A stretch of 51,968 nt of DNA from the NCBI GenBank assembly GCA_026015185.1, contig JAOZGX010000007.1, positions 1 through 51,968 of the forward strand. The letters are read 5' to 3'. The DNA comes from Candidatus Bathyarchaeota archaeon. GTDB taxonomy: Archaea > Thermoproteota > Bathyarchaeia > 40CM-2-53-6 > RBG-13-38-9. Below the pieces are notes generated by a model. It saw only the letters and a list, made by a program, of their open reading frames with translations, was not told the origin of the DNA and searched no databases. The first letter of the stretch is position 1. Every line of letters begins with the position of its first letter. Of this stretch, positions 1 through 51,968 are shown piece by piece. The translations under genes were made by a program, and so were the position numbers.

Positions 1-472
1 CCAGATAAACACCTGTGCGGATAAGTCCATGCTTCAGCCTCATCTTGGGAAAGGCAAATCCCATCCAGCCTGTCTCTTCCAGAAAACCGGCTAGAATCCC
101 CATCAGGATGCCAATGGCGACAAAAATGGGGGCAAACTCAGGCGAAATAGTTACAGAAAGCAGTAGGGACACGACCAATATTAGAAACGGGAAGATCAAC
201 AAGGCAAGGTACCATTTACCCACGCGCCATATCTTCATCCGGACGAATAGATCTCCAAGGCCTTGTTTCCCATCGACCATGTATGTCATCAGGATGCCTG
301 ACAGAAAGGGGCCAGCCAGCATAGCTATTGCCATGAGTCCGCTATCTAAGGGCTCTATGGGTTCACCTCGAAGGTATTTGGGTCCTGCAACAAAGATGCT
401 GCCAACCCAAGCTATCGTAAAGGCCATGAGAAAATAGCTTGCCACATGGTAACGTTGAATATATCGTTTCAT
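1..472 (-). CDS. CPBP-family intramembrane protease, N-terminal part (runs off the window)
   Basis: I translated this gene from the minus strand. It starts at an ATG at 472, with a good GGGAGG ribosome site about 8 bases upstream, and runs off the left edge, so about 157 residues are visible. They are strongly hydrophobic, with three or four predicted membrane segments, and end in the first CPBP/CAAX motif, EETGWMGFAF, whose paired glutamates are the catalytic core of these membrane proteases (Rce1-like). Members cleave prenylated proteins in eukaryotes or act in peptide maturation and immunity in prokaryotes; the substrate here cannot be told. Its base composition looks more GC-rich than the neighbouring genes, which may mean recent transfer. 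The second catalytic motif lies outside the window. Confidence 0.85.
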   Translation of the reverse strand, partial: MKRYIQRYHVASYFLMAFTIAWVGSIFVAGPKYLRGEPIEPLDSGLMAIAMLAGPFLSGILMTYMVDGKQGLGDLFVRMKIWRVGKWYLALLIFPFLILVVSLLLSVTISPEFAPIFVAIGILMGILAGFLEETGWMGFAFPKMRLKHGLIRTGVYL

Positions 473-491
473 CAACTTCTCCTCCCAGAAC

Positions 492-503
492 TAGCGCGCA
501 CTA
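492..503. repeat. GC element TAGCGCGCACTA
   Basis: This short alternating purine-pyrimidine motif sits in the leader of the CPBP gene, just upstream of its ribosome site. Confidence 0.6.
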
Positions 504-579
504 TCATCATCTTCCTTTAAATGCTATATATGTGAGCGATTTAATTTATAGTAATATGAAAAAAATAGAATTCAATCCC

Positions 580-615
580 TTAGGTTTTTTAGGATTCTTA
601 GGATTTCTAGGATTT
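580..615. repeat. 9-bp tandem repeat, four units
   Basis: Four consecutive 9-base units (TTAGGTTTT, TTAGGATTC, TTAGGATTT, CTAGGATTT) lie in the tail of the MFS remnant. On the minus strand they encode a run of Lys-Asn/Arg-Pro triplets, which is not transporter sequence. Slippage expansion in non-functional DNA is the simplest reading. Confidence 0.7.
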
Positions 616-680
616 TTAAGAGTAATTGATGAAAGGTTACACTTTCTTAATCTGTTATTTTTCCTATTATTCTTAGGTTT

Positions 681-830
681 TATACCTACTAAATCCAAAC
701 CAAGTACGTTTACCATAAAGAAAGGAAGTAGTGTAAAAACCATTTCACTGCTGACATCTGTGAGCATGCTGGTAAATCCCAGTGCAAGAATGTTAAGTGA
801 TAGACCTCTCATCAGTCTAGATTTTTTCAT
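681..830 (-). pseudogene. MFS transporter, N-terminal remnant
   Basis: The first 50 or so codons from the ATG at 830 read like the beginning of a major facilitator transporter: a basic start, then LALGFTSMLTDVSSEM, and a first membrane helix. Compare the intact transporter near 33 kb, which carries SFLNDLSSEM at the same place. After about residue 50 the similarity stops and the frame passes into Lys/Asn-rich low-complexity sequence and the 9-bp repeat before ending at 546. No other transporter helices are found nearby. I infer a deletion that left only the 5' end. It could still be translated into a short useless peptide. Confidence 0.6.
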
Positions 831-857
831 TTAATGATTTTCTCCGAATAGGACGTT

Positions 858-873
858 ATAGTGCATGCGCTAT
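858..873. repeat. GC element ATAGTGCATGCGCTAT
   Basis: A near-perfect inverted repeat in the divergent spacer between the MFS remnant and the ABC ATPase. The rest of the spacer (874-1017) is AT-rich and has no gene that I can see. Confidence 0.55.
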
Positions 874-1017
874 TTTTTCATCGGTTAATCTAGTTTTTCA
901 TCATTGTTATCAACGTCTAAAATAATAATCTTTGTTTCTAAAAATTGTTGGAGAGCAAGTGATATTCATTATTTAGATGATAAAATCTTAAGTTTGTGTT
1001 TAAATTCTTAAGCTAAT

Positions 1018-1926
1018 ATGCTTCAAGTGATTAATGCACAAGGATTAACCAAGGATTATGATAAACTACGAGCCGTAGATAGTGTAACCTTTGAGATTAA
1101 TAAAAAGGAATGTTTTGGCTTTTTAGGACCTAACGGTGCCGGTAAAACGACAATTATGAGAATGATACAAGGCGTATCTCCGAAAACTGGTGGAAATCTT
1201 AAAATTAACGGTATAGAAGTTGAAGACAATCCTAGAGAAATCCAAGATATGCTCGGCGTTGTTCCTCAAGAAAACAATCTGGATCCAGATTTTACAGTTC
1301 TGAAGAATTTACTTGTTTTCGCAAGATATTTTGATATTCCAAAGGATGAAGCTAGAAAAAGGTCATTAAAACTCTTGAAATTCGTTCAACTTCAAGATAA
1401 GAAAGATATCAATATTGAGAAACTTTCTGGTGGAATGAAGAGGAGGCTAATTCTAGCTAGAGCTTTATTAAACAATCCAAAGATACTAATTTTGGATGAA
1501 CCCACTACTGGTCTTGACCCTCAAGCTAGACACATGGTCTGGGAAAAAATTCGAAGCCTAAAAAAACAAGGAGTTACAGTTGTCTTGACAACTCACTATA
1601 TGGAGGAAGCCTCTCAACTATGCGATAGGCTTGTCATTATGGATTTGGGAAAAATATTGGTCAAGGGCAAACCTCAGGAACTTATTCAAGAGCATATAGG
1701 TAATGAGGTTGTTGAGACTGATAATAAAAAAGATGTTAGAATTTGCTTAGATGAAGACAACGAGAATTATGAAATCCTTGGTGATATGATACATGTCTTT
1801 ACAAACGATCCAAACAAATTGACTTCCAAACTGATTCGTAAATGCAATCTTGGTAAAATCACGATAAGACAGGCAACATTAGAAGATGTGTTTCTTAAAC
1901 TTACAGGTAAAAAATTAAGAGATTAA
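1018..1926 (+). CDS. ABC-2 type transporter ATP-binding protein (NodI/DrrA/CcmA-like)
   Basis: A 302-residue ATPase that would power export by an ABC-2 type membrane partner. Walker A (GPNGAGKTT) is at residues 37-45, the Q-loop Gln at 84, the signature LSGGM at 136-140, Walker B ILILDE at 156-161 followed by the D-loop, and the switch His at 193. The last 80 residues match the variable C-terminal extension of the DrrA/NodI group. No permease follows directly; the likely partner is the NodJ-like permease at 5601-6398, separated by genes on the other strand. There is no clear ribosome site before the ATG, so the mRNA may be leaderless. The substrate is unknown; drugs, lipids or polysaccharides are typical for the family. 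Confidence 0.92.
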   Translation: MLQVINAQGLTKDYDKLRAVDSVTFEINKKECFGFLGPNGAGKTTIMRMIQGVSPKTGGNLKINGIEVEDNPREIQDMLGVVPQENNLDPDFTVLKNLLVFARYFDIPKDEARKRSLKLLKFVQLQDKKDINIEKLSGGMKRRLILARALLNNPKILILDEPTTGLDPQARHMVWEKIRSLKKQGVTVVLTTHYMEEASQLCDRLVIMDLGKILVKGKPQELIQEHIGNEVVETDNKKDVRICLDEDNENYEILGDMIHVFTNDPNKLTSKLIRKCNLGKITIRQATLEDVFLKLTGKKLRD

Positions 1927-1944
1927 GCGATTATTATTCCCAGC

Positions 1945-2373
1945 TCATTTTATGTCGATAACTTCCATGTTATACGTAATAGTCTCTCCTGCCAAAGGAT
2001 GATTAAGATCCAAAATAACTGAATCTTTCTTTAATTCATGAATAGTGGCAAGAATTCTATTTTCATCTTCGGATGTCATTTCAACAACGTCGCCTGGAGA
2101 ATTTTCTGATACCCCGTTCTTAAAGATCGATTTAGGCACTTCTTGGATTAAATTTTCTTTTTTCTCGCCGAATGCTTTGTCAGGAGAAATAGTAATCTCT
2201 TTCTTATCCCCTTTTTTTAATCCAATTAGATTATCCTCAAGAGCTGGCAGTAATACATGTTGACCAATTTTAAAACTTTGAGGTTCATCATTGTAGGTAT
2301 TCTCTACGGTTCTTCCATCTTGAAGCTTAGCAATATAATGGATTTTTACTTCATCTCCGTTTTTTATCGGCAT
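1945..2373 (-). CDS. FKBP-type peptidyl-prolyl cis-trans isomerase
   Basis: A 142-residue FKBP of the short archaeal/SlyD-like type, which speeds proline isomerisation and helps folding in the cytoplasm. The N-terminal part carries the FKBP core (VKIHYIAKLQDGRTVENT, then GLKKGDKKEITISPDKAFGE). An inserted segment of about 45 residues follows, as in the chaperone flap of SlyD and archaeal FKBP17, and the chain ends with the closing strand (DLNHPLAGETITYNMEV). A ribosome site AGGTGGAGTG lies upstream of the ATG. There is no signal peptide. It converges on the ABC ATPase with an 18-base gap. The family call is firm; client proteins are unknown. Confidence 0.93.
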   Translation of the reverse strand: MPIKNGDEVKIHYIAKLQDGRTVENTYNDEPQSFKIGQHVLLPALEDNLIGLKKGDKKEITISPDKAFGEKKENLIQEVPKSIFKNGVSENSPGDVVEMTSEDENRILATIHELKKDSVILDLNHPLAGETITYNMEVIDIK

Positions 2374-2483
2374 GCTGAAATCACTCCACCTTTACGAAGA
2401 AAACGGTTACTATTAAGTTTTAAGGCATGGTATACAAGTTCACTTTAAAAACGGGTGATAGACTAGCGTTACTATTGTAATGC

Positions 2484-2798
2484 TTAAAGGCAGATTGGTT
2501 CTATCAATAGTTCAATATCTCCCCCACATCGCATTCCAATGCCGCCTTTATCCATCTCTTCTAAGGTATATTTTACGGTCTTCAAATTTCTCTCTTTTAT
2601 AGCAATAAGGCCCTCTTCTATTGCAGCTGATTCTAAGCATCCGCCACCAATTGTTCCGTAGGTTTTTCTGTTTTCTTCGACTATCATTTTTGTTCCTACC
2701 CCTCTTGGAGTGGATCCCTCGATTTCAATAACCGTGACAATAGCGAAATTTTCTTTCTTTTCTAAAAGCTCAACAACTTTCTCATAGATATCTAGCAT
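2484..2798 (-). CDS. XdhC/CoxI-family protein, stand-alone N-terminal domain
   Basis: About 104 residues matching the N-terminal XdhC_CoxI domain: FAIVTVIEIEGSTPRGVGTKM, a Gly-rich IGGGCLES turn, and the closing MRCGGDIELLIEP. Full XdhC proteins, which help insert sulfurated molybdenum cofactor into xanthine dehydrogenase-like enzymes, carry a second Rossmann domain that is missing here. Small one-domain versions do occur in archaea, often paired with a separate C-terminal protein. I chose the ATG at 2798, which has GGAG upstream, over the in-frame ATG at 2822. No molybdoenzyme genes lie nearby, although a MoaD-like gene is at 51.6 kb. A truncated gene is the alternative. Confidence 0.8.
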   Translation of the reverse strand: MLDIYEKVVELLEKKENFAIVTVIEIEGSTPRGVGTKMIVEENRKTYGTIGGGCLESAAIEEGLIAIKERNLKTVKYTLEEMDKGGIGMRCGGDIELLIEPICL

Positions 2799-2845
2799 AT
2801 ATTCTACTCCATCAGCACGCATTTATGTTATGGGGCTATCGCAAT

Positions 2846-4810
2846 TTATTTTGAAGCTTCATTCAGGAGAGCTTTGATTTCTTGGAAAAGTACTAAAGCA
2901 TTATCGTAATCTCCATAGATGTACAAATTCTTTGCCTTAAGGAAATCATCATTCGCCTTAACATAATAGTCTGTTTCCGGTTCTGTTAGAAAAGAGAAGT
3001 ATCCCATCAGAGGCTCGCTGGTTTCGGATGGAAATTGACCAACAGAGAAGGATCTACTTATCGCTTCATTATGAAGTTGTTCCAATTCAGTGTTAATCTC
3101 TTTATAAAGTATATCGCATTGGCGTTGTTCAAATGTTCCTACTTCTGCATCTCCAGAGGTGTGTTCATAGCTCTTAATTGAGTCTTCTTCTCCGCTTATC
3201 ACTTCACCATATTGGATTTTGATATCGTAGTAGTGATATCCAAGCGAGGCATCTTCGGGTATTGAAAATTCCAGTTCAGTCCTTAATGCATCATCTAATT
3301 TAGAAAGTATTGGAGGCGTTTCGAATGTTTGTTCAACATATGCATTTTCACTATCCCAGTTAAAATGAATACCAATCTTTTCAATTTTTATCAGGCTATT
3401 ATAATCCTTCGATTGTTCAATTGTTACAATTGCTTTGTCATTGCTTCCTTTGACCAGAATATTTTCAAATTCAGCATTCACAACTATGGATCTATCTAAT
3501 GAAAGTTGCCAGATATCAAAATTGCCAGTTCTATCAGATTCAAAAATTATTTTTTCGCCATCAGGACTCCAGGTAGGGTAGATATCTTTATAGAGATTGC
3601 TAGTCAATCTAGTCTGATTGCTTCCATCGATATTGATCATCCAAATGTCAGACTGTTCTGAAGCTTTCAATGACCAATATACAATTTTCTTGCCATCCGG
3701 GCTAATGTGAGGTGCCCTATCTCCTACATTGGGTTGTATATCCCTTTCAGCCCCATCCCATGTTAAAGGAATCTGGTTGTTTCCATCATTATCCATGACC
3801 CAGAGTCCATAGTTAGGTGAACGTAGTGAGATACAAATCAACTTTTTTCCATCAGGACTGACACTCCGGACGTTTTCATGAAGGTTGGGTGTAAGATTTT
3901 TCTGTTCCCCTGTATCTACATTGACAACATATATTTCAACGAATGCTACATCATCAGGAATTATAGTACTTGTATTTGGAGGTAGTGGAAAAGTCGTTAC
4001 TTGATAGTATAGTCTTTCCCCATCTGGGTGCCAAGTGACGCGACTCTCTACCCAGAAATTGGGATTATGACCATCAGTTAGTTTCTTGCTTTCGCTACCA
4101 TCAATATTCATAACGTAAGCCTCCATATTCCCCGTTAAGTTACTAGTGTAGGCTATTCTATCGCCCTTGGGGCTCCATTGGGGCGGACCTTTGAAACTCC
4201 CGTCCAATGTGAGCTGAATTTTTGGATCCCCATTAACTTCCATCTTCCATATGTCGCAAGTATTTGATACAAGATTCCAAGACCAATATACAACTTCTTC
4301 TCCATCTGGACTCCATGTTGGCCAACCGCTGATTGTATTTTCTGAGGTTAATTGTCTCTTTTCGCTTCCATCAGAATTCATACCCCAGATAGTCCAATTT
4401 CCAAGCCTATCTGTTTTCCAGATTATCTTATCTCCTATAGGATTATAAATTGCGCCTACATCTCTACCAGGATGATCTGTGAGTCTTTTCAATCCGGGCT
4501 CCATAGTAGTAGTTTTATACACTTTAGGAGATGGGGCTGGAATAATCAGTTCTTCTGGAGGTTGAGGGTATAGCATGTCATGACAACTAGCACAGAATGG
4601 ACCTTTTCCATAAGCATCAAGATTTCTCTGGAGAGATGTTTTTGGAGCGAGATTTGCATAACCTACGTCAGCTCTAGGATCAGCACCATGCGTATATTGT
4701 ATGTAATTTGAGGAAATTAACAGAATTAATCCTAAGATAACGAAGAAACGACCTTTCTTTTTATAAAAATAATTAGATTCTTTTTTGATCAATGATTTGC
4801 AACTTACCAT
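2846..4810 (-). CDS. Membrane-anchored TolB-like beta-propeller with a single CxxCH motif
   Basis: A 654-residue surface protein. After a basic start there is one hydrophobic segment (about residues 20-40, signal or anchor), then GPFCASCHDMLYP, a CxxCH motif of the kind that binds haem c covalently. About seven WD40-like PD40 blades follow (repeated WSPDGEKI, SPDGKKI and DIWMINIDGS), as in TolB and Tricorn. An immunoglobulin-like region and a helical tail (about 580-650) close it. PD40 propellers bind proteins or peptides; a haem near the membrane would suggest redox or sensing. I chose the ATG at 4810; an upstream TTG at 4825 would read through the GC element. It is transcribed divergently from the HTH_10 regulator. 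Confidence 0.85.
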   Translation of the reverse strand: MVSCKSLIKKESNYFYKKKGRFFVILGLILLISSNYIQYTHGADPRADVGYANLAPKTSLQRNLDAYGKGPFCASCHDMLYPQPPEELIIPAPSPKVYKTTTMEPGLKRLTDHPGRDVGAIYNPIGDKIIWKTDRLGNWTIWGMNSDGSEKRQLTSENTISGWPTWSPDGEEVVYWSWNLVSNTCDIWKMEVNGDPKIQLTLDGSFKGPPQWSPKGDRIAYTSNLTGNMEAYVMNIDGSESKKLTDGHNPNFWVESRVTWHPDGERLYYQVTTFPLPPNTSTIIPDDVAFVEIYVVNVDTGEQKNLTPNLHENVRSVSPDGKKLICISLRSPNYGLWVMDNDGNNQIPLTWDGAERDIQPNVGDRAPHISPDGKKIVYWSLKASEQSDIWMINIDGSNQTRLTSNLYKDIYPTWSPDGEKIIFESDRTGNFDIWQLSLDRSIVVNAEFENILVKGSNDKAIVTIEQSKDYNSLIKIEKIGIHFNWDSENAYVEQTFETPPILSKLDDALRTELEFSIPEDASLGYHYYDIKIQYGEVISGEEDSIKSYEHTSGDAEVGTFEQRQCDILYKEINTELEQLHNEAISRSFSVGQFPSETSEPLMGYFSFLTEPETDYYVKANDDFLKAKNLYIYGDYDNALVLFQEIKALLNEASK

Positions 4811-4826
4811 TGCGCGCACGCGCAAT
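4809..4826. repeat. GC element overlapping the TolB-like start codon
   Basis: ATTGCGCGCACGCGCAAT, a near-perfect inverted repeat. Its left edge covers two bases of the ATG at 4810 on the minus strand, so whatever binds or folds here would touch translation initiation of the propeller gene. Confidence 0.65.
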
Positions 4827-4860
4827 AATTTTCAGAAAAGTAAATCGATTAATAAAGTAC

Positions 4861-4870
4861 ATTTATATAC
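4861..4870 (+). promoter_or_regulatory. Probable TATA box for the HTH_10 regulator
   Basis: The sequence atttatatac lies about 45-50 bases before the ATG at 4914, which puts transcription start near 4890 and leaves a short leader with a GGGG-type ribosome site. Judged by eye only. Confidence 0.4.
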
Positions 4871-4913
4871 CGTTAAAGATTAACATTTCCCTAATATTTT
4901 AGGGGTTGGACCT

Positions 4914-5549
4914 ATGAGTCAACGATGGGATAAGCCTTACCATGTTATCATCGAAATTGAAAATAAACGATGTAAAGTATTCAAAATGCTAGAGAAACAA
5001 GGGATACATCAATTTAAGGTAAATGATATCAGAAGTTCAAGCAAAGGATCTTTTGGACACTTGGTAGAGTTAGATCAAGATCAGATTAAAAAAATCGCTC
5101 AACATAAATTAATCGAAATCGGTATAGAAGGAACTAAAGGAAATTCATCAACTACTTGGATAGAAAGTAAAGGTTGCGAAGTATGCAATACTATCCTTTC
5201 ACATGGGTCATTTTTGATATCTGGCAGGACTCTTCAGGATTTCACACTAACTTATACTTTCATAGTACCGAGCTTTAAGGCCTATAGAAATATAATAACG
5301 GTTTTAGAAGATCTAGGCCTACAGCTGAAAGTTCGGAAGTTGGGAAAATTCGAGCCAAAAAAAGAGATATTAACAGAAAAACAAGAAAAGATTTTATGGC
5401 TTGCATTGAGTGCAGGATACTTTGAATTTCCTAAAAAGATTGATTCAGCTAAACTTTCACATAAATTAGGGATTAGTCCATCTACATTATCAGAAATCAC
5501 AAGGCGGGGAATACGTCGATTATTAGAGCATTATTTTAAAATGGCATAA
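4914..5549 (+). CDS. HTH_10 (bacterio-opsin activator-like) transcriptional regulator
   Basis: 211 residues. The C-terminal 55 residues (about 153-208: LTEKQEKILWLALSAGYFEF, then SAKLSHKLGISPSTLSEITR and RGIRRLLEHYF) are a typical HTH_10 DNA-binding domain of the archaeal Bat family. The N-terminal part fits the alpha/beta sensor region common in such archaeal regulators and contains CEVCNTIL (residues about 84-91), which might bind metal. It lies between the divergent TolB-like gene and the ABC-2 permease 51 bases downstream, so it may control either. The effector is unknown. Confidence 0.85.
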   Translation: MSQRWDKPYHVIIEIENKRCKVFKMLEKQGIHQFKVNDIRSSSKGSFGHLVELDQDQIKKIAQHKLIEIGIEGTKGNSSTTWIESKGCEVCNTILSHGSFLISGRTLQDFTLTYTFIVPSFKAYRNIITVLEDLGLQLKVRKLGKFEPKKEILTEKQEKILWLALSAGYFEFPKKIDSAKLSHKLGISPSTLSEITRRGIRRLLEHYFKMA

Positions 5550-5600
5550 TGAATTTATTTTGATCTTAGCCATTCTAGAATATACTTGTAAGAGAATCAA

Positions 5601-6398
5601 GTGATCAATTTGAGCATTCAGTATTTCCGACTTCCAGACATATCCTACAGAGTATGGAAGATTTGGTTTAGAAATAGAGATGTGTTCTTAAAAACTGCAA
5701 AGGTAAACTTTATTCCACCCTTTCTTGAGCCCATACTCTACTTACTTGCCCTTGGTTTTGGTTTAGGATTATTTGTTGGCGAGATTAATGGGATTCCTTA
5801 TCCCATATTCATCGCTCCAGCCTTAATCAGTATTTCAATGATGAATACAGCATTTTTTGAATGTACTTTTGCTTCTTTTGTAAGAATGTATTACCAAAAG
5901 ACCTTTGATGCGATAATTAGTACACCGATCAATCTTGACGAAGTCATCTTCGGTGAAATACTTTGGGGATCTACTAAGAGCGTTATTAACGCTTCAATAA
6001 TATTGTTTGTAATCTCAATCTTTCAATTAGCAAAGTTTCCTGAATCACTATTCATAATTCCCTTTTCATTTTTAGTTGGATTAGTATTTTCTTCCATTGC
6101 GATGTGTTTTACGGCAATTGTTCCTACAATTGAAAATTTCAACTATCCAACTTTCCTGTTTATTACTCCAATGTTTCTATTTAGTGGAACGTTCTTTCCA
6201 ATTTCAGTCCTTCCGGAGCTTATGCAATATATTTCATTTATTCTATTTCCACTTACACATGTAGTATACGTTACAAGATCGTTTACAACTGGGATGATTG
6301 GTACAGGAATTCTATTTAGTATTATCTGGCTTACATTAGTTGGGATATTTTTAACAATTCTTTCTATTAATCTGATGAAAAAAAGACTAATAATCTAA
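5601..6398 (+). CDS. ABC-2 type transporter permease (NodJ/DrrB-like)
   Basis: A 265-residue integral membrane protein with six predicted helices. It carries the ABC-2 features between helices: YQKTFDAIISTPINLDEVIFGE (the coupling region) and FLFSGTFFPISVLPELMQYI. It matches the NodJ/DrrB group and is the natural partner of the ATPase at 1018-1926, although five genes separate them. The start is a GTG at 5601 without a clear ribosome site; a TTG at 5610 is an alternative. The stop codon TAA is itself the first part of a GC element. Substrate unknown. Confidence 0.88.
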   Translation: MINLSIQYFRLPDISYRVWKIWFRNRDVFLKTAKVNFIPPFLEPILYLLALGFGLGLFVGEINGIPYPIFIAPALISISMMNTAFFECTFASFVRMYYQKTFDAIISTPINLDEVIFGEILWGSTKSVINASIILFVISIFQLAKFPESLFIIPFSFLVGLVFSSIAMCFTAIVPTIENFNYPTFLFITPMFLFSGTFFPISVLPELMQYISFILFPLTHVVYVTRSFTTGMIGTGILFSIIWLTLVGIFLTILSINLMKKRLII

Positions 6399-6408
6399 CG
6401 CGCACTAA
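6396..6408. repeat. GC element TAACGCGCACTAA at the permease stop codon
   Basis: The first three bases are the permease stop codon. Together with the A-rich tract that follows it could mark the 3' end of the transcript. Confidence 0.55.
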
Positions 6409-6487
6409 AAAAAATCGATAATTCTCATGTCATCGATTCCTTAAATCTTAATAATTTAGTCAAACTAAGTGTTGCAAAGGATCTATC

Positions 6488-6847
6488 ATGTCAACTATCG
6501 ATGTTAAAAAAGTAAAATTATGGAATATTAATCCCGGAGTTAAATTAGGCGTAATAGGAATTGGTGAGAGAATGACTCTCATATATTCAATTCATGAATC
6601 TGGGTCCTTGATTCCGAAACATAACCACATTCATAAATAACTTGTATATTGCCTCCAAGGGGAGGCAATTTACGAAATGGGGGATCAAAAAATAAATCTA
6701 AAGAAAGGGTATGGATTCGTAATACCACCAAATACTATGCACTCAGCGAAGGTTATTAGTCAAGAGGAATTGTTATTAATTGAGACCTTTTCCCCACCCA
6801 GACCTGATTTGATAAAGGGCGAATTTGCTCCCGATAAATACAAATAG
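6488..6847 (+). pseudogene. Small cupin-domain protein, broken by an in-frame TAA
   Basis: Reading from the ATG at 6488 gives a complete 119-residue single cupin. It has the first motif (HNHIHK, stop, LVYCLQGEAIYEMG) and the second (GYGFVIPPNTMHSAKV), and it ends in the usual FSPPRPD tail at a TAG. The stop at 6638-6640 falls where family members have the Gln of HxHPHEQ, and the metal-binding Glu just before it is Lys. CAA to TAA and GAA to AAA are both single transitions. The reading frame is otherwise intact, so the damage looks recent. Cupins of this size often bind metal and sugar or quercetin-like ligands; this copy is probably dead. Confidence 0.8.
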
Positions 6848-6963
6848 CATAGATTACATTCAAGAAATCGTTGTAAAGGTTATTCTAGCCATCTTTTCGA
6901 AGTTAGATAGCAAACATAAAAAAGGAAACTAGGAGGCTAGTAGATATAAAATATACTGTACGC

Positions 6964-7920
6964 TTGATAGATTTCGATGAGTATGAGTCTGCTTGGGAAG
7001 AGCTGTGGCGGCTTAGACATCAAAATATCTTCACTTTTCCTGGGGTACTTAAAGTTTGGTGGCGCGAGTTTAAAGGAAACTATGAGCTAAATCTCCTAGA
7101 AGTAAAGGAAAATTCTGCTTTGATTGGAATAGCGCCATTGATTAGAAGAGATGACAAGGCCTACTTCATGGGCAGTACAAATGTTTTTGACTACCTAGAT
7201 TTTATCATTGTTCCTGACAAAGAGAATTATTTCTTCAATGAACTGATTGATTTTTTTAAAAAAACATGTATAAAATGTTTGGACCTAAAATCGGTTAGAC
7301 ATGATTCTTCTGTAATAACCAATCTAATAGAATTGGCTCGCAAGCAGATGTTAGACGTATCTTGCAATGAGGAAGACTCTCTGTTAGAAATGAATTTGGC
7401 TTCCAATTGGGATGATTATTTGAATTGTTTGCCATCTAGGTATAGGCATGAATTAAGACGTAAGCTTAGGAGATTTGAAGAAGCTGGTAAAACCAATTTT
7501 GAGATATTTGATAATATAGAAAAAATTTCCGAATCTACGGATCTTTTTTTTGAACAATTTAGAGCATGCAGGATTGATAAAGCGATTTTTATGACATCTG
7601 GGATGGAAAGATTTTTTAGATCATTTATAAAGGCCATGTCTGAGGCGCAGCTTCTAAAGCTTGGAATTTTAGAATTGAACGAATCAAATTTGGCTATGAT
7701 TATTTGTCTTGATGACGGGGAGACATTATATCTTTATAATAATTGCTTCGATCCTCAGTATCGAAAACTAAATCTAGGATTTGTAAGTAAGGCACTAACT
7801 ATAAAATATAGTATCGAAAAAGGTAGAAAGATGTTCAATTTTTTGAAAGGTACTGAAAGATATAAATATCATTTGGGTGGAAAAGAATCCAAACTTTATA
7901 ATTGTCAAATATTGTTCTGA
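6964..7920 (+). CDS. FemAB/CelD-like GNAT acetyltransferase
   Basis: About 318 residues with the FemAB/CelD (Acetyltransf_6) layout: an N-terminal half with LLEVKENSALIGIAPLI, the hallmark SRYRHELRRKLRRFEEAG near residue 155, and a C-terminal GNAT half with LYLYNNCFDPQYRKLNLGFV and the ending RMFNFLKGTERYKYHLGG. Such enzymes transfer acyl or aminoacyl groups onto sugars, peptides or lipids. The start is uncertain: TTG at 6964 opens the frame, but the only strong ribosome site (AGGAGG, 6931-6936) is too far upstream for it. It ends 14 bases before the glycosyltransferase gene, so the two are probably co-transcribed. Confidence 0.8.
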   Translation: MIDFDEYESAWEELWRLRHQNIFTFPGVLKVWWREFKGNYELNLLEVKENSALIGIAPLIRRDDKAYFMGSTNVFDYLDFIIVPDKENYFFNELIDFFKKTCIKCLDLKSVRHDSSVITNLIELARKQMLDVSCNEEDSLLEMNLASNWDDYLNCLPSRYRHELRRKLRRFEEAGKTNFEIFDNIEKISESTDLFFEQFRACRIDKAIFMTSGMERFFRSFIKAMSEAQLLKLGILELNESNLAMIICLDDGETLYLYNNCFDPQYRKLNLGFVSKALTIKYSIEKGRKMFNFLKGTERYKYHLGGKESKLYNCQILF

Positions 7921-7934
7921 TGGCTGATTGAATA

Positions 7935-9158
7935 TTGGGTACAAATCATAGAAAATATAAAATTGCAATGTTAAGTGTTCATACTTGCCCTATTAAAAGG
8001 CCTGGAGGAAAAGATACTGGGGGTATGAATGTATACGTCAGAGAACTAGCAAAAGATATGGGGCAAAAAGGTCATTTTGTAGACGTATATACAAGGGCTC
8101 ATGATCCTGAAGAAAATAAGACTGTTAATTTAGGTCCTAATTCTAGATTAGTTCATATTAAAGCTGGTGAAATCGCAGAAATAGATAAAGCAACAATTTA
8201 TCCTAATCTGCATAACTTTGCTCGTAATATGAGAGATTTTGTTGAGACTCGCAACCTTCAATACGATTTAATTCATAGCCATTATTGGATGTCAGGATGT
8301 GTTGGAGATCTGATCCAAAGTCGGATGAGTGTTCCTCATATCACTATGTTTCACACTCTAGGGCATATCAAAAATTTAATAAAAGTTGGTGAGAACGAAC
8401 CAAATTTCAGAATAAAGGCTGAGAAGAATTTAGTGAAAAATTGCAACCGAATTGTTGCTTCTACTGATATGGAAAAAAGTCAACTCATCGATTTTTATGG
8501 AGCTTCTCCAGAAACAATTAGTGTTGTACCTTGCGGCGTAAACCTTGATCTATTTAAGCCTATGAATAAAGGATTCGCTAGACAAGAACTTCAATTAGAT
8601 GATGATGAACATGTAATATTATTTGTTGGAAGAATAGTGCCATTGAAGGGCATTGAAAACCTTCTGAAGGCAATGAAATATCTGAGCAATAAAAAAATAA
8701 AATTGGTTGTAGTCGGTGGAGATGACTACAGTCGTCTTGAAGTGAAAAGATTAAAAAGGCTTTCCTATCAATTACAGGTTCACAAATCTGTGATTTTTCT
8801 CAGTTCAATGGAGCAAAAAATATTACCTTATTTCTATAGCGCTTCGGATGTATGTGTAATTCCATCCTTCTATGAAAGTTTCGGCTTAGTTGCGTTGGAA
8901 TCGCTAGCTTGTGGAACACCTGTAATTACTACTGATGTAGGATGTATGAAAAGCGTCATTAATGAACCCAAAACTGGGTATATTATTTCCAATAATACAC
9001 CTCATAATTTGGCCAATAAGATTTCTTATTTATTAAAAAAGCCAAATGCAGACTCTCATTCAATAAGAGAGTCGATAACAAGATTCAGTTGGTCAAATAT
9101 AGCAGAAACAATAATTAACGAATATGACTCAATCACAAAAACAAATTTCAATCGATAG
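7935..9158 (+). CDS. GT4 glycosyltransferase, MshA / sucrose-phosphate-synthase-like
   Basis: 407 residues with a GT-B fold. The N-terminal domain has KIAMLSVHTCP, GGMNVYVRELA (acceptor and phosphate loop) and DLIHSHYWMSG. The C-terminal nucleotide-sugar domain has ILFVGRIVPLKGIENLL and the EX7E motif ESFGLVALE. This pattern is closest to MshA (UDP-GlcNAc:inositol-phosphate transferase) and sucrose-phosphate synthase, but the acceptor cannot be read from sequence. The start is TTG at 7935. The 3' end overlaps the convergent double-GNAT gene by 11 bases, and a PIG-L deacetylase lies just beyond. That neighbourhood recalls mycothiol synthesis. Confidence 0.85.
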   Translation: MGTNHRKYKIAMLSVHTCPIKRPGGKDTGGMNVYVRELAKDMGQKGHFVDVYTRAHDPEENKTVNLGPNSRLVHIKAGEIAEIDKATIYPNLHNFARNMRDFVETRNLQYDLIHSHYWMSGCVGDLIQSRMSVPHITMFHTLGHIKNLIKVGENEPNFRIKAEKNLVKNCNRIVASTDMEKSQLIDFYGASPETISVVPCGVNLDLFKPMNKGFARQELQLDDDEHVILFVGRIVPLKGIENLLKAMKYLSNKKIKLVVVGGDDYSRLEVKRLKRLSYQLQVHKSVIFLSSMEQKILPYFYSASDVCVIPSFYESFGLVALESLACGTPVITTDVGCMKSVINEPKTGYIISNNTPHNLANKISYLLKKPNADSHSIRESITRFSWSNIAETIINEYDSITKTNFNR

Positions 9159-10080
9159 ATTTTTCATACCATAAGCTCGTTTTCCACAGTTTAAAACCTT
9201 GAGAACGGTATAATTTAAGTGCCTGATTATTTTTATCATCTACAATTAATTCGACAAGATCAAAACCTCTATTTTTGAGATCTTTCAAACCCTCCATAAG
9301 TAATATCTCACCTACACCTTGGCTTCGATAATCTGGTTCGACTCCTAACATATGGATGTTTGGAATAGACTCTTTTACATATCCTTTGCGTTTATTAGTT
9401 AAACCAGCTCGCATCCAACAATAACCAATTAATATATTGCCATCACATGCAACAATTACATTCTTGTGCGAAAGACCTGGAAAATTCAAAAGTTTGGATA
9501 TATCTTCAATTGTATTTGGATTATATCCCCAGGTACCATCGAAAGATCTGTTTTGAAGATCAGTTAGCTTTCTCTCTTCAACTTCTTTAAGACGTCTAAT
9601 TTCAAATTTTTTTACTTTGATTTGAAGATTTGCCTTAGTTAGATTTAGTCTTAATACAGAAAATGAATGTATGAATTTAAATCCTAAATTAGTTAGAAAT
9701 TCCTTGCTGATTTTATTGTCTTCATAAATATATGTATGAACTACTTTTGCCTCTATTTTCGAAGCATAATTCAACGCAAAACCCACAAGCATTGTACCTA
9801 ACCCTTTCCTACGATAATCCGGATGCACTAAACAACTAAAAACCGCTCTGTTAATGGCGAGTTCTGGAATTGTATTTATATAACCTATGACCCTCCTCGC
9901 ATTCTCAGCCAAGAATAGAGCCTCCTCAGGACGATAATCTTTTCGGACTATCATATTCTCAAATAAAGCCTGTGGCGAAATGTAACATTCTTTACTTAAT
10001 CTTTCGGTTTCTTTCAATAGATCTATTAAACTAGCTTTATCAGAAGATTGATAGTTTCTAATATTGTATGAATTTGACAT
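9148..10080 (-). CDS. Double-domain GNAT acetyltransferase (MshD-like architecture)
   Basis: 310 residues made of two GNAT folds in tandem. Domain 1 (about 5-150) has the acetyl-CoA loop VHPDYRRKGLGTMLV. Domain 2 (about 155-305) has VEPDYRSQGVGEILLMEGLK and the closing NNQALKLYRSQGF. Mycothiol synthase MshD has this tandem layout, with domain 2 active. Here both loops keep R/Q-x-x-G-x-G/A, so both could bind acetyl-CoA. It is divergent from the PIG-L deacetylase across a 95-base spacer and convergent with the GT4 gene. A protein N-acetyltransferase or another small-molecule acylase is possible. Confidence 0.85.
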   Translation of the reverse strand: MSNSYNIRNYQSSDKASLIDLLKETERLSKECYISPQALFENMIVRKDYRPEEALFLAENARRVIGYINTIPELAINRAVFSCLVHPDYRRKGLGTMLVGFALNYASKIEAKVVHTYIYEDNKISKEFLTNLGFKFIHSFSVLRLNLTKANLQIKVKKFEIRRLKEVEERKLTDLQNRSFDGTWGYNPNTIEDISKLLNFPGLSHKNVIVACDGNILIGYCWMRAGLTNKRKGYVKESIPNIHMLGVEPDYRSQGVGEILLMEGLKDLKNRGFDLVELIVDDKNNQALKLYRSQGFKLWKTSLWYEKSID

Positions 10081-10105
10081 TTTGGTTGTAAACTATAAAA
10101 AATCC

Positions 10106-10115
10106 CATGCGCTAA
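10106..10115. repeat. Weak GC element CATGCGCTAA
   Basis: Lies in the divergent spacer between the double-GNAT and PIG-L genes. It is a shortened version of the motif seen elsewhere. Confidence 0.35.
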
Positions 10116-10175
10116 ATATATTACCCTTGATATCCAATATCTAGACAATAAATTACTTAGAGGGTTCATGCAATA

Positions 10176-10868
10176 GTGAATGCTGATGTAATGGTAGTAA
10201 CACCACATCCTGACGATGCTGAGTATGGAGCAGCCGGAACTGTGGCGCGAATGGTGAAAGAAGGAAAGAAAGTTGCATATGTCGTTTGTACCAACGGAGA
10301 TAAAGGCACTTCTGACATCAATACAAATCCTAAGGAGCTTGCTATAATTCGTGAGAAAGAACAGATCGCTGCTTGTAAAGTTCTTGGTGTAAAAGAGGTT
10401 GCTTTTCTTCGGCATCCAGATCAAAGCCTAGAAGATACACATGAATTTAGGAAAGAGATCGTTTGTCAAATAAGGAAATATAGACCACAAATTGTAATCA
10501 CAGCCAATCCATATAGGCACTATATATGGCATCGTGATCATAGGATAGCAGGGCAAGTTACTTTAGATGCTGTTTTTCCTTATGCGAGAGATCACCTTAC
10601 TTATCCAGAATTATTAGAAAAAGATCTTAAGCCCCATAAAGTTAAAGAAGTATTTTTATGGGCATCCAATGATTTGAATTACATTTCTGATATTTCCAAA
10701 ACTTTTCATTTGAAAATTGCTGCTTTAAGATGCCATAAAAGTCAAATAGGAACCGGTGAACAAGCAAAAAAAGTAGAAGATTGGGTACGAAATATGAACC
10801 TGGATATGGCTAAGGGTAAAAACTTCGAAATTGCAGAAGCATTTCACTTAGTAGAGCTTCCTGATTAA
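10176..10868 (+). CDS. PIG-L / LmbE-family N-acetylglucosaminyl deacetylase
   Basis: 230 residues. The zinc site HPDDAE is at residues 11-16 and the second motif WHRDHR near 120-125, both diagnostic for PIG-L/LmbE (MshB, BshB and archaeal diacetylchitobiose deacetylase). It removes the N-acetyl group from a GlcNAc-containing small molecule. The start is GTG at 10176 with AGAGGG upstream. Its neighbours, an MshA-like transferase and a tandem GNAT protein, fit a route in which a GlcNAc conjugate is made, deacetylated and re-acylated. The acceptor could equally be a lipid or inositol. Archaeal chitobiose catabolism is the other known role, but no chitinase or glucosaminidase is present. Confidence 0.9.
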   Translation: MNADVMVVTPHPDDAEYGAAGTVARMVKEGKKVAYVVCTNGDKGTSDINTNPKELAIIREKEQIAACKVLGVKEVAFLRHPDQSLEDTHEFRKEIVCQIRKYRPQIVITANPYRHYIWHRDHRIAGQVTLDAVFPYARDHLTYPELLEKDLKPHKVKEVFLWASNDLNYISDISKTFHLKIAALRCHKSQIGTGEQAKKVEDWVRNMNLDMAKGKNFEIAEAFHLVELPD

Positions 10869-10893
10869 ATAGACATACGCTATAATTTTATGA

Positions 10894-11526
10894 TCAAACC
10901 CATAAAACATCCCCATAAAAATTGGGATCATGAGACTTGGAAGAGAAAATATCGAATTTCTTTTTTTCCTCACTAATTATGGTAGAATCACCATGACCCG
11001 GATAGATCTTTGTATCTTCAGGTAATACAAAGATCTTAGTTGTAATGGAATTGATTATAGTTTTAAAATCTGATGGCGACCAAGTCTTTCCTGGCCCTCC
11101 TGGGAATATTGTGTCTCCTGAAAATAGATAATCTCTTAAAAGAAAGCTTAAACTGCCAGGAGTATGGCCTGGTGTATGAAGCACTTTTATTTTTAACTCT
11201 CCTATTGTTAAAATATCTCCATCAGATAATGAAGTTTCCATTGGTGAAGGAAGACTCCCTGCATCTAATGGATGAGCTGCTAATGGCACACCTAATTTTT
11301 GCCTTAATTCTGAAAGCGCTCCAATATGGTCTGAATGATCATGCGTTAACAAAATGTAATTTAGATCAATACCCTCTAGCTGCTTGAGTATTTTATCTGC
11401 TTCAGCTGGGGCATCAATTAAGACTCCTTTCTGAGTCTTTTGACATTTTATTATGTAGCTATTTGTACCGAACGATCCCAATTGTAATCTTTTGATTTCT
11501 AGAATATTATCATCAACAATTGACAT
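10894..11526 (-). CDS. MBL-fold hydrolase (glyoxalase II-like)
   Basis: 210 residues with the metallo-beta-lactamase fold. THDHSDH holds metal ligands His62, His64, Asp66 and His67; further ligands are in LHTPGHTPGS, FSGDTIF and IYPGHG. The size and GHTPGS pattern match the GloB/hydroxyacylglutathione hydrolase-like group, which cleaves thioesters of small thiols. If the neighbouring genes do make a glycosyl thiol, this would be a fitting partner, but these enzymes are common everywhere in archaea. It faces the PIG-L gene tail to tail with a 25-base gap. Confidence 0.9.
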   Translation of the reverse strand: MSIVDDNILEIKRLQLGSFGTNSYIIKCQKTQKGVLIDAPAEADKILKQLEGIDLNYILLTHDHSDHIGALSELRQKLGVPLAAHPLDAGSLPSPMETSLSDGDILTIGELKIKVLHTPGHTPGSLSFLLRDYLFSGDTIFPGGPGKTWSPSDFKTIINSITTKIFVLPEDTKIYPGHGDSTIISEEKKKFDIFSSKSHDPNFYGDVLWV

Positions 11527-11572
11527 TATTTCACTTCTGTTGCTTTTTAGCTTCTTAATGTCTATTGATTAT

Positions 11573-12208
11573 TTAGTTGTTTGCTGTGTTTTTAATAAAA
11601 TCTGTTGCATCCAAAAAATTTTTAGCGATATGAACATGAGCCTGGTTTAACTCCCTTACTTTTTCAATTTGCCCCGGCTCCTTTTCAAATGGAACCAAGA
11701 TTCCTTTTCCATTAACGTTCAATGCTGTTTTAACATCACTTGAGCGATCGCCGATTACATAAACATCAGTGTTTTTTAAAGTAAGACCTTCTGCCTCCAG
11801 CGCTTTAAACACCATACCGGGATTTGGTTTAATGCAATCACAATCGCAGATCATCTCTTCATCAAATCGATATTTATTCCTCTTCTTTACATAATCAGGA
11901 TGTGCATGAGGACAGAAGAAGTACCCCTTAATTCGGCCACCTAATCTCTCTAATTCATTTATGACGTGTCTGCATACTTCATTTGCCCTATCAAGTGTTA
12001 AAAGCGGAAAATCTTTGATTCCGACTCCAGGTTGATTGGTGATCATATAAACTGAAGCGTTTTCAAGAGAATCTAAATGCTGTAAGCCATCTATCACTGT
12101 AGGCAGGACTTTTACTTTCGATTTCCAATCATCGGTTCTTCCCAGATGATATTTTTCATCAAATATTAAGGTACCATCTCTGTCAACACAGATAAGTAAA
12201 TTCTTCAT
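11573..12208 (-). CDS. HAD-IIIA sugar-phosphate phosphatase (GmhB-like)
   Basis: 211 residues. The HAD nucleophile motif DRDGT is at 9-13, motif II is ITNQPGVG, and the Asp motif is IGDRSSDV. Between them is a Cys/His cluster (CPHAHPDY, then CDCDCIKPNPGM) like the zinc loop of GmhB, the heptose-bisphosphate phosphatase. The true substrate is probably a sugar or polyol phosphate. Its start overlaps the stop of the aldolase gene by four bases (ATGA type), so the two are translationally coupled, which ties it to sugar-phosphate metabolism. Confidence 0.9.
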   Translation of the reverse strand: MKNLLICVDRDGTLIFDEKYHLGRTDDWKSKVKVLPTVIDGLQHLDSLENASVYMITNQPGVGIKDFPLLTLDRANEVCRHVINELERLGGRIKGYFFCPHAHPDYVKKRNKYRFDEEMICDCDCIKPNPGMVFKALEAEGLTLKNTDVYVIGDRSSDVKTALNVNGKGILVPFEKEPGQIEKVRELNQAHVHIAKNFLDATDFIKNTANN

Positions 12209-13116
12209 TTTGTGGCGAAACAGGAATAGGCCTCCTCAACACTGGCTCCTTCGATTGTAATAGCATATATTGCATTACACATTCGGACAGCCTCATCAAA
12301 TCCTTTTTGATGAATATTTCTTCCTGTGGCATTTCCAGCCGCTCCAACTTCAATTTGGTCATGGAGCGTTTGTAAAAATTTCTTAACATCAGTTGCGCCT
12401 CCACCCGCACAAATTACATTGGTTCTACCCGCAGCCATTATTGCCTCTTTAAAAATATCCTTCGAATCTTTTCCTTCTTGTTTGGGGTAATTTACCTTTA
12501 CAAAGTCTGCACCAAGACATGCGCCAACTCCAGTAGCCCCTGCAATAAGATGGGGGTTTTTTTCATCTTTTACTGCCTTTCCTCTTGGATATATCCAAAG
12601 GACTGTGATTAAACCATTTTCATGAGCTTCATAAATAACCTGAGCACCTTTTCTTAACATCAGCGACTCAAACCTACTCCCAAGATAAATGGTATACCCC
12701 ACCCCCAGTATTTTCAAGCCGCTATTTCTCTGAAATTCAACTATTTGACCTACATCAGTTAATTGTTCACTGTAAGGATCTTTCTGCTCAGTTTTGACTA
12801 GATTTGTTTTTGAATTCAACTTCACTAAGTATGGCAGATCTCTATAATCCATTCCATAACGAGAAATCAAACCCAATTGAGTGGCGAATACTCCAATTTT
12901 TGCTTTACTAGCTATTCTGAAAAAATGTTCTGGATCAGAGTCATCTGGATGAATACCTTCGCCATAAAAATCAGCATTGAGATGTTCAATTTTCTGGTCC
13001 CCAGCAAAAAGCATTAATCTACCAGAACCTCGGGTTATTTCAAAATAATTATCTTGATATTTATCACGCATATTTTTTGGGACATCTAAAGGAACAATTA
13101 TTTTATCTTTATTCAT
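12205..13116 (-). CDS. fba: Class I fructose-bisphosphate aldolase, archaeal DhnA type
   Basis: 303 residues from the ATG at 13116, which is preceded by GGGGG; longer in-frame starts reach 13233 but add sequence unlike the family. It matches the archaeal-type class I aldolase/DhnA family: FAGDQKIEHLN near the N-terminus, IYPRGKAV, the Schiff-base lysine in DFVKVNYP, ICAGGGATD, and the phosphate loop VGAAGNATGRN. It splits fructose-1,6-bisphosphate or runs in reverse for gluconeogenesis. It is divergent from the ROK kinase and coupled to the HAD phosphatase, within a sugar-phosphate cluster. A related aldolase specificity (for example deoxyketohexose phosphate) cannot be excluded. Confidence 0.9.
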   Translation of the reverse strand: MNKDKIIVPLDVPKNMRDKYQDNYFEITRGSGRLMLFAGDQKIEHLNADFYGEGIHPDDSDPEHFFRIASKAKIGVFATQLGLISRYGMDYRDLPYLVKLNSKTNLVKTEQKDPYSEQLTDVGQIVEFQRNSGLKILGVGYTIYLGSRFESLMLRKGAQVIYEAHENGLITVLWIYPRGKAVKDEKNPHLIAGATGVGACLGADFVKVNYPKQEGKDSKDIFKEAIMAAGRTNVICAGGGATDVKKFLQTLHDQIEVGAAGNATGRNIHQKGFDEAVRMCNAIYAITIEGASVEEAYSCFATK

Positions 13117-13267
13117 TTGATAACCCCCAACTATCTTGGGATGAATTAATTGAGAAGTTGTAGAAAAAGAAGGAAAGGCAAGCTGTATAAATTTTTTTAT
13201 ACAATAGATATTGTTTGATGCTCTTAGTTTCAATTATTCTGAGTAAGCTTACAATTGGGTGATTAAA

Positions 13268-14245
13268 ATGAAACAAAAGAATGAAGATTTACTTACGCTT
13301 GGTATTGATTTGGGAGGGACTAAAGTAAAAACAGCATTAGTTGATAATAAAGGTAAGATTTTATCCGCCCATAAATATCCCACAAATCCTGAAAAAGGCG
13401 TAGATGGAGTTATTGAAGATATTTTAAAATGTATAGATGGCTGTCTTGGCGATAACATACGAAAAGCAGAAGCTCTAGGAATAGGTATCGCGGCTCAAGT
13501 TGATTTGAAAGGAAACGTGATATATGCTCCCAATTTAAGATGGCATAATATTCCCTTAAAAAAAATACTAGAAGAAAAATTGGGATTGCCTACATTCGTA
13601 CTAAATGATGTTAATGCTGCAACTTGGGGGGAGTGGCGATATGGTTCTGGAAAAAATGTTAGTGATTTGGTGGTTATTTTTGTTGGAACTGGCGTAGGTG
13701 GAGGCGTGATAAGCGGGTCCAAAATGGTCATTGGTTGCAATAATAGTGGAGGAGAATTAGGTCACATAACTATTGTATTAGGTGGGCGGCAATGCCATTG
13801 TCCAAATAATGGGTGTTTGGAAGCTTATGCCGGAGGATGGGCTATTGCCGAAAGAGCACAAGAGGCCGTTAGAGCCAATCCTCAAAATGGAAAGCAACTG
13901 ATATCTTTAGCCGGTACTATTGAAAATATTACGGCTAAAACGGTGGGTGATGCTTATTATGAGAAAGACCCTTTATCTGTTCAATTGATCGAAGAAACCA
14001 TACAATGTCTTGCAGCTGGTGTAGTAAGCATCGTGAACGCATTTAATCCTTGCATACTCATACTTGGAGGCGGTATTATTGAAGGAATACCTGAATTAAT
14101 AAGTGAGATAGAAAAAATAGCAAAAGAGAAGGCATTAGAATCTTCTCTAGTAGATTTAAAAATTACTAAATCAGCGCTCGGTGGTGATGCAGGGATTATC
14201 GGCGCCGCAATATTTGCACAAAACGAAATTAAAGGAATTCAATAA
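13268..14245 (+). CDS. ROK-family sugar kinase (glucokinase-like)
   Basis: 325 residues from the ATG at 13268, which has GGTGAT a few bases upstream; a GTG at 13259 is also possible. Motifs: the ATP loop GIDLGGTKVKTALVD, the catalytic VLNDVNAATWGEW, GTGVGGGVI, GGELGHITI, and the ROK zinc motif CHCPNNGCLEAYAG. The fit is to ROK glucokinases, which phosphorylate glucose to the glucose-6-phosphate used by the dehydrogenase encoded downstream. N-acetylglucosamine or fructose kinase activity is the alternative. It lies 80 bases upstream of transketolase in the same direction. Confidence 0.9.
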   Translation: MKQKNEDLLTLGIDLGGTKVKTALVDNKGKILSAHKYPTNPEKGVDGVIEDILKCIDGCLGDNIRKAEALGIGIAAQVDLKGNVIYAPNLRWHNIPLKKILEEKLGLPTFVLNDVNAATWGEWRYGSGKNVSDLVVIFVGTGVGGGVISGSKMVIGCNNSGGELGHITIVLGGRQCHCPNNGCLEAYAGGWAIAERAQEAVRANPQNGKQLISLAGTIENITAKTVGDAYYEKDPLSVQLIEETIQCLAAGVVSIVNAFNPCILILGGGIIEGIPELISEIEKIAKEKALESSLVDLKITKSALGGDAGIIGAAIFAQNEIKGIQ

Positions 14246-14325
14246 AAAAGGAATATTGATACAGAGTTGTTTTGAGAATAATAAAACACAATCCTTATCA
14301 CTATAAAATCTAAAAGGAATTTTTC

Positions 14326-16344
14326 ATGAAGAATTTAGATGAACTTTGTGTTAACACAATAAGATTTCTAGCTGTAGATGCTGTTGAAAAAGCAAAATCA
14401 GGCCATCCTGGGTTACCACTAGGAGCAGCTCCAATGGCTTATGTCCTCTGGGATCGATTTCTGCGACATAACCCAAAAAACCCTTCTTGGATAAATCGTG
14501 ATCGCTTTATTCTTTCAGCGGGTCATGGTTCTGCATTACTCTATTCATTATTACACCTTTATGGTTTTGACCTTCCTTTGAAGGAGTTACAAAATTTTCG
14601 TCAATGGGGTAGTAAGACTCCAGGCCATCCAGAATATGGTTTAACCCCGGGTGTAGAAGTCACTACTGGCCCATTAGGACAGGGCTTTGCAATGGGCATT
14701 GGGATGGCAATGGCCGAGAGCTTTTTATCAAACTGCTTCAATCATCCAGATTTTCCTATGATTGATCATTATACGTATGCTCTAGTTTCTGATGGCGATC
14801 TTATGGAAGGGATTAGTTCAGAAGCTGCATCACTTGCGGCCACTCTACATCTCGATAAGATTATTTATCTATATGACGATAACCACATATCGATTGAGGG
14901 AGAGACTGACATAGCATTCACTGAGAATGTCCAACATCGATTTGAAGCATATGGATGGGACGTTCTTCAAGTACCCGATGGTAATGATCTTGGCAAGATT
15001 GATGAAGCCATCCGTAAAGCTCAAGCGAAAAAAGACATGCCCACCTTAATAATAGTTAGGACCCACATCGGCTACGGCAGTCCAAAACAAGATACAGCAG
15101 AGGCTCATGGTGAACCATTAGGTCAGGAAAGCCTATTGGCTACAAAGAAATCATTAGGTTGGCCAATTAAACCATCATTCCACATTCCAGATGAAGCATT
15201 GGGGCATTTTCGCCAAACCATTCAAAAAGGTAAAAAAATTGAGGATGATTGGTTAAAACTCTTGAATAGGTATAGACAAAGTGAACCAGAACTTGCAGCT
15301 CAATTTGATAGGATGTTAAAAGGTGAACTTCCTGCTGAATGGAGAAGTTTTTTACCCATTTTTAATTCGTCGGATGGACCGATTGCTACTCGTAATGCCT
15401 CAGGTAAAATAATGAATATACTTAGCGATAAACTTCATTCATCTGGAAAAGCACCACATCATTATTTTATCGGGGGTTCAGCTGATTTAGCACCATCCAC
15501 GAAAACAATTCTTATGGGTTATGGTGATTTTGGCTATGGTAAATATTGCGCTCACAATCTTCACTTTGGTGTTCGCGAACATGCTATGGGTGCGATCTCT
15601 AACGGACTGGCTTTACATAGTAACTTCATTCCTTATACCGCAACCTTTTTAATATTTTCAGATTACATGCGCCCAGCAATACGGTTGGCAGCTTTGATGC
15701 AAACTCATGTAATCTTCGTCTTTACACATGACAGCATAGGTCTTGGAGAAGATGGCCCAACACACCAACCAATTGAACAACTAATGTCCCTGAGAATTAT
15801 TCCGGGCTTAACTGTGATTCGACCTGCTGATGCTAATGAGACGGCTATAGCTTGGGGTGTTGCGATTGAACGTAAGGGACCCTCTGCACTTGTCTTTACT
15901 CGCCAGAAATTACCAATACTTGATCCAAAATATTATCCAGTCATTGAAGGTTTACCCAAAGGTGCTTATATTCTAACTGATGCGGAAGAGAAAAATCCAG
16001 ATATTATATTAATTGCTAGTGGTTCAGAAGTTCATCTAGCTTTAGAATCACAAGAAGCCTTAATTAAGAAAGGAATAAAAACAAGAGTGGTTTCTATGCC
16101 CTCGTGGGAACTTTTTGAGGAGCAATCCAGACAATATAAAGAACAAGTGCTTATTACGAAAGTACCTAAAATATCAATTGAAGCTGGTGTTTCCATTGGT
16201 TGGAGTAAATATCTTGGTGATAAAGGCACATCAATAGGATTGAATAGATTTGGAGCCTCTGCCCCAGGTAACATTGTATATGATAAACTTGGTTTCAATG
16301 TCGATAACGTAGTGAAAAGAACTTTCGAATTATTGAAAAAATAA
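14326..16344 (+). CDS. tkt: Transketolase, full-length
   Basis: 672 residues in one chain, with all three transketolase domains. The N-terminal thiamine-diphosphate domain has [26 protein letters not shown], and SDGDLMEG with its downstream DDNHISIEG. The pyrimidine domain has FGVREHAMG and [17 protein letters not shown], and a C-terminal domain follows. It moves two-carbon units between sugar phosphates in the non-oxidative pentose phosphate pathway. Most archaea have this enzyme as two half-size proteins; a single 672-residue chain is the bacterial form. AAAGGA lies before the ATG. It leads the apparent operon with tal-pgi, gnd, zwf and pgl. Confidence 0.97.
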
Positions 16345-16368
16345 TCGATCCTAGTTAAAGGTGGTAAT

Positions 16369-19125
16369 TTGAACGCATTGAGAGAACTTTCAAAGTATGG
16401 TCAATCATTTTGGCTTGATTATATTAGACGGAGTTTGATTACAGGTGGTGAACTCCGTCGCATGGTAGAGGAAGACGGTCTACGTGGTGTTACGAGTAAT
16501 CCAACAATATTCCAAAAAGCAATAGCGGGGAGCTCGGATTACGATAATGTAATAAGAAATTCTGTTAAAGCCGACTCTCATGTGGATGTAAATATTCTTT
16601 TTGAGAAAATATCGATTGAAGATATCCAGTTAGCGACTGATATCTTAAGACCAGTTTATGAAGAAACTAAGGGCTCTGATGGTTTCGTCAGCTTAGAACT
16701 ATCTCCACTTCTAGCGCGTGATACTGAAGGTAGTATTAATGAAGCCCGCCGATTATGGAAAATTATTAAACGTCCTAATGTAATGCTGAAAGTACCTGGG
16801 ACAAAGGAAGGAATACCAGTCATTGAACAACTTATAGAAGAGGGCATAAATGTTAATGTCACTTTACTTTTCTCTTTATCGCAATATGAATCGGTAGCTA
16901 AAGCATATATGAGAGGTTTAGAGCATTGCAAAGATCCCACCAAAGTATCATCAGTAGCCTCATTCTTTTTGAGCAGGATTGATAAGATCGTTGATAAAAA
17001 ATTAGATGAAATAGGTACACCCGAGGCTCTTGAACTTAAAGGCAAAATTGCGGTAGCTAATGCGAAAATAGCTTACAAGCTTTTTAAAGAAATATTTAGT
17101 GGGGAAAGTTGGGAGAGTCTGGTGAAACGTGGGGCACGAGTTCAACGAGTGTTATGGGCAAGTACCAGCACTAAAAATCCAACTTATTCTGATGTAATGT
17201 ACGTTGAAGAGCTAATAGGTTCCGACACAGTAAATACTATGCCACCTGTAACTATAAACGCATTTCGAGATCATGGCCAGCTGAAACTGACAATAGAAGA
17301 AGGACAAAAGGAAGCTGAAAACCAATTTGAGCAATTAAGTAAATTGGGTATTAATCTTAACCAAATTACAGAAGAATTACAAAAAGATGGCGTTAGGGCC
17401 TTTGCAGATTCATTCAATCAATTAATTTCTACATTGGAAGAAAAACGCCAAGCAATATTACAGAAGCAAGCGGATATTCGCATTCCTAAATTCGGTAAAT
17501 ATCAAATTCAAATTGCTAAACGGCTAGATCATCTAAGAAAAACTAATTTCATAAGGAGAATTTGGGAGAAGGATTACACTCTATGGACTCCAAAACCTCT
17601 ACCTGAGATTACCGATCGATTGGGATGGCTATCTCTTCCTGAGACTATGCACGACCAGCTTGAAGATTTTGTGTCTTTTGCAAATCAAATCAAATCAGAA
17701 GGATTTAGATATGTGGTCTTATTGGGAATGGGAGGATCAAGTCTAGCACCAGAAGTCTATCAAAAAATCTTTGGAAATAAAGAGGGATATCCAAAACTCT
17801 TAGTTCTCGACAGTACTCATCCATCAGCTATTGATTACTTAGAGAATGAAATAGATCTAATCAAAACTTTATTCATAGTATCTAGCAAATCTGGAACTAC
17901 GACGGAAACTCTTTCTCTATTTAGATATTTCTGGAAAAAGATTGGTGAAGTAGATAAAGATCGTGGTCGTCATTTTATTACGATCTCTGATCCTGGGACT
18001 CCGTTGATCAAATTAGCAGAAGAGAGAGGTTTTCGTCGTGCTTTCCAAGCAACACCTGATGTAGGAGGAAGATATTCTGCTCTGACTGCTTTTGGATTAT
18101 TACCTGCATCATTGATAGGAATGGACGTGCATCAATTTATCGATAGAGCTTGGACAATGTCTGAAAGCTGTGCTTTTTGTGTTTCTTCAAATGAAGCAAC
18201 AGGATTGATCATAGGCTCTGCACTTGGTGAGCTGACAAAAATAGGAATAGATAAGGTAACATTTCTAACTTCTTCATCTATTGGAAGCTTTCCAGATTGG
18301 GTAGAGCAACTTATTGCAGAAAGTATCGGTAAAGATGGTAAAGGCATAATTCCAATAGTGAATGAACCAATAACAACGCCAGATAATTATGGAGAAGATA
18401 GGTTCTTTGTCCACTTTTTCAGTAAGGAAGATGATGAAGCAGATTTAGAAGGTCTTGTTGAAACCTTAGAGAAAAAAGGTCACCCCATGATAAGCATCAA
18501 TTTTACTGATAAGCTAAATTTGAGTCAAGAGATCTATGGTTGGGAGTTGGCAATAGCTGCTGCTGGCTCCATTATTGGTGTACATCCATTTAATCAACCT
18601 AATGTCCAAATGGCTAAGGACCTAGCAAAGAAAATGATGGATAAAACAGAAAAAGGCATAAAAGACAACGAAAAAGTAGAAACAATATCGATTGAAGACA
18701 AGGAGAATTTATCAAAAGCTATGAAGGAATGGATTAATCAAGCTAAGAAAGGAGATTATATTGCTATCCAAGCTTACTTACCGAGAACAGTGGAAACAAA
18801 CAAAGTATTGCAAAAAATCCGTATTGAATTCTTGAATCGCTACAAATTAGCAACTACATTTGGTTATGGTCCACGATTTTTACACTCAACCGGACAATTA
18901 CATAAAGGCGGTCCTAACACTGGATTATTTATTCAATTGATAGATGAACTGGAAGAAGATTTAGCGGTTCCCGAAACTAGCTATACTTTTGGAACACTAA
19001 TTAAGGCTCAAGCATTGGGAGATTATAAAGCCCTAAGGCAACTTAACCGCAGAATCCTTCGAATAAATTTGAAAAGAGACATAATTGATGGACTTTCATC
19101 ATTAAATGAGTTGATAAAGGAATAG
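16369..19125 (+). CDS. tal-pgi: Bifunctional transaldolase / glucose-6-phosphate isomerase
   Basis: 918 residues. About 1-360 are transaldolase: TSNPTIFQKAI, the Schiff-base lysine Lys141 in VMLKVPGTKEG, and TVNTMPPVTINAF. About 380-900 are phosphoglucose isomerase: GMGGSSLAPEV, SSKSGTTTETLS and TPDVGGRYSALTAFGL. The fusion is known from bacteria, where it sits with zwf and gnd. It links glucose-6-phosphate to the pentose phosphate pool. The start is a TTG with an excellent AAAGGTGGT ribosome site, 24 bases after transketolase. Both active sites look intact. Confidence 0.96.
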   Translation: MNALRELSKYGQSFWLDYIRRSLITGGELRRMVEEDGLRGVTSNPTIFQKAIAGSSDYDNVIRNSVKADSHVDVNILFEKISIEDIQLATDILRPVYEETKGSDGFVSLELSPLLARDTEGSINEARRLWKIIKRPNVMLKVPGTKEGIPVIEQLIEEGINVNVTLLFSLSQYESVAKAYMRGLEHCKDPTKVSSVASFFLSRIDKIVDKKLDEIGTPEALELKGKIAVANAKIAYKLFKEIFSGESWESLVKRGARVQRVLWASTSTKNPTYSDVMYVEELIGSDTVNTMPPVTINAFRDHGQLKLTIEEGQKEAENQFEQLSKLGINLNQITEELQKDGVRAFADSFNQLISTLEEKRQAILQKQADIRIPKFGKYQIQIAKRLDHLRKTNFIRRIWEKDYTLWTPKPLPEITDRLGWLSLPETMHDQLEDFVSFANQIKSEGFRYVVLLGMGGSSLAPEVYQKIFGNKEGYPKLLVLDSTHPSAIDYLENEIDLIKTLFIVSSKSGTTTETLSLFRYFWKKIGEVDKDRGRHFITISDPGTPLIKLAEERGFRRAFQATPDVGGRYSALTAFGLLPASLIGMDVHQFIDRAWTMSESCAFCVSSNEATGLIIGSALGELTKIGIDKVTFLTSSSIGSFPDWVEQLIAESIGKDGKGIIPIVNEPITTPDNYGEDRFFVHFFSKEDDEADLEGLVETLEKKGHPMISINFTDKLNLSQEIYGWELAIAAAGSIIGVHPFNQPNVQMAKDLAKKMMDKTEKGIKDNEKVETISIEDKENLSKAMKEWINQAKKGDYIAIQAYLPRTVETNKVLQKIRIEFLNRYKLATTFGYGPRFLHSTGQLHKGGPNTGLFIQLIDELEEDLAVPETSYTFGTLIKAQALGDYKALRQLNRRILRINLKRDIIDGLSSLNELIKE

Positions 19126-19149
19126 AATTCAAACTCTAAAGAAAATGAA

Positions 19150-20067
19150 GTGAAAAAAATGGATTTAGGAATGATAGGTCTTGGAAGAATGGGTTCTAAT
19201 ATGGTTATGCGACTTTTAAAAGGAGGTCACAGGGTCATAGGTAATGCTCGAACTAAAGAGAGCGTAGATCATATTATTGAAAAAGGCGCTGATGGTGCAT
19301 ATTCCCTAGATGAACTAGTAGAAAAATTATCGAAACCAAGAATTCTCTGGATGATGATTCCTGCAGGTGCACCAGTAGACAAAACGATCGAAGTATTATT
19401 GTTGAAATTGGATAAAGGTGATATTATCATTGATGGTGGGAACTCGAACTATAAGGACTCAGTTCGTAGGGCTGCTGTAGTGAAGGAAAAGGAAATGCAT
19501 TATGTGGATGTAGGAACAAGCGGTGGTATTTGGGGGCTAAAGGAAGGTTATTGCTTGATGATAGGTGGTGAAAAGGATATAGTGGACTATCTAAGACCAA
19601 TTTTTGAGACTCTGGCACCTGCTGCAGATAAAGGGTGGGGGCATGTAGGACCAAGTGGTGCGGGTCACTTGGTAAAAATGATACATAACGGAATAGAATA
19701 TGGATTAATGGAAGCGTACTCCGAAGGTTTTGCTTTGCTAAAAAGTAAAGAAGAATTTAATCTAGATCTCCATCAAATTTCAGAGATTTGGCAATATGGC
19801 AGCGTTGTAAGATCTTGGCTTTTAGACCTTATAGTTAGGGCTTTATCTGAGGATTCCGAATTGAAAGATATTAAACCATATGTAGCTGATTCAGGAGAAG
19901 GCAGGTGGACGGTTTTTGAAGCGATAGATCAAGACATCGCTGCGCCAGTGATTACTCTGTCATTAATTCAACGCTTAAGATCACGCGATGAAGAATCCTT
20001 TTCGGATAGACTTTTGGCTGCTATGAGATATCAATTTGGTGGACATGCTATTAAACGGAAGGAATGA
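19150..20067 (+). CDS. gnd: 6-phosphogluconate dehydrogenase, decarboxylating (short type)
   Basis: 305 residues of the short, GntZ/YqeC-like form, which often uses NAD. It has the Rossmann start IGLGRMGSNMVMRL, the substrate motif DVGTSGGIWGLKEGY, the catalytic lysine region SGAGHLVKMIHNGIEYG, and a helical C-terminal half. It oxidises 6-phosphogluconate to ribulose-5-phosphate and carbon dioxide. The start is GTG at 19150; an ATG at 19159 would remove only three residues. One base separates its stop from the zwf start. Confidence 0.95.
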   Translation: MKKMDLGMIGLGRMGSNMVMRLLKGGHRVIGNARTKESVDHIIEKGADGAYSLDELVEKLSKPRILWMMIPAGAPVDKTIEVLLLKLDKGDIIIDGGNSNYKDSVRRAAVVKEKEMHYVDVGTSGGIWGLKEGYCLMIGGEKDIVDYLRPIFETLAPAADKGWGHVGPSGAGHLVKMIHNGIEYGLMEAYSEGFALLKSKEEFNLDLHQISEIWQYGSVVRSWLLDLIVRALSEDSELKDIKPYVADSGEGRWTVFEAIDQDIAAPVITLSLIQRLRSRDEESFSDRLLAAMRYQFGGHAIKRKE

Positions 20068-20068
20068 A

Positions 20069-21517
20069 ATGTCGCTTAATCAAATCGAACCCCACATTTT
20101 CATAATCTTTGGTGCTACTGGCAATCTTGCCAGTCGAAAATTATTCCCAGCTATTTATCAAATATCGGCTAAAGAAGAATTGAAAAGTAAAAGCATTATT
20201 CTTGGTGTTGCTCGAAAGGATATGGATGAAAAAAAATATCGAATGTTAACTCATGATATGCTGAAATCTGCAGGATTATCAATCGATGATAAAGACTATT
20301 CTCCATGGTGTGACGCTTGCTTGTTTTACCATTCTATTGGTCAAGGAGAATTGGAGGATTATGAAAAATTAGCTGAAAAAATCAAGACCATTGAAAAGAA
20401 AAACTCGATGTCGGGAAACCGAATTTTCAACATGGCACTTCCACCAAGTGTTTTTCCAAAAGCTATTGTAGGACTTAGTAAGGCTGGTCTTAACCATAGT
20501 CCTGGGTGGACGCGTTTAGTTGTAGAAAAGCCATTTGGATATGATTTTGAGTCAGCGAAAGAACTCAATAATTTAATCCACAAATATTTCGACGAATCAC
20601 AAATTTACAGAATCGATCACTTTCTTGGAAAGGAAACTGTTCAGAATTTACTGGTATTTCGTTTTGCCAATGCTTTTTTCGAACATTTATGGAGTCGTGA
20701 ACACGTCGAAAGTGTTGAAATTACTGTAGCTGAGAAAGTAGGAATTGAAGGAAGAGCCAACTATTATGAGAAAATTGGCGCTCTTCGCGATATGGTTCAG
20801 AATCATCTTACTCAACTTCTAACTATGGTTGCAATGGAAATTCCAGTAGCGTTCGAAGCAGACTCGATACGTAATGAAAAGGTCAAAGTTTTACAACAAA
20901 TAGCTCCAATAACTTCCGAGGATGTTGTTTTTGGACAATATATCAAAGGAAAGGTTGATAATAAACAAGTCCAGGGTTTTAAAGACGAAGCTGGCATATC
21001 CTCTGATTCAAACACTGAGACTTTTGTAGCTCTCAAGATGGAGATAGCTAATTGGCGTTGGAAAGGAGTTCCATTCTATCTTCAAACGGGCAAAAGGATG
21101 ACGGAAAGACTTACTGAGATTGTAATTAGATTTCATTGTGCCCCAATATCAATTTTCAAACCATATGAAAAAACATGTGCTCTGGAACCCAACGTACTTA
21201 TCATTACTATTCAACCTGATGAAGGATTTGATTTAAAATTTCAAGTAAAGTCTTTAGGGCAACCAATTACCCTCTCTAGCCAAAAGTTAAAATTCAGATA
21301 TTCTGAAGAATTCGGATCACTTCCTGATGCATATGAGACCCTACTATTGGATGTTATAAATGGTGACCAAACCCTCTTTGTGCGTTATGATGAAGTAGAA
21401 GCTGCTTGGAGAATTTACGATCAATTACTAGATAAGAAGATCCCAATACGCATTTATGAAGCTGGATCTAAGGGGCCCGTTGAAACAAGACAATTGTTCT
21501 CATCTGGATTGTTGTAA
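20069..21517 (+). CDS. zwf: Glucose-6-phosphate dehydrogenase
   Basis: 482 residues from the ATG at 20069, chosen because GGAAGGA lies just upstream; an in-frame TTG at 20036 lies inside gnd. It has the nucleotide-binding GATGNLASRKL at 15-25, the signature RIDHFLGKE at 181-189, and the catalytic His246 in MVQNHLTQLL. It makes 6-phosphogluconolactone and reduces NAD(P). The classic bacterial/eukaryotic Zwf family is rare in archaea. It overlaps pgl by one base (TAATG). Confidence 0.97.
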   Translation: MSLNQIEPHIFIIFGATGNLASRKLFPAIYQISAKEELKSKSIILGVARKDMDEKKYRMLTHDMLKSAGLSIDDKDYSPWCDACLFYHSIGQGELEDYEKLAEKIKTIEKKNSMSGNRIFNMALPPSVFPKAIVGLSKAGLNHSPGWTRLVVEKPFGYDFESAKELNNLIHKYFDESQIYRIDHFLGKETVQNLLVFRFANAFFEHLWSREHVESVEITVAEKVGIEGRANYYEKIGALRDMVQNHLTQLLTMVAMEIPVAFEADSIRNEKVKVLQQIAPITSEDVVFGQYIKGKVDNKQVQGFKDEAGISSDSNTETFVALKMEIANWRWKGVPFYLQTGKRMTERLTEIVIRFHCAPISIFKPYEKTCALEPNVLIITIQPDEGFDLKFQVKSLGQPITLSSQKLKFRYSEEFGSLPDAYETLLLDVINGDQTLFVRYDEVEAAWRIYDQLLDKKIPIRIYEAGSKGPVETRQLFSSGLL

Positions 21518-22248
21518 TGGTAGGATCTGTTGTGGCTGAAATTCAACATTATGAAACTCTAGATCTAGCGAGTAAGGCCATAGCCAAAGATATTAGGAGA
21601 AAAATTAAAAAGGTTTTATTTAGAAAAAATGAATTTAACCTTGCTATCTCAGGTGGAAATACTCCAAACCGTCTTTTTACCCTTTTAGGAAGCGAATATA
21701 AAGATAGCATATCTTGGCAACGCGTTCATATCTTTTGGGGTGATGAACGTTGCGTACAAAAAGACCATCCAGATAGTAACTACACTATGGCGTACAATAA
21801 TCTAATTTCAAAGATTACAATTCCTAATAAAAATATTCATCGAATAATCACAGAATTAAAAAATCCACACAAATCCGCCTTAGATTATGAAGAATTACTA
21901 AAAAAATTCTTTTCGAAAGGTTCACAGTATACCTTTGATCTAATGTTATTGGGCATGGGTGAAGATGGCCATACAGCATCACTTTTTCCTAAGAGTCCAA
22001 TATTGAAGGAAGAAGTACATTGGGTTTCTGATGTTATAGCCCCTTCGACCAATCGCCCTAGAAATAGAATTACACTTACCATACCGGTGATCAATCGTTC
22101 AGAATCGATTTTTTTCCTTATTTCTGGTAAAAAGAAAATTACAATTGCAGAGTCGATCTTCAAAGAACCCAAAGTAGCAATTAAAAAATATCCTGCGGCA
22201 ATGATACGCGCTATTGAAGATACGACTTGGTATGTTGCTAAGAATTGA
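21517..22248 (+). CDS. pgl: 6-phosphogluconolactonase (DevB type)
   Basis: 243 residues of the DevB/SOL family, which hydrolyses the lactone made by Zwf. Motifs: AISGGNTPNRLFTLL, WGDERCVQKDHPDSNY and LGMGEDGHTASLFP, where Glu/Asp and His form the active site, then ITLTIPVINRSESIFFLISG. It overlaps zwf by one base and ends the pentose phosphate operon, nine bases before the convergent rpe-like gene. No odd features. Confidence 0.96.
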   Translation: MVGSVVAEIQHYETLDLASKAIAKDIRRKIKKVLFRKNEFNLAISGGNTPNRLFTLLGSEYKDSISWQRVHIFWGDERCVQKDHPDSNYTMAYNNLISKITIPNKNIHRIITELKNPHKSALDYEELLKKFFSKGSQYTFDLMLLGMGEDGHTASLFPKSPILKEEVHWVSDVIAPSTNRPRNRITLTIPVINRSESIFFLISGKKKITIAESIFKEPKVAIKKYPAAMIRAIEDTTWYVAKN

Positions 22249-22256
22249 ATTACGAT

Positions 22257-22892
22257 TCAAATTTTCGCTGCATTACTTAACTCTATTAGCGCTTCATCTA
22301 TATTTTCACTCTTGAGGATATAAGATCCAGATGCAAAAATATTGGCACCAGATTCTCTTGCAAGTTTTACATTTTCAGGATTCATACAACCATCTACTTC
22401 TATTGGAATTGATTGATCTACTTTTCTAAGCTCTCTTATCTTTTCTAATGGTCCCGGATTAAATTCTTTATTTATGCAGTAACTACCCGGGTCAACTGTC
22501 ATTACTAGTAATCCATCGATCTTCTTAAGATAAGGAGTTATCGACTCTATAGGTGTTTTTGGTATTATGGCTAAATTAATCTTAACTCCCTGTTTTCTAA
22601 CATATTCGATTGTAAAATCGATGTCCTTTAATGTCTCAATATGTGTCGTTATTAAATCGACTTTATGTGCATTATCCCTTATCCATTCCAAAGGATCCAT
22701 TATCATTAAATGAGCTTCATATTCAATACCCTCTGGAAGTTTGAAATCAAAATTTAGGGATGTATTTGGAACAAATTCCCCATCCATAATATCAAGTTGT
22801 ACTCTCTTCACTTTTCCTATTACTTTAATGAGCATCTGATCTAAATCTTTTTGGGAATCTGTAATGATTGCTGGAACTACAAGAGTATTCAT
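22257..22892 (-). CDS. rpe: Ribulose-phosphate 3-epimerase-like protein
   Basis: 211 residues with a TIM-barrel fold: VVPAIITDSQ (start of strand 1), RVQLDIMDGEFVPN (metal and catalytic Asp), YEAHLMIMDP, GLLVMTVDPGS, IPIEVDGCMN (second catalytic Asp) and FASGSYILKS (phosphate loop). It converts ribulose-5-phosphate to xylulose-5-phosphate and so completes the route from Gnd to transketolase. It is more divergent than the neighbouring enzymes, for instance in AIITDS where SILSAD is usual, so it may be a native archaeal member rather than part of the imported operon. Confidence 0.88.
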   Translation of the reverse strand: MNTLVVPAIITDSQKDLDQMLIKVIGKVKRVQLDIMDGEFVPNTSLNFDFKLPEGIEYEAHLMIMDPLEWIRDNAHKVDLITTHIETLKDIDFTIEYVRKQGVKINLAIIPKTPIESITPYLKKIDGLLVMTVDPGSYCINKEFNPGPLEKIRELRKVDQSIPIEVDGCMNPENVKLARESGANIFASGSYILKSENIDEALIELSNAAKI

Positions 22893-22967
22893 TGGTTACA
22901 TGCTCCTTAAATCAAATTCAAAAATATTTCATTTAAACTTAACTTTGCATTCGATAATATATCCATC

Positions 22968-22999
22968 AGTTAATTTTATTTTCTCACATTTTCAATAAT
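22968..22999 (+). repeat. 32-base direct repeat, copy 1
   Basis: A T-rich 32-base sequence, from agttaatttt to ttcaataat, is repeated without change at 26295-26326. The two copies flank the sensor-kinase gene pair. Confidence 0.75.
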
Positions 23000-23104
23000 G
23001 TCCTATTGCTATAAAGGTCGATTTGTAAGAAGTTATTCTCTCTTGGTTTATTACTGAAATTATGGAATATATTCAAATATTGTTAACACCATCAAAAAAT
23101 TAAA

Positions 23105-23120
23105 AATAGCGCGCGCTATT
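23105..23120. repeat. GC element, perfect palindrome AATAGCGCGCGCTATT
   Basis: A 16-base perfect inverted repeat, 110 bases upstream of the sensor-kinase start. It is one of the cleanest examples of the motif. Confidence 0.7.
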
Positions 23121-23229
23121 GAACCAAGTATACACCATTTCAAAAAATTTATGGGAGCTAGGAATAACAAATTTAGTAGGAAAAATTGCTTTACAATTCA
23201 AGTTCTAGATATTAAAATAGGTTTCAGAT

Positions 23230-25035
23230 ATGAAGATTACAATATCCGATAAGTTGTTGCTGGGTTTCGGATTTCTGATACTTTTATTGGCATTAAGTGC
23301 TTATATTTCATATCAGCAGACCACCTATATTAATCAAGATGTGCACCAGATCGTCTATGTAGCATTACCACTTGAAGAAGCCGTACTAGAGATGGAGATC
23401 GGTGTTTGGGAAACAGCTATTGAGGTCTTAAAATATGTCCGAGATCCAGATGCGGATACTAAAGAAAGTGTAAGCGTTTCCGCTGCTAACTTTGAGAGGA
23501 CTGCAGCAGAATATCGATGGATGGCTGAGACTGATGAACAAGAGGAGTTGGGTAAAGAAGTCGCGACACTCTATTTAGAATTTAAACAATCAGGTGATCA
23601 AATCATGAACCTTACGGATCAGCAAACAACCGAGCTTCAGATATTCAGGGAGAGCGTCGAAAATATTGAAGAATTAATTGACGAGAAACTCAAGATATCC
23701 ATCGATAGAAGGGTTTTAAGGGCTGAGATGAAATTAGAATCTGCGCTTGGTATGGAAAATAATATTGAAGAATACGTGGCTGCGATTGAAAGCTATCTAG
23801 ATAGCCAAGATCCCACCCTACTGGAAGAGATCTTGGATGCAGAAGTAGAATTTGAGCAATTCCACAACCAATATCGAGAAACTAACCCATCAACTGAGGA
23901 GACTCGCTTGATCATCCAGATAGACGAAAACTTCAGAAAAGCCAAGAAGGCTGGCAATGAAGTAATAATACTAACGGATAATTTGAATGAACTTCTAGAT
24001 CAGTTTGAAGAAGATCTTGAGGAAATAGATAATATGATCGAAGATGAGATCCATCCTTTAATACATGCGCAGACAGTCAAGTCAGCAGAAAATGCCAAGA
24101 GTTCTGGCACGGTAGTGACGACTTCATTGATAATAATGAGTGTTTTAGGGTTATCTTTCGGAGTTGGTGCAGCATTAGTTATTATCCAAGGAATATCCAA
24201 ACCCCTTTTCAGCTTAATAGAGGGAGCAAAGAAAATTGGTGGTGGATCCTACGAGTATCGGATTGACCTAAAGACAAAAGATGAGATCGGCACTTTAACT
24301 AACGCTTTCAATAGTATGGCTGATCAACTTCAATCGCGCGAGCTAATGAAGGATCGATTCATATCTTCAGCCACTCATGAGCTAAGAACTCCTCTGGTAT
24401 CCATTAAAGGCTTCATAGATCGAGTTACTAAAGGAAAATCGGGTAGATTACCTGATCAAGTAACATTGGAATTAGAAATAGTAAAGCGAAATACTGAACG
24501 TCTTTTAAGCCTAGTCAACGAACTGCTAGAAGTCCGTCGCATGGAATCTGGAAAGCTCAAATTAAACCTTAAGCCAATAGACCTCCAAGAGGTCATTCAG
24601 CATTGCGCAAAAGAAATTCAACCATTAATTGAACAAAAAAAACAAAGATTCAACTTAAAAGTTCCAAGAGGTCGCTTACCAATCAAAGGGGATAGCGTCA
24701 GACTCAGCCAAGCTCTAATGAACCTACTAGACAATGCATCTAAATTCACTCCCGAAAGCGGAAAAATAGCATTTACTGTTAAAAATATGAAGAAAAGCAT
24801 TCAAGTTCAAGTAAAAGATACGGGGATTGGCATTAGAAAAAAGGATCTTGGAAAGATTTTTGAACCATTTGCAGATATCGAGAAATCTAGTTATGTTAGG
24901 GGTACTGGATTGGGTCTAAGTGTAACCAAAGGCCTAATTAAAGGTCATAAAGGGAGGATAGGGGTAGAGTCTTCTGGTGAAGGGAAAGGAACCACATTTA
25001 CTTTCACTATACCAAGAATATATGGGGAGAAGTGA
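23230..25035 (+). CDS. Membrane sensor histidine kinase (HAMP-HisKA-HATPase)
   Basis: 601 residues. A membrane helix at about 8-26 and another at about 293-318 enclose a mostly helical, acidic outer sensor domain of some 265 residues (four-helix-bundle-like, rich in Glu/Asp). After it come HAMP (to about 370), the phosphoacceptor His383 in SSATHELRTPLVS, and the ATPase domain with NLLDNASKF (N box), VKDTGIGI (G1) and GTGLGLSVTKGLI (G2). It would autophosphorylate on an outside signal, but no response regulator gene is in the window. Four-base spacing or overlap with the next gene makes that gene its likely partner. Confidence 0.94.
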   Translation: MKITISDKLLLGFGFLILLLALSAYISYQQTTYINQDVHQIVYVALPLEEAVLEMEIGVWETAIEVLKYVRDPDADTKESVSVSAANFERTAAEYRWMAETDEQEELGKEVATLYLEFKQSGDQIMNLTDQQTTELQIFRESVENIEELIDEKLKISIDRRVLRAEMKLESALGMENNIEEYVAAIESYLDSQDPTLLEEILDAEVEFEQFHNQYRETNPSTEETRLIIQIDENFRKAKKAGNEVIILTDNLNELLDQFEEDLEEIDNMIEDEIHPLIHAQTVKSAENAKSSGTVVTTSLIIMSVLGLSFGVGAALVIIQGISKPLFSLIEGAKKIGGGSYEYRIDLKTKDEIGTLTNAFNSMADQLQSRELMKDRFISSATHELRTPLVSIKGFIDRVTKGKSGRLPDQVTLELEIVKRNTERLLSLVNELLEVRRMESGKLKLNLKPIDLQEVIQHCAKEIQPLIEQKKQRFNLKVPRGRLPIKGDSVRLSQALMNLLDNASKFTPESGKIAFTVKNMKKSIQVQVKDTGIGIRKKDLGKIFEPFADIEKSSYVRGTGLGLSVTKGLIKGHKGRIGVESSGEGKGTTFTFTIPRIYGEK

Positions 25036-25040
25036 GTCCA

Positions 25041-26225
25041 ATGAAACGATTTCTGCTCCATACATTAGTTTTTACATTACTACTTGGAGTCAGTACGAGT
25101 CATATTCAAGCACAAGAGTTGATGGAAATCCCAATGGGTACTATCCCTAGGATCAATGGAAGGATTTCCTTTGATGAATGGGATGATGCCTTGGAAATTG
25201 AAGTGATCCATCCTTGGCAGAATTTACGTTTAAAAACCGACTGCCAAAATCTCTATATCCTATTTCAAGCGAAGGGAGGACGGGCTCGTGTTTTCTACAT
25301 TGCGTTTGATGCAAACCAAAATAATGAATCCTATGATGCCGGAGACGATATTAAAATATTATTGCAAGGAGAATACAGGGATAATTACTACACTGAGGAA
25401 TATTTTTTTGAACCCGATTTACAACAGGACGGAGAGGGAATAGGGACTTATGACGAAGCACTCGCTATATGGACTTATGAATTAGCGATACCTAAAAAAT
25501 CCACAGACCCTTATGGAAATGATCCTGATATCATAAACGATAGATCCATATTGATGATCCTGAGAATTATGTTTGAGGGCGAGGAGAACATAATCGAAAA
25601 GAAGATCATAATAAAACCAATACCGGCAACACCTGAATCGCCCGCTACTCCAGAACCATCGCCTATGCCAACACCAAGTCCACCTCCAACTCCTGCTCCG
25701 TCACCCCCATTTACACAGGCCCTTGTTCCTTCCTTAGAAGCTTTTCAGTGGGTTTTTCTATGGTTGAAAATCCTCCTTATCCTAGTTGGTCTTTTTATCG
25801 GAATATTTGCTAGTATCAAAGTGGGGGCACCTATTGCTAGACGTTATGAACCATTCAAACAAGTACGTCAGCTAAAATATCAATTCGATTGTGTAATATC
25901 TTTTGGGATATTGTTAACTATCGCACTTTTGGGAACAGCACATCTTGGAGCATTAAGCTATAATGTGCCTTGGCCGAACTTGACAACCATCATATTCGGT
26001 ATTTTTGTAATACTTGCATGGATAATGTCTCCGCTCATTCTAAAAGGTATAAAATGGTCATTTATCATAACCATAATTGTGGTTATAACTGCTGATGTTA
26101 CTATTGCGCTAAACCAATATAGTTTATTAATTCGTTCTTACGAGCCCTATTCAATCTCTTTCATCCTATACTACATTATCTCGACTATTGGATTATACTT
26201 TTTTTACAAAGGCTACAAGTCTTAG
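25041..26225 (+). CDS. Secreted DOMON/CBM9-like domain with Pro-rich linker and membrane tail
   Basis: 394 residues from the ATG at 25041; a GTG at 25032 is the other choice and overlaps the kinase stop. A signal peptide (about 1-25, ending near SHIQAQ) is followed by a beta-rich domain (about 30-175) that begins IPRINGRISFDEWDDALEI, the pattern of CBM9/DOMON-type sugar- or haem-binding domains. A linker of Pro/Ser/Thr repeats follows (about 195-225), and four or five membrane helices fill the rest. It is co-transcribed with the sensor kinase, so it probably presents a ligand to the kinase or reports membrane state. The domain call is from pattern only. Confidence 0.7.
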   Translation: MKRFLLHTLVFTLLLGVSTSHIQAQELMEIPMGTIPRINGRISFDEWDDALEIEVIHPWQNLRLKTDCQNLYILFQAKGGRARVFYIAFDANQNNESYDAGDDIKILLQGEYRDNYYTEEYFFEPDLQQDGEGIGTYDEALAIWTYELAIPKKSTDPYGNDPDIINDRSILMILRIMFEGEENIIEKKIIIKPIPATPESPATPEPSPMPTPSPPPTPAPSPPFTQALVPSLEAFQWVFLWLKILLILVGLFIGIFASIKVGAPIARRYEPFKQVRQLKYQFDCVISFGILLTIALLGTAHLGALSYNVPWPNLTTIIFGIFVILAWIMSPLILKGIKWSFIITIIVVITADVTIALNQYSLLIRSYEPYSISFILYYIISTIGLYFFYKGYKS

Positions 26226-26260
26226 CGGTTATTAATGCTTAGTATTAGCTATGCCTTAAT

Positions 26261-26275
26261 TAACGCGTGCGCTTA
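26261..26275. repeat. GC element TAACGCGTGCGCTTA
   Basis: Lies 35 bases after the membrane-protein stop. It is followed at once by a TATA-like TTATAAAGG. Confidence 0.55.
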
Positions 26276-26294
26276 TAAAGGCTCACTTCATTTT

Positions 26295-26326
26295 AGTTAA
26301 TTTTATTTTCTCACATTTTCAATAAT
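26295..26326 (+). repeat. 32-base direct repeat, copy 2
   Basis: Identical to 22968-22999. It lies 74 bases before the acetyl-CoA synthetase start, just downstream of a GC element, while copy 1 has its GC element 105 bases downstream. Confidence 0.75.
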
Positions 26327-26399
26327 ACTCTATCAACACGTTCAAGGTGTTATTGAACCGATTTATCAGTAAATACATATCCCAAAAGAAGGATTTGCT

Positions 26400-28349
26400 A
26401 TGTCAAAGAAGGCAATAGAGACTCTTTTAAAAGAAAACAGATTATTTCGCCCTCCCAAATCATTCAAGTCTTCAGCTCATATAAAATCAGAGAAAATATA
26501 CGAGGAGGCTGAAAAGGATTTTGAGGGATTTTGGGAAAAAGCAGCAGAGAACTTGAATTGGTCTAGAAAGTGGGAAAGAACCCTAGAGTGGAAACCGCCC
26601 TTTGCAAAGTGGTTTCTCGGGGGCAAGATCAACGCCTCATACAACTGCCTAGATCGGCATCTTAAAAATTGGAGAAAGAATAAGGCCGCAATTATATGGG
26701 AGGGAGAGCCCGGTGATTGGTGCGTATATACTTACAATGACCTTTATCGTGAAGTAAATAAATTTTCGAATGTATTAAAGTCGCTAGGTGTCAAAAAAGG
26801 AGATCGCGTTACAATTTATCTTCCGATGATCCCAGAGATGGTAATAGCTGTTCTTGCCTGCGCTCGTATAGGCGCCCCACATAGTGTTGTTTTCGGAGGA
26901 TTTTCTGCAGATTCTCTTAGTGATCGGATAATTGATGCGCAATCAAAAGTGCTAGTAACAGCAGATGGTGGTTTCAGGAGAGGTAACATTGTTAGGCTTA
27001 AAGACAATGCTGATCTTGCGCTAAAAAAATGTCCATTTGTAGAGCATGTTGTAGTTGTTCACCGCGGTGCTATGGATTCTTCAAGAGTATCTTTCACTCC
27101 CGGGAGGGATATTTGGTGGCATCGCCTAATGGAAACTGCAACACTCTACTGCAAGCCTGAGGAGATGGACTCAGAAGATATGCTCTACATACTATACACT
27201 AGTGGGACTACAGGAAAACCTAAAGGTGTAGTGCATACAACCGGTGGCTATCTCGTAGGGACATATTTGACAACAAAGTGGGTTTTTGATCTAAAGGATG
27301 AAGATATTTATTGGTGCACTGCAGACGTCGGATGGGTGACAGGACATAGCTATATAATCTACGGCCCCCTATCAAACGGTGCGACAGTCATTATATATGA
27401 GGGTTCACCAGATTACCCCGATAAAGATCGCTTCTGGTCTATTGTGGAGAAGTATGGCGTGACTGTTTTCTATACAGCCCCAACAGCTATAAGAGCATTC
27501 ATGAAATGGGGGGATGAATATCCCAGTCGCCATGATCTATCATCTCTACGCTTACTGGGCACGGTCGGTGAGCCAATAAATCCTGAGGCATGGATATGGT
27601 ATCATGAAAAAATCGGAAATAGCAACTGCCCTGTGGTCGACACTTGGTGGCAAACTGAAACAGGCATGATTCTAATTACCCCCCTACCTGGGATTACCTC
27701 GTTAAAACCTGGTTCAGCAACAAAACCTTTCCCCAGCATAGAAGCTGAGGTAGTTGATGAACATGGTAAGAAAACTGAAGGAGGATATTTGGTGCTCAAA
27801 AAACCATGGCCGGCCATGCTACGAACGATTTATGGAGATCCTGAGCGCTATAAAGAACACTACTTTACCAAAATTCCTGGAATGTACTTTACTGGCGACG
27901 GTTGCAAAAAGGACAAGAACGGATATTTTTGGCTCTTGGGTCGGGTAGATGATGTAATGAATGTCGCGGGGCACAGGATAAGCACGATGGAGGTCGAAAG
28001 TGCTCTAGTAGCCCATCCCTCAGTTGCAGAATCCGCAGTAATAGGAAAGAGTCATGATGTAAAAGGCCAGGCAATCGCAGCTTTCGTAACGTTAAGGAGT
28101 AAAGCAAAAGATTCATCGCAACTAATAGACGAATTAATCCAACATGTTGCAAAAAAAATTGGCCCCATTGCAAAACCCGAAATTCTGTTTTTTACACACG
28201 AACTGCCAAAAACTAGGAGTGGAAAGATTATGAGAAGATTACTAAGGGACATTGCAGAAGGTAAAGCCCTTGGAGATACTACAACACTTGCCGATCCATC
28301 GGTAATGGAAGAACTCAAACAGAAGTACGAAGAAAAATATGAGAGTTAA
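26400..28349 (+). CDS. acs: Acetyl-CoA synthetase, AMP-forming
   Basis: 649 residues. Motifs: the ATP loop [62 protein letters not shown], and the acetylatable-lysine motif [15 protein letters not shown] near the C-terminus. It makes acetyl-CoA from acetate, ATP and CoA. AAGGA lies seven bases before the ATG. An upstream TATA-like element near 26273 would give a leader of about 100 bases carrying the 32-base repeat. The N-terminal 100 residues are a normal Acs-type lid, so propionate or other short acids are also possible. Confidence 0.95.
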
Positions 28350-28386
28350 AAATTAAAAAAAATTTGAAGTTAAAAAAAATTTTTAG
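28350..28386 (-). terminator. T-tract terminator for the cold-shock gene
   Basis: On the minus strand two runs of eight T (28355-28362 and 28372-28379) follow the cold-shock stop, the usual form of an archaeal terminator. The same stretch lies right after the acs stop, so it may serve both convergent genes. Confidence 0.5.
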
Positions 28387-28438
28387 TCGCGTTAGTAAAA
28401 ATAATTAAATTTTCACATAACTTACGCATCTTAAATGC

Positions 28439-28633
28439 CTATAATTTCTTAACGTTCTTTGCTCTAGGCCCTCTGTCCTCTTGCTCAATATCAAAAGAGA
28501 CTTTGTCTCCTTCATTAAGTTCGGCGCCATCTTGGATATCATCTCTATGGACATAAGTGTCTTTACCACCTTCGTCGTTGGAGATAAATCCATAACCTCT
28601 AGGAGCGTTATAGAATTTAACTGTACCTTCCAT
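28439..28633 (-). CDS. csp: Cold-shock domain protein (CspA-like)
   Basis: 64 residues, a single cold-shock domain. RNP1 is RGYGFIS and RNP2 is TYVHRD, where VFVH is usual, and it ends GPRAKNVKKL. It binds single-stranded RNA or DNA in the cytoplasm and may melt RNA structure. I start it at the ATG at 28633, because the strong AGGAGG (28646-28651) is 11-12 bases upstream and directly abuts the alternative GTG at 28645. CspA-type proteins are patchy in archaea and usually of bacterial origin. A TATA-like element lies near 28760 on the minus strand. Confidence 0.93.
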   Translation of the reverse strand: MEGTVKFYNAPRGYGFISNDEGGKDTYVHRDDIQDGAELNEGDKVSFDIEQEDRGPRAKNVKKL

Positions 28634-29151
28634 TGTATCTTCCACCTCCTTACGTACTCTTAGTTTAGTTGCAGAAAAAGTAGCTTTGCCTGAAATGCTC
28701 GTAAGCTTGGCAAAAGGGATTTTCCTACGAAACTAACACCTAACATGGATTATTTGATATATTTAAATGTTATGTGTATGGATAATTTGGAGTAAACATC
28801 CAAATCGGAATCGATCAAGAATACAATAAATATTCTTAATTATTTTGTTGAAAAGTGCGAACCTAAACGATTTTTGATTGTTTTTATGAAAATTATTTTT
28901 TCTACTGGAAACACATAAAAATATATTTTAATTGGATCCGATTTAACTGGCTTCAATTTTCATATAATTAATATGACGGGCCCGCAGGGACTTTGACCCA
29001 TTAGGGTTCAAAACTATGGCCTTTAAGGCTCAATTTCTTTTTTTTTGCTTGCTTAACTGCGATTTTTTGCTTATTTACCATCATAGCCACTTAAAATATT
29101 CCCAAATATAATTGGCTAGCACACATTATCTTCTTAGTATAACTACTGATT
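28634..29151. other. 518-base region without a gene
   Basis: It holds the csp leader and promoter, long AT-rich stretches, and at 28977-29000 a fragment of a tRNA 3' end. I see no open frame worth calling. Confidence 0.7.
28977..29000 (-). repeat. tRNA-Arg 3'-end fragment, outer copy (possible att site)
   Basis: cgggcccgcaggga (28977-28990) is identical to the acceptor and T-stem end of the tRNA-Arg gene at 40287-40362. The next bases (ctttgaccca) still resemble its T-loop. No 5' half of a tRNA is present further along the minus strand. This is the pattern left when an element integrates into a tRNA gene. Confidence 0.6.
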
Positions 29152-30363
29152 TTAGAAATCCACCTTTATGCCGTAGATGGCTGTGAGCGTTGCATAGTGG
29201 TCTGCCAGCCCCAGAGATTGAACCCTCTTCAAGACGCCCTCAGACCGGTAGCTTCTTAAGACTGTCTCCATGTCAGCATAAGCTTCAGTGCAGGCTTTAT
29301 CTTTATGTTGTGGGATTATGATCTTGGCTTGTGGATATAGGATAACTTTCTGAATACCCTCCATATTGATCAGTTTATGTCCTCCGCCGTGGGGTGCTAT
29401 ATTGGCGTTCAACAATCCTTTATAGACCCATCCCTCTAATTCCCTTGAGTCGAATCCAAGCTCCTCGATCACTTTTTGCGAGATGTTCATCCTGCCCTTA
29501 ATTAGGTAGGCTGATGAGCCATTGATTAACGTTATGGGTAGAATATCTTCTTTTTTATGGACACTCTGGCATCCGATGATCGCCTCGTTCAGACCAGTTA
29601 ATTCGTAGTGGTTTTCGTTCGATAATACCTCACAACGACCAAAGATTTCTTCGAAGAGGAATTTACGTTTCTCTTTAGCGAATTCGCTTGCGTACCTGCA
29701 CCTCTTCTCGTATTCTAGCGCATCGTCACCTCGTAGAATGCATGTGCGCCCGAAGGGTGTCTGCATCGCCTCTCCCCTATTCTGAATGAAGCGGGTTAAC
29801 GGATCCCGCATCTCATCTGCGGACGTATGCAGCACTGCAACCATCTTCGGCAAATCCAATGCTTCATAATCTTCAACCCTGTATAGGTTTAGGAAGTGGC
29901 TACCCGGCCTGAAGTTCCTCAATTTAACCTTGACATTGCCGATGTAGTAATCATCCCTTGTCCTCATACCGTATAAGGTGTCCAAGATCCCTTCTAGCGA
30001 GGGGCTATTCTCCACCGCGCCCACTAAGAGGCCGCAGAAGTCCGGTTCCATCTCAGTCGGCACGAGGTCGTATGTGCCGTCCCCCCAGACAATCTTCCCT
30101 CCTTCAGGGACTGCGTCGCGAAACTTGTAGGATGAGGTTTGGAAGGTGAAGTCAGGGGTTCCTACGAATATTGCATAGCGGCTGTAGCCTAGTTGTTCCT
30201 GTATGTAATGCAGTTTAGCGAGGAATAGAGCCGCATTAATTCTGCCCATCTCCTCAGCTGCGTCAGATAACCCCAAACTGAAGAGATACTTCTCTGCTTC
30301 AACCATCCTCTCATCAAATTCGTATCTATCGAGAGGGTAGCCCTCCTTCAACACATATTCCAT
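29152..30363 (-). CDS. Divergent RtcB-like RNA ligase
   Basis: 403 residues from the ATG at 30363. Overall identity to RtcB, the GTP- and manganese-dependent tRNA-splicing ligase, looks low, but the catalytic residues occur in family order: Cys110 in EPDFCGLL (RtcB DINCG), His156 in RPGSHFLNL (GNHF), His179 in VLHTSADE (HSGSRG), His269 in SVHKKEDI (HRKGAT), and His325 in APHGGGHKL (HGAGR, the guanylated His). The Asn before the GNHF His is Ser. The usual size is 400-480. It probably joins or repairs RNA with 2',3'-cyclic phosphate ends. It looks GC-richer than its neighbours and lies just inside the tRNA-fragment-bounded island, so it was likely acquired. Confidence 0.7.
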   Translation of the reverse strand: MEYVLKEGYPLDRYEFDERMVEAEKYLFSLGLSDAAEEMGRINAALFLAKLHYIQEQLGYSRYAIFVGTPDFTFQTSSYKFRDAVPEGGKIVWGDGTYDLVPTEMEPDFCGLLVGAVENSPSLEGILDTLYGMRTRDDYYIGNVKVKLRNFRPGSHFLNLYRVEDYEALDLPKMVAVLHTSADEMRDPLTRFIQNRGEAMQTPFGRTCILRGDDALEYEKRCRYASEFAKEKRKFLFEEIFGRCEVLSNENHYELTGLNEAIIGCQSVHKKEDILPITLINGSSAYLIKGRMNISQKVIEELGFDSRELEGWVYKGLLNANIAPHGGGHKLINMEGIQKVILYPQAKIIIPQHKDKACTEAYADMETVLRSYRSEGVLKRVQSLGLADHYATLTAIYGIKVDF

Positions 30364-30416
30364 CAAAATCTACCACGAATTAATACTTTCACATACTGAA
30401 AAACTTGTAGGCATGG

Positions 30417-30536
30417 CTAGTTGCGACTGGCCTCCAAAGTCAAGCTGTGTAGTATAACGAGGCTTCTCTCTATGGAAATCTCCGAGATCTTGGAAGTTGA
30501 TTTGTCAATCTTCTTATACTTGGGATTTTTTTGCAT
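30417..30536 (-). CDS. Small ORF, 39 residues, unknown
   Basis: Starts at ATG 30536 directly after an in-frame stop and ends at TAG 30417. The peptide is basic at the N-terminus and then helical (SEISIERSLVILHSLTLEAS). There is no ribosome site; a GC element lies ten bases upstream. It may be a remnant. I do not recognise it. Confidence 0.25.
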   Translation of the reverse strand: MQKNPKYKKIDKSTSKISEISIERSLVILHSLTLEASRN

Positions 30537-30545
30537 TTATGACCG

Positions 30546-30560
30546 TTGCGCGCATGCGAA
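30546..30560. repeat. GC element TTGCGCGCATGCGAA
   Basis: In the spacer between the YkgJ-like gene and the RtcB-like gene, 44 bases from the next GC element. Confidence 0.6.
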
Positions 30561-30603
30561 AATTCATCCCACTACCAAATCATTAATATTCCTTTGTGCC
30601 ATT

Positions 30604-30617
30604 ATAGCGCGCGCTGT
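30604..30617. repeat. GC element ATAGCGCGCGCTGT at the YkgJ stop
   Basis: Directly abuts the stop codon of the YkgJ-like gene (30618-30620) on its downstream side. Confidence 0.65.
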
Positions 30618-31067
30618 TTAGATTTCTAAAACTCTTTTGATATATTCTACTATTTCTGTACATGTTGGATTTAATGAAATGGTTGTGCTCTTCTTTCGTT
30701 GAGCTCTCTCACATTCCAGTTTTGAAACAAGATCAGATACTTGTTGTATGGCGGTCTTAGAAATTTCAAATTTATCTCTATGCGAGCAATCTTCATCTAA
30801 TACAGCACAGTTCTTATCTTTATCATAGATTATGGGATATAGCTTACAACCTTCTGGTCTGTTTTCATAAATTGAGCATCCTACACCGTTATGAAAAACA
30901 CACCTTCCATTGTAATTTTTTAATTGTAGCCATCCGCCTCTCTTAGTAATAAAAAATTTAGTAGCAAATCCCAATCCTTTTATTCGCTCTATATCTTCAT
31001 TTGATAGAGACATCTCGGTTTCTAAGCAACATTGAATGCATTTATTATCCATACAACAACGTTTCAT
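30618..31067 (-). CDS. YkgJ-family cysteine-cluster protein
   Basis: 149 residues. The cysteines follow the YkgJ/CxxCxxCC pattern: CIQCCLETE near the N-terminus, then GRCVFHNGVGCSIYENRPEGCKLYPI, and a later CSHRD. These ligate zinc or an iron-sulfur cluster. The family's function is unclear; some members act in metal or flagellin-lysine modification systems. The last 40 residues are a basic helix-rich tail. The start is the ATG at 31067, though 31052 is possible. It lies downstream of TFB in the same direction within the accessory region. Confidence 0.85.
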   Translation of the reverse strand: MKRCCMDNKCIQCCLETEMSLSNEDIERIKGLGFATKFFITKRGGWLQLKNYNGRCVFHNGVGCSIYENRPEGCKLYPIIYDKDKNCAVLDEDCSHRDKFEISKTAIQQVSDLVSKLECERAQRKKSTTISLNPTCTEIVEYIKRVLEI

Positions 31068-31321
31068 ACTACCAATTCTCTGCTATATTTTATCACTTAT
31101 ATCAGAAACATAGAATTATTGAGCTTTTTCAGTTCTTTTAAAAATCAAAAAACGGTCCCACCTTAAGAATATGTATTTTTCCATCTTACTCTGAAATCAC
31201 CTTCAGTCTCGTTTCTAGGATAGCTGATAATGCGAAGCGTGCGTTAAGGAAAACTTACAAAAGAATGTTGTAAAAATAGCAAGAATTTTATCAATACTAG
31301 AAATAGAAACTCATATCGTCA
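31068..31321. other. Spacer with debris-like reading frames
   Basis: About 250 bases between the YkgJ-like gene and the small TFB-linked ORF. A minus-strand stretch near 31160-31230 reads SYPRNETEGDFRVRWKNTYS before a stop, which looks like protein-coding debris, but I cannot assign it. Confidence 0.3.
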
Positions 31322-31468
31322 CTAAGCTTTCTTTCTCACAAGAATCTTGCTATTAACCGTCTGCACCATTTCCCATCCATTATTCAGATAATCTTCCAAA
31401 TCTTTCTCAGTAACAAGTTTATTCTGAAACTTAGTTCGATTATAGCGCGCGCTAAAATTGGATTTCAT
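31322..31468 (-). CDS. Small 48-residue protein downstream of TFB
   Basis: From ATG 31468 to TAG 31322, starting 22 bases after the TFB stop in the same direction. The N-terminal codons read through a GC element (coding SARY). The rest (NKLVTEKDLEDYLNNGWEMV, ending SKILVRKKA) is a recognisable short alpha/beta unit, seen as a tail in archaeal integrases and as free-standing small proteins. It could be the C-terminal remnant of an integrase or a genuine small protein; an island of this kind should once have carried an integrase. Confidence 0.45.
   Translation of the reverse strand: MKSNFSARYNRTKFQNKLVTEKDLEDYLNNGWEMVQTVNSKILVRKKA
31441..31454. repeat. GC element TATAGCGCGCGCTA
   Basis: Lies 37 bases past the TFB stop and inside the first codons of the small ORF at 31322-31468. 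Confidence 0.6.
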
Positions 31469-31490
31469 TATACTTGGCTGAATCTCCGTA

Positions 31491-32420
31491 TCATATATTC
31501 AGTTTGAGAGTTTCTTTCAAACCCCTATATCTATTCCTCACGGTCACTTCTGTTACATTCGCTACTTCAGCGATTTCTTTCTGTGTTTTCTTTACGTTAT
31601 CGAGCACACAAGCAACGTACAGCGCCGCAGCAGCCAATCCCATAGGATTTTTACCAGATACCACTCCCTTTTGTTTTGCTTCTCCAAGTATTTCTATGGC
31701 TATTCTTTCCGTTTTAATAGGTATCTTCACTTTTGACCCTATCTTAGATATGCATCTTACGGGGTCTTCAACGGGCATTCTGATATCTTGCTCTTTAAGC
31801 AAAAGCCTGTAACAGCGTGCAACATCCTTTTTTTTCCTCACGCTACTAGCAGAAGCTACTTCCTTCAAAGTCCTCGGAGTTTCAGTAGCTCTACACGCTG
31901 CGTAAAGAGCGGCGGAAGCTATGGCTGCAATTGATCTACCGCGCACGAATCCGTTGTCTAATGCCTTTCTATAGATGATCGCGGCCTTTTCTTTCACTTG
32001 TAATGGAAGATGAAGGTTGTCTTTTAGCCTGTCTAACTCCCCCATGGCTTGAATTAAGTTTTTATCGATGGATGAATGGACTCCAGTTCTGATTTGCAAT
32101 TTTCTTAACCTCAGCATTTCTAGCCTTGTAGAAATTGGCAATTGCTTTCCGTGAGCATCTCGGTTTATTCGGTCTATGGTCGTAGAAAGCCCCTTATCGT
32201 GCATAGAATAAGAAATCGGCATGCCTACTCTTCCTCGACTTTCTTTCTCTTCTTTGGTAAAAGCCCTCCATTCGGCCCCTCTATCTAAGACATTCTCATT
32301 GATCACGAGTCCGCAATTTTGGCAGATAATCTCCCCACGGTCGTAATCTTCAATAGGGTTGTCACTACCACATTCAGGACACTTTACGATTTTCCATAAT
32401 TTTCTTGCATACGAAGTCAA
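31491..32420 (-). CDS. tfb: Transcription initiation factor TFB
   Basis: 309 residues. An N-terminal zinc ribbon (CPECGSDNPIEDYDRGEIICQNCG) is followed by the B-finger/linker (DRGAEWRAFTKEEKESRGRVG) and two cyclin-like repeats (about 115-205 and 210-300). The second ends in a helix-turn-helix (KTQKEIAEVANVTEVTVRNRYRGL) that contacts BRE. It recruits RNA polymerase to TBP-bound promoters. The start appears to be TTG at 32420; no ATG is available in frame near the zinc ribbon. Its place inside a decaying island raises the question of whether it is the main TFB or an extra copy. Confidence 0.95.
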   Translation of the reverse strand: MTSYARKLWKIVKCPECGSDNPIEDYDRGEIICQNCGLVINENVLDRGAEWRAFTKEEKESRGRVGMPISYSMHDKGLSTTIDRINRDAHGKQLPISTRLEMLRLRKLQIRTGVHSSIDKNLIQAMGELDRLKDNLHLPLQVKEKAAIIYRKALDNGFVRGRSIAAIASAALYAACRATETPRTLKEVASASSVRKKKDVARCYRLLLKEQDIRMPVEDPVRCISKIGSKVKIPIKTERIAIEILGEAKQKGVVSGKNPMGLAAAALYVACVLDNVKKTQKEIAEVANVTEVTVRNRYRGLKETLKLNI

Positions 32421-32603
32421 GATTTACATTACACCCTAATTAGATGGTGGCATAGGCAAGGCAAAATCAGAATAAAAAGGGGAAAACTCCCCCTGCAAAT
32501 AACGAGATTTTCTTCTCAATAATACATACAAAAAGGGCCTAAGAAATTAGGCGCTCCAGACACTTAAGTATCTTTCTACACATACGACAATTTTCGTACA
32601 TTA

Positions 32604-32618
32604 TTGCGATCGCGCTAA
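32604..32618. repeat. GC element TTGCGATCGCGCTAA
   Basis: In the TFB-MFS spacer; the alternation is broken by an AT pair at the centre. Confidence 0.45.
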
Positions 32619-32646
32619 CTATGTCATTATCTCTTAACTTGTACGT

Positions 32647-32659
32647 CAGCGCGCGCACT
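32647..32659. repeat. GC element CAGCGCGCGCACT
   Basis: Lies 29 bases after the previous element. Confidence 0.55.
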
Positions 32660-32722
32660 CGTAAATATATGAAATAGAGTAGATACTAGGCTTTATCAAA
32701 TCAATGGTTTTGAACCCAAAAG

Positions 32723-32740
32723 GTGGCGGGCCCGCAGGGA
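32723..32740 (-). repeat. tRNA-Arg 3'-end fragment, inner copy (possible att site)
   Basis: gtggcgggcccgcaggga is identical to 40283-40300, the encoded CCA, discriminator, acceptor strand and start of the T-stem of tRNA-Arg. It is in the same orientation as the tRNA and as the outer fragment at 28977. Beyond 32740 the match stops. Confidence 0.65.
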
Positions 32741-32812
32741 CTCGGAGCATTATTGAGGCTAAAATTGGGCTCAAAATTATTACACTCTAATATAAATTCG
32801 AATCTCCCCCGG

Positions 32813-32825
32813 GCGCGCGCGCTAA
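32813..32825. repeat. GC element GCGCGCGCGCTAA
   Basis: Joined directly to the second tRNA-like fragment (ending CCCGGGC) and about 100 bases upstream of the MFS frame. Confidence 0.6.
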
Positions 32826-32985
32826 GAGCATACATTCATTATTTCGCTTTAAACTAAAATTTATGGCTAAACGAACATTTATCAAGTTCAATGGTGATTA
32901 GTCATGGGCTTCATAAATTTTAGTAACTTATGGGGAATCTACCACGAAAAATAGACGTCTGAAAGGAATAAGTACAAATATACTC

Positions 32986-34116
32986 TTGCTTGGCATTGTC
33001 AGTTTTTTAAATGATTTAAGCAGCGAAATGATAATGCCAATTTTGCCTATGTTCATTACAGCACTAGGTGGTGCTGGTTTAGTCATTGGATTGATAGGGG
33101 GATTAAGGGATAGTATTTCAAGCATTCTAAAAGTCTTCTCTGGTTTTTGGTCTGACAAAACAGGTAAAAGAAAAATATTCGTTTCTTCTGGATATTTAAG
33201 TTCCTCAGTATTCAAGCTATTATTGGCTTTTTCTAAAGTATGGCAACATGTCTTATTCTTTGCTAGTTTAGAAAGAGTCGGTAAGGGTTTGAGGGATGCA
33301 CCAAGAGATGCTATTATTGCAGATTCCATGCCAAGAGAGAGGGGTAAGGGATTCGGCGTTCATAGAGCTTTGGATACTTCTGGAGCGATTGCAGGTTCGA
33401 TTGTTGTTCTTCTTCTCTTTTGGTTTTTTGGATTTGATTTTAAATCGATTATTCTCTTTGCCGCGATAATCGCATTCTTTTCTTTAATTCCATTACGTTT
33501 CGTAAAAGAGAGAAAAAGTGAGCCAAAGGACATAAATCTTGAAATCGGTCTGAAAGGCCTTTCGAGACCTCTCAAGCTATTCGTATTAATTGCAGGCATA
33601 TTTGCTCTGGCAAATTTCAGCTATATGTTCTTCATTCTCAGGGCACAAGAATTCTTCACAGGCAAATTATCAATTGGGTTGCCAATTTTTTTATACGTAC
33701 TCTTCAACGTCTTTTATGCCGCGCTCTCCATCCCTTTTGGAACACTTTCTGACAAAATAGGAAGAAAAAAAGTTATTGTTTTTGGTTACCTATTATTTTC
33801 ATTAACTTCCCTTGGTTTCGCATTAATCCATTCTTTGGCAGCCTTTATAGTTTTATTTGTTCTCTACGGCATTGTTCATGCGGCAATTGAGGGAAATCAA
33901 AGGGCCTTCGCTTCTGATTTGTCAAAAAAAGAATTGAGAGGTACAGCTCTGGGAACGTTTCACTCTGCAATAGGTCTGATGGCATTACCAGCAAGTTTGA
34001 TAGCTGGATTTCTATGGGAGATTGTTTCTCCAAGTATAACTTTTATTTATGGTAGTGTTGTTAGCATGATCTCAGTTTTCTTCTTCATAGCTTTCAGAAA
34101 TTATTTTAAATGGTGA
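32986..34116 (+). CDS. Major facilitator superfamily transporter
   Basis: 376 or more residues with about 12 membrane helices, LSSEMIMPILPMFITAL at helix 1, FWSDKTGKRK after helix 2, and LSDKIGRKKVIVFG at the start of the second half. The best match is to the drug/metabolite-efflux-like MFS group. The annotated start is TTG at 32986, but the frame is open upstream to 32917 and codes a typical MFS start (NRRLKGISTNILLLGIVSF) with no ATG, GTG or TTG. An ATG at 32930 is one frame off, before a run of five A. A frameshift or an unusual start is likely. Confidence 0.85.
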   Translation: MLGIVSFLNDLSSEMIMPILPMFITALGGAGLVIGLIGGLRDSISSILKVFSGFWSDKTGKRKIFVSSGYLSSSVFKLLLAFSKVWQHVLFFASLERVGKGLRDAPRDAIIADSMPRERGKGFGVHRALDTSGAIAGSIVVLLLFWFFGFDFKSIILFAAIIAFFSLIPLRFVKERKSEPKDINLEIGLKGLSRPLKLFVLIAGIFALANFSYMFFILRAQEFFTGKLSIGLPIFLYVLFNVFYAALSIPFGTLSDKIGRKKVIVFGYLLFSLTSLGFALIHSLAAFIVLFVLYGIVHAAIEGNQRAFASDLSKKELRGTALGTFHSAIGLMALPASLIAGFLWEIVSPSITFIYGSVVSMISVFFFIAFRNYFKW

Positions 34117-34250
34117 GAAAGGACATTTTAGAAAGATTCGCTTAGCATCAATCGATTGATCCGCGTAAAGAAGGAATCAACACGCGCTCAATCGAAAGCA
34201 CGTGCTACAAGTTTTTATCTTAAAGAAATCTATAGTAAATGCCGGAAATC

Positions 34251-34260
34251 GTGCGCGCCA
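34251..34260. repeat. GC element GTGCGCGCCA at a stop codon
   Basis: One base beyond the stop (34262-34264) of the zinc-ribbon gene, and between it and the MFS gene. Confidence 0.5.
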
Positions 34261-34261
34261 A

Positions 34262-34567
34262 CTAATGGGCATTCCTTAGATTTAGGCGTTTTGTGAGTTT
34301 AGATATTGAATCATGTAAGACTTTCATTGTATTGATATTGAGATGTTCTTCTTTCAAACATTCTCTTCCGCAATACAGTACCTTATATTCGCCTTCATCA
34401 CTCTTTTTGCCATCGACTATAATCATAAACCTACAATTAGAACATCTATAGAGAAGAGCATGGTTATTCTCTAACTTTTGAGATTTAGGATGATATACTA
34501 CATGGCAATGAACATCAACGTGAGTATTACAATTCGGACATCTCATGATAGTGGCATGGTAGTTCAT
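34262..34567 (-). CDS. Zinc-ribbon protein, unknown function
   Basis: 101 residues from the ATG at 34567. Metal-binding pairs: CPNCNTHVDVHCHVVYH near the N-terminus, CSNC near 42, and a later CGREC. The middle is beta-rich and the end is helical (SISKLTKRLNLRN). I chose this start because a TATA-like TTTATAATAAA lies about 24 bases upstream, as for a leaderless archaeal mRNA; the longer frame to 34654 reads through GC elements and is unlikely. It is not a family I recognise. DNA or RNA binding is plausible. Confidence 0.6.
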   Translation of the reverse strand: MNYHATIMRCPNCNTHVDVHCHVVYHPKSQKLENNHALLYRCSNCRFMIIVDGKKSDEGEYKVLYCGRECLKEEHLNINTMKVLHDSISKLTKRLNLRNAH

Positions 34568-34583
34568 TAACCCGTATAAAAAA

Positions 34584-34595
34584 TTTATTATAAAA
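34584..34595 (-). promoter_or_regulatory. TATA box for the zinc-ribbon gene
   Basis: TTTATAATAAA on the minus strand, centred about 23-24 bases before the ATG at 34567. Confidence 0.45.
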
Positions 34596-34630
34596 ACCGC
34601 AATAAACTGCATCGCGCTATGTTGTACATC

Positions 34631-34644
34631 TTTACGCACGCTAA
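34631..34644. repeat. GC element TTTACGCACGCTAA
   Basis: Upstream of the zinc-ribbon promoter, with a smaller copy (ATCGCGCTAT) at 34611-34620. Confidence 0.45.
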
Positions 34645-34671
34645 ATGTACCCATGCTAGCTCAAACTAAAT

Positions 34672-34908
34672 CTATTTTTCAAAATCCTCTCTGCTTTGTT
34701 TTAAAATTAATTTTAACCATTCTTTTAATTCTCTTTTTGGGTTAAGATAAATTAGCATTATGAGTGAAATTTCATTAATAACAATACCATTATAATTTTC
34801 TAATAAAGAAACCATTTTATGGATTGTTTTTTCACTGCCATATTCAGTTGGACAATGACACTGAGACAAAATCGGTGAAAAAGAAGAATAATGTATATGG
34901 TATGTATA
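34672..34908 (-). CDS. Possible truncated ORF running out of a GC element, unknown
   Basis: About 78 residues remain open up to the GC element at 34909-34921, where the frame's only start (TTG 34923) lies. It carries CHCPTEYG, then a helical stretch (KMVSLLENYNGIVINEISL) and a basic end (KEWLKLILKQSREDFEK). It reads like the C-terminal part of a regulatory or HTH-type protein whose 5' end was lost at the GC element. An internal ATG at about 34815 could start a 47-residue product. Confidence 0.3.
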   Translation of the reverse strand, partial: YTYHIHYSSFSPILSQCHCPTEYGSEKTIHKMVSLLENYNGIVINEISLIMLIYLNPKRELKEWLKLILKQSREDFEK

Positions 34909-34921
34909 CCGCGCGCGCGCC
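34909..34921. repeat. GC element CCGCGCGCGCGCC between two gene fragments
   Basis: On its right begins the DUF2179 fragment with no start codon; on its left ends a divergent truncated frame. Confidence 0.65.
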
Positions 34922-35125
34922 AAGGGGGAAGTACATGCTATCTATTCTGTTATAAAACGACAGGATCTTGATGAAATTGTTGCAGACATTAAAAGGTTCA
35001 ATCCGCATGCATTCTACACAATAGAAGATCTCAGGTTTGTATCCGAAGAAATATCTACTGTAAGCAGATCATGGCCTGAAAAAATCTATCATAATTCACA
35101 TAGATTCATTAGTAAAGGAAAATAG
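34922..35125 (+). pseudogene. C-terminal fragment of a DUF2179/YitT-like membrane protein
   Basis: The frame from 34922 to the TAG at 35123-35125 reads GEVHAIYSVIKRQDLDEIV and NPHAFYTIEDLRFVSEE. This is the cytoplasmic DUF2179 domain found at the end of YitT and UPF0316/DUF5698 membrane proteins. The membrane part and any start codon are missing; the frame begins immediately after the GC element. I infer a deletion with its junction at or next to the GC element. Confidence 0.6.
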
Positions 35126-35204
35126 TATTTTGATTTATTAATTAAAAGCAATTAATCAATCAGATTATATAATAGTTGATTGTTCTAATCGTTCTGAATC
35201 GATT

Positions 35205-35220
35205 TAACGCGCATGCAATA
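35205..35220. repeat. GC element TAACGCGCATGCAATA
   Basis: 29 bases upstream of the opine dehydrogenase start, between the AT-rich promoter stretch and the ribosome site. Confidence 0.55.
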
Positions 35221-35248
35221 GTACAAATTCATTATAAAAGGGATTAGA

Positions 35249-36343
35249 ATGTCTTCAAAAAAGATCGCTATTTTAGGTGCGGGAAATGGAGGACAGACCG
35301 CTGCTGCTGATTTATCTCTTGCAGGATTTGAAGTCAATCTATATGAATCTCCTAAATTTGAGAAGAGTATTAGACCTATTATCGAAAGAGGAAGAATAAA
35401 GATAACCGGTGTGTCAAGGAAAGGTTATGCCACATTAAATAAAGCGACAACAAATATCAAAGAGGCAATGAAAGGCGTCGATGTGGTAATGATTATTGTT
35501 CCTGCTTATGCCCATGAAATTTTCTTTAAGGAATTTGTACCCTACCTTGAGGATGGATAGATTGTTACCATTCAAGCAGGGAATCATGGGGCGCTTCAAT
35601 TATCCAATATGCTAAAAAATATGAAAATAAACAAAGACGTTATTATATCTGAAACACCCACACTCATATACGTTTGTAGGGTGACAGCGCCAGCAGAAGT
35701 AAGGGCAAGTGGATTAAAAAGGGAAGTGCCCTTTGCTGCCATTCCAGCGAAGGATACTGAAAAAAGTATTAAAATATTAAATGAGTTCTACCCTCAGTTT
35801 GTTCCTGCAACAAACGTCTTAGAAACGTCCTTATCAAGCGCCAATATGATCCTCCATCCTCCTATAATGCTCTTAAATGCGGGGCATATTGAACGCTCCA
35901 AAGGTGATTTTCTATTTTATATCCATGGGGCATCCCCTTCAGTAGCACGAGTCTGTGAAATCATTGATGCTGAAAGACTTGCCGTTGGAAAAGCTTTGGG
36001 TATAAACTTGATATCGGTGAAAGATGCCATGTATAGAAAGTATGATGCGCATGGCAATAATCTCTATGAAAGAATTCAAGATTGTAAACCATATTGGGAT
36101 CATAGTTCAGCTTCTGCGCCGAGTAGTCTTGAAAGTCGATATTTAAATGAAGATGTTCCTTATGGACTAGTACCCTTAGCGTCTCTAGGTGATTTATTAA
36201 GAGTACCTACACCTACCGTTAAAACGATCATCGATTTCGCTTCATTGATCAATCAAACAGATTATTGGGAAGAAGGATTGACTGTAGAAAAACTTGGACT
36301 AAAAGGATTGACCGCAGAGCAGATAAAATCCTTAGTCAACTGA
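35249..36343 (+). pseudogene. NAD-dependent octopine/opine-type dehydrogenase, interrupted by TAG
   Basis: Two frames (35249-35560 and the part from 35561) are in the same phase and join across a single TAG at 35558-35560 into a 364-residue protein. The first part has the Rossmann start KIAILGAGNGGQTAAADLSLAG. The second has the octopine/nopaline dehydrogenase C-terminal domain (HPPIMLLNAGHIERS, YRKYDAHGNNLYERI, SRYLNEDVPYGLVPLASLG). The stop replaces the Gln usual in DGQIV at the end of strand 4, a CAG to TAG change. Everything else is intact, so it is either freshly broken or read through. The enzyme would reduce an imine of an amino acid and a 2-oxo acid. Confidence 0.8.
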
Positions 36344-36555
36344 TAATTGGTAACTTACTCCTAAACAACGTTTTATCGCATACCTTTCATTTGAGGTGGA
36401 CCAATCCATCGTACTGTTCTTTTTAATATACATACGCGAAAAATTAGAAAATTAAAAAAATGAAGTTAATTATTTTACTTGGTCTTAGTAATGTTGACAA
36501 TAGCTTTTATTGCCAAGATAATGGCAGTTTTAATACTTTCTGGAATGTGGGCACT

Positions 36556-36615
36556 ATTCAAGCGCGCGCGAGAGAGTTCCACATACAGGACAAAAGGTTG
36601 TTGGTTGATACATTT
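36556..36615 (-). pseudogene. Zinc-ribbon micro-ORF cut at a GC element
   Basis: From the ATG at 36615, with AAGGAG a few bases upstream, the frame reads MYQPTTFCPVCGTLSRALE and stops at TAG (36556-36558), the last codons being the GC element itself. Just past the stop the same frame gives CPHSRKY, which would supply the second metal pair of a zinc ribbon. This suggests an insertion of the GC element into a small zinc-ribbon gene. It may also be a functional 19-residue peptide. Confidence 0.35.
36561..36571. repeat. GC element AGCGCGCGCGA
   Basis: Between the two cysteine pairs of the micro zinc ribbon. Confidence 0.5.
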
Positions 36616-36699
36616 TTCAAAAACTCCTTGTAAGTGGACGTAACAAATACACGCTACCATGTTAAATATTTCGGAAGGCTTATTGTTAATAGAGGAAAA

Positions 36700-36804
36700 A
36701 TGTTGGCATGTGTTGATTGTTCCAAAGAAAATAAAATCGTTAGTGCTGAATATGTTGTAAATGGCGCTTCATTATGCCTTTTTCACGCTAATAAGCGCAC
36801 TTAA
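36700..36804 (+). CDS. Small zinc-finger-like protein, 34 residues
   Basis: ATG 36700 with GAGG upstream, TAA at 36802. It has CVDCSKE near the N-terminus, then SAEYVVNGASLCLFHANK, the pattern CxxC...C..H seen in many tiny archaeal zinc proteins whose middle reads A-x-YVVNG-x-SLC. A complete domain with a ribosome site makes this a probable real gene, although it is tiny. The role is unknown; protein or nucleic-acid contact is likely. Confidence 0.6.
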   Translation: MLACVDCSKENKIVSAEYVVNGASLCLFHANKRT

Positions 36805-36834
36805 GCAAGTAAAAAAAAGAAATTGATTCACGAG

Positions 36835-36850
36835 TCGCGCGCTACGCGTA
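36835..36850. repeat. GC element TCGCGCGCTACGCGTA at the GH130 stop
   Basis: Ends two bases beyond the stop of the GH130 gene (36853-36855). Confidence 0.6.
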
Positions 36851-36852
36851 CA

Positions 36853-37788
36853 TTAAGTGTTATTCCTAAGGCAGGCTTTCACTAAATCATCGGTATTGGC
36901 AGTGCACACACATAAATAAGTGTCAGCAGCTCCATAGTATATCTTAACTTCGCCTGTATTTTGTTCAAGTACGGCCCCACATGTAAAGACAACATTGGGA
37001 ACATCGCCCGTCCTCTCGTACGGCGTTCTAGGTGATAAGATTGGTACTTCTGATCGTCCGACCAGTGTTGATGGGTCTTCTAGATTAAACAACGCACATC
37101 CAAGTCGATATATCCTATTTTTTACGCCGTGGTATATCTCAAGCCATCCTTTATCGGTTTCTATTGGAGGTGTGCCACCACCAATCTTTTCCATGTCCCA
37201 ATGGCCCGGTCTCGCTTCCATCACCGCTCTAGCTTCGCCCCAATGCTTGAGATCTGAAGAGTAGGAGATCCATATACCGTCAGAGGCGGGCCTATCTAAG
37301 CGCACAAATTTGCCGTTAAATTGCCTCGAAAAGAGAGCGGCATCCTTATTATCGGGCTCTGAAATGAGCGCGATTCTCTCAAACGTTTGGAAATCATCTG
37401 TTGTTGCGAGGCCTATTAGGGGGCCGAAATGGGAGTATGCTGTATAGAGTATGTAGTAAGTATCTCCAATTTTGGTGATTCTAGGATCTTCGACTCCCCG
37501 CTTCTCGTAAGTCTTAAAAGGCTCCATGGGACTCTTGCTAAACACGGGTCCGTTCAGTATTTCAAAATCATAGCCATCTGTACTTTCTGCTAAATAGAAC
37601 TTTGATTTACCCTCGAGATCCTCAACTCTCAGCAATAAAATATATTTGTTTTTGTATAAAGTCGCTCCAGCATTAAAAACAGTATTGCAGGGATCCGGTA
37701 TGTCAACAGAAGTAATAATTGGATTGCCTTCATACCTTTCAACTAAATCACTTTTAGATTTACCGATATTCGCAAAATCGTGGCTCAT
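36853..37788 (-). CDS. Glycoside hydrolase family 130 (mannoside phosphorylase-like)
   Basis: 311 residues from the ATG at 37788; a TTG at 37806 is also in frame. It has the five-bladed propeller of GH130: RYEGNPIIT, FNAGATLY, RVEDLEGKSKFYLAESTDG, GVEDPRITKIGDTYYILYTAY, GGGTPPIETDKGWLEIYHGV and TGDVPNVVFTCGAVL. Family members phosphorolyse beta-mannosides (mannosyl-glucose, mannooligosaccharides), releasing mannose-1-phosphate. The catalytic Asp lies in GVEDPRI. The neighbouring GT4 gene on the same strand, 335 bases upstream, is a common companion. Its codon use looks GC-richer than the genome around it. Confidence 0.92.
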   Translation of the reverse strand: MSHDFANIGKSKSDLVERYEGNPIITSVDIPDPCNTVFNAGATLYKNKYILLLRVEDLEGKSKFYLAESTDGYDFEILNGPVFSKSPMEPFKTYEKRGVEDPRITKIGDTYYILYTAYSHFGPLIGLATTDDFQTFERIALISEPDNKDAALFSRQFNGKFVRLDRPASDGIWISYSSDLKHWGEARAVMEARPGHWDMEKIGGGTPPIETDKGWLEIYHGVKNRIYRLGCALFNLEDPSTLVGRSEVPILSPRTPYERTGDVPNVVFTCGAVLEQNTGEVKIYYGAADTYLCVCTANTDDLVKACLRNNT

Positions 37789-38000
37789 ACCTTCATCCCT
37801 ATCCAATTCATTAAAAGATCGATAAAAGCTAACTCCTTGATTTTATATGAATTCACCTATGGGGGTTTATTTCTTTGGATATTTAAAAGTGTCAGAAACT
37901 TTCCCTCAATCATCTCGCAGGAATGACGTTTCACAAACTTTCTTGCTCTCTATAAAACATTCCACAGCTTTAGATTCCCGTTAAATACAATTTCTATGTA

Positions 38001-38017
38001 TTAGCGCGCGTGCGATA
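38001..38017. repeat. GC element TTAGCGCGCGTGCGATA
   Basis: About 210 bases upstream of the GH130 gene. Confidence 0.6.
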
Positions 38018-38057
38018 GAGCTCATCCATTGTAAGGAGGCTTTTCTTTATAAAATTG

Positions 38058-38070
38058 TATAGCGCACGCT
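38058..38070. repeat. GC element TATAGCGCACGCT
   Basis: Downstream of the GT4 stop; a 40-base segment with the orphan ribosome site separates it from the previous element. Confidence 0.5.
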
Positions 38071-38123
38071 CCTGACGCAGTTTCCACATGCGGAAGCATT
38101 GTGGTGCCTTAGCTTGAGCGAGG

Positions 38124-39401
38124 TTAAGATCCACTATAGGCGGCTGATACATGCATAGGTATCGGCTTAGTTAAGCCAGACTCTTTATCGGATTGTAGCC
38201 TCGGTAAGCTTAGTTTGTAAAGTTTTAGATGATCTCCAGCTACTTTAGGCCAAGCCATCCTCTTAACTGTGTATGAATAACCATTAGCCTCTAGGGTTGA
38301 TTTTAGACTCTCATCTTCTGCTAAGATATGTATGGCCTCGGTTATGGACTCTGAATCTCTTGGAGGTACTAGTATGCCTCTCTCGCCTATGATTATCCTT
38401 CCAAATTTGGCTTTACCTCTGCTCGAGGTTTTAAAGCCGCCCAGGAGTTCCACAGCATGTTGAAAGGATGTGGATATAATCGCCTTGCCGCAGCTTAAGG
38501 CGTATGATAGGGTACCGCTTGATATCTGATCCCTGTACGGATACGGTATTACGTAGATGTCTGATGCGATTAGATATTTTACAAGTTCCTGCTCATCTAG
38601 GAATCTATTTATGAACCGTATGTTCTCCCCCATCTTTAAGGAGGCCGCAAGGTTTTCGAGGCTTTCACGATATCGTTCATCCTCTCTCTTTAGAATGTTT
38701 GGATGCGTTGCACCTATGATTAGAAGTAGTGTCTCAGGCAGTTCTTCAACTACCCTCTTCACAGATTGAATAACGTACTCAAGTCCTTTTCTGGTGCTCA
38801 TCAAACCGAAGTTGGATATGACTAGGCGATCCTTTAATCCGAATCTTTTTCTAAGATCCATCCTATCGAATCGGCTTAGATTCACGCAGGGAACGCCATG
38901 AGGTATTACCTGTACCTTCTTCTCCGCGATATCGTAGTGTGAGGTGAGTAAGTTTGCAGCGATGTCTGAGTGGACTATAATTCTATCCGCTCTCTCGGCT
39001 ATCCTCTCTACTATAGGTCTGATGCTAGTTGAGGCTTTTTTCATGGAGTGAAATGTAGCTACGAGGGGTTTCCTCAGCCTCTCCACAAAGGGGAGTATGG
39101 ATGAACCGTGGACACCTCCGAAGAGGCCGAACTCATGTTGGATATGGACTATATCGATATCAGAGCTGTTTACGAAATGAGCTGCAGAATTGTAACTAGA
39201 CCTGTAACCCTTCCGAAGTATCCGATATACTACTACCCCATTATAAGTATGTCTACTCGGATAAGTTCCCCCAAAATTGAAGGAAAGCACGGAGGGGTGA
39301 GTATCGGGATCTGCCCTTATCAATGATCTAGCTAGATTCCACGTGTATGAGGCCAATCCACACCTCTGTGGGGGGAAACTACTAACGTAAAGTATATCCA
39401 A
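38124..39401 (-). CDS. GT4-type glycosyltransferase
   Basis: 425 residues with a GT-B fold: the N-terminal domain has VSSFPPQRCGLASYTWNLA and DIVHIQHEFGLFGG; the donor domain has ISNFGLMSTRKGLEYVI, DIYVIPYPYRDQISSGTLSYAL and a conserved GRGILVPPRD-like loop. It resembles the mannosyltransferases found beside GH130 enzymes, so the pair may build and turn over a mannose-containing glycan or storage sugar. The C-terminal 20 residues are unstructured. Codon use looks GC-richer than in the neighbouring housekeeping genes. A GC element lies 17 bases before the ATG. Confidence 0.9.
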   Translation of the reverse strand: MDILYVSSFPPQRCGLASYTWNLARSLIRADPDTHPSVLSFNFGGTYPSRHTYNGVVVYRILRKGYRSSYNSAAHFVNSSDIDIVHIQHEFGLFGGVHGSSILPFVERLRKPLVATFHSMKKASTSIRPIVERIAERADRIIVHSDIAANLLTSHYDIAEKKVQVIPHGVPCVNLSRFDRMDLRKRFGLKDRLVISNFGLMSTRKGLEYVIQSVKRVVEELPETLLLIIGATHPNILKREDERYRESLENLAASLKMGENIRFINRFLDEQELVKYLIASDIYVIPYPYRDQISSGTLSYALSCGKAIISTSFQHAVELLGGFKTSSRGKAKFGRIIIGERGILVPPRDSESITEAIHILAEDESLKSTLEANGYSYTVKRMAWPKVAGDHLKLYKLSLPRLQSDKESGLTKPIPMHVSAAYSGS

Positions 39402-39417
39402 GATAATCTTTCCAGGG

Positions 39418-39440
39418 TTAGCGCGCGCATGCGCGCTTTT
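39418..39440. repeat. Longest GC element, two GCGCGC cores around CAT
   Basis: Two GCGCGC cores separated by CAT, flanked by TTA and TTTT; the centre GCGCGCATGCGCGC is a 14-base perfect palindrome. It lies 17 bases upstream of the GT4 start. Confidence 0.65.
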
Positions 39441-39582
39441 GAATTAGACAGTTGACTCTAAATATGTGAGGACTATTAGAGAGTGTAATAAGATAGTAAA
39501 TATCAAACTCAAATATTTATCTTTTACAATAAAATGGGCTATGTCAGGACAGTCTAGTGTACCTAGACCAAGTGAACCATAG

Positions 39583-39594
39583 GATCGCGCGCGG
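39583..39594. repeat. GC element GATCGCGCGCGG
   Basis: Begins directly after the TAG of the short MSGQSSVPRPSEP frame. Confidence 0.5.
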
Positions 39595-39610
39595 AATTTA
39601 CCTCTCGTAC

Positions 39611-39690
39611 CTACTTTACAATTATGTCAACAAACTCCTTGATCGCGCTATCTGGATTCTTAAGCTTGAAAAGGTGTATCCAATTAGCAA
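39611..39690 (-). pseudogene. C-terminal gene fragment (about 26 codons)
   Basis: The frame from the GC element at 39690 to the TAG at 39611-39613 reads LANWIHLFKLKNPDSAIKE and FVDIIVK. It looks like a genuine protein C-terminus, amphipathic with an ordered helix, but has no start. It begins exactly at the GC element, like the DUF2179 fragment. Confidence 0.35.
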
Positions 39691-39701
39691 GCGCGCGCGA
39701 A
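39689..39701. repeat. GC element AAGCGCGCGCGAA
   Basis: Marks the broken 5' edge of the fragment at 39611-39690. Confidence 0.55.
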
Positions 39702-39945
39702 CTGATAAACTGCTTTAGAATTGAAATAATATTTTGTACCAAACGCTTCGAATGACATTTTTGCTAATTAAATAAAATTAGAAAATATCCCAGCGCACAA
39801 GACTTGAAATAACATAATCATAATTGTTTTCACTAAACAATATCCTAAAATTTGTTAATAAGTATGATTGCTTCATTTCTTTTTAAGCATAAAATTATGT
39901 TTAATTTATTTAATTTCTCCAGACTTCATAAATTCTTGAGCAAAG

Positions 39946-40005
39946 ATGGTTGGTAAGAAAAAAGCAAAAAGTAAAAAAGTCAAGTCTAAGACAAAGAAAA
40001 AGTAG
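39946..40005 (+). CDS. Lysine-rich 19-residue micro-ORF
   Basis: Reads MVGKKKAKSKKVKSKTKKK and ends at TAG 40003. Twelve of 19 residues are lysine, with no acidic residue. It has no hydrophobic core and resembles a histone tail or a DNA-compacting peptide. A T-rich tract follows 40 bases later, fit for a terminator. There is no clear ribosome site; AT-rich promoter-like sequence lies upstream. It may be a chance frame. Confidence 0.35.
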   Translation: MVGKKKAKSKKVKSKTKKK

Positions 40006-40124
40006 CTGAAGTGCTACCGAAACTTCCTATTAAAAGCTGGCGCAAAATATCTTTTTGCATTTTATTCTATTGATATCATTTTTACGCGCCAGAATTTTTT
40101 CCAATTTCAATTTTAAAATTATGA

Positions 40125-40140
40125 TCGCACGCACGCTAAA
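40125..40140. repeat. GC element TCGCACGCACGCTAAA
   Basis: About 145 bases from the tRNA-Arg 3' end; a smaller one (ACGCGCC) is at 40084. Confidence 0.45.
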
Positions 40141-40253
40141 AATATAGATTCGCACCTAACTGGTTTCTAATACCTGTAAACTTAGCAGGTAGTTAGCAAT
40201 CATTAAGTTTAAATCCATAATTTGATAGGCGATTATCCAAGAAATGAAATTTA

Positions 40254-40282
40254 TCAAAGAAAAAGGGACCCGGATAAAAATT
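40254..40282 (-). terminator. T-rich terminator after tRNA-Arg
   Basis: On the minus strand two runs of five T flank a GC-rich centre directly after the tRNA 3' end. Confidence 0.4.
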
Positions 40283-40283
40283 G

Positions 40284-40362
40284 TGGCGGGCCCGCAGGGA
40301 TTTGAACCCCGGATCTCCGGCTTCGAAGGCCAGCGTCATAATCCGTACTAGACTACGGGCCC
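40284..40362 (-). tRNA. tRNA-Arg (anticodon TCG) with encoded CCA
   Basis: The minus strand folds into a full cloverleaf. A 7-bp acceptor (GGGCCCG/CGGGCCC), a short D arm, anticodon stem CTGGC/GCCGG with loop CTTCGAA giving anticodon TCG (arginine, CGA), a five-base variable loop, T arm CGGGG-TTCAAAT-CCCTG and discriminator G can all be seen, and CCA is encoded. There is no intron. It lies 39 bases downstream of lysS, and its 3' end is the likely target of the integrations that formed the island to its left. Confidence 0.95.
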
Positions 40363-40390
40363 ATCAGAAATAGATTTCTAGTGTTGGTCT

Positions 40391-40403
40391 AATAATTATA
40401 TTT
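40391..40403 (-). promoter_or_regulatory. Probable TATA box of tRNA-Arg
   Basis: The AAATATAATTATT stretch on the minus strand lies about 30-40 bases before the tRNA 5' end and overlaps the lysS stop. It would let the tRNA be made independently. Confidence 0.45.
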
Positions 40404-42003
40404 AGCTGGATTTTTTCAAAGCTTTTTTCAATGATATAATCACACTTTCTTTGCCCATTGCCTTTATATATGATCCTAATTTTGGTCCAGCTTGTGTGCC
40501 AAGAAGAAGCAAATAAAGAGTTCTGAAAAAATCCCTAGCAGATAAATCATTTTTTCTTGCTATAGCAAAAATATTGCTTTGGATTTTTTCCTCATCGTCC
40601 TCCACCTCCATAATGTCTATCAGGTCACTAATTGCATCTTTCTCCGCATTTTTTAGGGAAACTTTAACCTCTTCAGTTTTTCCAAAATCTTTCGCCCAAT
40701 TTATCGCGTAATTTATCTTCTTGTCTATTTCCTTATCTACAGAATCAGTAAAGTATCCATAAGCTATCAATTTATCAATTACAAATTTCTTTCTCTCTTT
40801 TTCTGGAGCTACTCTTGCTAAGTAAACAAGTAGATTGTAAGGTATGTGAATGCCCAGTTGTTTAGGAGGTTTTAACAACAAACTGTAGAGATACAGACCA
40901 TTAAGCTTCGCAAATTCTTTTTTATCCTTGATCTTTTTCTTTTTGAAAAATATTTCTTCTAATTCATCGATTTCATCCATATACTTAGGAATATCCAAGT
41001 GTGATATTGCTCTAGTTCCAACAATTCTTTTGAACATCAGAAGTAGTAGGGATTGAGGTGAGCCATAATCCAACCATACTTGAGGAGTGAATACGTTCCC
41101 TTTTGATTTGGAGATTTTCTTTCCTCCTTTATCGAGAAACATCTCATATCTGACATGCATAGGAGGCGCATAATTCAGGATTTCTTTTGATATTCTGTCA
41201 TTAACCTTAACCGAATCAGCTATATCTTTTCCATAAGCTTCAAAATTTATCTTGAGGGTACTCCATCTGGCAGCAAATTCTCCTTTCCAACTTAATTTCC
41301 CATCACCCTGCCTATAATCCAATTCACTCTTGTGATCGCACCCTTTTAACCATTGATTATGAACTTTCATTCCCTCACAAGAGTACAGTATCTTGTTCTC
41401 GTCTGGAAGAAATTTGTAAGCAGAGGTTGTATAGATCCTACCACAATTTTCACAAACAGGGAAATAAGGTAGAATTTCGACATACTTTTCTTGCCCTAAT
41501 TCATCCATTATTATTTTGCCAATTCTATCGGCATTAATAAGGATGGTTTTAATTTGTTCATTGAACAATCCGGCTTTGTAGGCTTTAGTAGCTGAATAGA
41601 ATTTATACGCAATACCCGTTCTGTCCATTGCATCTATTAGTAATGAACTCATATGGTCTCCATAACTATCGTGGCAATTAAAGGGATCTGGAATTGATGT
41701 AACTGGAAAACCTAAATATTTCTTTAAAGAATCAGGCAAACCTACAGGAACTTTTCTTAATCCATCTTTATCATCTGAAAATGCAATATATTCTGATTTT
41801 GTCCCGATCTCTTCAAGTGCCAATTTTAATCCATAGGATCTGGCACAATCACTGAAGCTACCGATATGAGGGAATCCTGAAGCGCCAAGACCACTCTCGG
41901 TTCTGATTATTTCATTTTTTCTTTCTAATTTTCTCTCTCTATCAAGTAATTCTTGAGCTATCTTATCAAGCCAAGTTCCATGTCCTATGATCTCGACATC
42001 CAT
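40402..42003 (-). CDS. lysS: Lysyl-tRNA synthetase, class I
   Basis: 533 residues. This is the class I form found in most archaea, not the class II form of bacteria. It has the HIGH-type motif FPHIGS at 44-49, a zinc-binding cluster (CENCGR and later CEGM/GCDHK), and KISKS at 296-300. An alpha-helical anticodon-binding domain follows. It charges tRNA-Lys. It is divergent from the dodecin gene, and tRNA-Arg follows 39 bases downstream. No anomalies. Confidence 0.97.
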   Translation of the reverse strand: MDVEIIGHGTWLDKIAQELLDRERKLERKNEIIRTESGLGASGFPHIGSFSDCARSYGLKLALEEIGTKSEYIAFSDDKDGLRKVPVGLPDSLKKYLGFPVTSIPDPFNCHDSYGDHMSSLLIDAMDRTGIAYKFYSATKAYKAGLFNEQIKTILINADRIGKIIMDELGQEKYVEILPYFPVCENCGRIYTTSAYKFLPDENKILYSCEGMKVHNQWLKGCDHKSELDYRQGDGKLSWKGEFAARWSTLKINFEAYGKDIADSVKVNDRISKEILNYAPPMHVRYEMFLDKGGKKISKSKGNVFTPQVWLDYGSPQSLLLLMFKRIVGTRAISHLDIPKYMDEIDELEEIFFKKKKIKDKKEFAKLNGLYLYSLLLKPPKQLGIHIPYNLLVYLARVAPEKERKKFVIDKLIAYGYFTDSVDKEIDKKINYAINWAKDFGKTEEVKVSLKNAEKDAISDLIDIMEVEDDEEKIQSNIFAIARKNDLSARDFFRTLYLLLLGTQAGPKLGSYIKAMGKESVIISLKKALKKSS

Positions 42004-42177
42004 TTTATTGATCCTTCATTCAATGATCAATACAAAAGCAAATATTATGCTCAAATATTTTGTCCTTAATACAATTCTTTTAACTTACATAAATATAGCT
42101 TGAAAAAAGTTACATCGAAAATTAAAATGAGAAAAGGTAAATATCATGAGTTAAAATATACTATAGTTGGTGATTTT

Positions 42178-42381
42178 ATGACGGTTGTCAAAATTCTTGA
42201 ACTTGTAGGGAGTTCTGAAAATAGTTGGGATGATGCTATACAAGAGGCTTTAGCAGAAGCCGCAAAAACCGTAAAAAACATAGTTGGAATCGATGTACTA
42301 GGGTACAAAGCCGAAGTGGAAAATAACAAAATAGTGAAATATAAGGCACATGTAAGAGTGGCTTTCACAGTCGAGCGATGA
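42178..42381 (+). CDS. Dodecin
   Basis: 67 residues from the ATG at 42178, with GGTGA upstream; the longer frame from 42100 adds unrelated sequence. It matches dodecin over its whole length (TVVKILELVGSSENSWDDAI, then VGIDVLGYKAEVENNKIVKY). Dodecins form 12-subunit shells that bind and store flavins. The Trp in SSENSWDDAI is the residue that stacks on the flavin. It is divergent from lysS and convergent with top6A. Confidence 0.93.
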   Translation: MTVVKILELVGSSENSWDDAIQEALAEAAKTVKNIVGIDVLGYKAEVENNKIVKYKAHVRVAFTVER

Positions 42382-42412
42382 TATGACAGCACTTAACTTT
42401 CATCCCATATGA

Positions 42413-43507
42413 TTAATCGGCCATCATCTCTAATTTAGTTGGTAAATATTCGTCGACTATATATGTCAACCCATAACGGCTGAACGCTTCTTGTTCAGCT
42501 TTTTTCTTTATATTCATGAACGTCTCGATCTCTTTTTTCCAGAGTTTTCCTTTATATCGCGGATCTTTTTTCAATTCGTGCAATCTTTTAACATCCAGAT
42601 CAGTTAGCTTGTCACTTGGTAGTTTATAGTCAACTATGTCAGTAGCCCATACTCCAGACCATTTTGCATCAGGTGTGTTCAAATCTCTAAGATGAGCTGC
42701 ATTTGCGGAACCTGAGATAATAACCATGGCTATGTGCATGCCCCATGGATCTCCATCTGTAAATATGTATACCGGTAATTCCAATTCCCTATTAAGTCTG
42801 CGAAGCAAAGATCTTGTTGCACGTGGAGCTTGACCGGCTGTATGAATTAGTATTGCTTTGAACTTTTCATGAACGCGCTCTTCAACAAATCTAGTGAATA
42901 AACCACCCTTCTCTATTGCTATTACTTTATCCGCCTTACAATCAGCAAATTCTGCATTTGTCAATGCAGGCCCGATCATCATCCCATCAGGATGTGAAGT
43001 TAAATTTAATTGCCTGCCCTCATATCCTGGCAAAGTATATTCTATTGTAAGATCTCCAAAGATCGCACTTCTCTCCTCGGGGAATACATTGAAGTCTTCT
43101 CTTGGATGCCTTAGCACAGTCTCAAGATCCGTAATTATATTGTCACTTTCTTGCTGATCAGTAAAGCTCATCTCATAAGCTTGGGCTGAATAGTATACAT
43201 CTCTTAATGTACTGGACTTGCTTTGAGTACTTAACTCATTAGCAAATAACGCTGTCCAGACTAGTTGAGTTAATGGCCGAATATGTCTAATGTTGCCAGC
43301 GCTTCTTTTAACATACCTCTCACCAAGAACATATTGCCGGATATTGGTATCATAAAAAATATTGTTTATAGATCTACTTGGCATCTTAGTCCATGGGAAC
43401 TCTCCATTTGATAATTGATCATACATTTGATGGCCAAAATTTTGTAAAGTTTCTACAACATTCGCTTTTCTATTCTTAACTGAACTCTCACTTTTCTTCG
43501 GTGTCAT
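42413..43507 (-). CDS. top6A: DNA topoisomerase VI subunit A
   Basis: 364 residues, the Spo11-like cleaving subunit. The winged-helix domain carries the catalytic Tyr106 (LRDVYYSAQ); the Toprim domain has Glu199 (IAIEKGG) and Asp251/Asp253 (DGDPWG). Two A subunits cut both DNA strands while two B subunits bind ATP. Its start overlaps the end of top6B by 20 bases, so the subunits are translated together. Typical of archaea; no oddities. Confidence 0.97.
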   Translation of the reverse strand: MTPKKSESSVKNRKANVVETLQNFGHQMYDQLSNGEFPWTKMPSRSINNIFYDTNIRQYVLGERYVKRSAGNIRHIRPLTQLVWTALFANELSTQSKSSTLRDVYYSAQAYEMSFTDQQESDNIITDLETVLRHPREDFNVFPEERSAIFGDLTIEYTLPGYEGRQLNLTSHPDGMMIGPALTNAEFADCKADKVIAIEKGGLFTRFVEERVHEKFKAILIHTAGQAPRATRSLLRRLNRELELPVYIFTDGDPWGMHIAMVIISGSANAAHLRDLNTPDAKWSGVWATDIVDYKLPSDKLTDLDVKRLHELKKDPRYKGKLWKKEIETFMNIKKKAEQEAFSRYGLTYIVDEYLPTKLEMMAD

Positions 43508-45014
43508 ATTTCATCAAATCTTTTAACAAAGGTTCAACATCTGGCTCTTTTTCTTTTTTTGCTAATTTAGTTGAGAAAGAAGCAATTTTAGGTAAATATT
43601 TCTGGAATATGTTAAGCCTTTTTCTCTCTCTTTCGATGTAATTTTTTCTAGAGAGATAAAGGTGTAATTTTCTGGCAACTTCTCTTAAAGCGTTTAAGAT
43701 TTCATGTTCAACTTCAGGCCTGTCTGCAATAAACTCTTTCCCAACAGTTTTGTAAGGGATTTTCAAGCTACATATATGAACAAAAACTGCCAAAGGCTCA
43801 TCTGGGCTTACTTTGTAATGCCTCCAATTCATAATATTATTAATCACTTTCCAAGAAACATCACTGGCCTCATCAAATAGCAATGGAATTTTATTTGCAA
43901 ATCTATATAGTAATATTCCTCCTGTTTTTGGAATATTTCCTCCATAAGCTATTCCTGTCTCAACTATAAACGGAAATCCTGAATATGCAGATGCCCTCCT
44001 TTGGTGTACCTCCACAAATTCAGGGTTCAATTCCTTTTGAATTCCTGTTTTTAGTAAGTCTATTCCTATTGGAGAAAGGCAACTAGAATCTGGAGGCAAG
44101 AAACCTTCAAAATTTTTCATTGCATTTACAAGCCTTACTATTTCATTAGAGTTCAATTTCTTTGGGTTCTTTCTTGGGCCAATATCTGCGAATTCTAAAA
44201 ATTTTCTTGCTGTGGTCTCTCCTACCCTTTGGAAATGTCTTCTCATGAATTCCTTCATAGTCCTAATTTGAGAGACTTTGATAAGCCTTCTTAAGGTCTC
44301 TACATCTACTCCATGGGGGTGAGGCGTTGTCTCTGTTGGAGGCTTGGGCATGGATTCTATAATCCTATCGAATTTATAGAATCTTCCTCGCGGATCTACA
44401 AAAGTTAAATTTGCATAAGGAGCTACAATCGCTGTCTGTTTAAGATATTCTATGATCTTTGATTTAGCTCTTGTATAATCTGCCTCTGTTAGAAATTCGA
44501 TAATTGTTCCGTGCCATTTCATTTTATTTGGATGGTTTTTTTGACTTAGTATTATGGGCTTGTTATTTTGAATGTCCATCATTAAACGATATTTAGAGAT
44601 TTTTGATTTCTCTAAGCTTGAAGTTATATGCGTCTCTGAATGGGTTGTTATCTGCCCGTATAAAACTGCCATCTTGCCACCTAGGCCAAAAGTACCCCTG
44701 GTCTGACGAAGTTTATATTTTGAACCGAATAAAACCTGTCCAAAGGCTGAAGGTACTATATCTGAGGGAAGCCCAGAACCATTATCCTCAACTCTTATCC
44801 TATAAGTGCCGGGTTCTTTTGAGTTGTTTGATATTTTTGAGAGTCTTATGTAGATATCTGGTAAAATACGATGGACCTCACAAGCATCCAATGAATTCTC
44901 AACAAGCTCCCTGATTGTGGAATAGATGGCTCTTGATGGATTAGTGAAGCCAGCAATGTCCCTGTTTCTATAAAAAAAGTCAGCAGGGCTTATTTCTTCA
45001 AAAACTTCAACCAT
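43488..45014 (-). CDS. top6B: DNA topoisomerase VI subunit B
   Basis: About 508 residues from the ATG at 45014; a GTG at 45029 is also in frame. It has the GHKL ATPase: ELVENSLDACEVH (N box), RVEDNGSGLP (G1), GTFGLGGKMAVLYGQ (G2 and ATP lid) and the transducer domain with its lysine switch region near 350-420. It couples ATP hydrolysis to strand passage. The KH protein ends 32 bases upstream in the same direction. Confidence 0.97.
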   Translation of the reverse strand: MVEVFEEISPADFFYRNRDIAGFTNPSRAIYSTIRELVENSLDACEVHRILPDIYIRLSKISNNSKEPGTYRIRVEDNGSGLPSDIVPSAFGQVLFGSKYKLRQTRGTFGLGGKMAVLYGQITTHSETHITSSLEKSKISKYRLMMDIQNNKPIILSQKNHPNKMKWHGTIIEFLTEADYTRAKSKIIEYLKQTAIVAPYANLTFVDPRGRFYKFDRIIESMPKPPTETTPHPHGVDVETLRRLIKVSQIRTMKEFMRRHFQRVGETTARKFLEFADIGPRKNPKKLNSNEIVRLVNAMKNFEGFLPPDSSCLSPIGIDLLKTGIQKELNPEFVEVHQRRASAYSGFPFIVETGIAYGGNIPKTGGILLYRFANKIPLLFDEASDVSWKVINNIMNWRHYKVSPDEPLAVFVHICSLKIPYKTVGKEFIADRPEVEHEILNALREVARKLHLYLSRKNYIERERKRLNIFQKYLPKIASFSTKLAKKEKEPDVEPLLKDLMKYDTEEK

Positions 45015-45045
45015 GTTAGAATTAAACACCTAAAAAATTTTTAAA

Positions 45046-45615
45046 TCAAAATTCTTTTTCCCATAATTCTATGGTCTCTCTTTTTTTCATCTCTCTTCTC
45101 TTTCTCATCAAGAACTTGTAAACAGATGAATGCTGTTTACCCTTTATCAGCAAATTTACAGCTTCTCTTGAAAGAAATGTGGTATCGTAATTACCTATTA
45201 TGGAAATTGTATGCCCATAAACAGAGACGTCTGTAGTAGTAAATTCTTCCAACATGCGTCTAATTTTACCATCTCTTCCTATAACTCTGCCCTTTATCCT
45301 TTTAATATCGTTTTCATTCTTACCAAAAATCTCTCGAAGATCTATTATGTCTAAGACTCTATCTTCATCGAGTAGTGTCAGGGCTTTGTCAGGAGAGAAA
45401 CCTCTTCCGATAGCTCTTGATATCTCTCTTGCAGAAAATAAAGCCGATGGATCTTCTGTTTCTTTTGTAGAGATAATCTCAATATTACCGCTCTCACTTT
45501 CCACTTTTAAATTTACTTTTAAGGCCTTTTCAATCCTCTTTTTTACTTTTCCTTTGTGGCCTAAAAGAACTCCTACTCTATCCAACGGGATTAATATGCT
45601 TAATGAATTGCTCAT
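45046..45615 (-). CDS. KH-domain protein of the Pno1/Dim2 family
   Basis: 189 residues with two KH domains: LIPLDRVGVLLGHKGKVKKR (first GxxG as GHKG) and IKGRVIGRDGKIRRMLEEFT (second, GRDG). This is the archaeal counterpart of Dim2/Pno1, which binds the 3' end of 16S/18S pre-rRNA and acts with RIO1 kinase in small-subunit maturation. The start overlaps the RIO1 stop by four bases (ATGA), in line with the partnership. Confidence 0.94.
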   Translation of the reverse strand: MSNSLSILIPLDRVGVLLGHKGKVKKRIEKALKVNLKVESESGNIEIISTKETEDPSALFSAREISRAIGRGFSPDKALTLLDEDRVLDIIDLREIFGKNENDIKRIKGRVIGRDGKIRRMLEEFTTTDVSVYGHTISIIGNYDTTFLSREAVNLLIKGKQHSSVYKFLMRKRREMKKRETIELWEKEF

Positions 45616-46409
45616 CTATGGCCCCCAACAATCTTTTCATAAGTGTCATCTACAGATTCGATCTTAATCTTAAATTTTTCAAAGAACCCATTCAAATTGG
45701 TGAGATCTCTTCTTAGTAGTTCATGAGATAAAGGATGCTCTAATTTTACAGCTTGAGAAAAATCAAAAATAATCGGCTTATCATTCCATACCATGATATT
45801 GTATTCGCTTAAATCACCATGAACCAGATTTGCTTTTTTGTATAAAGATTTTACATATCGCAAGAGCATGCTATAAACTCTAGCCGGTCTTTTTAGTTGA
45901 TATTCTTTTAGAAGAGGAGCCGGAACTCCTTCTTCTCCAATGAATTCCATTAGAAGAACATTGCCTTCGACTGTAATGGGCTTTGGTGAGCTTATTCCCA
46001 CTTCTTTAGCAAGTAAAAGGTTCTTAAACTCTTTTTTTGCCCATAGATATATGAGAGACCTAGTTGATTTAGGTACATTTCTGAACCTATTATCCCCCTC
46101 AATATATTTTAACATACCTTTTCGAAATTCAGATGGATAGACCAAATATATCTTAATAGCTATGTCCTTGTCGTTTGCATCCTTGCCCCAATATAACCGC
46201 GATTCTTTTCCGGCTTTGACCACACCAAAAATTCTTTCTAATACACCAGTATTTAACATCCGATAAATTATCATTAAAGTGGATTTGTCAAAAACTTCTT
46301 CTAGGGATTCCATTTCCTCGCTTCTTTTCTCTCGCATCAACCTCTCAGTTTCATACTTCTTTTCTCTGAGTCTTATTTTAAGCGAAATTTTATCGTCCCG
46401 ATCAGCCAC
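45612..46409 (-). CDS. rio1: RIO1-type serine/threonine protein kinase
   Basis: 265 residues. The nucleotide loop is AGKES (66-70), the ATP lysine Lys86 in AIKIY, the catalytic loop HGDLSEYN with Asp199 and Asn204, and the metal-binding Asp216 in IFDFSQ. RIO1 works late in small ribosomal subunit maturation. The start is GTG with GGAG eight bases upstream, in the gap after aIF1A. The order aIF1A, RIO1, KH (Dim2) is well conserved in archaea. Confidence 0.97.
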   Translation of the reverse strand: MADRDDKISLKIRLREKKYETERLMREKRSEEMESLEEVFDKSTLMIIYRMLNTGVLERIFGVVKAGKESRLYWGKDANDKDIAIKIYLVYPSEFRKGMLKYIEGDNRFRNVPKSTRSLIYLWAKKEFKNLLLAKEVGISSPKPITVEGNVLLMEFIGEEGVPAPLLKEYQLKRPARVYSMLLRYVKSLYKKANLVHGDLSEYNIMVWNDKPIIFDFSQAVKLEHPLSHELLRRDLTNLNGFFEKFKIKIESVDDTYEKIVGGHR

Positions 46410-46424
46410 CTGAATGTCTCCATC

Positions 46425-46730
46425 CTAGAATTTCAAATAACCCTTCTTTTTCAAGGATTCGGCCTGTCCATGAGTATATCTCCAAACGATATCTCCCCTT
46501 TCTTCAAATTGAAAGTCCCATGGATCTACAAGTACTACATCGCCTAAGCGAATCCAGACTCTGCGTTTCATTTTCCCTCTAATTCTACAGAGTCTTTCAT
46601 GACCATCAGTACACTTAGCTCGGAGTCTATCGAATCCCAACATTTGGGTTACTACGCCCAATACTTGATTTTCTGTTGGAAGAACTAGCCTACTAATTAC
46701 TCCCTCACTCAATACCTTCTTCTTTCCCAT
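46425..46730 (-). CDS. Translation initiation factor aIF1A
   Basis: 101 residues with the OB fold of S1/IF1: VLGVVTQMLGFDRLRAKCTDGH, then RIRGKMKRRVWIRLGDVVLVDPWDF. The N-terminal (GKKKV) and C-terminal (SLKKKGYLKF) tails are the usual basic ones. It binds the small subunit A site during initiation. First gene of an aIF1A-RIO1-KH-top6 string. Confidence 0.97.
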   Translation of the reverse strand: MGKKKVLSEGVISRLVLPTENQVLGVVTQMLGFDRLRAKCTDGHERLCRIRGKMKRRVWIRLGDVVLVDPWDFQFEERGDIVWRYTHGQAESLKKKGYLKF

Positions 46731-46894
46731 TTAGTACCTTCCTAATATAATTCCAGAATTCATTATGTTGTACCTTAGAGTCTAAAATAAAGGTTTTTTA
46801 TGATAAAAGAGTTCAAAAACTTGTTAATTTGTCCAATAATTGCCAAAAAAATGAAAGTGTTAAGCACTTCTTACATGCAGACTCACTCAATTAA

Positions 46895-47197
46895 TTAGAG
46901 AGTTAGTTTCATTATCTGAACATGAGGTATACCTTCAATATGCATAACTGCTTGTGGATCTACAAGATCATTCCTTATAGCTGCATCAATAATTCTTTCA
47001 CCAACTAAATTCGCCAATTCCACGTTGTCCAATAAACTGATAGCTTCTTCAACAGTACATAACTCATTGCCATAGAAATCCTCTTTGACTTCTAACTTGA
47101 GTTTGCCTTCATGGAAAGTTTTGTTTAGCAGATCTTTATCACATATGGCAATCAATGAATTTTTCTCTTTGTACTTTTTGATATAAACCTCACTCAT
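46895..47197 (-). CDS. DUF424-domain protein
   Basis: 100 residues from the ATG at 47197 (the frame is open to 47251 but the extra part overlaps aIF2-beta and is unlike the family). It matches the small archaeal DUF424 family: VYIKKYKEKNSLIAICDKDLL, then LVGERIIDAAIRNDLVDPQA and VMHIEGIPHVQIMKL. The function is unknown; in archaea it is typically found next to aIF2-beta and translation genes, as here, 13 bases downstream. Confidence 0.93.
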   Translation of the reverse strand: MSEVYIKKYKEKNSLIAICDKDLLNKTFHEGKLKLEVKEDFYGNELCTVEEAISLLDNVELANLVGERIIDAAIRNDLVDPQAVMHIEGIPHVQIMKLTL

Positions 47198-47210
47198 CGC
47201 CACAGACCTC

Positions 47211-47621
47211 TCATGTAGATGTAATTGATGATTTTGCACCGCAAGCTTCACAAATTAAGAATAAAAATCTATCTTCTTTTTCTATATTAGTATCAGGTCT
47301 TTTACAAATTGGGCATACTACATACTTATTACAATAAACATTAAGTAATTGAGTTATTGAATTATTATTAAATTTCCCCTGAAATATAGCGCGACCTCCA
47401 TCTGTTGAAGCTGCTGTTGCCATTTCCTTAGATAAGAATTTTAAAACCTGACGAGGATCTCTATTCATATTTGAGCAAATATCATTAAAATTGAAAATTA
47501 TTGTCTTTGGACCAAATATTCTACTTGAGGGTTCAGTCATCTCAAATCTTTCGCGAGATGCAGCTTTTTTCGGTATCTTCTCTAAAACCCTATCGAGATT
47601 CTTCAAATATTCTTCGCTCAA
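47211..47621 (-). CDS. Translation initiation factor aIF2 subunit beta
   Basis: 136 residues. The core domain (KTIIFNFNDICSNMNRDPRQ, then LKFLSKEMATAAS) is followed by a zinc ribbon (CPICKRPDTN and CEACGAKSS). It is part of the trimeric factor that brings Met-tRNA to the ribosome. Like archaeal members it lacks the long N-terminal lysine blocks of the eukaryotic protein. Co-directional with DUF424. Confidence 0.97.
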   Translation of the reverse strand: MSEEYLKNLDRVLEKIPKKAASRERFEMTEPSSRIFGPKTIIFNFNDICSNMNRDPRQVLKFLSKEMATAASTDGGRAIFQGKFNNNSITQLLNVYCNKYVVCPICKRPDTNIEKEDRFLFLICEACGAKSSITST

Positions 47622-47745
47622 ATATGGATCCTTCCTAATTATTACCTATTGATTATTAAAAATCACATAAAATATTATCTCTTACCTAGTTAACAAAGCA
47701 TATGGCTAAAAATGATACATTTTTACAATTAATGGCCTTATTTTC

Positions 47746-47756
47746 AGCATGCGTTA
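47746..47756. repeat. Weak GC element AGCATGCGTTA
   Basis: Lies in the divergent aIF2-beta/metG spacer. It is the only copy of the motif in the housekeeping part after 40.4 kb, and it lacks the GCGCGC core. Confidence 0.3.
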
Positions 47757-47840
47757 TTTTGTAAACCTTAATTAATATATATCTTAAAAGCAATTTAGAA
47801 AAAAGGCAACATCTAGAAGTTTTTTCGAGGATTTTATAGA

Positions 47841-49508
47841 TTGGGTAAATGGATCGTTTGTTCTGCATGGCCATATGTTAATAGTGTACCCCATCTTGGT
47901 ACTTTTATTCACCTACTTTCAGCAGACATTATCAAAAGATATTTACATTTAAAAGGTGAAAAGGTAATATCCGTTACAGGTTCTGATGAACATGGAACAC
48001 CTATTGAAGTTGAAGCTATAAAATCCGGTATTCCTCCAAAACAATTAACTGATAAATATCATAAGGAAATAGTTGAACTCCTAAGTAAATATAGAATAAA
48101 TTTCGATAATTATACTAGGACAGAAAATAAGACTCACATAGATTTTACACAAACATTTTACAAGAGGATTTATGATAATGGTTACATTTTTACAAAACAA
48201 GTTGAGTTACCATATTGCCAGAAATGCGATAGATTTCTTCCTGATCGATTTATTGAAGGAACATGCACTTATTGCGCCTCAGACAAAGCGAGAGGTGATC
48301 AATGTGACGCATGCGGTAGAATTCTAGACCCGCTGGAAGTTAAAGATCCTAAATGCGCTTTTTGTAAAACAACCCCAATAATTAAAAAATCTACTCATTG
48401 GTTTTTTGATCTTCCTAAGCTTAGTGATAAGCTTAAGTCCTTTTTGGATTCAAATAAACAAATGCCAGATAACGCAAGAAATTTTTCTTATAAATGGTTG
48501 GAAGAGGGCTTACGTTCTAGAGCTCTTACGAGAGATAATAAATGGGGGATCCCATCTCCTTTTCCAAATTCAGAAGGAAAAACGATCTATGTTTGGTTAG
48601 AAGCTTTACTTGGATATGTGTCTGCAACAAAGGAATGGGCTGAGAATCAAGGAAAACCCCAGTTATGGAAGGATTTTTGGTTCGATAGTGAAACTAAAAG
48701 TATCTTTTTCATTGGTAAAGATAACATTCCTTTCCATACTATAATACTTCCTGCTCTCCTGATGGCTAGTGAAGAAGAATATATTTTACCTTGGCAAGTT
48801 TCTTCAACTGAATTCATCCTTTATGAAAGCCATGGAAAATTCTCAAAGAGCCGGAGAATAGGGGTTTGGATGGATGAGGCCCTAGAGATTGCCGAGCCAG
48901 AATATTGGAGATTCGTTTTAGCACTTATTAGGCCCGAAACAAAAGATGCAAATTTTACTTGGGAAGAGTTTGAAAGGAGAATAAATAATGATTTGAATGA
49001 TGCTATAGGCAACTTTATTCATAGAACTCTTGCTTTTATAAATTCTCATTTTGATGGTGTTATTCCAACACCTAGTAAACTTAAAGATCGAGATAGAATT
49101 TTTCAAGAAAAAATCATTGATTCTTCGAAGGTTGTAGGAGACCTCTTTGATAGAATTAGAATCAGAGACGCTTTAAATGCGATTATTGATCTTGCAAGAT
49201 TGGGTAATCAATATTTTAGCGATAAGGAGCCTTGGCACAAAATGGATAAAGAGATTGAGGATGCTTCAACAACTCTCCATATTGCAACCCAGCTTGTACA
49301 TTCATTATCTATTTTATTACAACCCTTCTTACCTTTTGTAGCCGAAGAAATCTGGAAACAATTAAACATGTCAGGAGAAGTTTTCTCACAAAGATGGGAA
49401 ATGGCCAGTGAATTGAATGTGAAATCAGGTCATAGGATTGGCCAAATTAAGCCTTTATTCCATAAGGTAAAAGCTAGTGAAATCAAAGAGAAGCGAAAGG
49501 TTACTTAG
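47841..49508 (+). CDS. metG: Methionyl-tRNA synthetase
   Basis: 555 residues. HIGH-type motif HLGT at 18-21, a four-pair zinc knuckle (CQKCDRFLP, CTYC, CDACGR, CAFC), and KFSKS at 333-337 (KMSKS type), then the helical anticodon domain. The start is TTG, with translation beginning GKWIVCSAWPYVN as in other archaeal MetG. It ends without the extra dimerisation domain found in many longer forms; that domain may be a separate gene elsewhere. Confidence 0.97.
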   Translation: MGKWIVCSAWPYVNSVPHLGTFIHLLSADIIKRYLHLKGEKVISVTGSDEHGTPIEVEAIKSGIPPKQLTDKYHKEIVELLSKYRINFDNYTRTENKTHIDFTQTFYKRIYDNGYIFTKQVELPYCQKCDRFLPDRFIEGTCTYCASDKARGDQCDACGRILDPLEVKDPKCAFCKTTPIIKKSTHWFFDLPKLSDKLKSFLDSNKQMPDNARNFSYKWLEEGLRSRALTRDNKWGIPSPFPNSEGKTIYVWLEALLGYVSATKEWAENQGKPQLWKDFWFDSETKSIFFIGKDNIPFHTIILPALLMASEEEYILPWQVSSTEFILYESHGKFSKSRRIGVWMDEALEIAEPEYWRFVLALIRPETKDANFTWEEFERRINNDLNDAIGNFIHRTLAFINSHFDGVIPTPSKLKDRDRIFQEKIIDSSKVVGDLFDRIRIRDALNAIIDLARLGNQYFSDKEPWHKMDKEIEDASTTLHIATQLVHSLSILLQPFLPFVAEEIWKQLNMSGEVFSQRWEMASELNVKSGHRIGQIKPLFHKVKASEIKEKRKVT

Positions 49509-49525
49509 TATTAGTAAAGGCTGTT

Positions 49526-50188
49526 ATGAATTTGGCTAAATTATTGCCCCTAAAACTTGATATTCATATTCATACTATGAACTCGGGAGATTCAAGAATA
49601 ATGCCAAAAGTGATCCCGGAAATAATAAAAAGTAGAGGATTAGACGGAATAGCACTTACTGAACATAATAAACTCTTTAAATACGATCTTCCGGGGATTA
49701 TTGTTCTCCCAGGAATTGAGATATCAACCAAGCGCGGTCATTTATTAGCCCTTGGATTAGAAGAAAATATTAAAAGAGGAATGCCTATGGATAAGACTAT
49801 AAGGGAGGTTAAACGACACGATGGCATCACAGTTATCGCCCATCCTTACAGTATTAGCGCTCGCGCCGATCTAAATAACATCAATATCAAACCTGACGCT
49901 ATTGAAACATTAAACGCCCGAATTATGTTTTGCAATATATCTTCCAAGTTAGCAAAAAGAATGGCAAACCAACTTTTACTTCCAACTACTGGTGGAAGCG
50001 ATTCACATATTAAAGATACAATTGGAGATGCTTATACTACAGTTTATACTAAATCAAGATCAATTGATGACATTCTTGAGGCTTTTAGAAAAGGAAATAT
50101 AGAAGCTGGTGGAAGATGCTCGAGTCTGAAGAATAAAGCAAAAGGTAGAATAGGTTCTATTACAAGAAAAATTCGACATATATTATAA
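49526..50188 (+). CDS. PHP-domain metal-dependent phosphoesterase
   Basis: 220 residues with the PHP motifs in order: LDIHIHTMNSGDS (HxH), LDGIALTEHNK, VLPGIEISTKRGHLLALG, ITVIAHPYS, TTGGSDSHIKDTIG (SDSH). These bind two or three metal ions and cleave phosphoesters; the free-standing archaeal ones are probably nucleases or nucleotide phosphatases. It follows metG by 17 bases and is probably in the same transcript. The last 25 residues are a basic tail. Confidence 0.93.
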   Translation: MNLAKLLPLKLDIHIHTMNSGDSRIMPKVIPEIIKSRGLDGIALTEHNKLFKYDLPGIIVLPGIEISTKRGHLLALGLEENIKRGMPMDKTIREVKRHDGITVIAHPYSISARADLNNINIKPDAIETLNARIMFCNISSKLAKRMANQLLLPTTGGSDSHIKDTIGDAYTTVYTKSRSIDDILEAFRKGNIEAGGRCSSLKNKAKGRIGSITRKIRHIL

Positions 50189-50192
50189 TTAA

Positions 50193-51524
50193 TCAATCGT
50201 TAATTTCTGATATTACTCTTGCTTCAAGATAACGGTCAGTAACATTTTCTATCTTAGCATGAACTTTTTTTCCAAGCAAATTCACTTTTTGATTTATTAG
50301 AACTTTTTTATAATTCTGCAATCTCCCTTCAAAATGGTCCTTTTTCAATTCTTTATTAATGTAGACGATTTGAATTGAATCCAAATATTCTGAATTTACA
50401 TGCGAACTAATTTTTGAACACAAATTTGAAAGTCTTTTTGATCTCTCCTTAATTACATTGTTTGGAATCTGAGGAAGTTTACTCGCAATGGTTTTTGGTC
50501 TTGTAGCGAATTTAGAAATATTAACAATATCAGGTCTAGCTTTATTAACGAATTCAATGGATCGATTAAAGTCAACATCACTTTCTGTGGGAAATCCGAC
50601 TATTACGTCAGTTGCAATAGTTATATCGGAGAATGATTTTCTGAATCTTTTAATTAATTTTTCTACTTCTGATACTTTATATTGCCTGTTCATTAATTCT
50701 AGAACACGGTCTGATCCTGATTGTATTGGAACGTGAAGAAATTTGTAAATTTTATTATTTTTATAGATTGATACAAGCTCTTCAATCATTTCTTTTGCAT
50801 AATTGGGATTCATCATACCTAATCTGATTCTAAAATCTCCTTTTATTTCGATTAAATCTGTAAGTAAATCAGTTAGTTTTAATCCGATATCTTTGCCATA
50901 GGATCCCGTATCTTGACCAGTAATCCAAATTTCTGTTACTCCTTCAGAAATTGCTCTATTTACTTCCTCTGTTATGTTTTCTATAGGGAAAGAAGACAAT
51001 CTACCTCGTGCAAATCTTGTGCAACAATATGCGCAATCTCCTAGGCACCCTTCTGAAATTGGAACTATCTTTATTAAATTATTTATTCTCTCTTCAGGTA
51101 GACTAACTTTTATAGGCGTTTTTTCTGAGAAAAATTTTGCACCATAATGGCCTTTTTTTATATAATCAAGCGCTTGAATTATGTTGTCAACAGAATAAGG
51201 ATCTAAAATTGCTGCATAGTTTGGGATCGACGATTTAATTGCTGAGAGATTTATCTTAGGTAAACAACCGGTTATAATAATTGGAATATTCAATTTTCCA
51301 AGAGTCTTTAATCTATTTATTATTCTGTCTTCAGTAGGTTTCTTTACACCACAAGTATTTATGATGATTATATCTGATTTTTCAGGCATGTTCTCAATAA
51401 TATAACCATAATTTGATAGATAACCTAATATTATTTCTAGATCATGAGTATTAGCTGAACACCCATAATTCTCTAGATAAATTCTCTCTATGCTCTTTGA
51501 ATCTTCAATTAATGATTTCTGCAT
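50193..51524 (-). CDS. mtaB: tRNA-t6A37 methylthiotransferase (MtaB/CDKAL1 type)
   Basis: 443 residues. The UPF0004 domain supplies one iron-sulfur cluster by Cys22, Cys58 and Cys87. The radical-SAM domain has CxxxCxxC at Cys160, Cys164 and Cys167 (SEGCLGDCAYCC); an RNA-binding TRAM domain occupies roughly 370-435. It adds a methylthio group to t6A at position 37 of tRNAs decoding ANN codons. Start ATG 51524; it converges with the PHP gene with a four-base gap. Confidence 0.95.
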   Translation of the reverse strand: MQKSLIEDSKSIERIYLENYGCSANTHDLEIILGYLSNYGYIIENMPEKSDIIIINTCGVKKPTEDRIINRLKTLGKLNIPIIITGCLPKINLSAIKSSIPNYAAILDPYSVDNIIQALDYIKKGHYGAKFFSEKTPIKVSLPEERINNLIKIVPISEGCLGDCAYCCTRFARGRLSSFPIENITEEVNRAISEGVTEIWITGQDTGSYGKDIGLKLTDLLTDLIEIKGDFRIRLGMMNPNYAKEMIEELVSIYKNNKIYKFLHVPIQSGSDRVLELMNRQYKVSEVEKLIKRFRKSFSDITIATDVIVGFPTESDVDFNRSIEFVNKARPDIVNISKFATRPKTIASKLPQIPNNVIKERSKRLSNLCSKISSHVNSEYLDSIQIVYINKELKKDHFEGRLQNYKKVLINQKVNLLGKKVHAKIENVTDRYLEARVISEIND

Positions 51525-51591
51525 TTGCCATGTTACCGCATTATATTTGATTAATTATTCAATTCATAATTAAGATTGAATCTGATAAATT

Positions 51592-51885
51592 TCAATCGAT
51601 ATATCCTCCTCCTACGGGTGGAATTATTACGAATTGAGAACTATCGTGAAGTCTTGTTTTAATCCCCTTTGCAGTTGAAATACTTTTTCCATCTATTAAA
51701 AACTGTAAATCCCCTCTAAGTCGACCCTCTTCATTATAAATATATTCTTGGAATTCTTTGCCATATTTATTAGATAGGACTCCTAAGAGATTCTCCACAG
51801 TTAAATCCCCATCTAATTCCAGCAACTCTTCTTTTTTTCCAACAATTTCTCTTAAAGCAGCAAAGTACTTCACTGTAATTTTCAT
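51592..51885 (-). CDS. MoaD/ThiS-like ubiquitin-fold protein with a short tail after Gly-Gly
   Basis: 97 residues with the beta-grasp fold of MoaD, ThiS and the archaeal SAMP modifiers (MKITVKYFAALREIVGKKEE, then VIIPPVGGG near the end). In most relatives the chain stops at the Gly-Gly that is adenylated by an E1-like enzyme. Here YID follows, so a protease must trim it or the Gly-Gly is not used. Roles: sulfur carrier for molybdopterin or tRNA thiolation, or a protein modifier. Upstream sequence up to the window end is AT-rich spacer. Confidence 0.88.
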   Translation of the reverse strand: MKITVKYFAALREIVGKKEELLELDGDLTVENLLGVLSNKYGKEFQEYIYNEEGRLRGDLQFLIDGKSISTAKGIKTRLHDSSQFVIIPPVGGGYID

Positions 51886-51968
51886 TAAATTAACCTCAAA
51901 TTCAAAATTTCCAACAAAAATGATTTTATTATGATTTTTAAACTAATTGTTTTAAATCATAAAAAACT

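Follow-up and report, generated by a model that had tools for sequence, protein, structure and literature searches.

Mutagenic end joining, whether Ku/LigD nonhomologous end joining with N-additions or polymerase-theta-type microhomology joining, produces non-homologous seams with a small loss, short filler, and capture of stray fragments. In Haloquadratum walsbyi, deletion-coupled insertions have been described in which, by an unknown mechanism, resident sequence gives way to foreign DNA and the exchange takes place at positions without homology (PMC3119063). These insertions sometimes exchange homologous genes in kept order, and no sequence conservation readable as targeting was reported (PMC3119063). 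The GC clusters of fungal mitochondrial DNA, in yeast and others, have an AG target site and fall into conserved families of greater length, for instance 42 nt (PMC4478555, PMC7218506). REP/RAYT palindromes are extragenic, occur in prokaryotes, including archaea, and measure 20 to 40 bp with GTAG or CGTC tags (PMC3733652, PMC12306157).

Here, we analyzed a window of 51,968 nt from a Bathyarchaeota-like MAG in which short alternating GC elements had been noted at gene breaks. The seams resemble those of mutagenic end joining, but their filler is stereotyped as A(GC)3-5T, and Ku, the LigD polymerase domain, and PolX were absent or did not track the trait. As in H. walsbyi, unrelated sequences occupied one place between conserved flanks (leuD-leuA; octopine dehydrogenase-KSKK); here, however, a GC element was present at the seam. 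Like the yeast-type clusters, the elements are short palindromes, rich in GC amid AT-rich intergenic surroundings and tied to rearrangement, but they consist of a bare alternating core of 6 to 14 nt and show neither the extended family sequence and AG target site of those clusters nor a target duplication. REP/RAYT systems, likewise extragenic palindromes in prokaryotes, come with a Y1 transposase, whereas the core here has no GTAG or CGTC tag and no Y1 transposase was found in G000 or G002. No description of such GC elements at gene breaks in archaea was found in the open-access literature.

Form and placement of the GC elements

The MAG has a GC content of 36%, and GCGCGC occurred 28 times in the window, versus 1.7 expected. 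The stretch from 30.5 to 39.7 kb held 14 of the 18 alternating runs of at least 6 nt (Table 1). The predominant form was A(GC)3-5T. Core length was variable, with the even values 8 and 10 dominating, and no longer conserved family sequence was recognized around it. An A adjoined the core on 73% of sides, the two flanks were independent with no palindromic coupling between them, and no conserved tag was present beyond A/T and a weak T/A. In the flanks of 106 elements, direct repeats of 2 to 6 nt were at chance level, i.e., target-site duplication was absent.

Across 438 kb of the window's genome, element density was 0.88/kb in intergenic DNA versus 0.037/kb in coding DNA, a difference of about 24-fold. 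Most elements lay in plain intergenic DNA, the pattern expected of neutral scars. Placement was skewed toward gene 3' ends (within 30 nt of stop codons). Few elements lay near starts, and density per intergenic base was similar in every region size class; on these two grounds, terminators and promoters were rejected as candidates. Paired clustering, as of insertion bounds, was not seen overall. Coding-like open frames were no more frequent beside elements than at randomly chosen non-coding points, so the elements are usually not beside fresh gene breaks, and most had no detectable gene fragment next to them. Outside the seams described below, A(GC)3-5T inserts persist mainly where little harm is done, in intergenic DNA. 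One insert without loss was found in a coding sequence, where it adds RAR in frame within an intact ECF-transporter-like gene and is missing from two homologues.

Table 1. Coordinates of GC elements and neighboring features in the element-rich part of the window
Positions	Strand	Feature	Remark
30548-30553 and 30607-30614		Two GC elements	Left edge of the element-rich stretch
31445-31452		Canonical GC element AGCGCGCGCT	Adjoins dispersed repeat 31329-31423
31491-32420	-	TFIIB gene	
32610-32616		Short element TCGCGCT	Stop of TFIIB duplication homology
32649-32658		GC element GCGCGCGCAC	
32813-32822		GC element GCGCGCGCGC	
34672-34908	-	Open frame, putatively coding	Enters the DUF2179-side element from the left
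34910-34920		GC element CGCGCGCGCGC	5' break of the DUF2179 remnant
34922-35125	+	DUF2179-domain C-terminal remnant	67 codons, no start codon
35207-35217		Degenerate alternating element ACGCGCATGCA	3' of the DUF2179 remnant
35249-36343	+	Octopine-dehydrogenase-like gene	In-frame TAG at 35558
36562-36570		GC element GCGCGCGCG	
36836-36842		GC element CGCGCGC	10 bp off the GH130 gene 3' end
36853-37806	-	GH130-like gene	Elements on both sides; 43% GC; atypical codon use
38004-38014		GC element GCGCGCGTGCG	Between the GH130 and GT4 genes
38124-39401	-	GT4-family glycosyltransferase gene	Elements on both sides; 44% GC
39421-39436		GC element GCGCGCGCATGCGCGC	19 bp upstream of the GT4 start codon
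39586-39593		GC element CGCGCGCG	
39611-39688	-	25-codon open frame ANWIHLFKLKNPDSAIKEFVDIIVK*, possible fragment	Starts at the element at 39691
39691-39699		GC element GCGCGCGCG	Open end of frame 39611-39688

Gene breaks at the elements

The preliminary description had placed five gene breaks at GC elements of this region. The DUF2179 piece was confirmed by homology as a gene cut at its element: it matched Pfam PF10035 over positions 16 to 52 of 55 and aligned, at 53% identity, to the C-terminal 66 residues of a 204-aa paralogue that is intact on contig C62, so that 138 N-terminal residues are missing. The homology begins at about codon AAG 34922, 1 nt past the element. The other four are frames without homologues. 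For the frame at 34672-34908, none was found in Pfam, NCBIfam, or 60 relatives; for that at 39611-39688, none was found either, and it is a possible gene fragment. The 13-codon frame that stops before the element at 39583 is likewise a putative fragment, as is the "zinc-ribbon" at 36561, read by eye as ECGHYSS / RVPHTGQK.

Breaks were also claimed to lie closer to elements than chance would allow, and a census of three genomes agreed. Among 50 truncated ends of gene homology, 10 lay within 6 nt of an element, versus 1.1 to 1.3 expected (P < 1e-5), and the next nearest was 23 nt away; the control motifs AT, poly-A, and CA showed no association with these homology-defined breaks. The census covered about 40% of G000, 25% of G002, and 2% of G004, and with homologues at 50 to 75% protein identity, the position of some breaks is uncertain by one or two codons. 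Besides DUF2179, independent profiles ran outward from an element for FdhD (positions 184 to 235 of 237), ADH_zinc_N_2 (107 to 134 of 134), and PEMT (39 to 104 of 105).

The proposed comparison with a related genome was made with G002, in which the N-terminal part of the octopine dehydrogenase is gone and the loss ends precisely at GCGCGCGC. At this seam, the start of an SDR-like gene is fused to the octopine dehydrogenase C terminus, and the window's gene has no element at the corresponding place. The break thus coincides with an element, in support of the proposal that the elements are scars of deletion or repair.

Replaced, inserted, and duplicated DNA

The clearest case was the leu operon, in which a whole bacterial-type leuB has taken the place of the central part of the native archaeal gene, with an element at both seams. 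In G004, the order is leuD, leuB codons 1 to 28, GCGCGCGC, a complete bacterial-type LeuB (NF002898, 507 bits; cutoff, 393), CACGCGCGTG, the leuB C terminus (Iso_dh positions 263 to 347 of 348), and leuA. In G003, an intact LEU3_arch leuB stands between leuD and leuA, and the intervals of the two genomes are unrelated within conserved flanks.

Within the window, about 3.5 kb (36.3 to 39.9 kb) between the octopine dehydrogenase gene and a conserved KSKK mini-gene is missing from that place in G002; there, too, the two genomes carry unrelated sequences between conserved flanks. Genes with elements on both sides had a GC content of 0.428 versus 0.360 in G000 (n = 5), and the GT4 gene was the most atypical of the five.

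Duplicated pieces showed the same association. Window positions 31746 to 32609, in the TFIIB region, are duplicated on contig C45 at 92% identity, a junction additional to the five described. In each copy, homology runs out at a short GC element: at 32609 in the window, and at C45:864, where the element is CTAGCGCGCG, on the other contig. On contig C9, a partial helicase gene copy, 94% identical to its neighbor, is cut at an element, and the intact copy has none. In a duplication on contig C5 (95% identity), elements present in one copy are missing from the corresponding places of the other. The seams with a short insertion (G002 octopine dehydrogenase, helicase copy, and leuB) join non-homologous sequences. 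Gene breaks, duplicated pieces, and a foreign gene replacement were thus all seen to coincide with an A(GC)3-5T insert at the seam. Deletion scars were supported as proposed, but "scars of deletion, repair" was too narrow, since elements were present as well where DNA had been inserted or duplicated (leuB, C5, and C9). Scars of element excision were disfavored by the lack of target duplication and of a Y1 transposase in G000.

Origin and distribution of the elements

On balance, we favor the interpretation that the elements are scars at DNA joints, left by a mutagenic process of end joining and DNA capture in which self-complementary GC serves as the filler. We infer the following mechanism of joining. 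The ends to be joined, whether of the chromosome or of an incoming or copied fragment, would gain short self-complementary 3' tails, often an A followed by GCGC and so on; alternatively, 3' ends may be extended repeatedly on GC microhomology. Any two such ends could pair through the GC stretch, and fill-in and ligation would yield one palindromic (GC)n block. Loss of the sequence between two breaks would leave a deletion scar, a fragment caught between the ends would become an insertion flanked by one scar on each side, and where little was lost, the GC insert alone would remain. The stretch from 30.5 to 40.1 kb is probably a patchwork from several such joining events.

The main rival, which we regard as rather unlikely, is that pre-existing and perhaps mobile GC-rich palindromes are hot spots of recombination or breakage; if rearrangements start there, fragments will end there. 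Short GC-rich palindromes scattered through AT-rich intergenic DNA and patchy among sister genomes fit this explanation, and yeast mitochondrial GC clusters recombine preferentially (Dieckmann and Gandy 1987, as cited in PMC4478555). However, where intact copies or orthologues of the broken genes are available, the site of the break is free of elements, so hot-spot elements would first have had to enter two genes, and leuB twice. Variable core length without a family sequence, the lack of target duplication, and the lack of a Y1/REP-type transposase in G000 or G002 also argue against mobile palindromes. An integron-like, site-specific recombinase that shuffles cassettes at a loose AGCGC/GCGCT half-site would account for the palindromic form, for genes bounded on both sides (leuB), and for the atypical composition of the flanked G000 genes. 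It is nevertheless improbable, given unit boundaries inside genes whose intact copy has no site, varying spacing of the supposed half-sites, and elements not clustered in pairs; recombinases are common in archaea and therefore a poor discriminator.

Still less probable is an ordinary intergenic signal (terminator, operator, or Z-DNA or nucleoid site) whose coincidence with breaks is incidental. The strong intergenic enrichment and the bias toward stop codons suit such a signal, but it is already strained by a break coincidence far above chance with negative motif controls, and it does not fit the even density across region sizes, the in-frame insert in a coding gene, or the absence of elements from the sister genus g4, G003, and G007. 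That the seams are assembly or library chimeras is hardly credible. The genomes are all MAGs or assemblies, most of them fragmented, and the C45 TFIIB copy begins at a contig end; but de Bruijn contigs cannot be joined by a stretch of 8 to 12 bp, artifacts would not avoid intact genes 24-fold, and the one-contig genome G228 has 94 copies versus 0 for a reversed control.

Ku, the LigD polymerase domain, PolX, and the Y1 transposase were rejected as causes of the scars, since their presence does not track the elements. Ku (PF02735) was absent from G000, G001 to G009, and G013 and occurred solely in family f3, whose element counts do not rise above background. The LigD-type primase-polymerase (PF21686) was absent from G000, G002, G004, G013, and G228 and present in 3 of 28 genomes, which included element carriers as well as genomes lacking them. 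PolX (PF14791), searched with controls that were positive, was found in 0 of 41 genomes, and the Y1 transposase (PF01797, TnpA-REP type) was absent from G000, G002, and G006, with single copies in G004 and G013. To our knowledge, no described polymerase explains alternating-GC rather than random filler.

More tentatively, some archaea of this phylum might possess an undescribed Ku-independent pathway that uses self-complementary GC tails as universal sticky ends. Such a pathway, a possibility to which we give limited credence, would capture own and foreign DNA into chromosomes, could swap resident for bacterial genes without homology, and would leave a countable A(GC)nT scar per seam. A fixed scar per seam would bear on how uncultured archaea acquire genes from bacteria in the absence of homology, and would make capture events countable in any genome and datable by scar decay. 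The rich/poor phyletic pattern offers a handle for finding the responsible gene: copies per genome were patchy, with 14 to 97 in some and 0 to 3 in sisters and, as the sharpest contrast, 88, 32, 18, 3, and 0 within genus g114, G003, G007, G012, G017, and G285 being element-poor and G000, G002, G004, G006, G013, G138, G227, G228, and G271 element-rich.

Gene breaks at GC elements

For the GC elements, short alternating G/C runs mostly of the form A(GC)3-5T, a position exactly at five gene breaks in the window had been claimed in the preliminary description. When these breaks were re-examined, the first was confirmed. Its frame represents the C-terminal part of Pfam DUF2179 by profile match. An intact paralogue of 204 aa, encoded on contig C62, aligns with it over residues 139-204, and homology starts at the first codons past the element. 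For the other four (two frames, a 13-codon frame, and a zinc-ribbon guess), no homologue showing a missing part was found; they are compatible with remnants but are not evidence of loss. The statement was right in kind, though four of the five examples were over-read. An additional provable junction in the window is that of a TFIIB-region duplication (92%); the window copy stops at GATCGCGCTAAC and its counterpart at GACTAGCGCGCG.

The claim that such breaks exceed chance held in a census of 727 kb of the window's genome (G000) and 376 kb and 32 kb of its relatives G002 and G004. With genes of 110 aa or longer masked out, the rest of the DNA was compared by blastx with 1,563 ORFs of seven genomes. 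The alignments were trimmed at their ends, and those that continued were left out, as were natural ends. Each truncated end was then assigned its distance to the closest element. Ten of 50 truncated ends lay within 6 nt of an element (the next nearest at 23, 65, and 93 nt), versus 1.1 to 1.3 expected under local relocation (P<1e-5); without G004, the count was 8 of 46 versus 1.0 expected. AT runs, poly-A/T, and CA/TG runs, used as control motifs in the same census, showed no excess at truncated ends. Profile searches concurred on several fragments starting at an element, namely FdhD (184-235 of 237), zinc-binding dehydrogenase (107-134 of 134), and phospholipid methyltransferase (39-104 of 105), with weaker profile support for SufS and SHMT fragments.

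Seams compared with intact copies

On G002 contig C65, an SDR-like start of about 25 codons (read by eye; no profile match) directly precedes GCGCGCGC. Immediately beyond the element come ~120 codons from the end of an octopine dehydrogenase. The window's octopine dehydrogenase has no element at the position of this cut, and a mini-gene follows after 133 bp in G002 but only after 3.5 kb in the window. In G004, archaeal leuD is followed by leuB codons 1-28 and GCGCGCGC. Next stands a complete bacterial-type leuB, which has an AAGGAG of its own that is ribosome-binding-like, and after it CACGCGCGTG, the leuB C-terminus resuming at about codon 245, and leuA. As the same place in the relative G003 holds an intact archaeal leuB (LEU3_arch), the middle of the native gene gave way to a foreign counterpart with the same function, and each of the two seams carries a GC element.

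On G000 contig C9, a 225-bp stretch matches the 3' portion of a helicase gene lying 1.8 kb away (94% identity) and stops exactly at CGCGCGCGCGC, where the intact copy has CAGACGTCTTTC. A 454-bp block on C5 has a counterpart on C55 (95% identity) and is edged by GCGCGCGC and a degenerate ACGTGCGCTA; on C55, the first end lacks an element, and one lies 20 bp past the second. In a 228-codon ECF-transporter-like gene, an in-frame (CG)6C adds three residues that are missing from the G002 and G013 homologues. These five cases (octopine dehydrogenase, leuB, helicase, C5 block, and ECF gene) speak for a direction of events.

Coordinates of features in the window and in other contigs or single DNA stretches (L-numbers)
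Location	Position	Feature
Window	34922-35125	DUF2179 frame
Window	34672-34908	Frame, no homologue
Window	39611-39688	Frame, no homologue
Window	36561	Zinc-ribbon guess
Window	39872-40101	Mini-gene
Window	35558-35560	In-frame TAG
Window	32705-32744	AACCCAAAAGGTGGCGGGCCCGCAGGGAC stretch
Window	31329-31423	Intergenic dispersed repeat
C9	2445-2528	Copy of dispersed repeat
C30	1278-1344	Copy of dispersed repeat
L052 (C30)	2044-2433	~90-bp repeat family
L041	5637-5645	GC element at start of a ~90-bp copy
L066 (G004 C1)	5321-6820	In-place swap of archaeal for bacterial-type leuB, a clear xenologous displacement
L157 (G000 C70)	13008-13020	(CG)6C in ECF-transporter-like gene
L036	5734	Element-supplied last residues
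L041	3595	Element-supplied last residues
L157	10044	Element-supplied last residues
L160	529	Element-supplied last residues
G271 C1	24745-30762	Island of six AGCGCGCGCT

Form and possible origin of the elements

The window contains 28 GCGCGC versus 1.7 in dinucleotide shuffles, mostly within 30.5-39.7 kb. In 438 kb of G000, intergenic DNA carries 0.88 alternating G/C runs (6 nt or longer) per kb and coding DNA 0.037 per kb, and the top over-represented intergenic 8-mer of this genome is GCGCGCGC (76 versus 0.16 expected). Element density per intergenic base is similar across region sizes above 50 bp, but elements are found close to stop codons more often than close to starts. Among 141 intergenic elements of four genomes, two thirds have a core beginning with G and ending with C, and the even core lengths 8 and 10 are over-frequent rather than following geometric decay. 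Beside the G...C cores, A (T at the other side) stands at 73% of sides, and the two flanking bases are mutually independent. Direct repeats flanking elements were at chance level only.

An element formed together with its joint would account for all five cases with a single event in each, be it a deletion, a capture of own or foreign DNA, or a small insertion. Two self-complementary tails pairing at variable overlap would yield A(GC)nT of even and variable length with independent flanks, and we infer tail pairing as the source of this form. Alternatively, pre-existing elements could have been the starting points of breaks, but they would first need to be placed inside each broken gene. Formation at the joint is also in line with the placement of the elements, mostly intergenic or at gene ends, which fits neutral scars purged elsewhere by selection. 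If so, most elements would be old seams whose fragments are no longer recognisable. The seam signature is more general than the initial examples and apparently undescribed.

Five G000 genes with elements on both sides have a GC of 0.428 versus 0.360 and tend to be compositionally foreign. Genes adjacent to elements in this genome have a lower codon likelihood (P=0.016); in G002, compositional foreignness near elements did not reach significance. The last residues of several genes (ARARS*, SARA*, ARAR*) are supplied by an element no more than a few codons from the gene end, which looks like a replacement of the 3' ends. The second repeat family (~90 bp) has further copies in L041, L054, L151, and L157, one beginning exactly at a GC element.

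Distribution and genomic context

The ratio of AGCGCGCGCT to reversed-control counts was determined in 257 genomes of the class. The window's family gave 28:0 (G000), 42:1, 97:1, 40:0, 26:0, and 14:0, with 0:0 in its members G003 and G007. High counts were also obtained in G013 (82:2) and the families f11 (50:1, 53:7, and 20:1) and f13 (65:0, 94:0, and 42:2); the remaining genomes mostly had 0-3 copies. Among 181 phylum genomes, mostly of other classes, one further carrier was the genus g114 (88:2, 32:1, and 18:3), which also includes 3:1 and 0:0 genomes. That the genome G228 consists of one contig argues against an artefact of assembly. Rejected as the cause were Ku, PolX, the LigD polymerase domain, and Y1 transposase, as their presence does not track the trait.

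The window is the entire contig C7 (51,968 bp) of G000, an archaeal genome (1.81 Mb, 118 contigs, 96.6% complete, GC ~36%); its archaeal nature is shown by TFIIB, topoisomerase VI-B, and class-I LysRS. Of the named relatives reached, Candidatus Bathyarchaeota DVMM_2 was the closest (LysRS identity, 77%). Among 61 genomes searched, Ku was confined to family f3 (G010, G015, and others), where GC elements are at background. In another class of the phylum, G271 of genus g114 carries a 6-kb island like the window's. The window's dispersed repeat is 84-88% identical to its copies. The octopine-dehydrogenase-like gene is otherwise intact around its TAG (103 + 244 codons, one frame), which may mark a pseudogene or a read-through codon. 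Between two GC elements, the 36- to 40-bp AACCCAAAAGGTGGCGGGCCCGCAGGGAC stretch is like a tRNA gene 3' end and resembles a putative integration-site remnant, with copies in G002 C138 (97% identical) and G004 C324.
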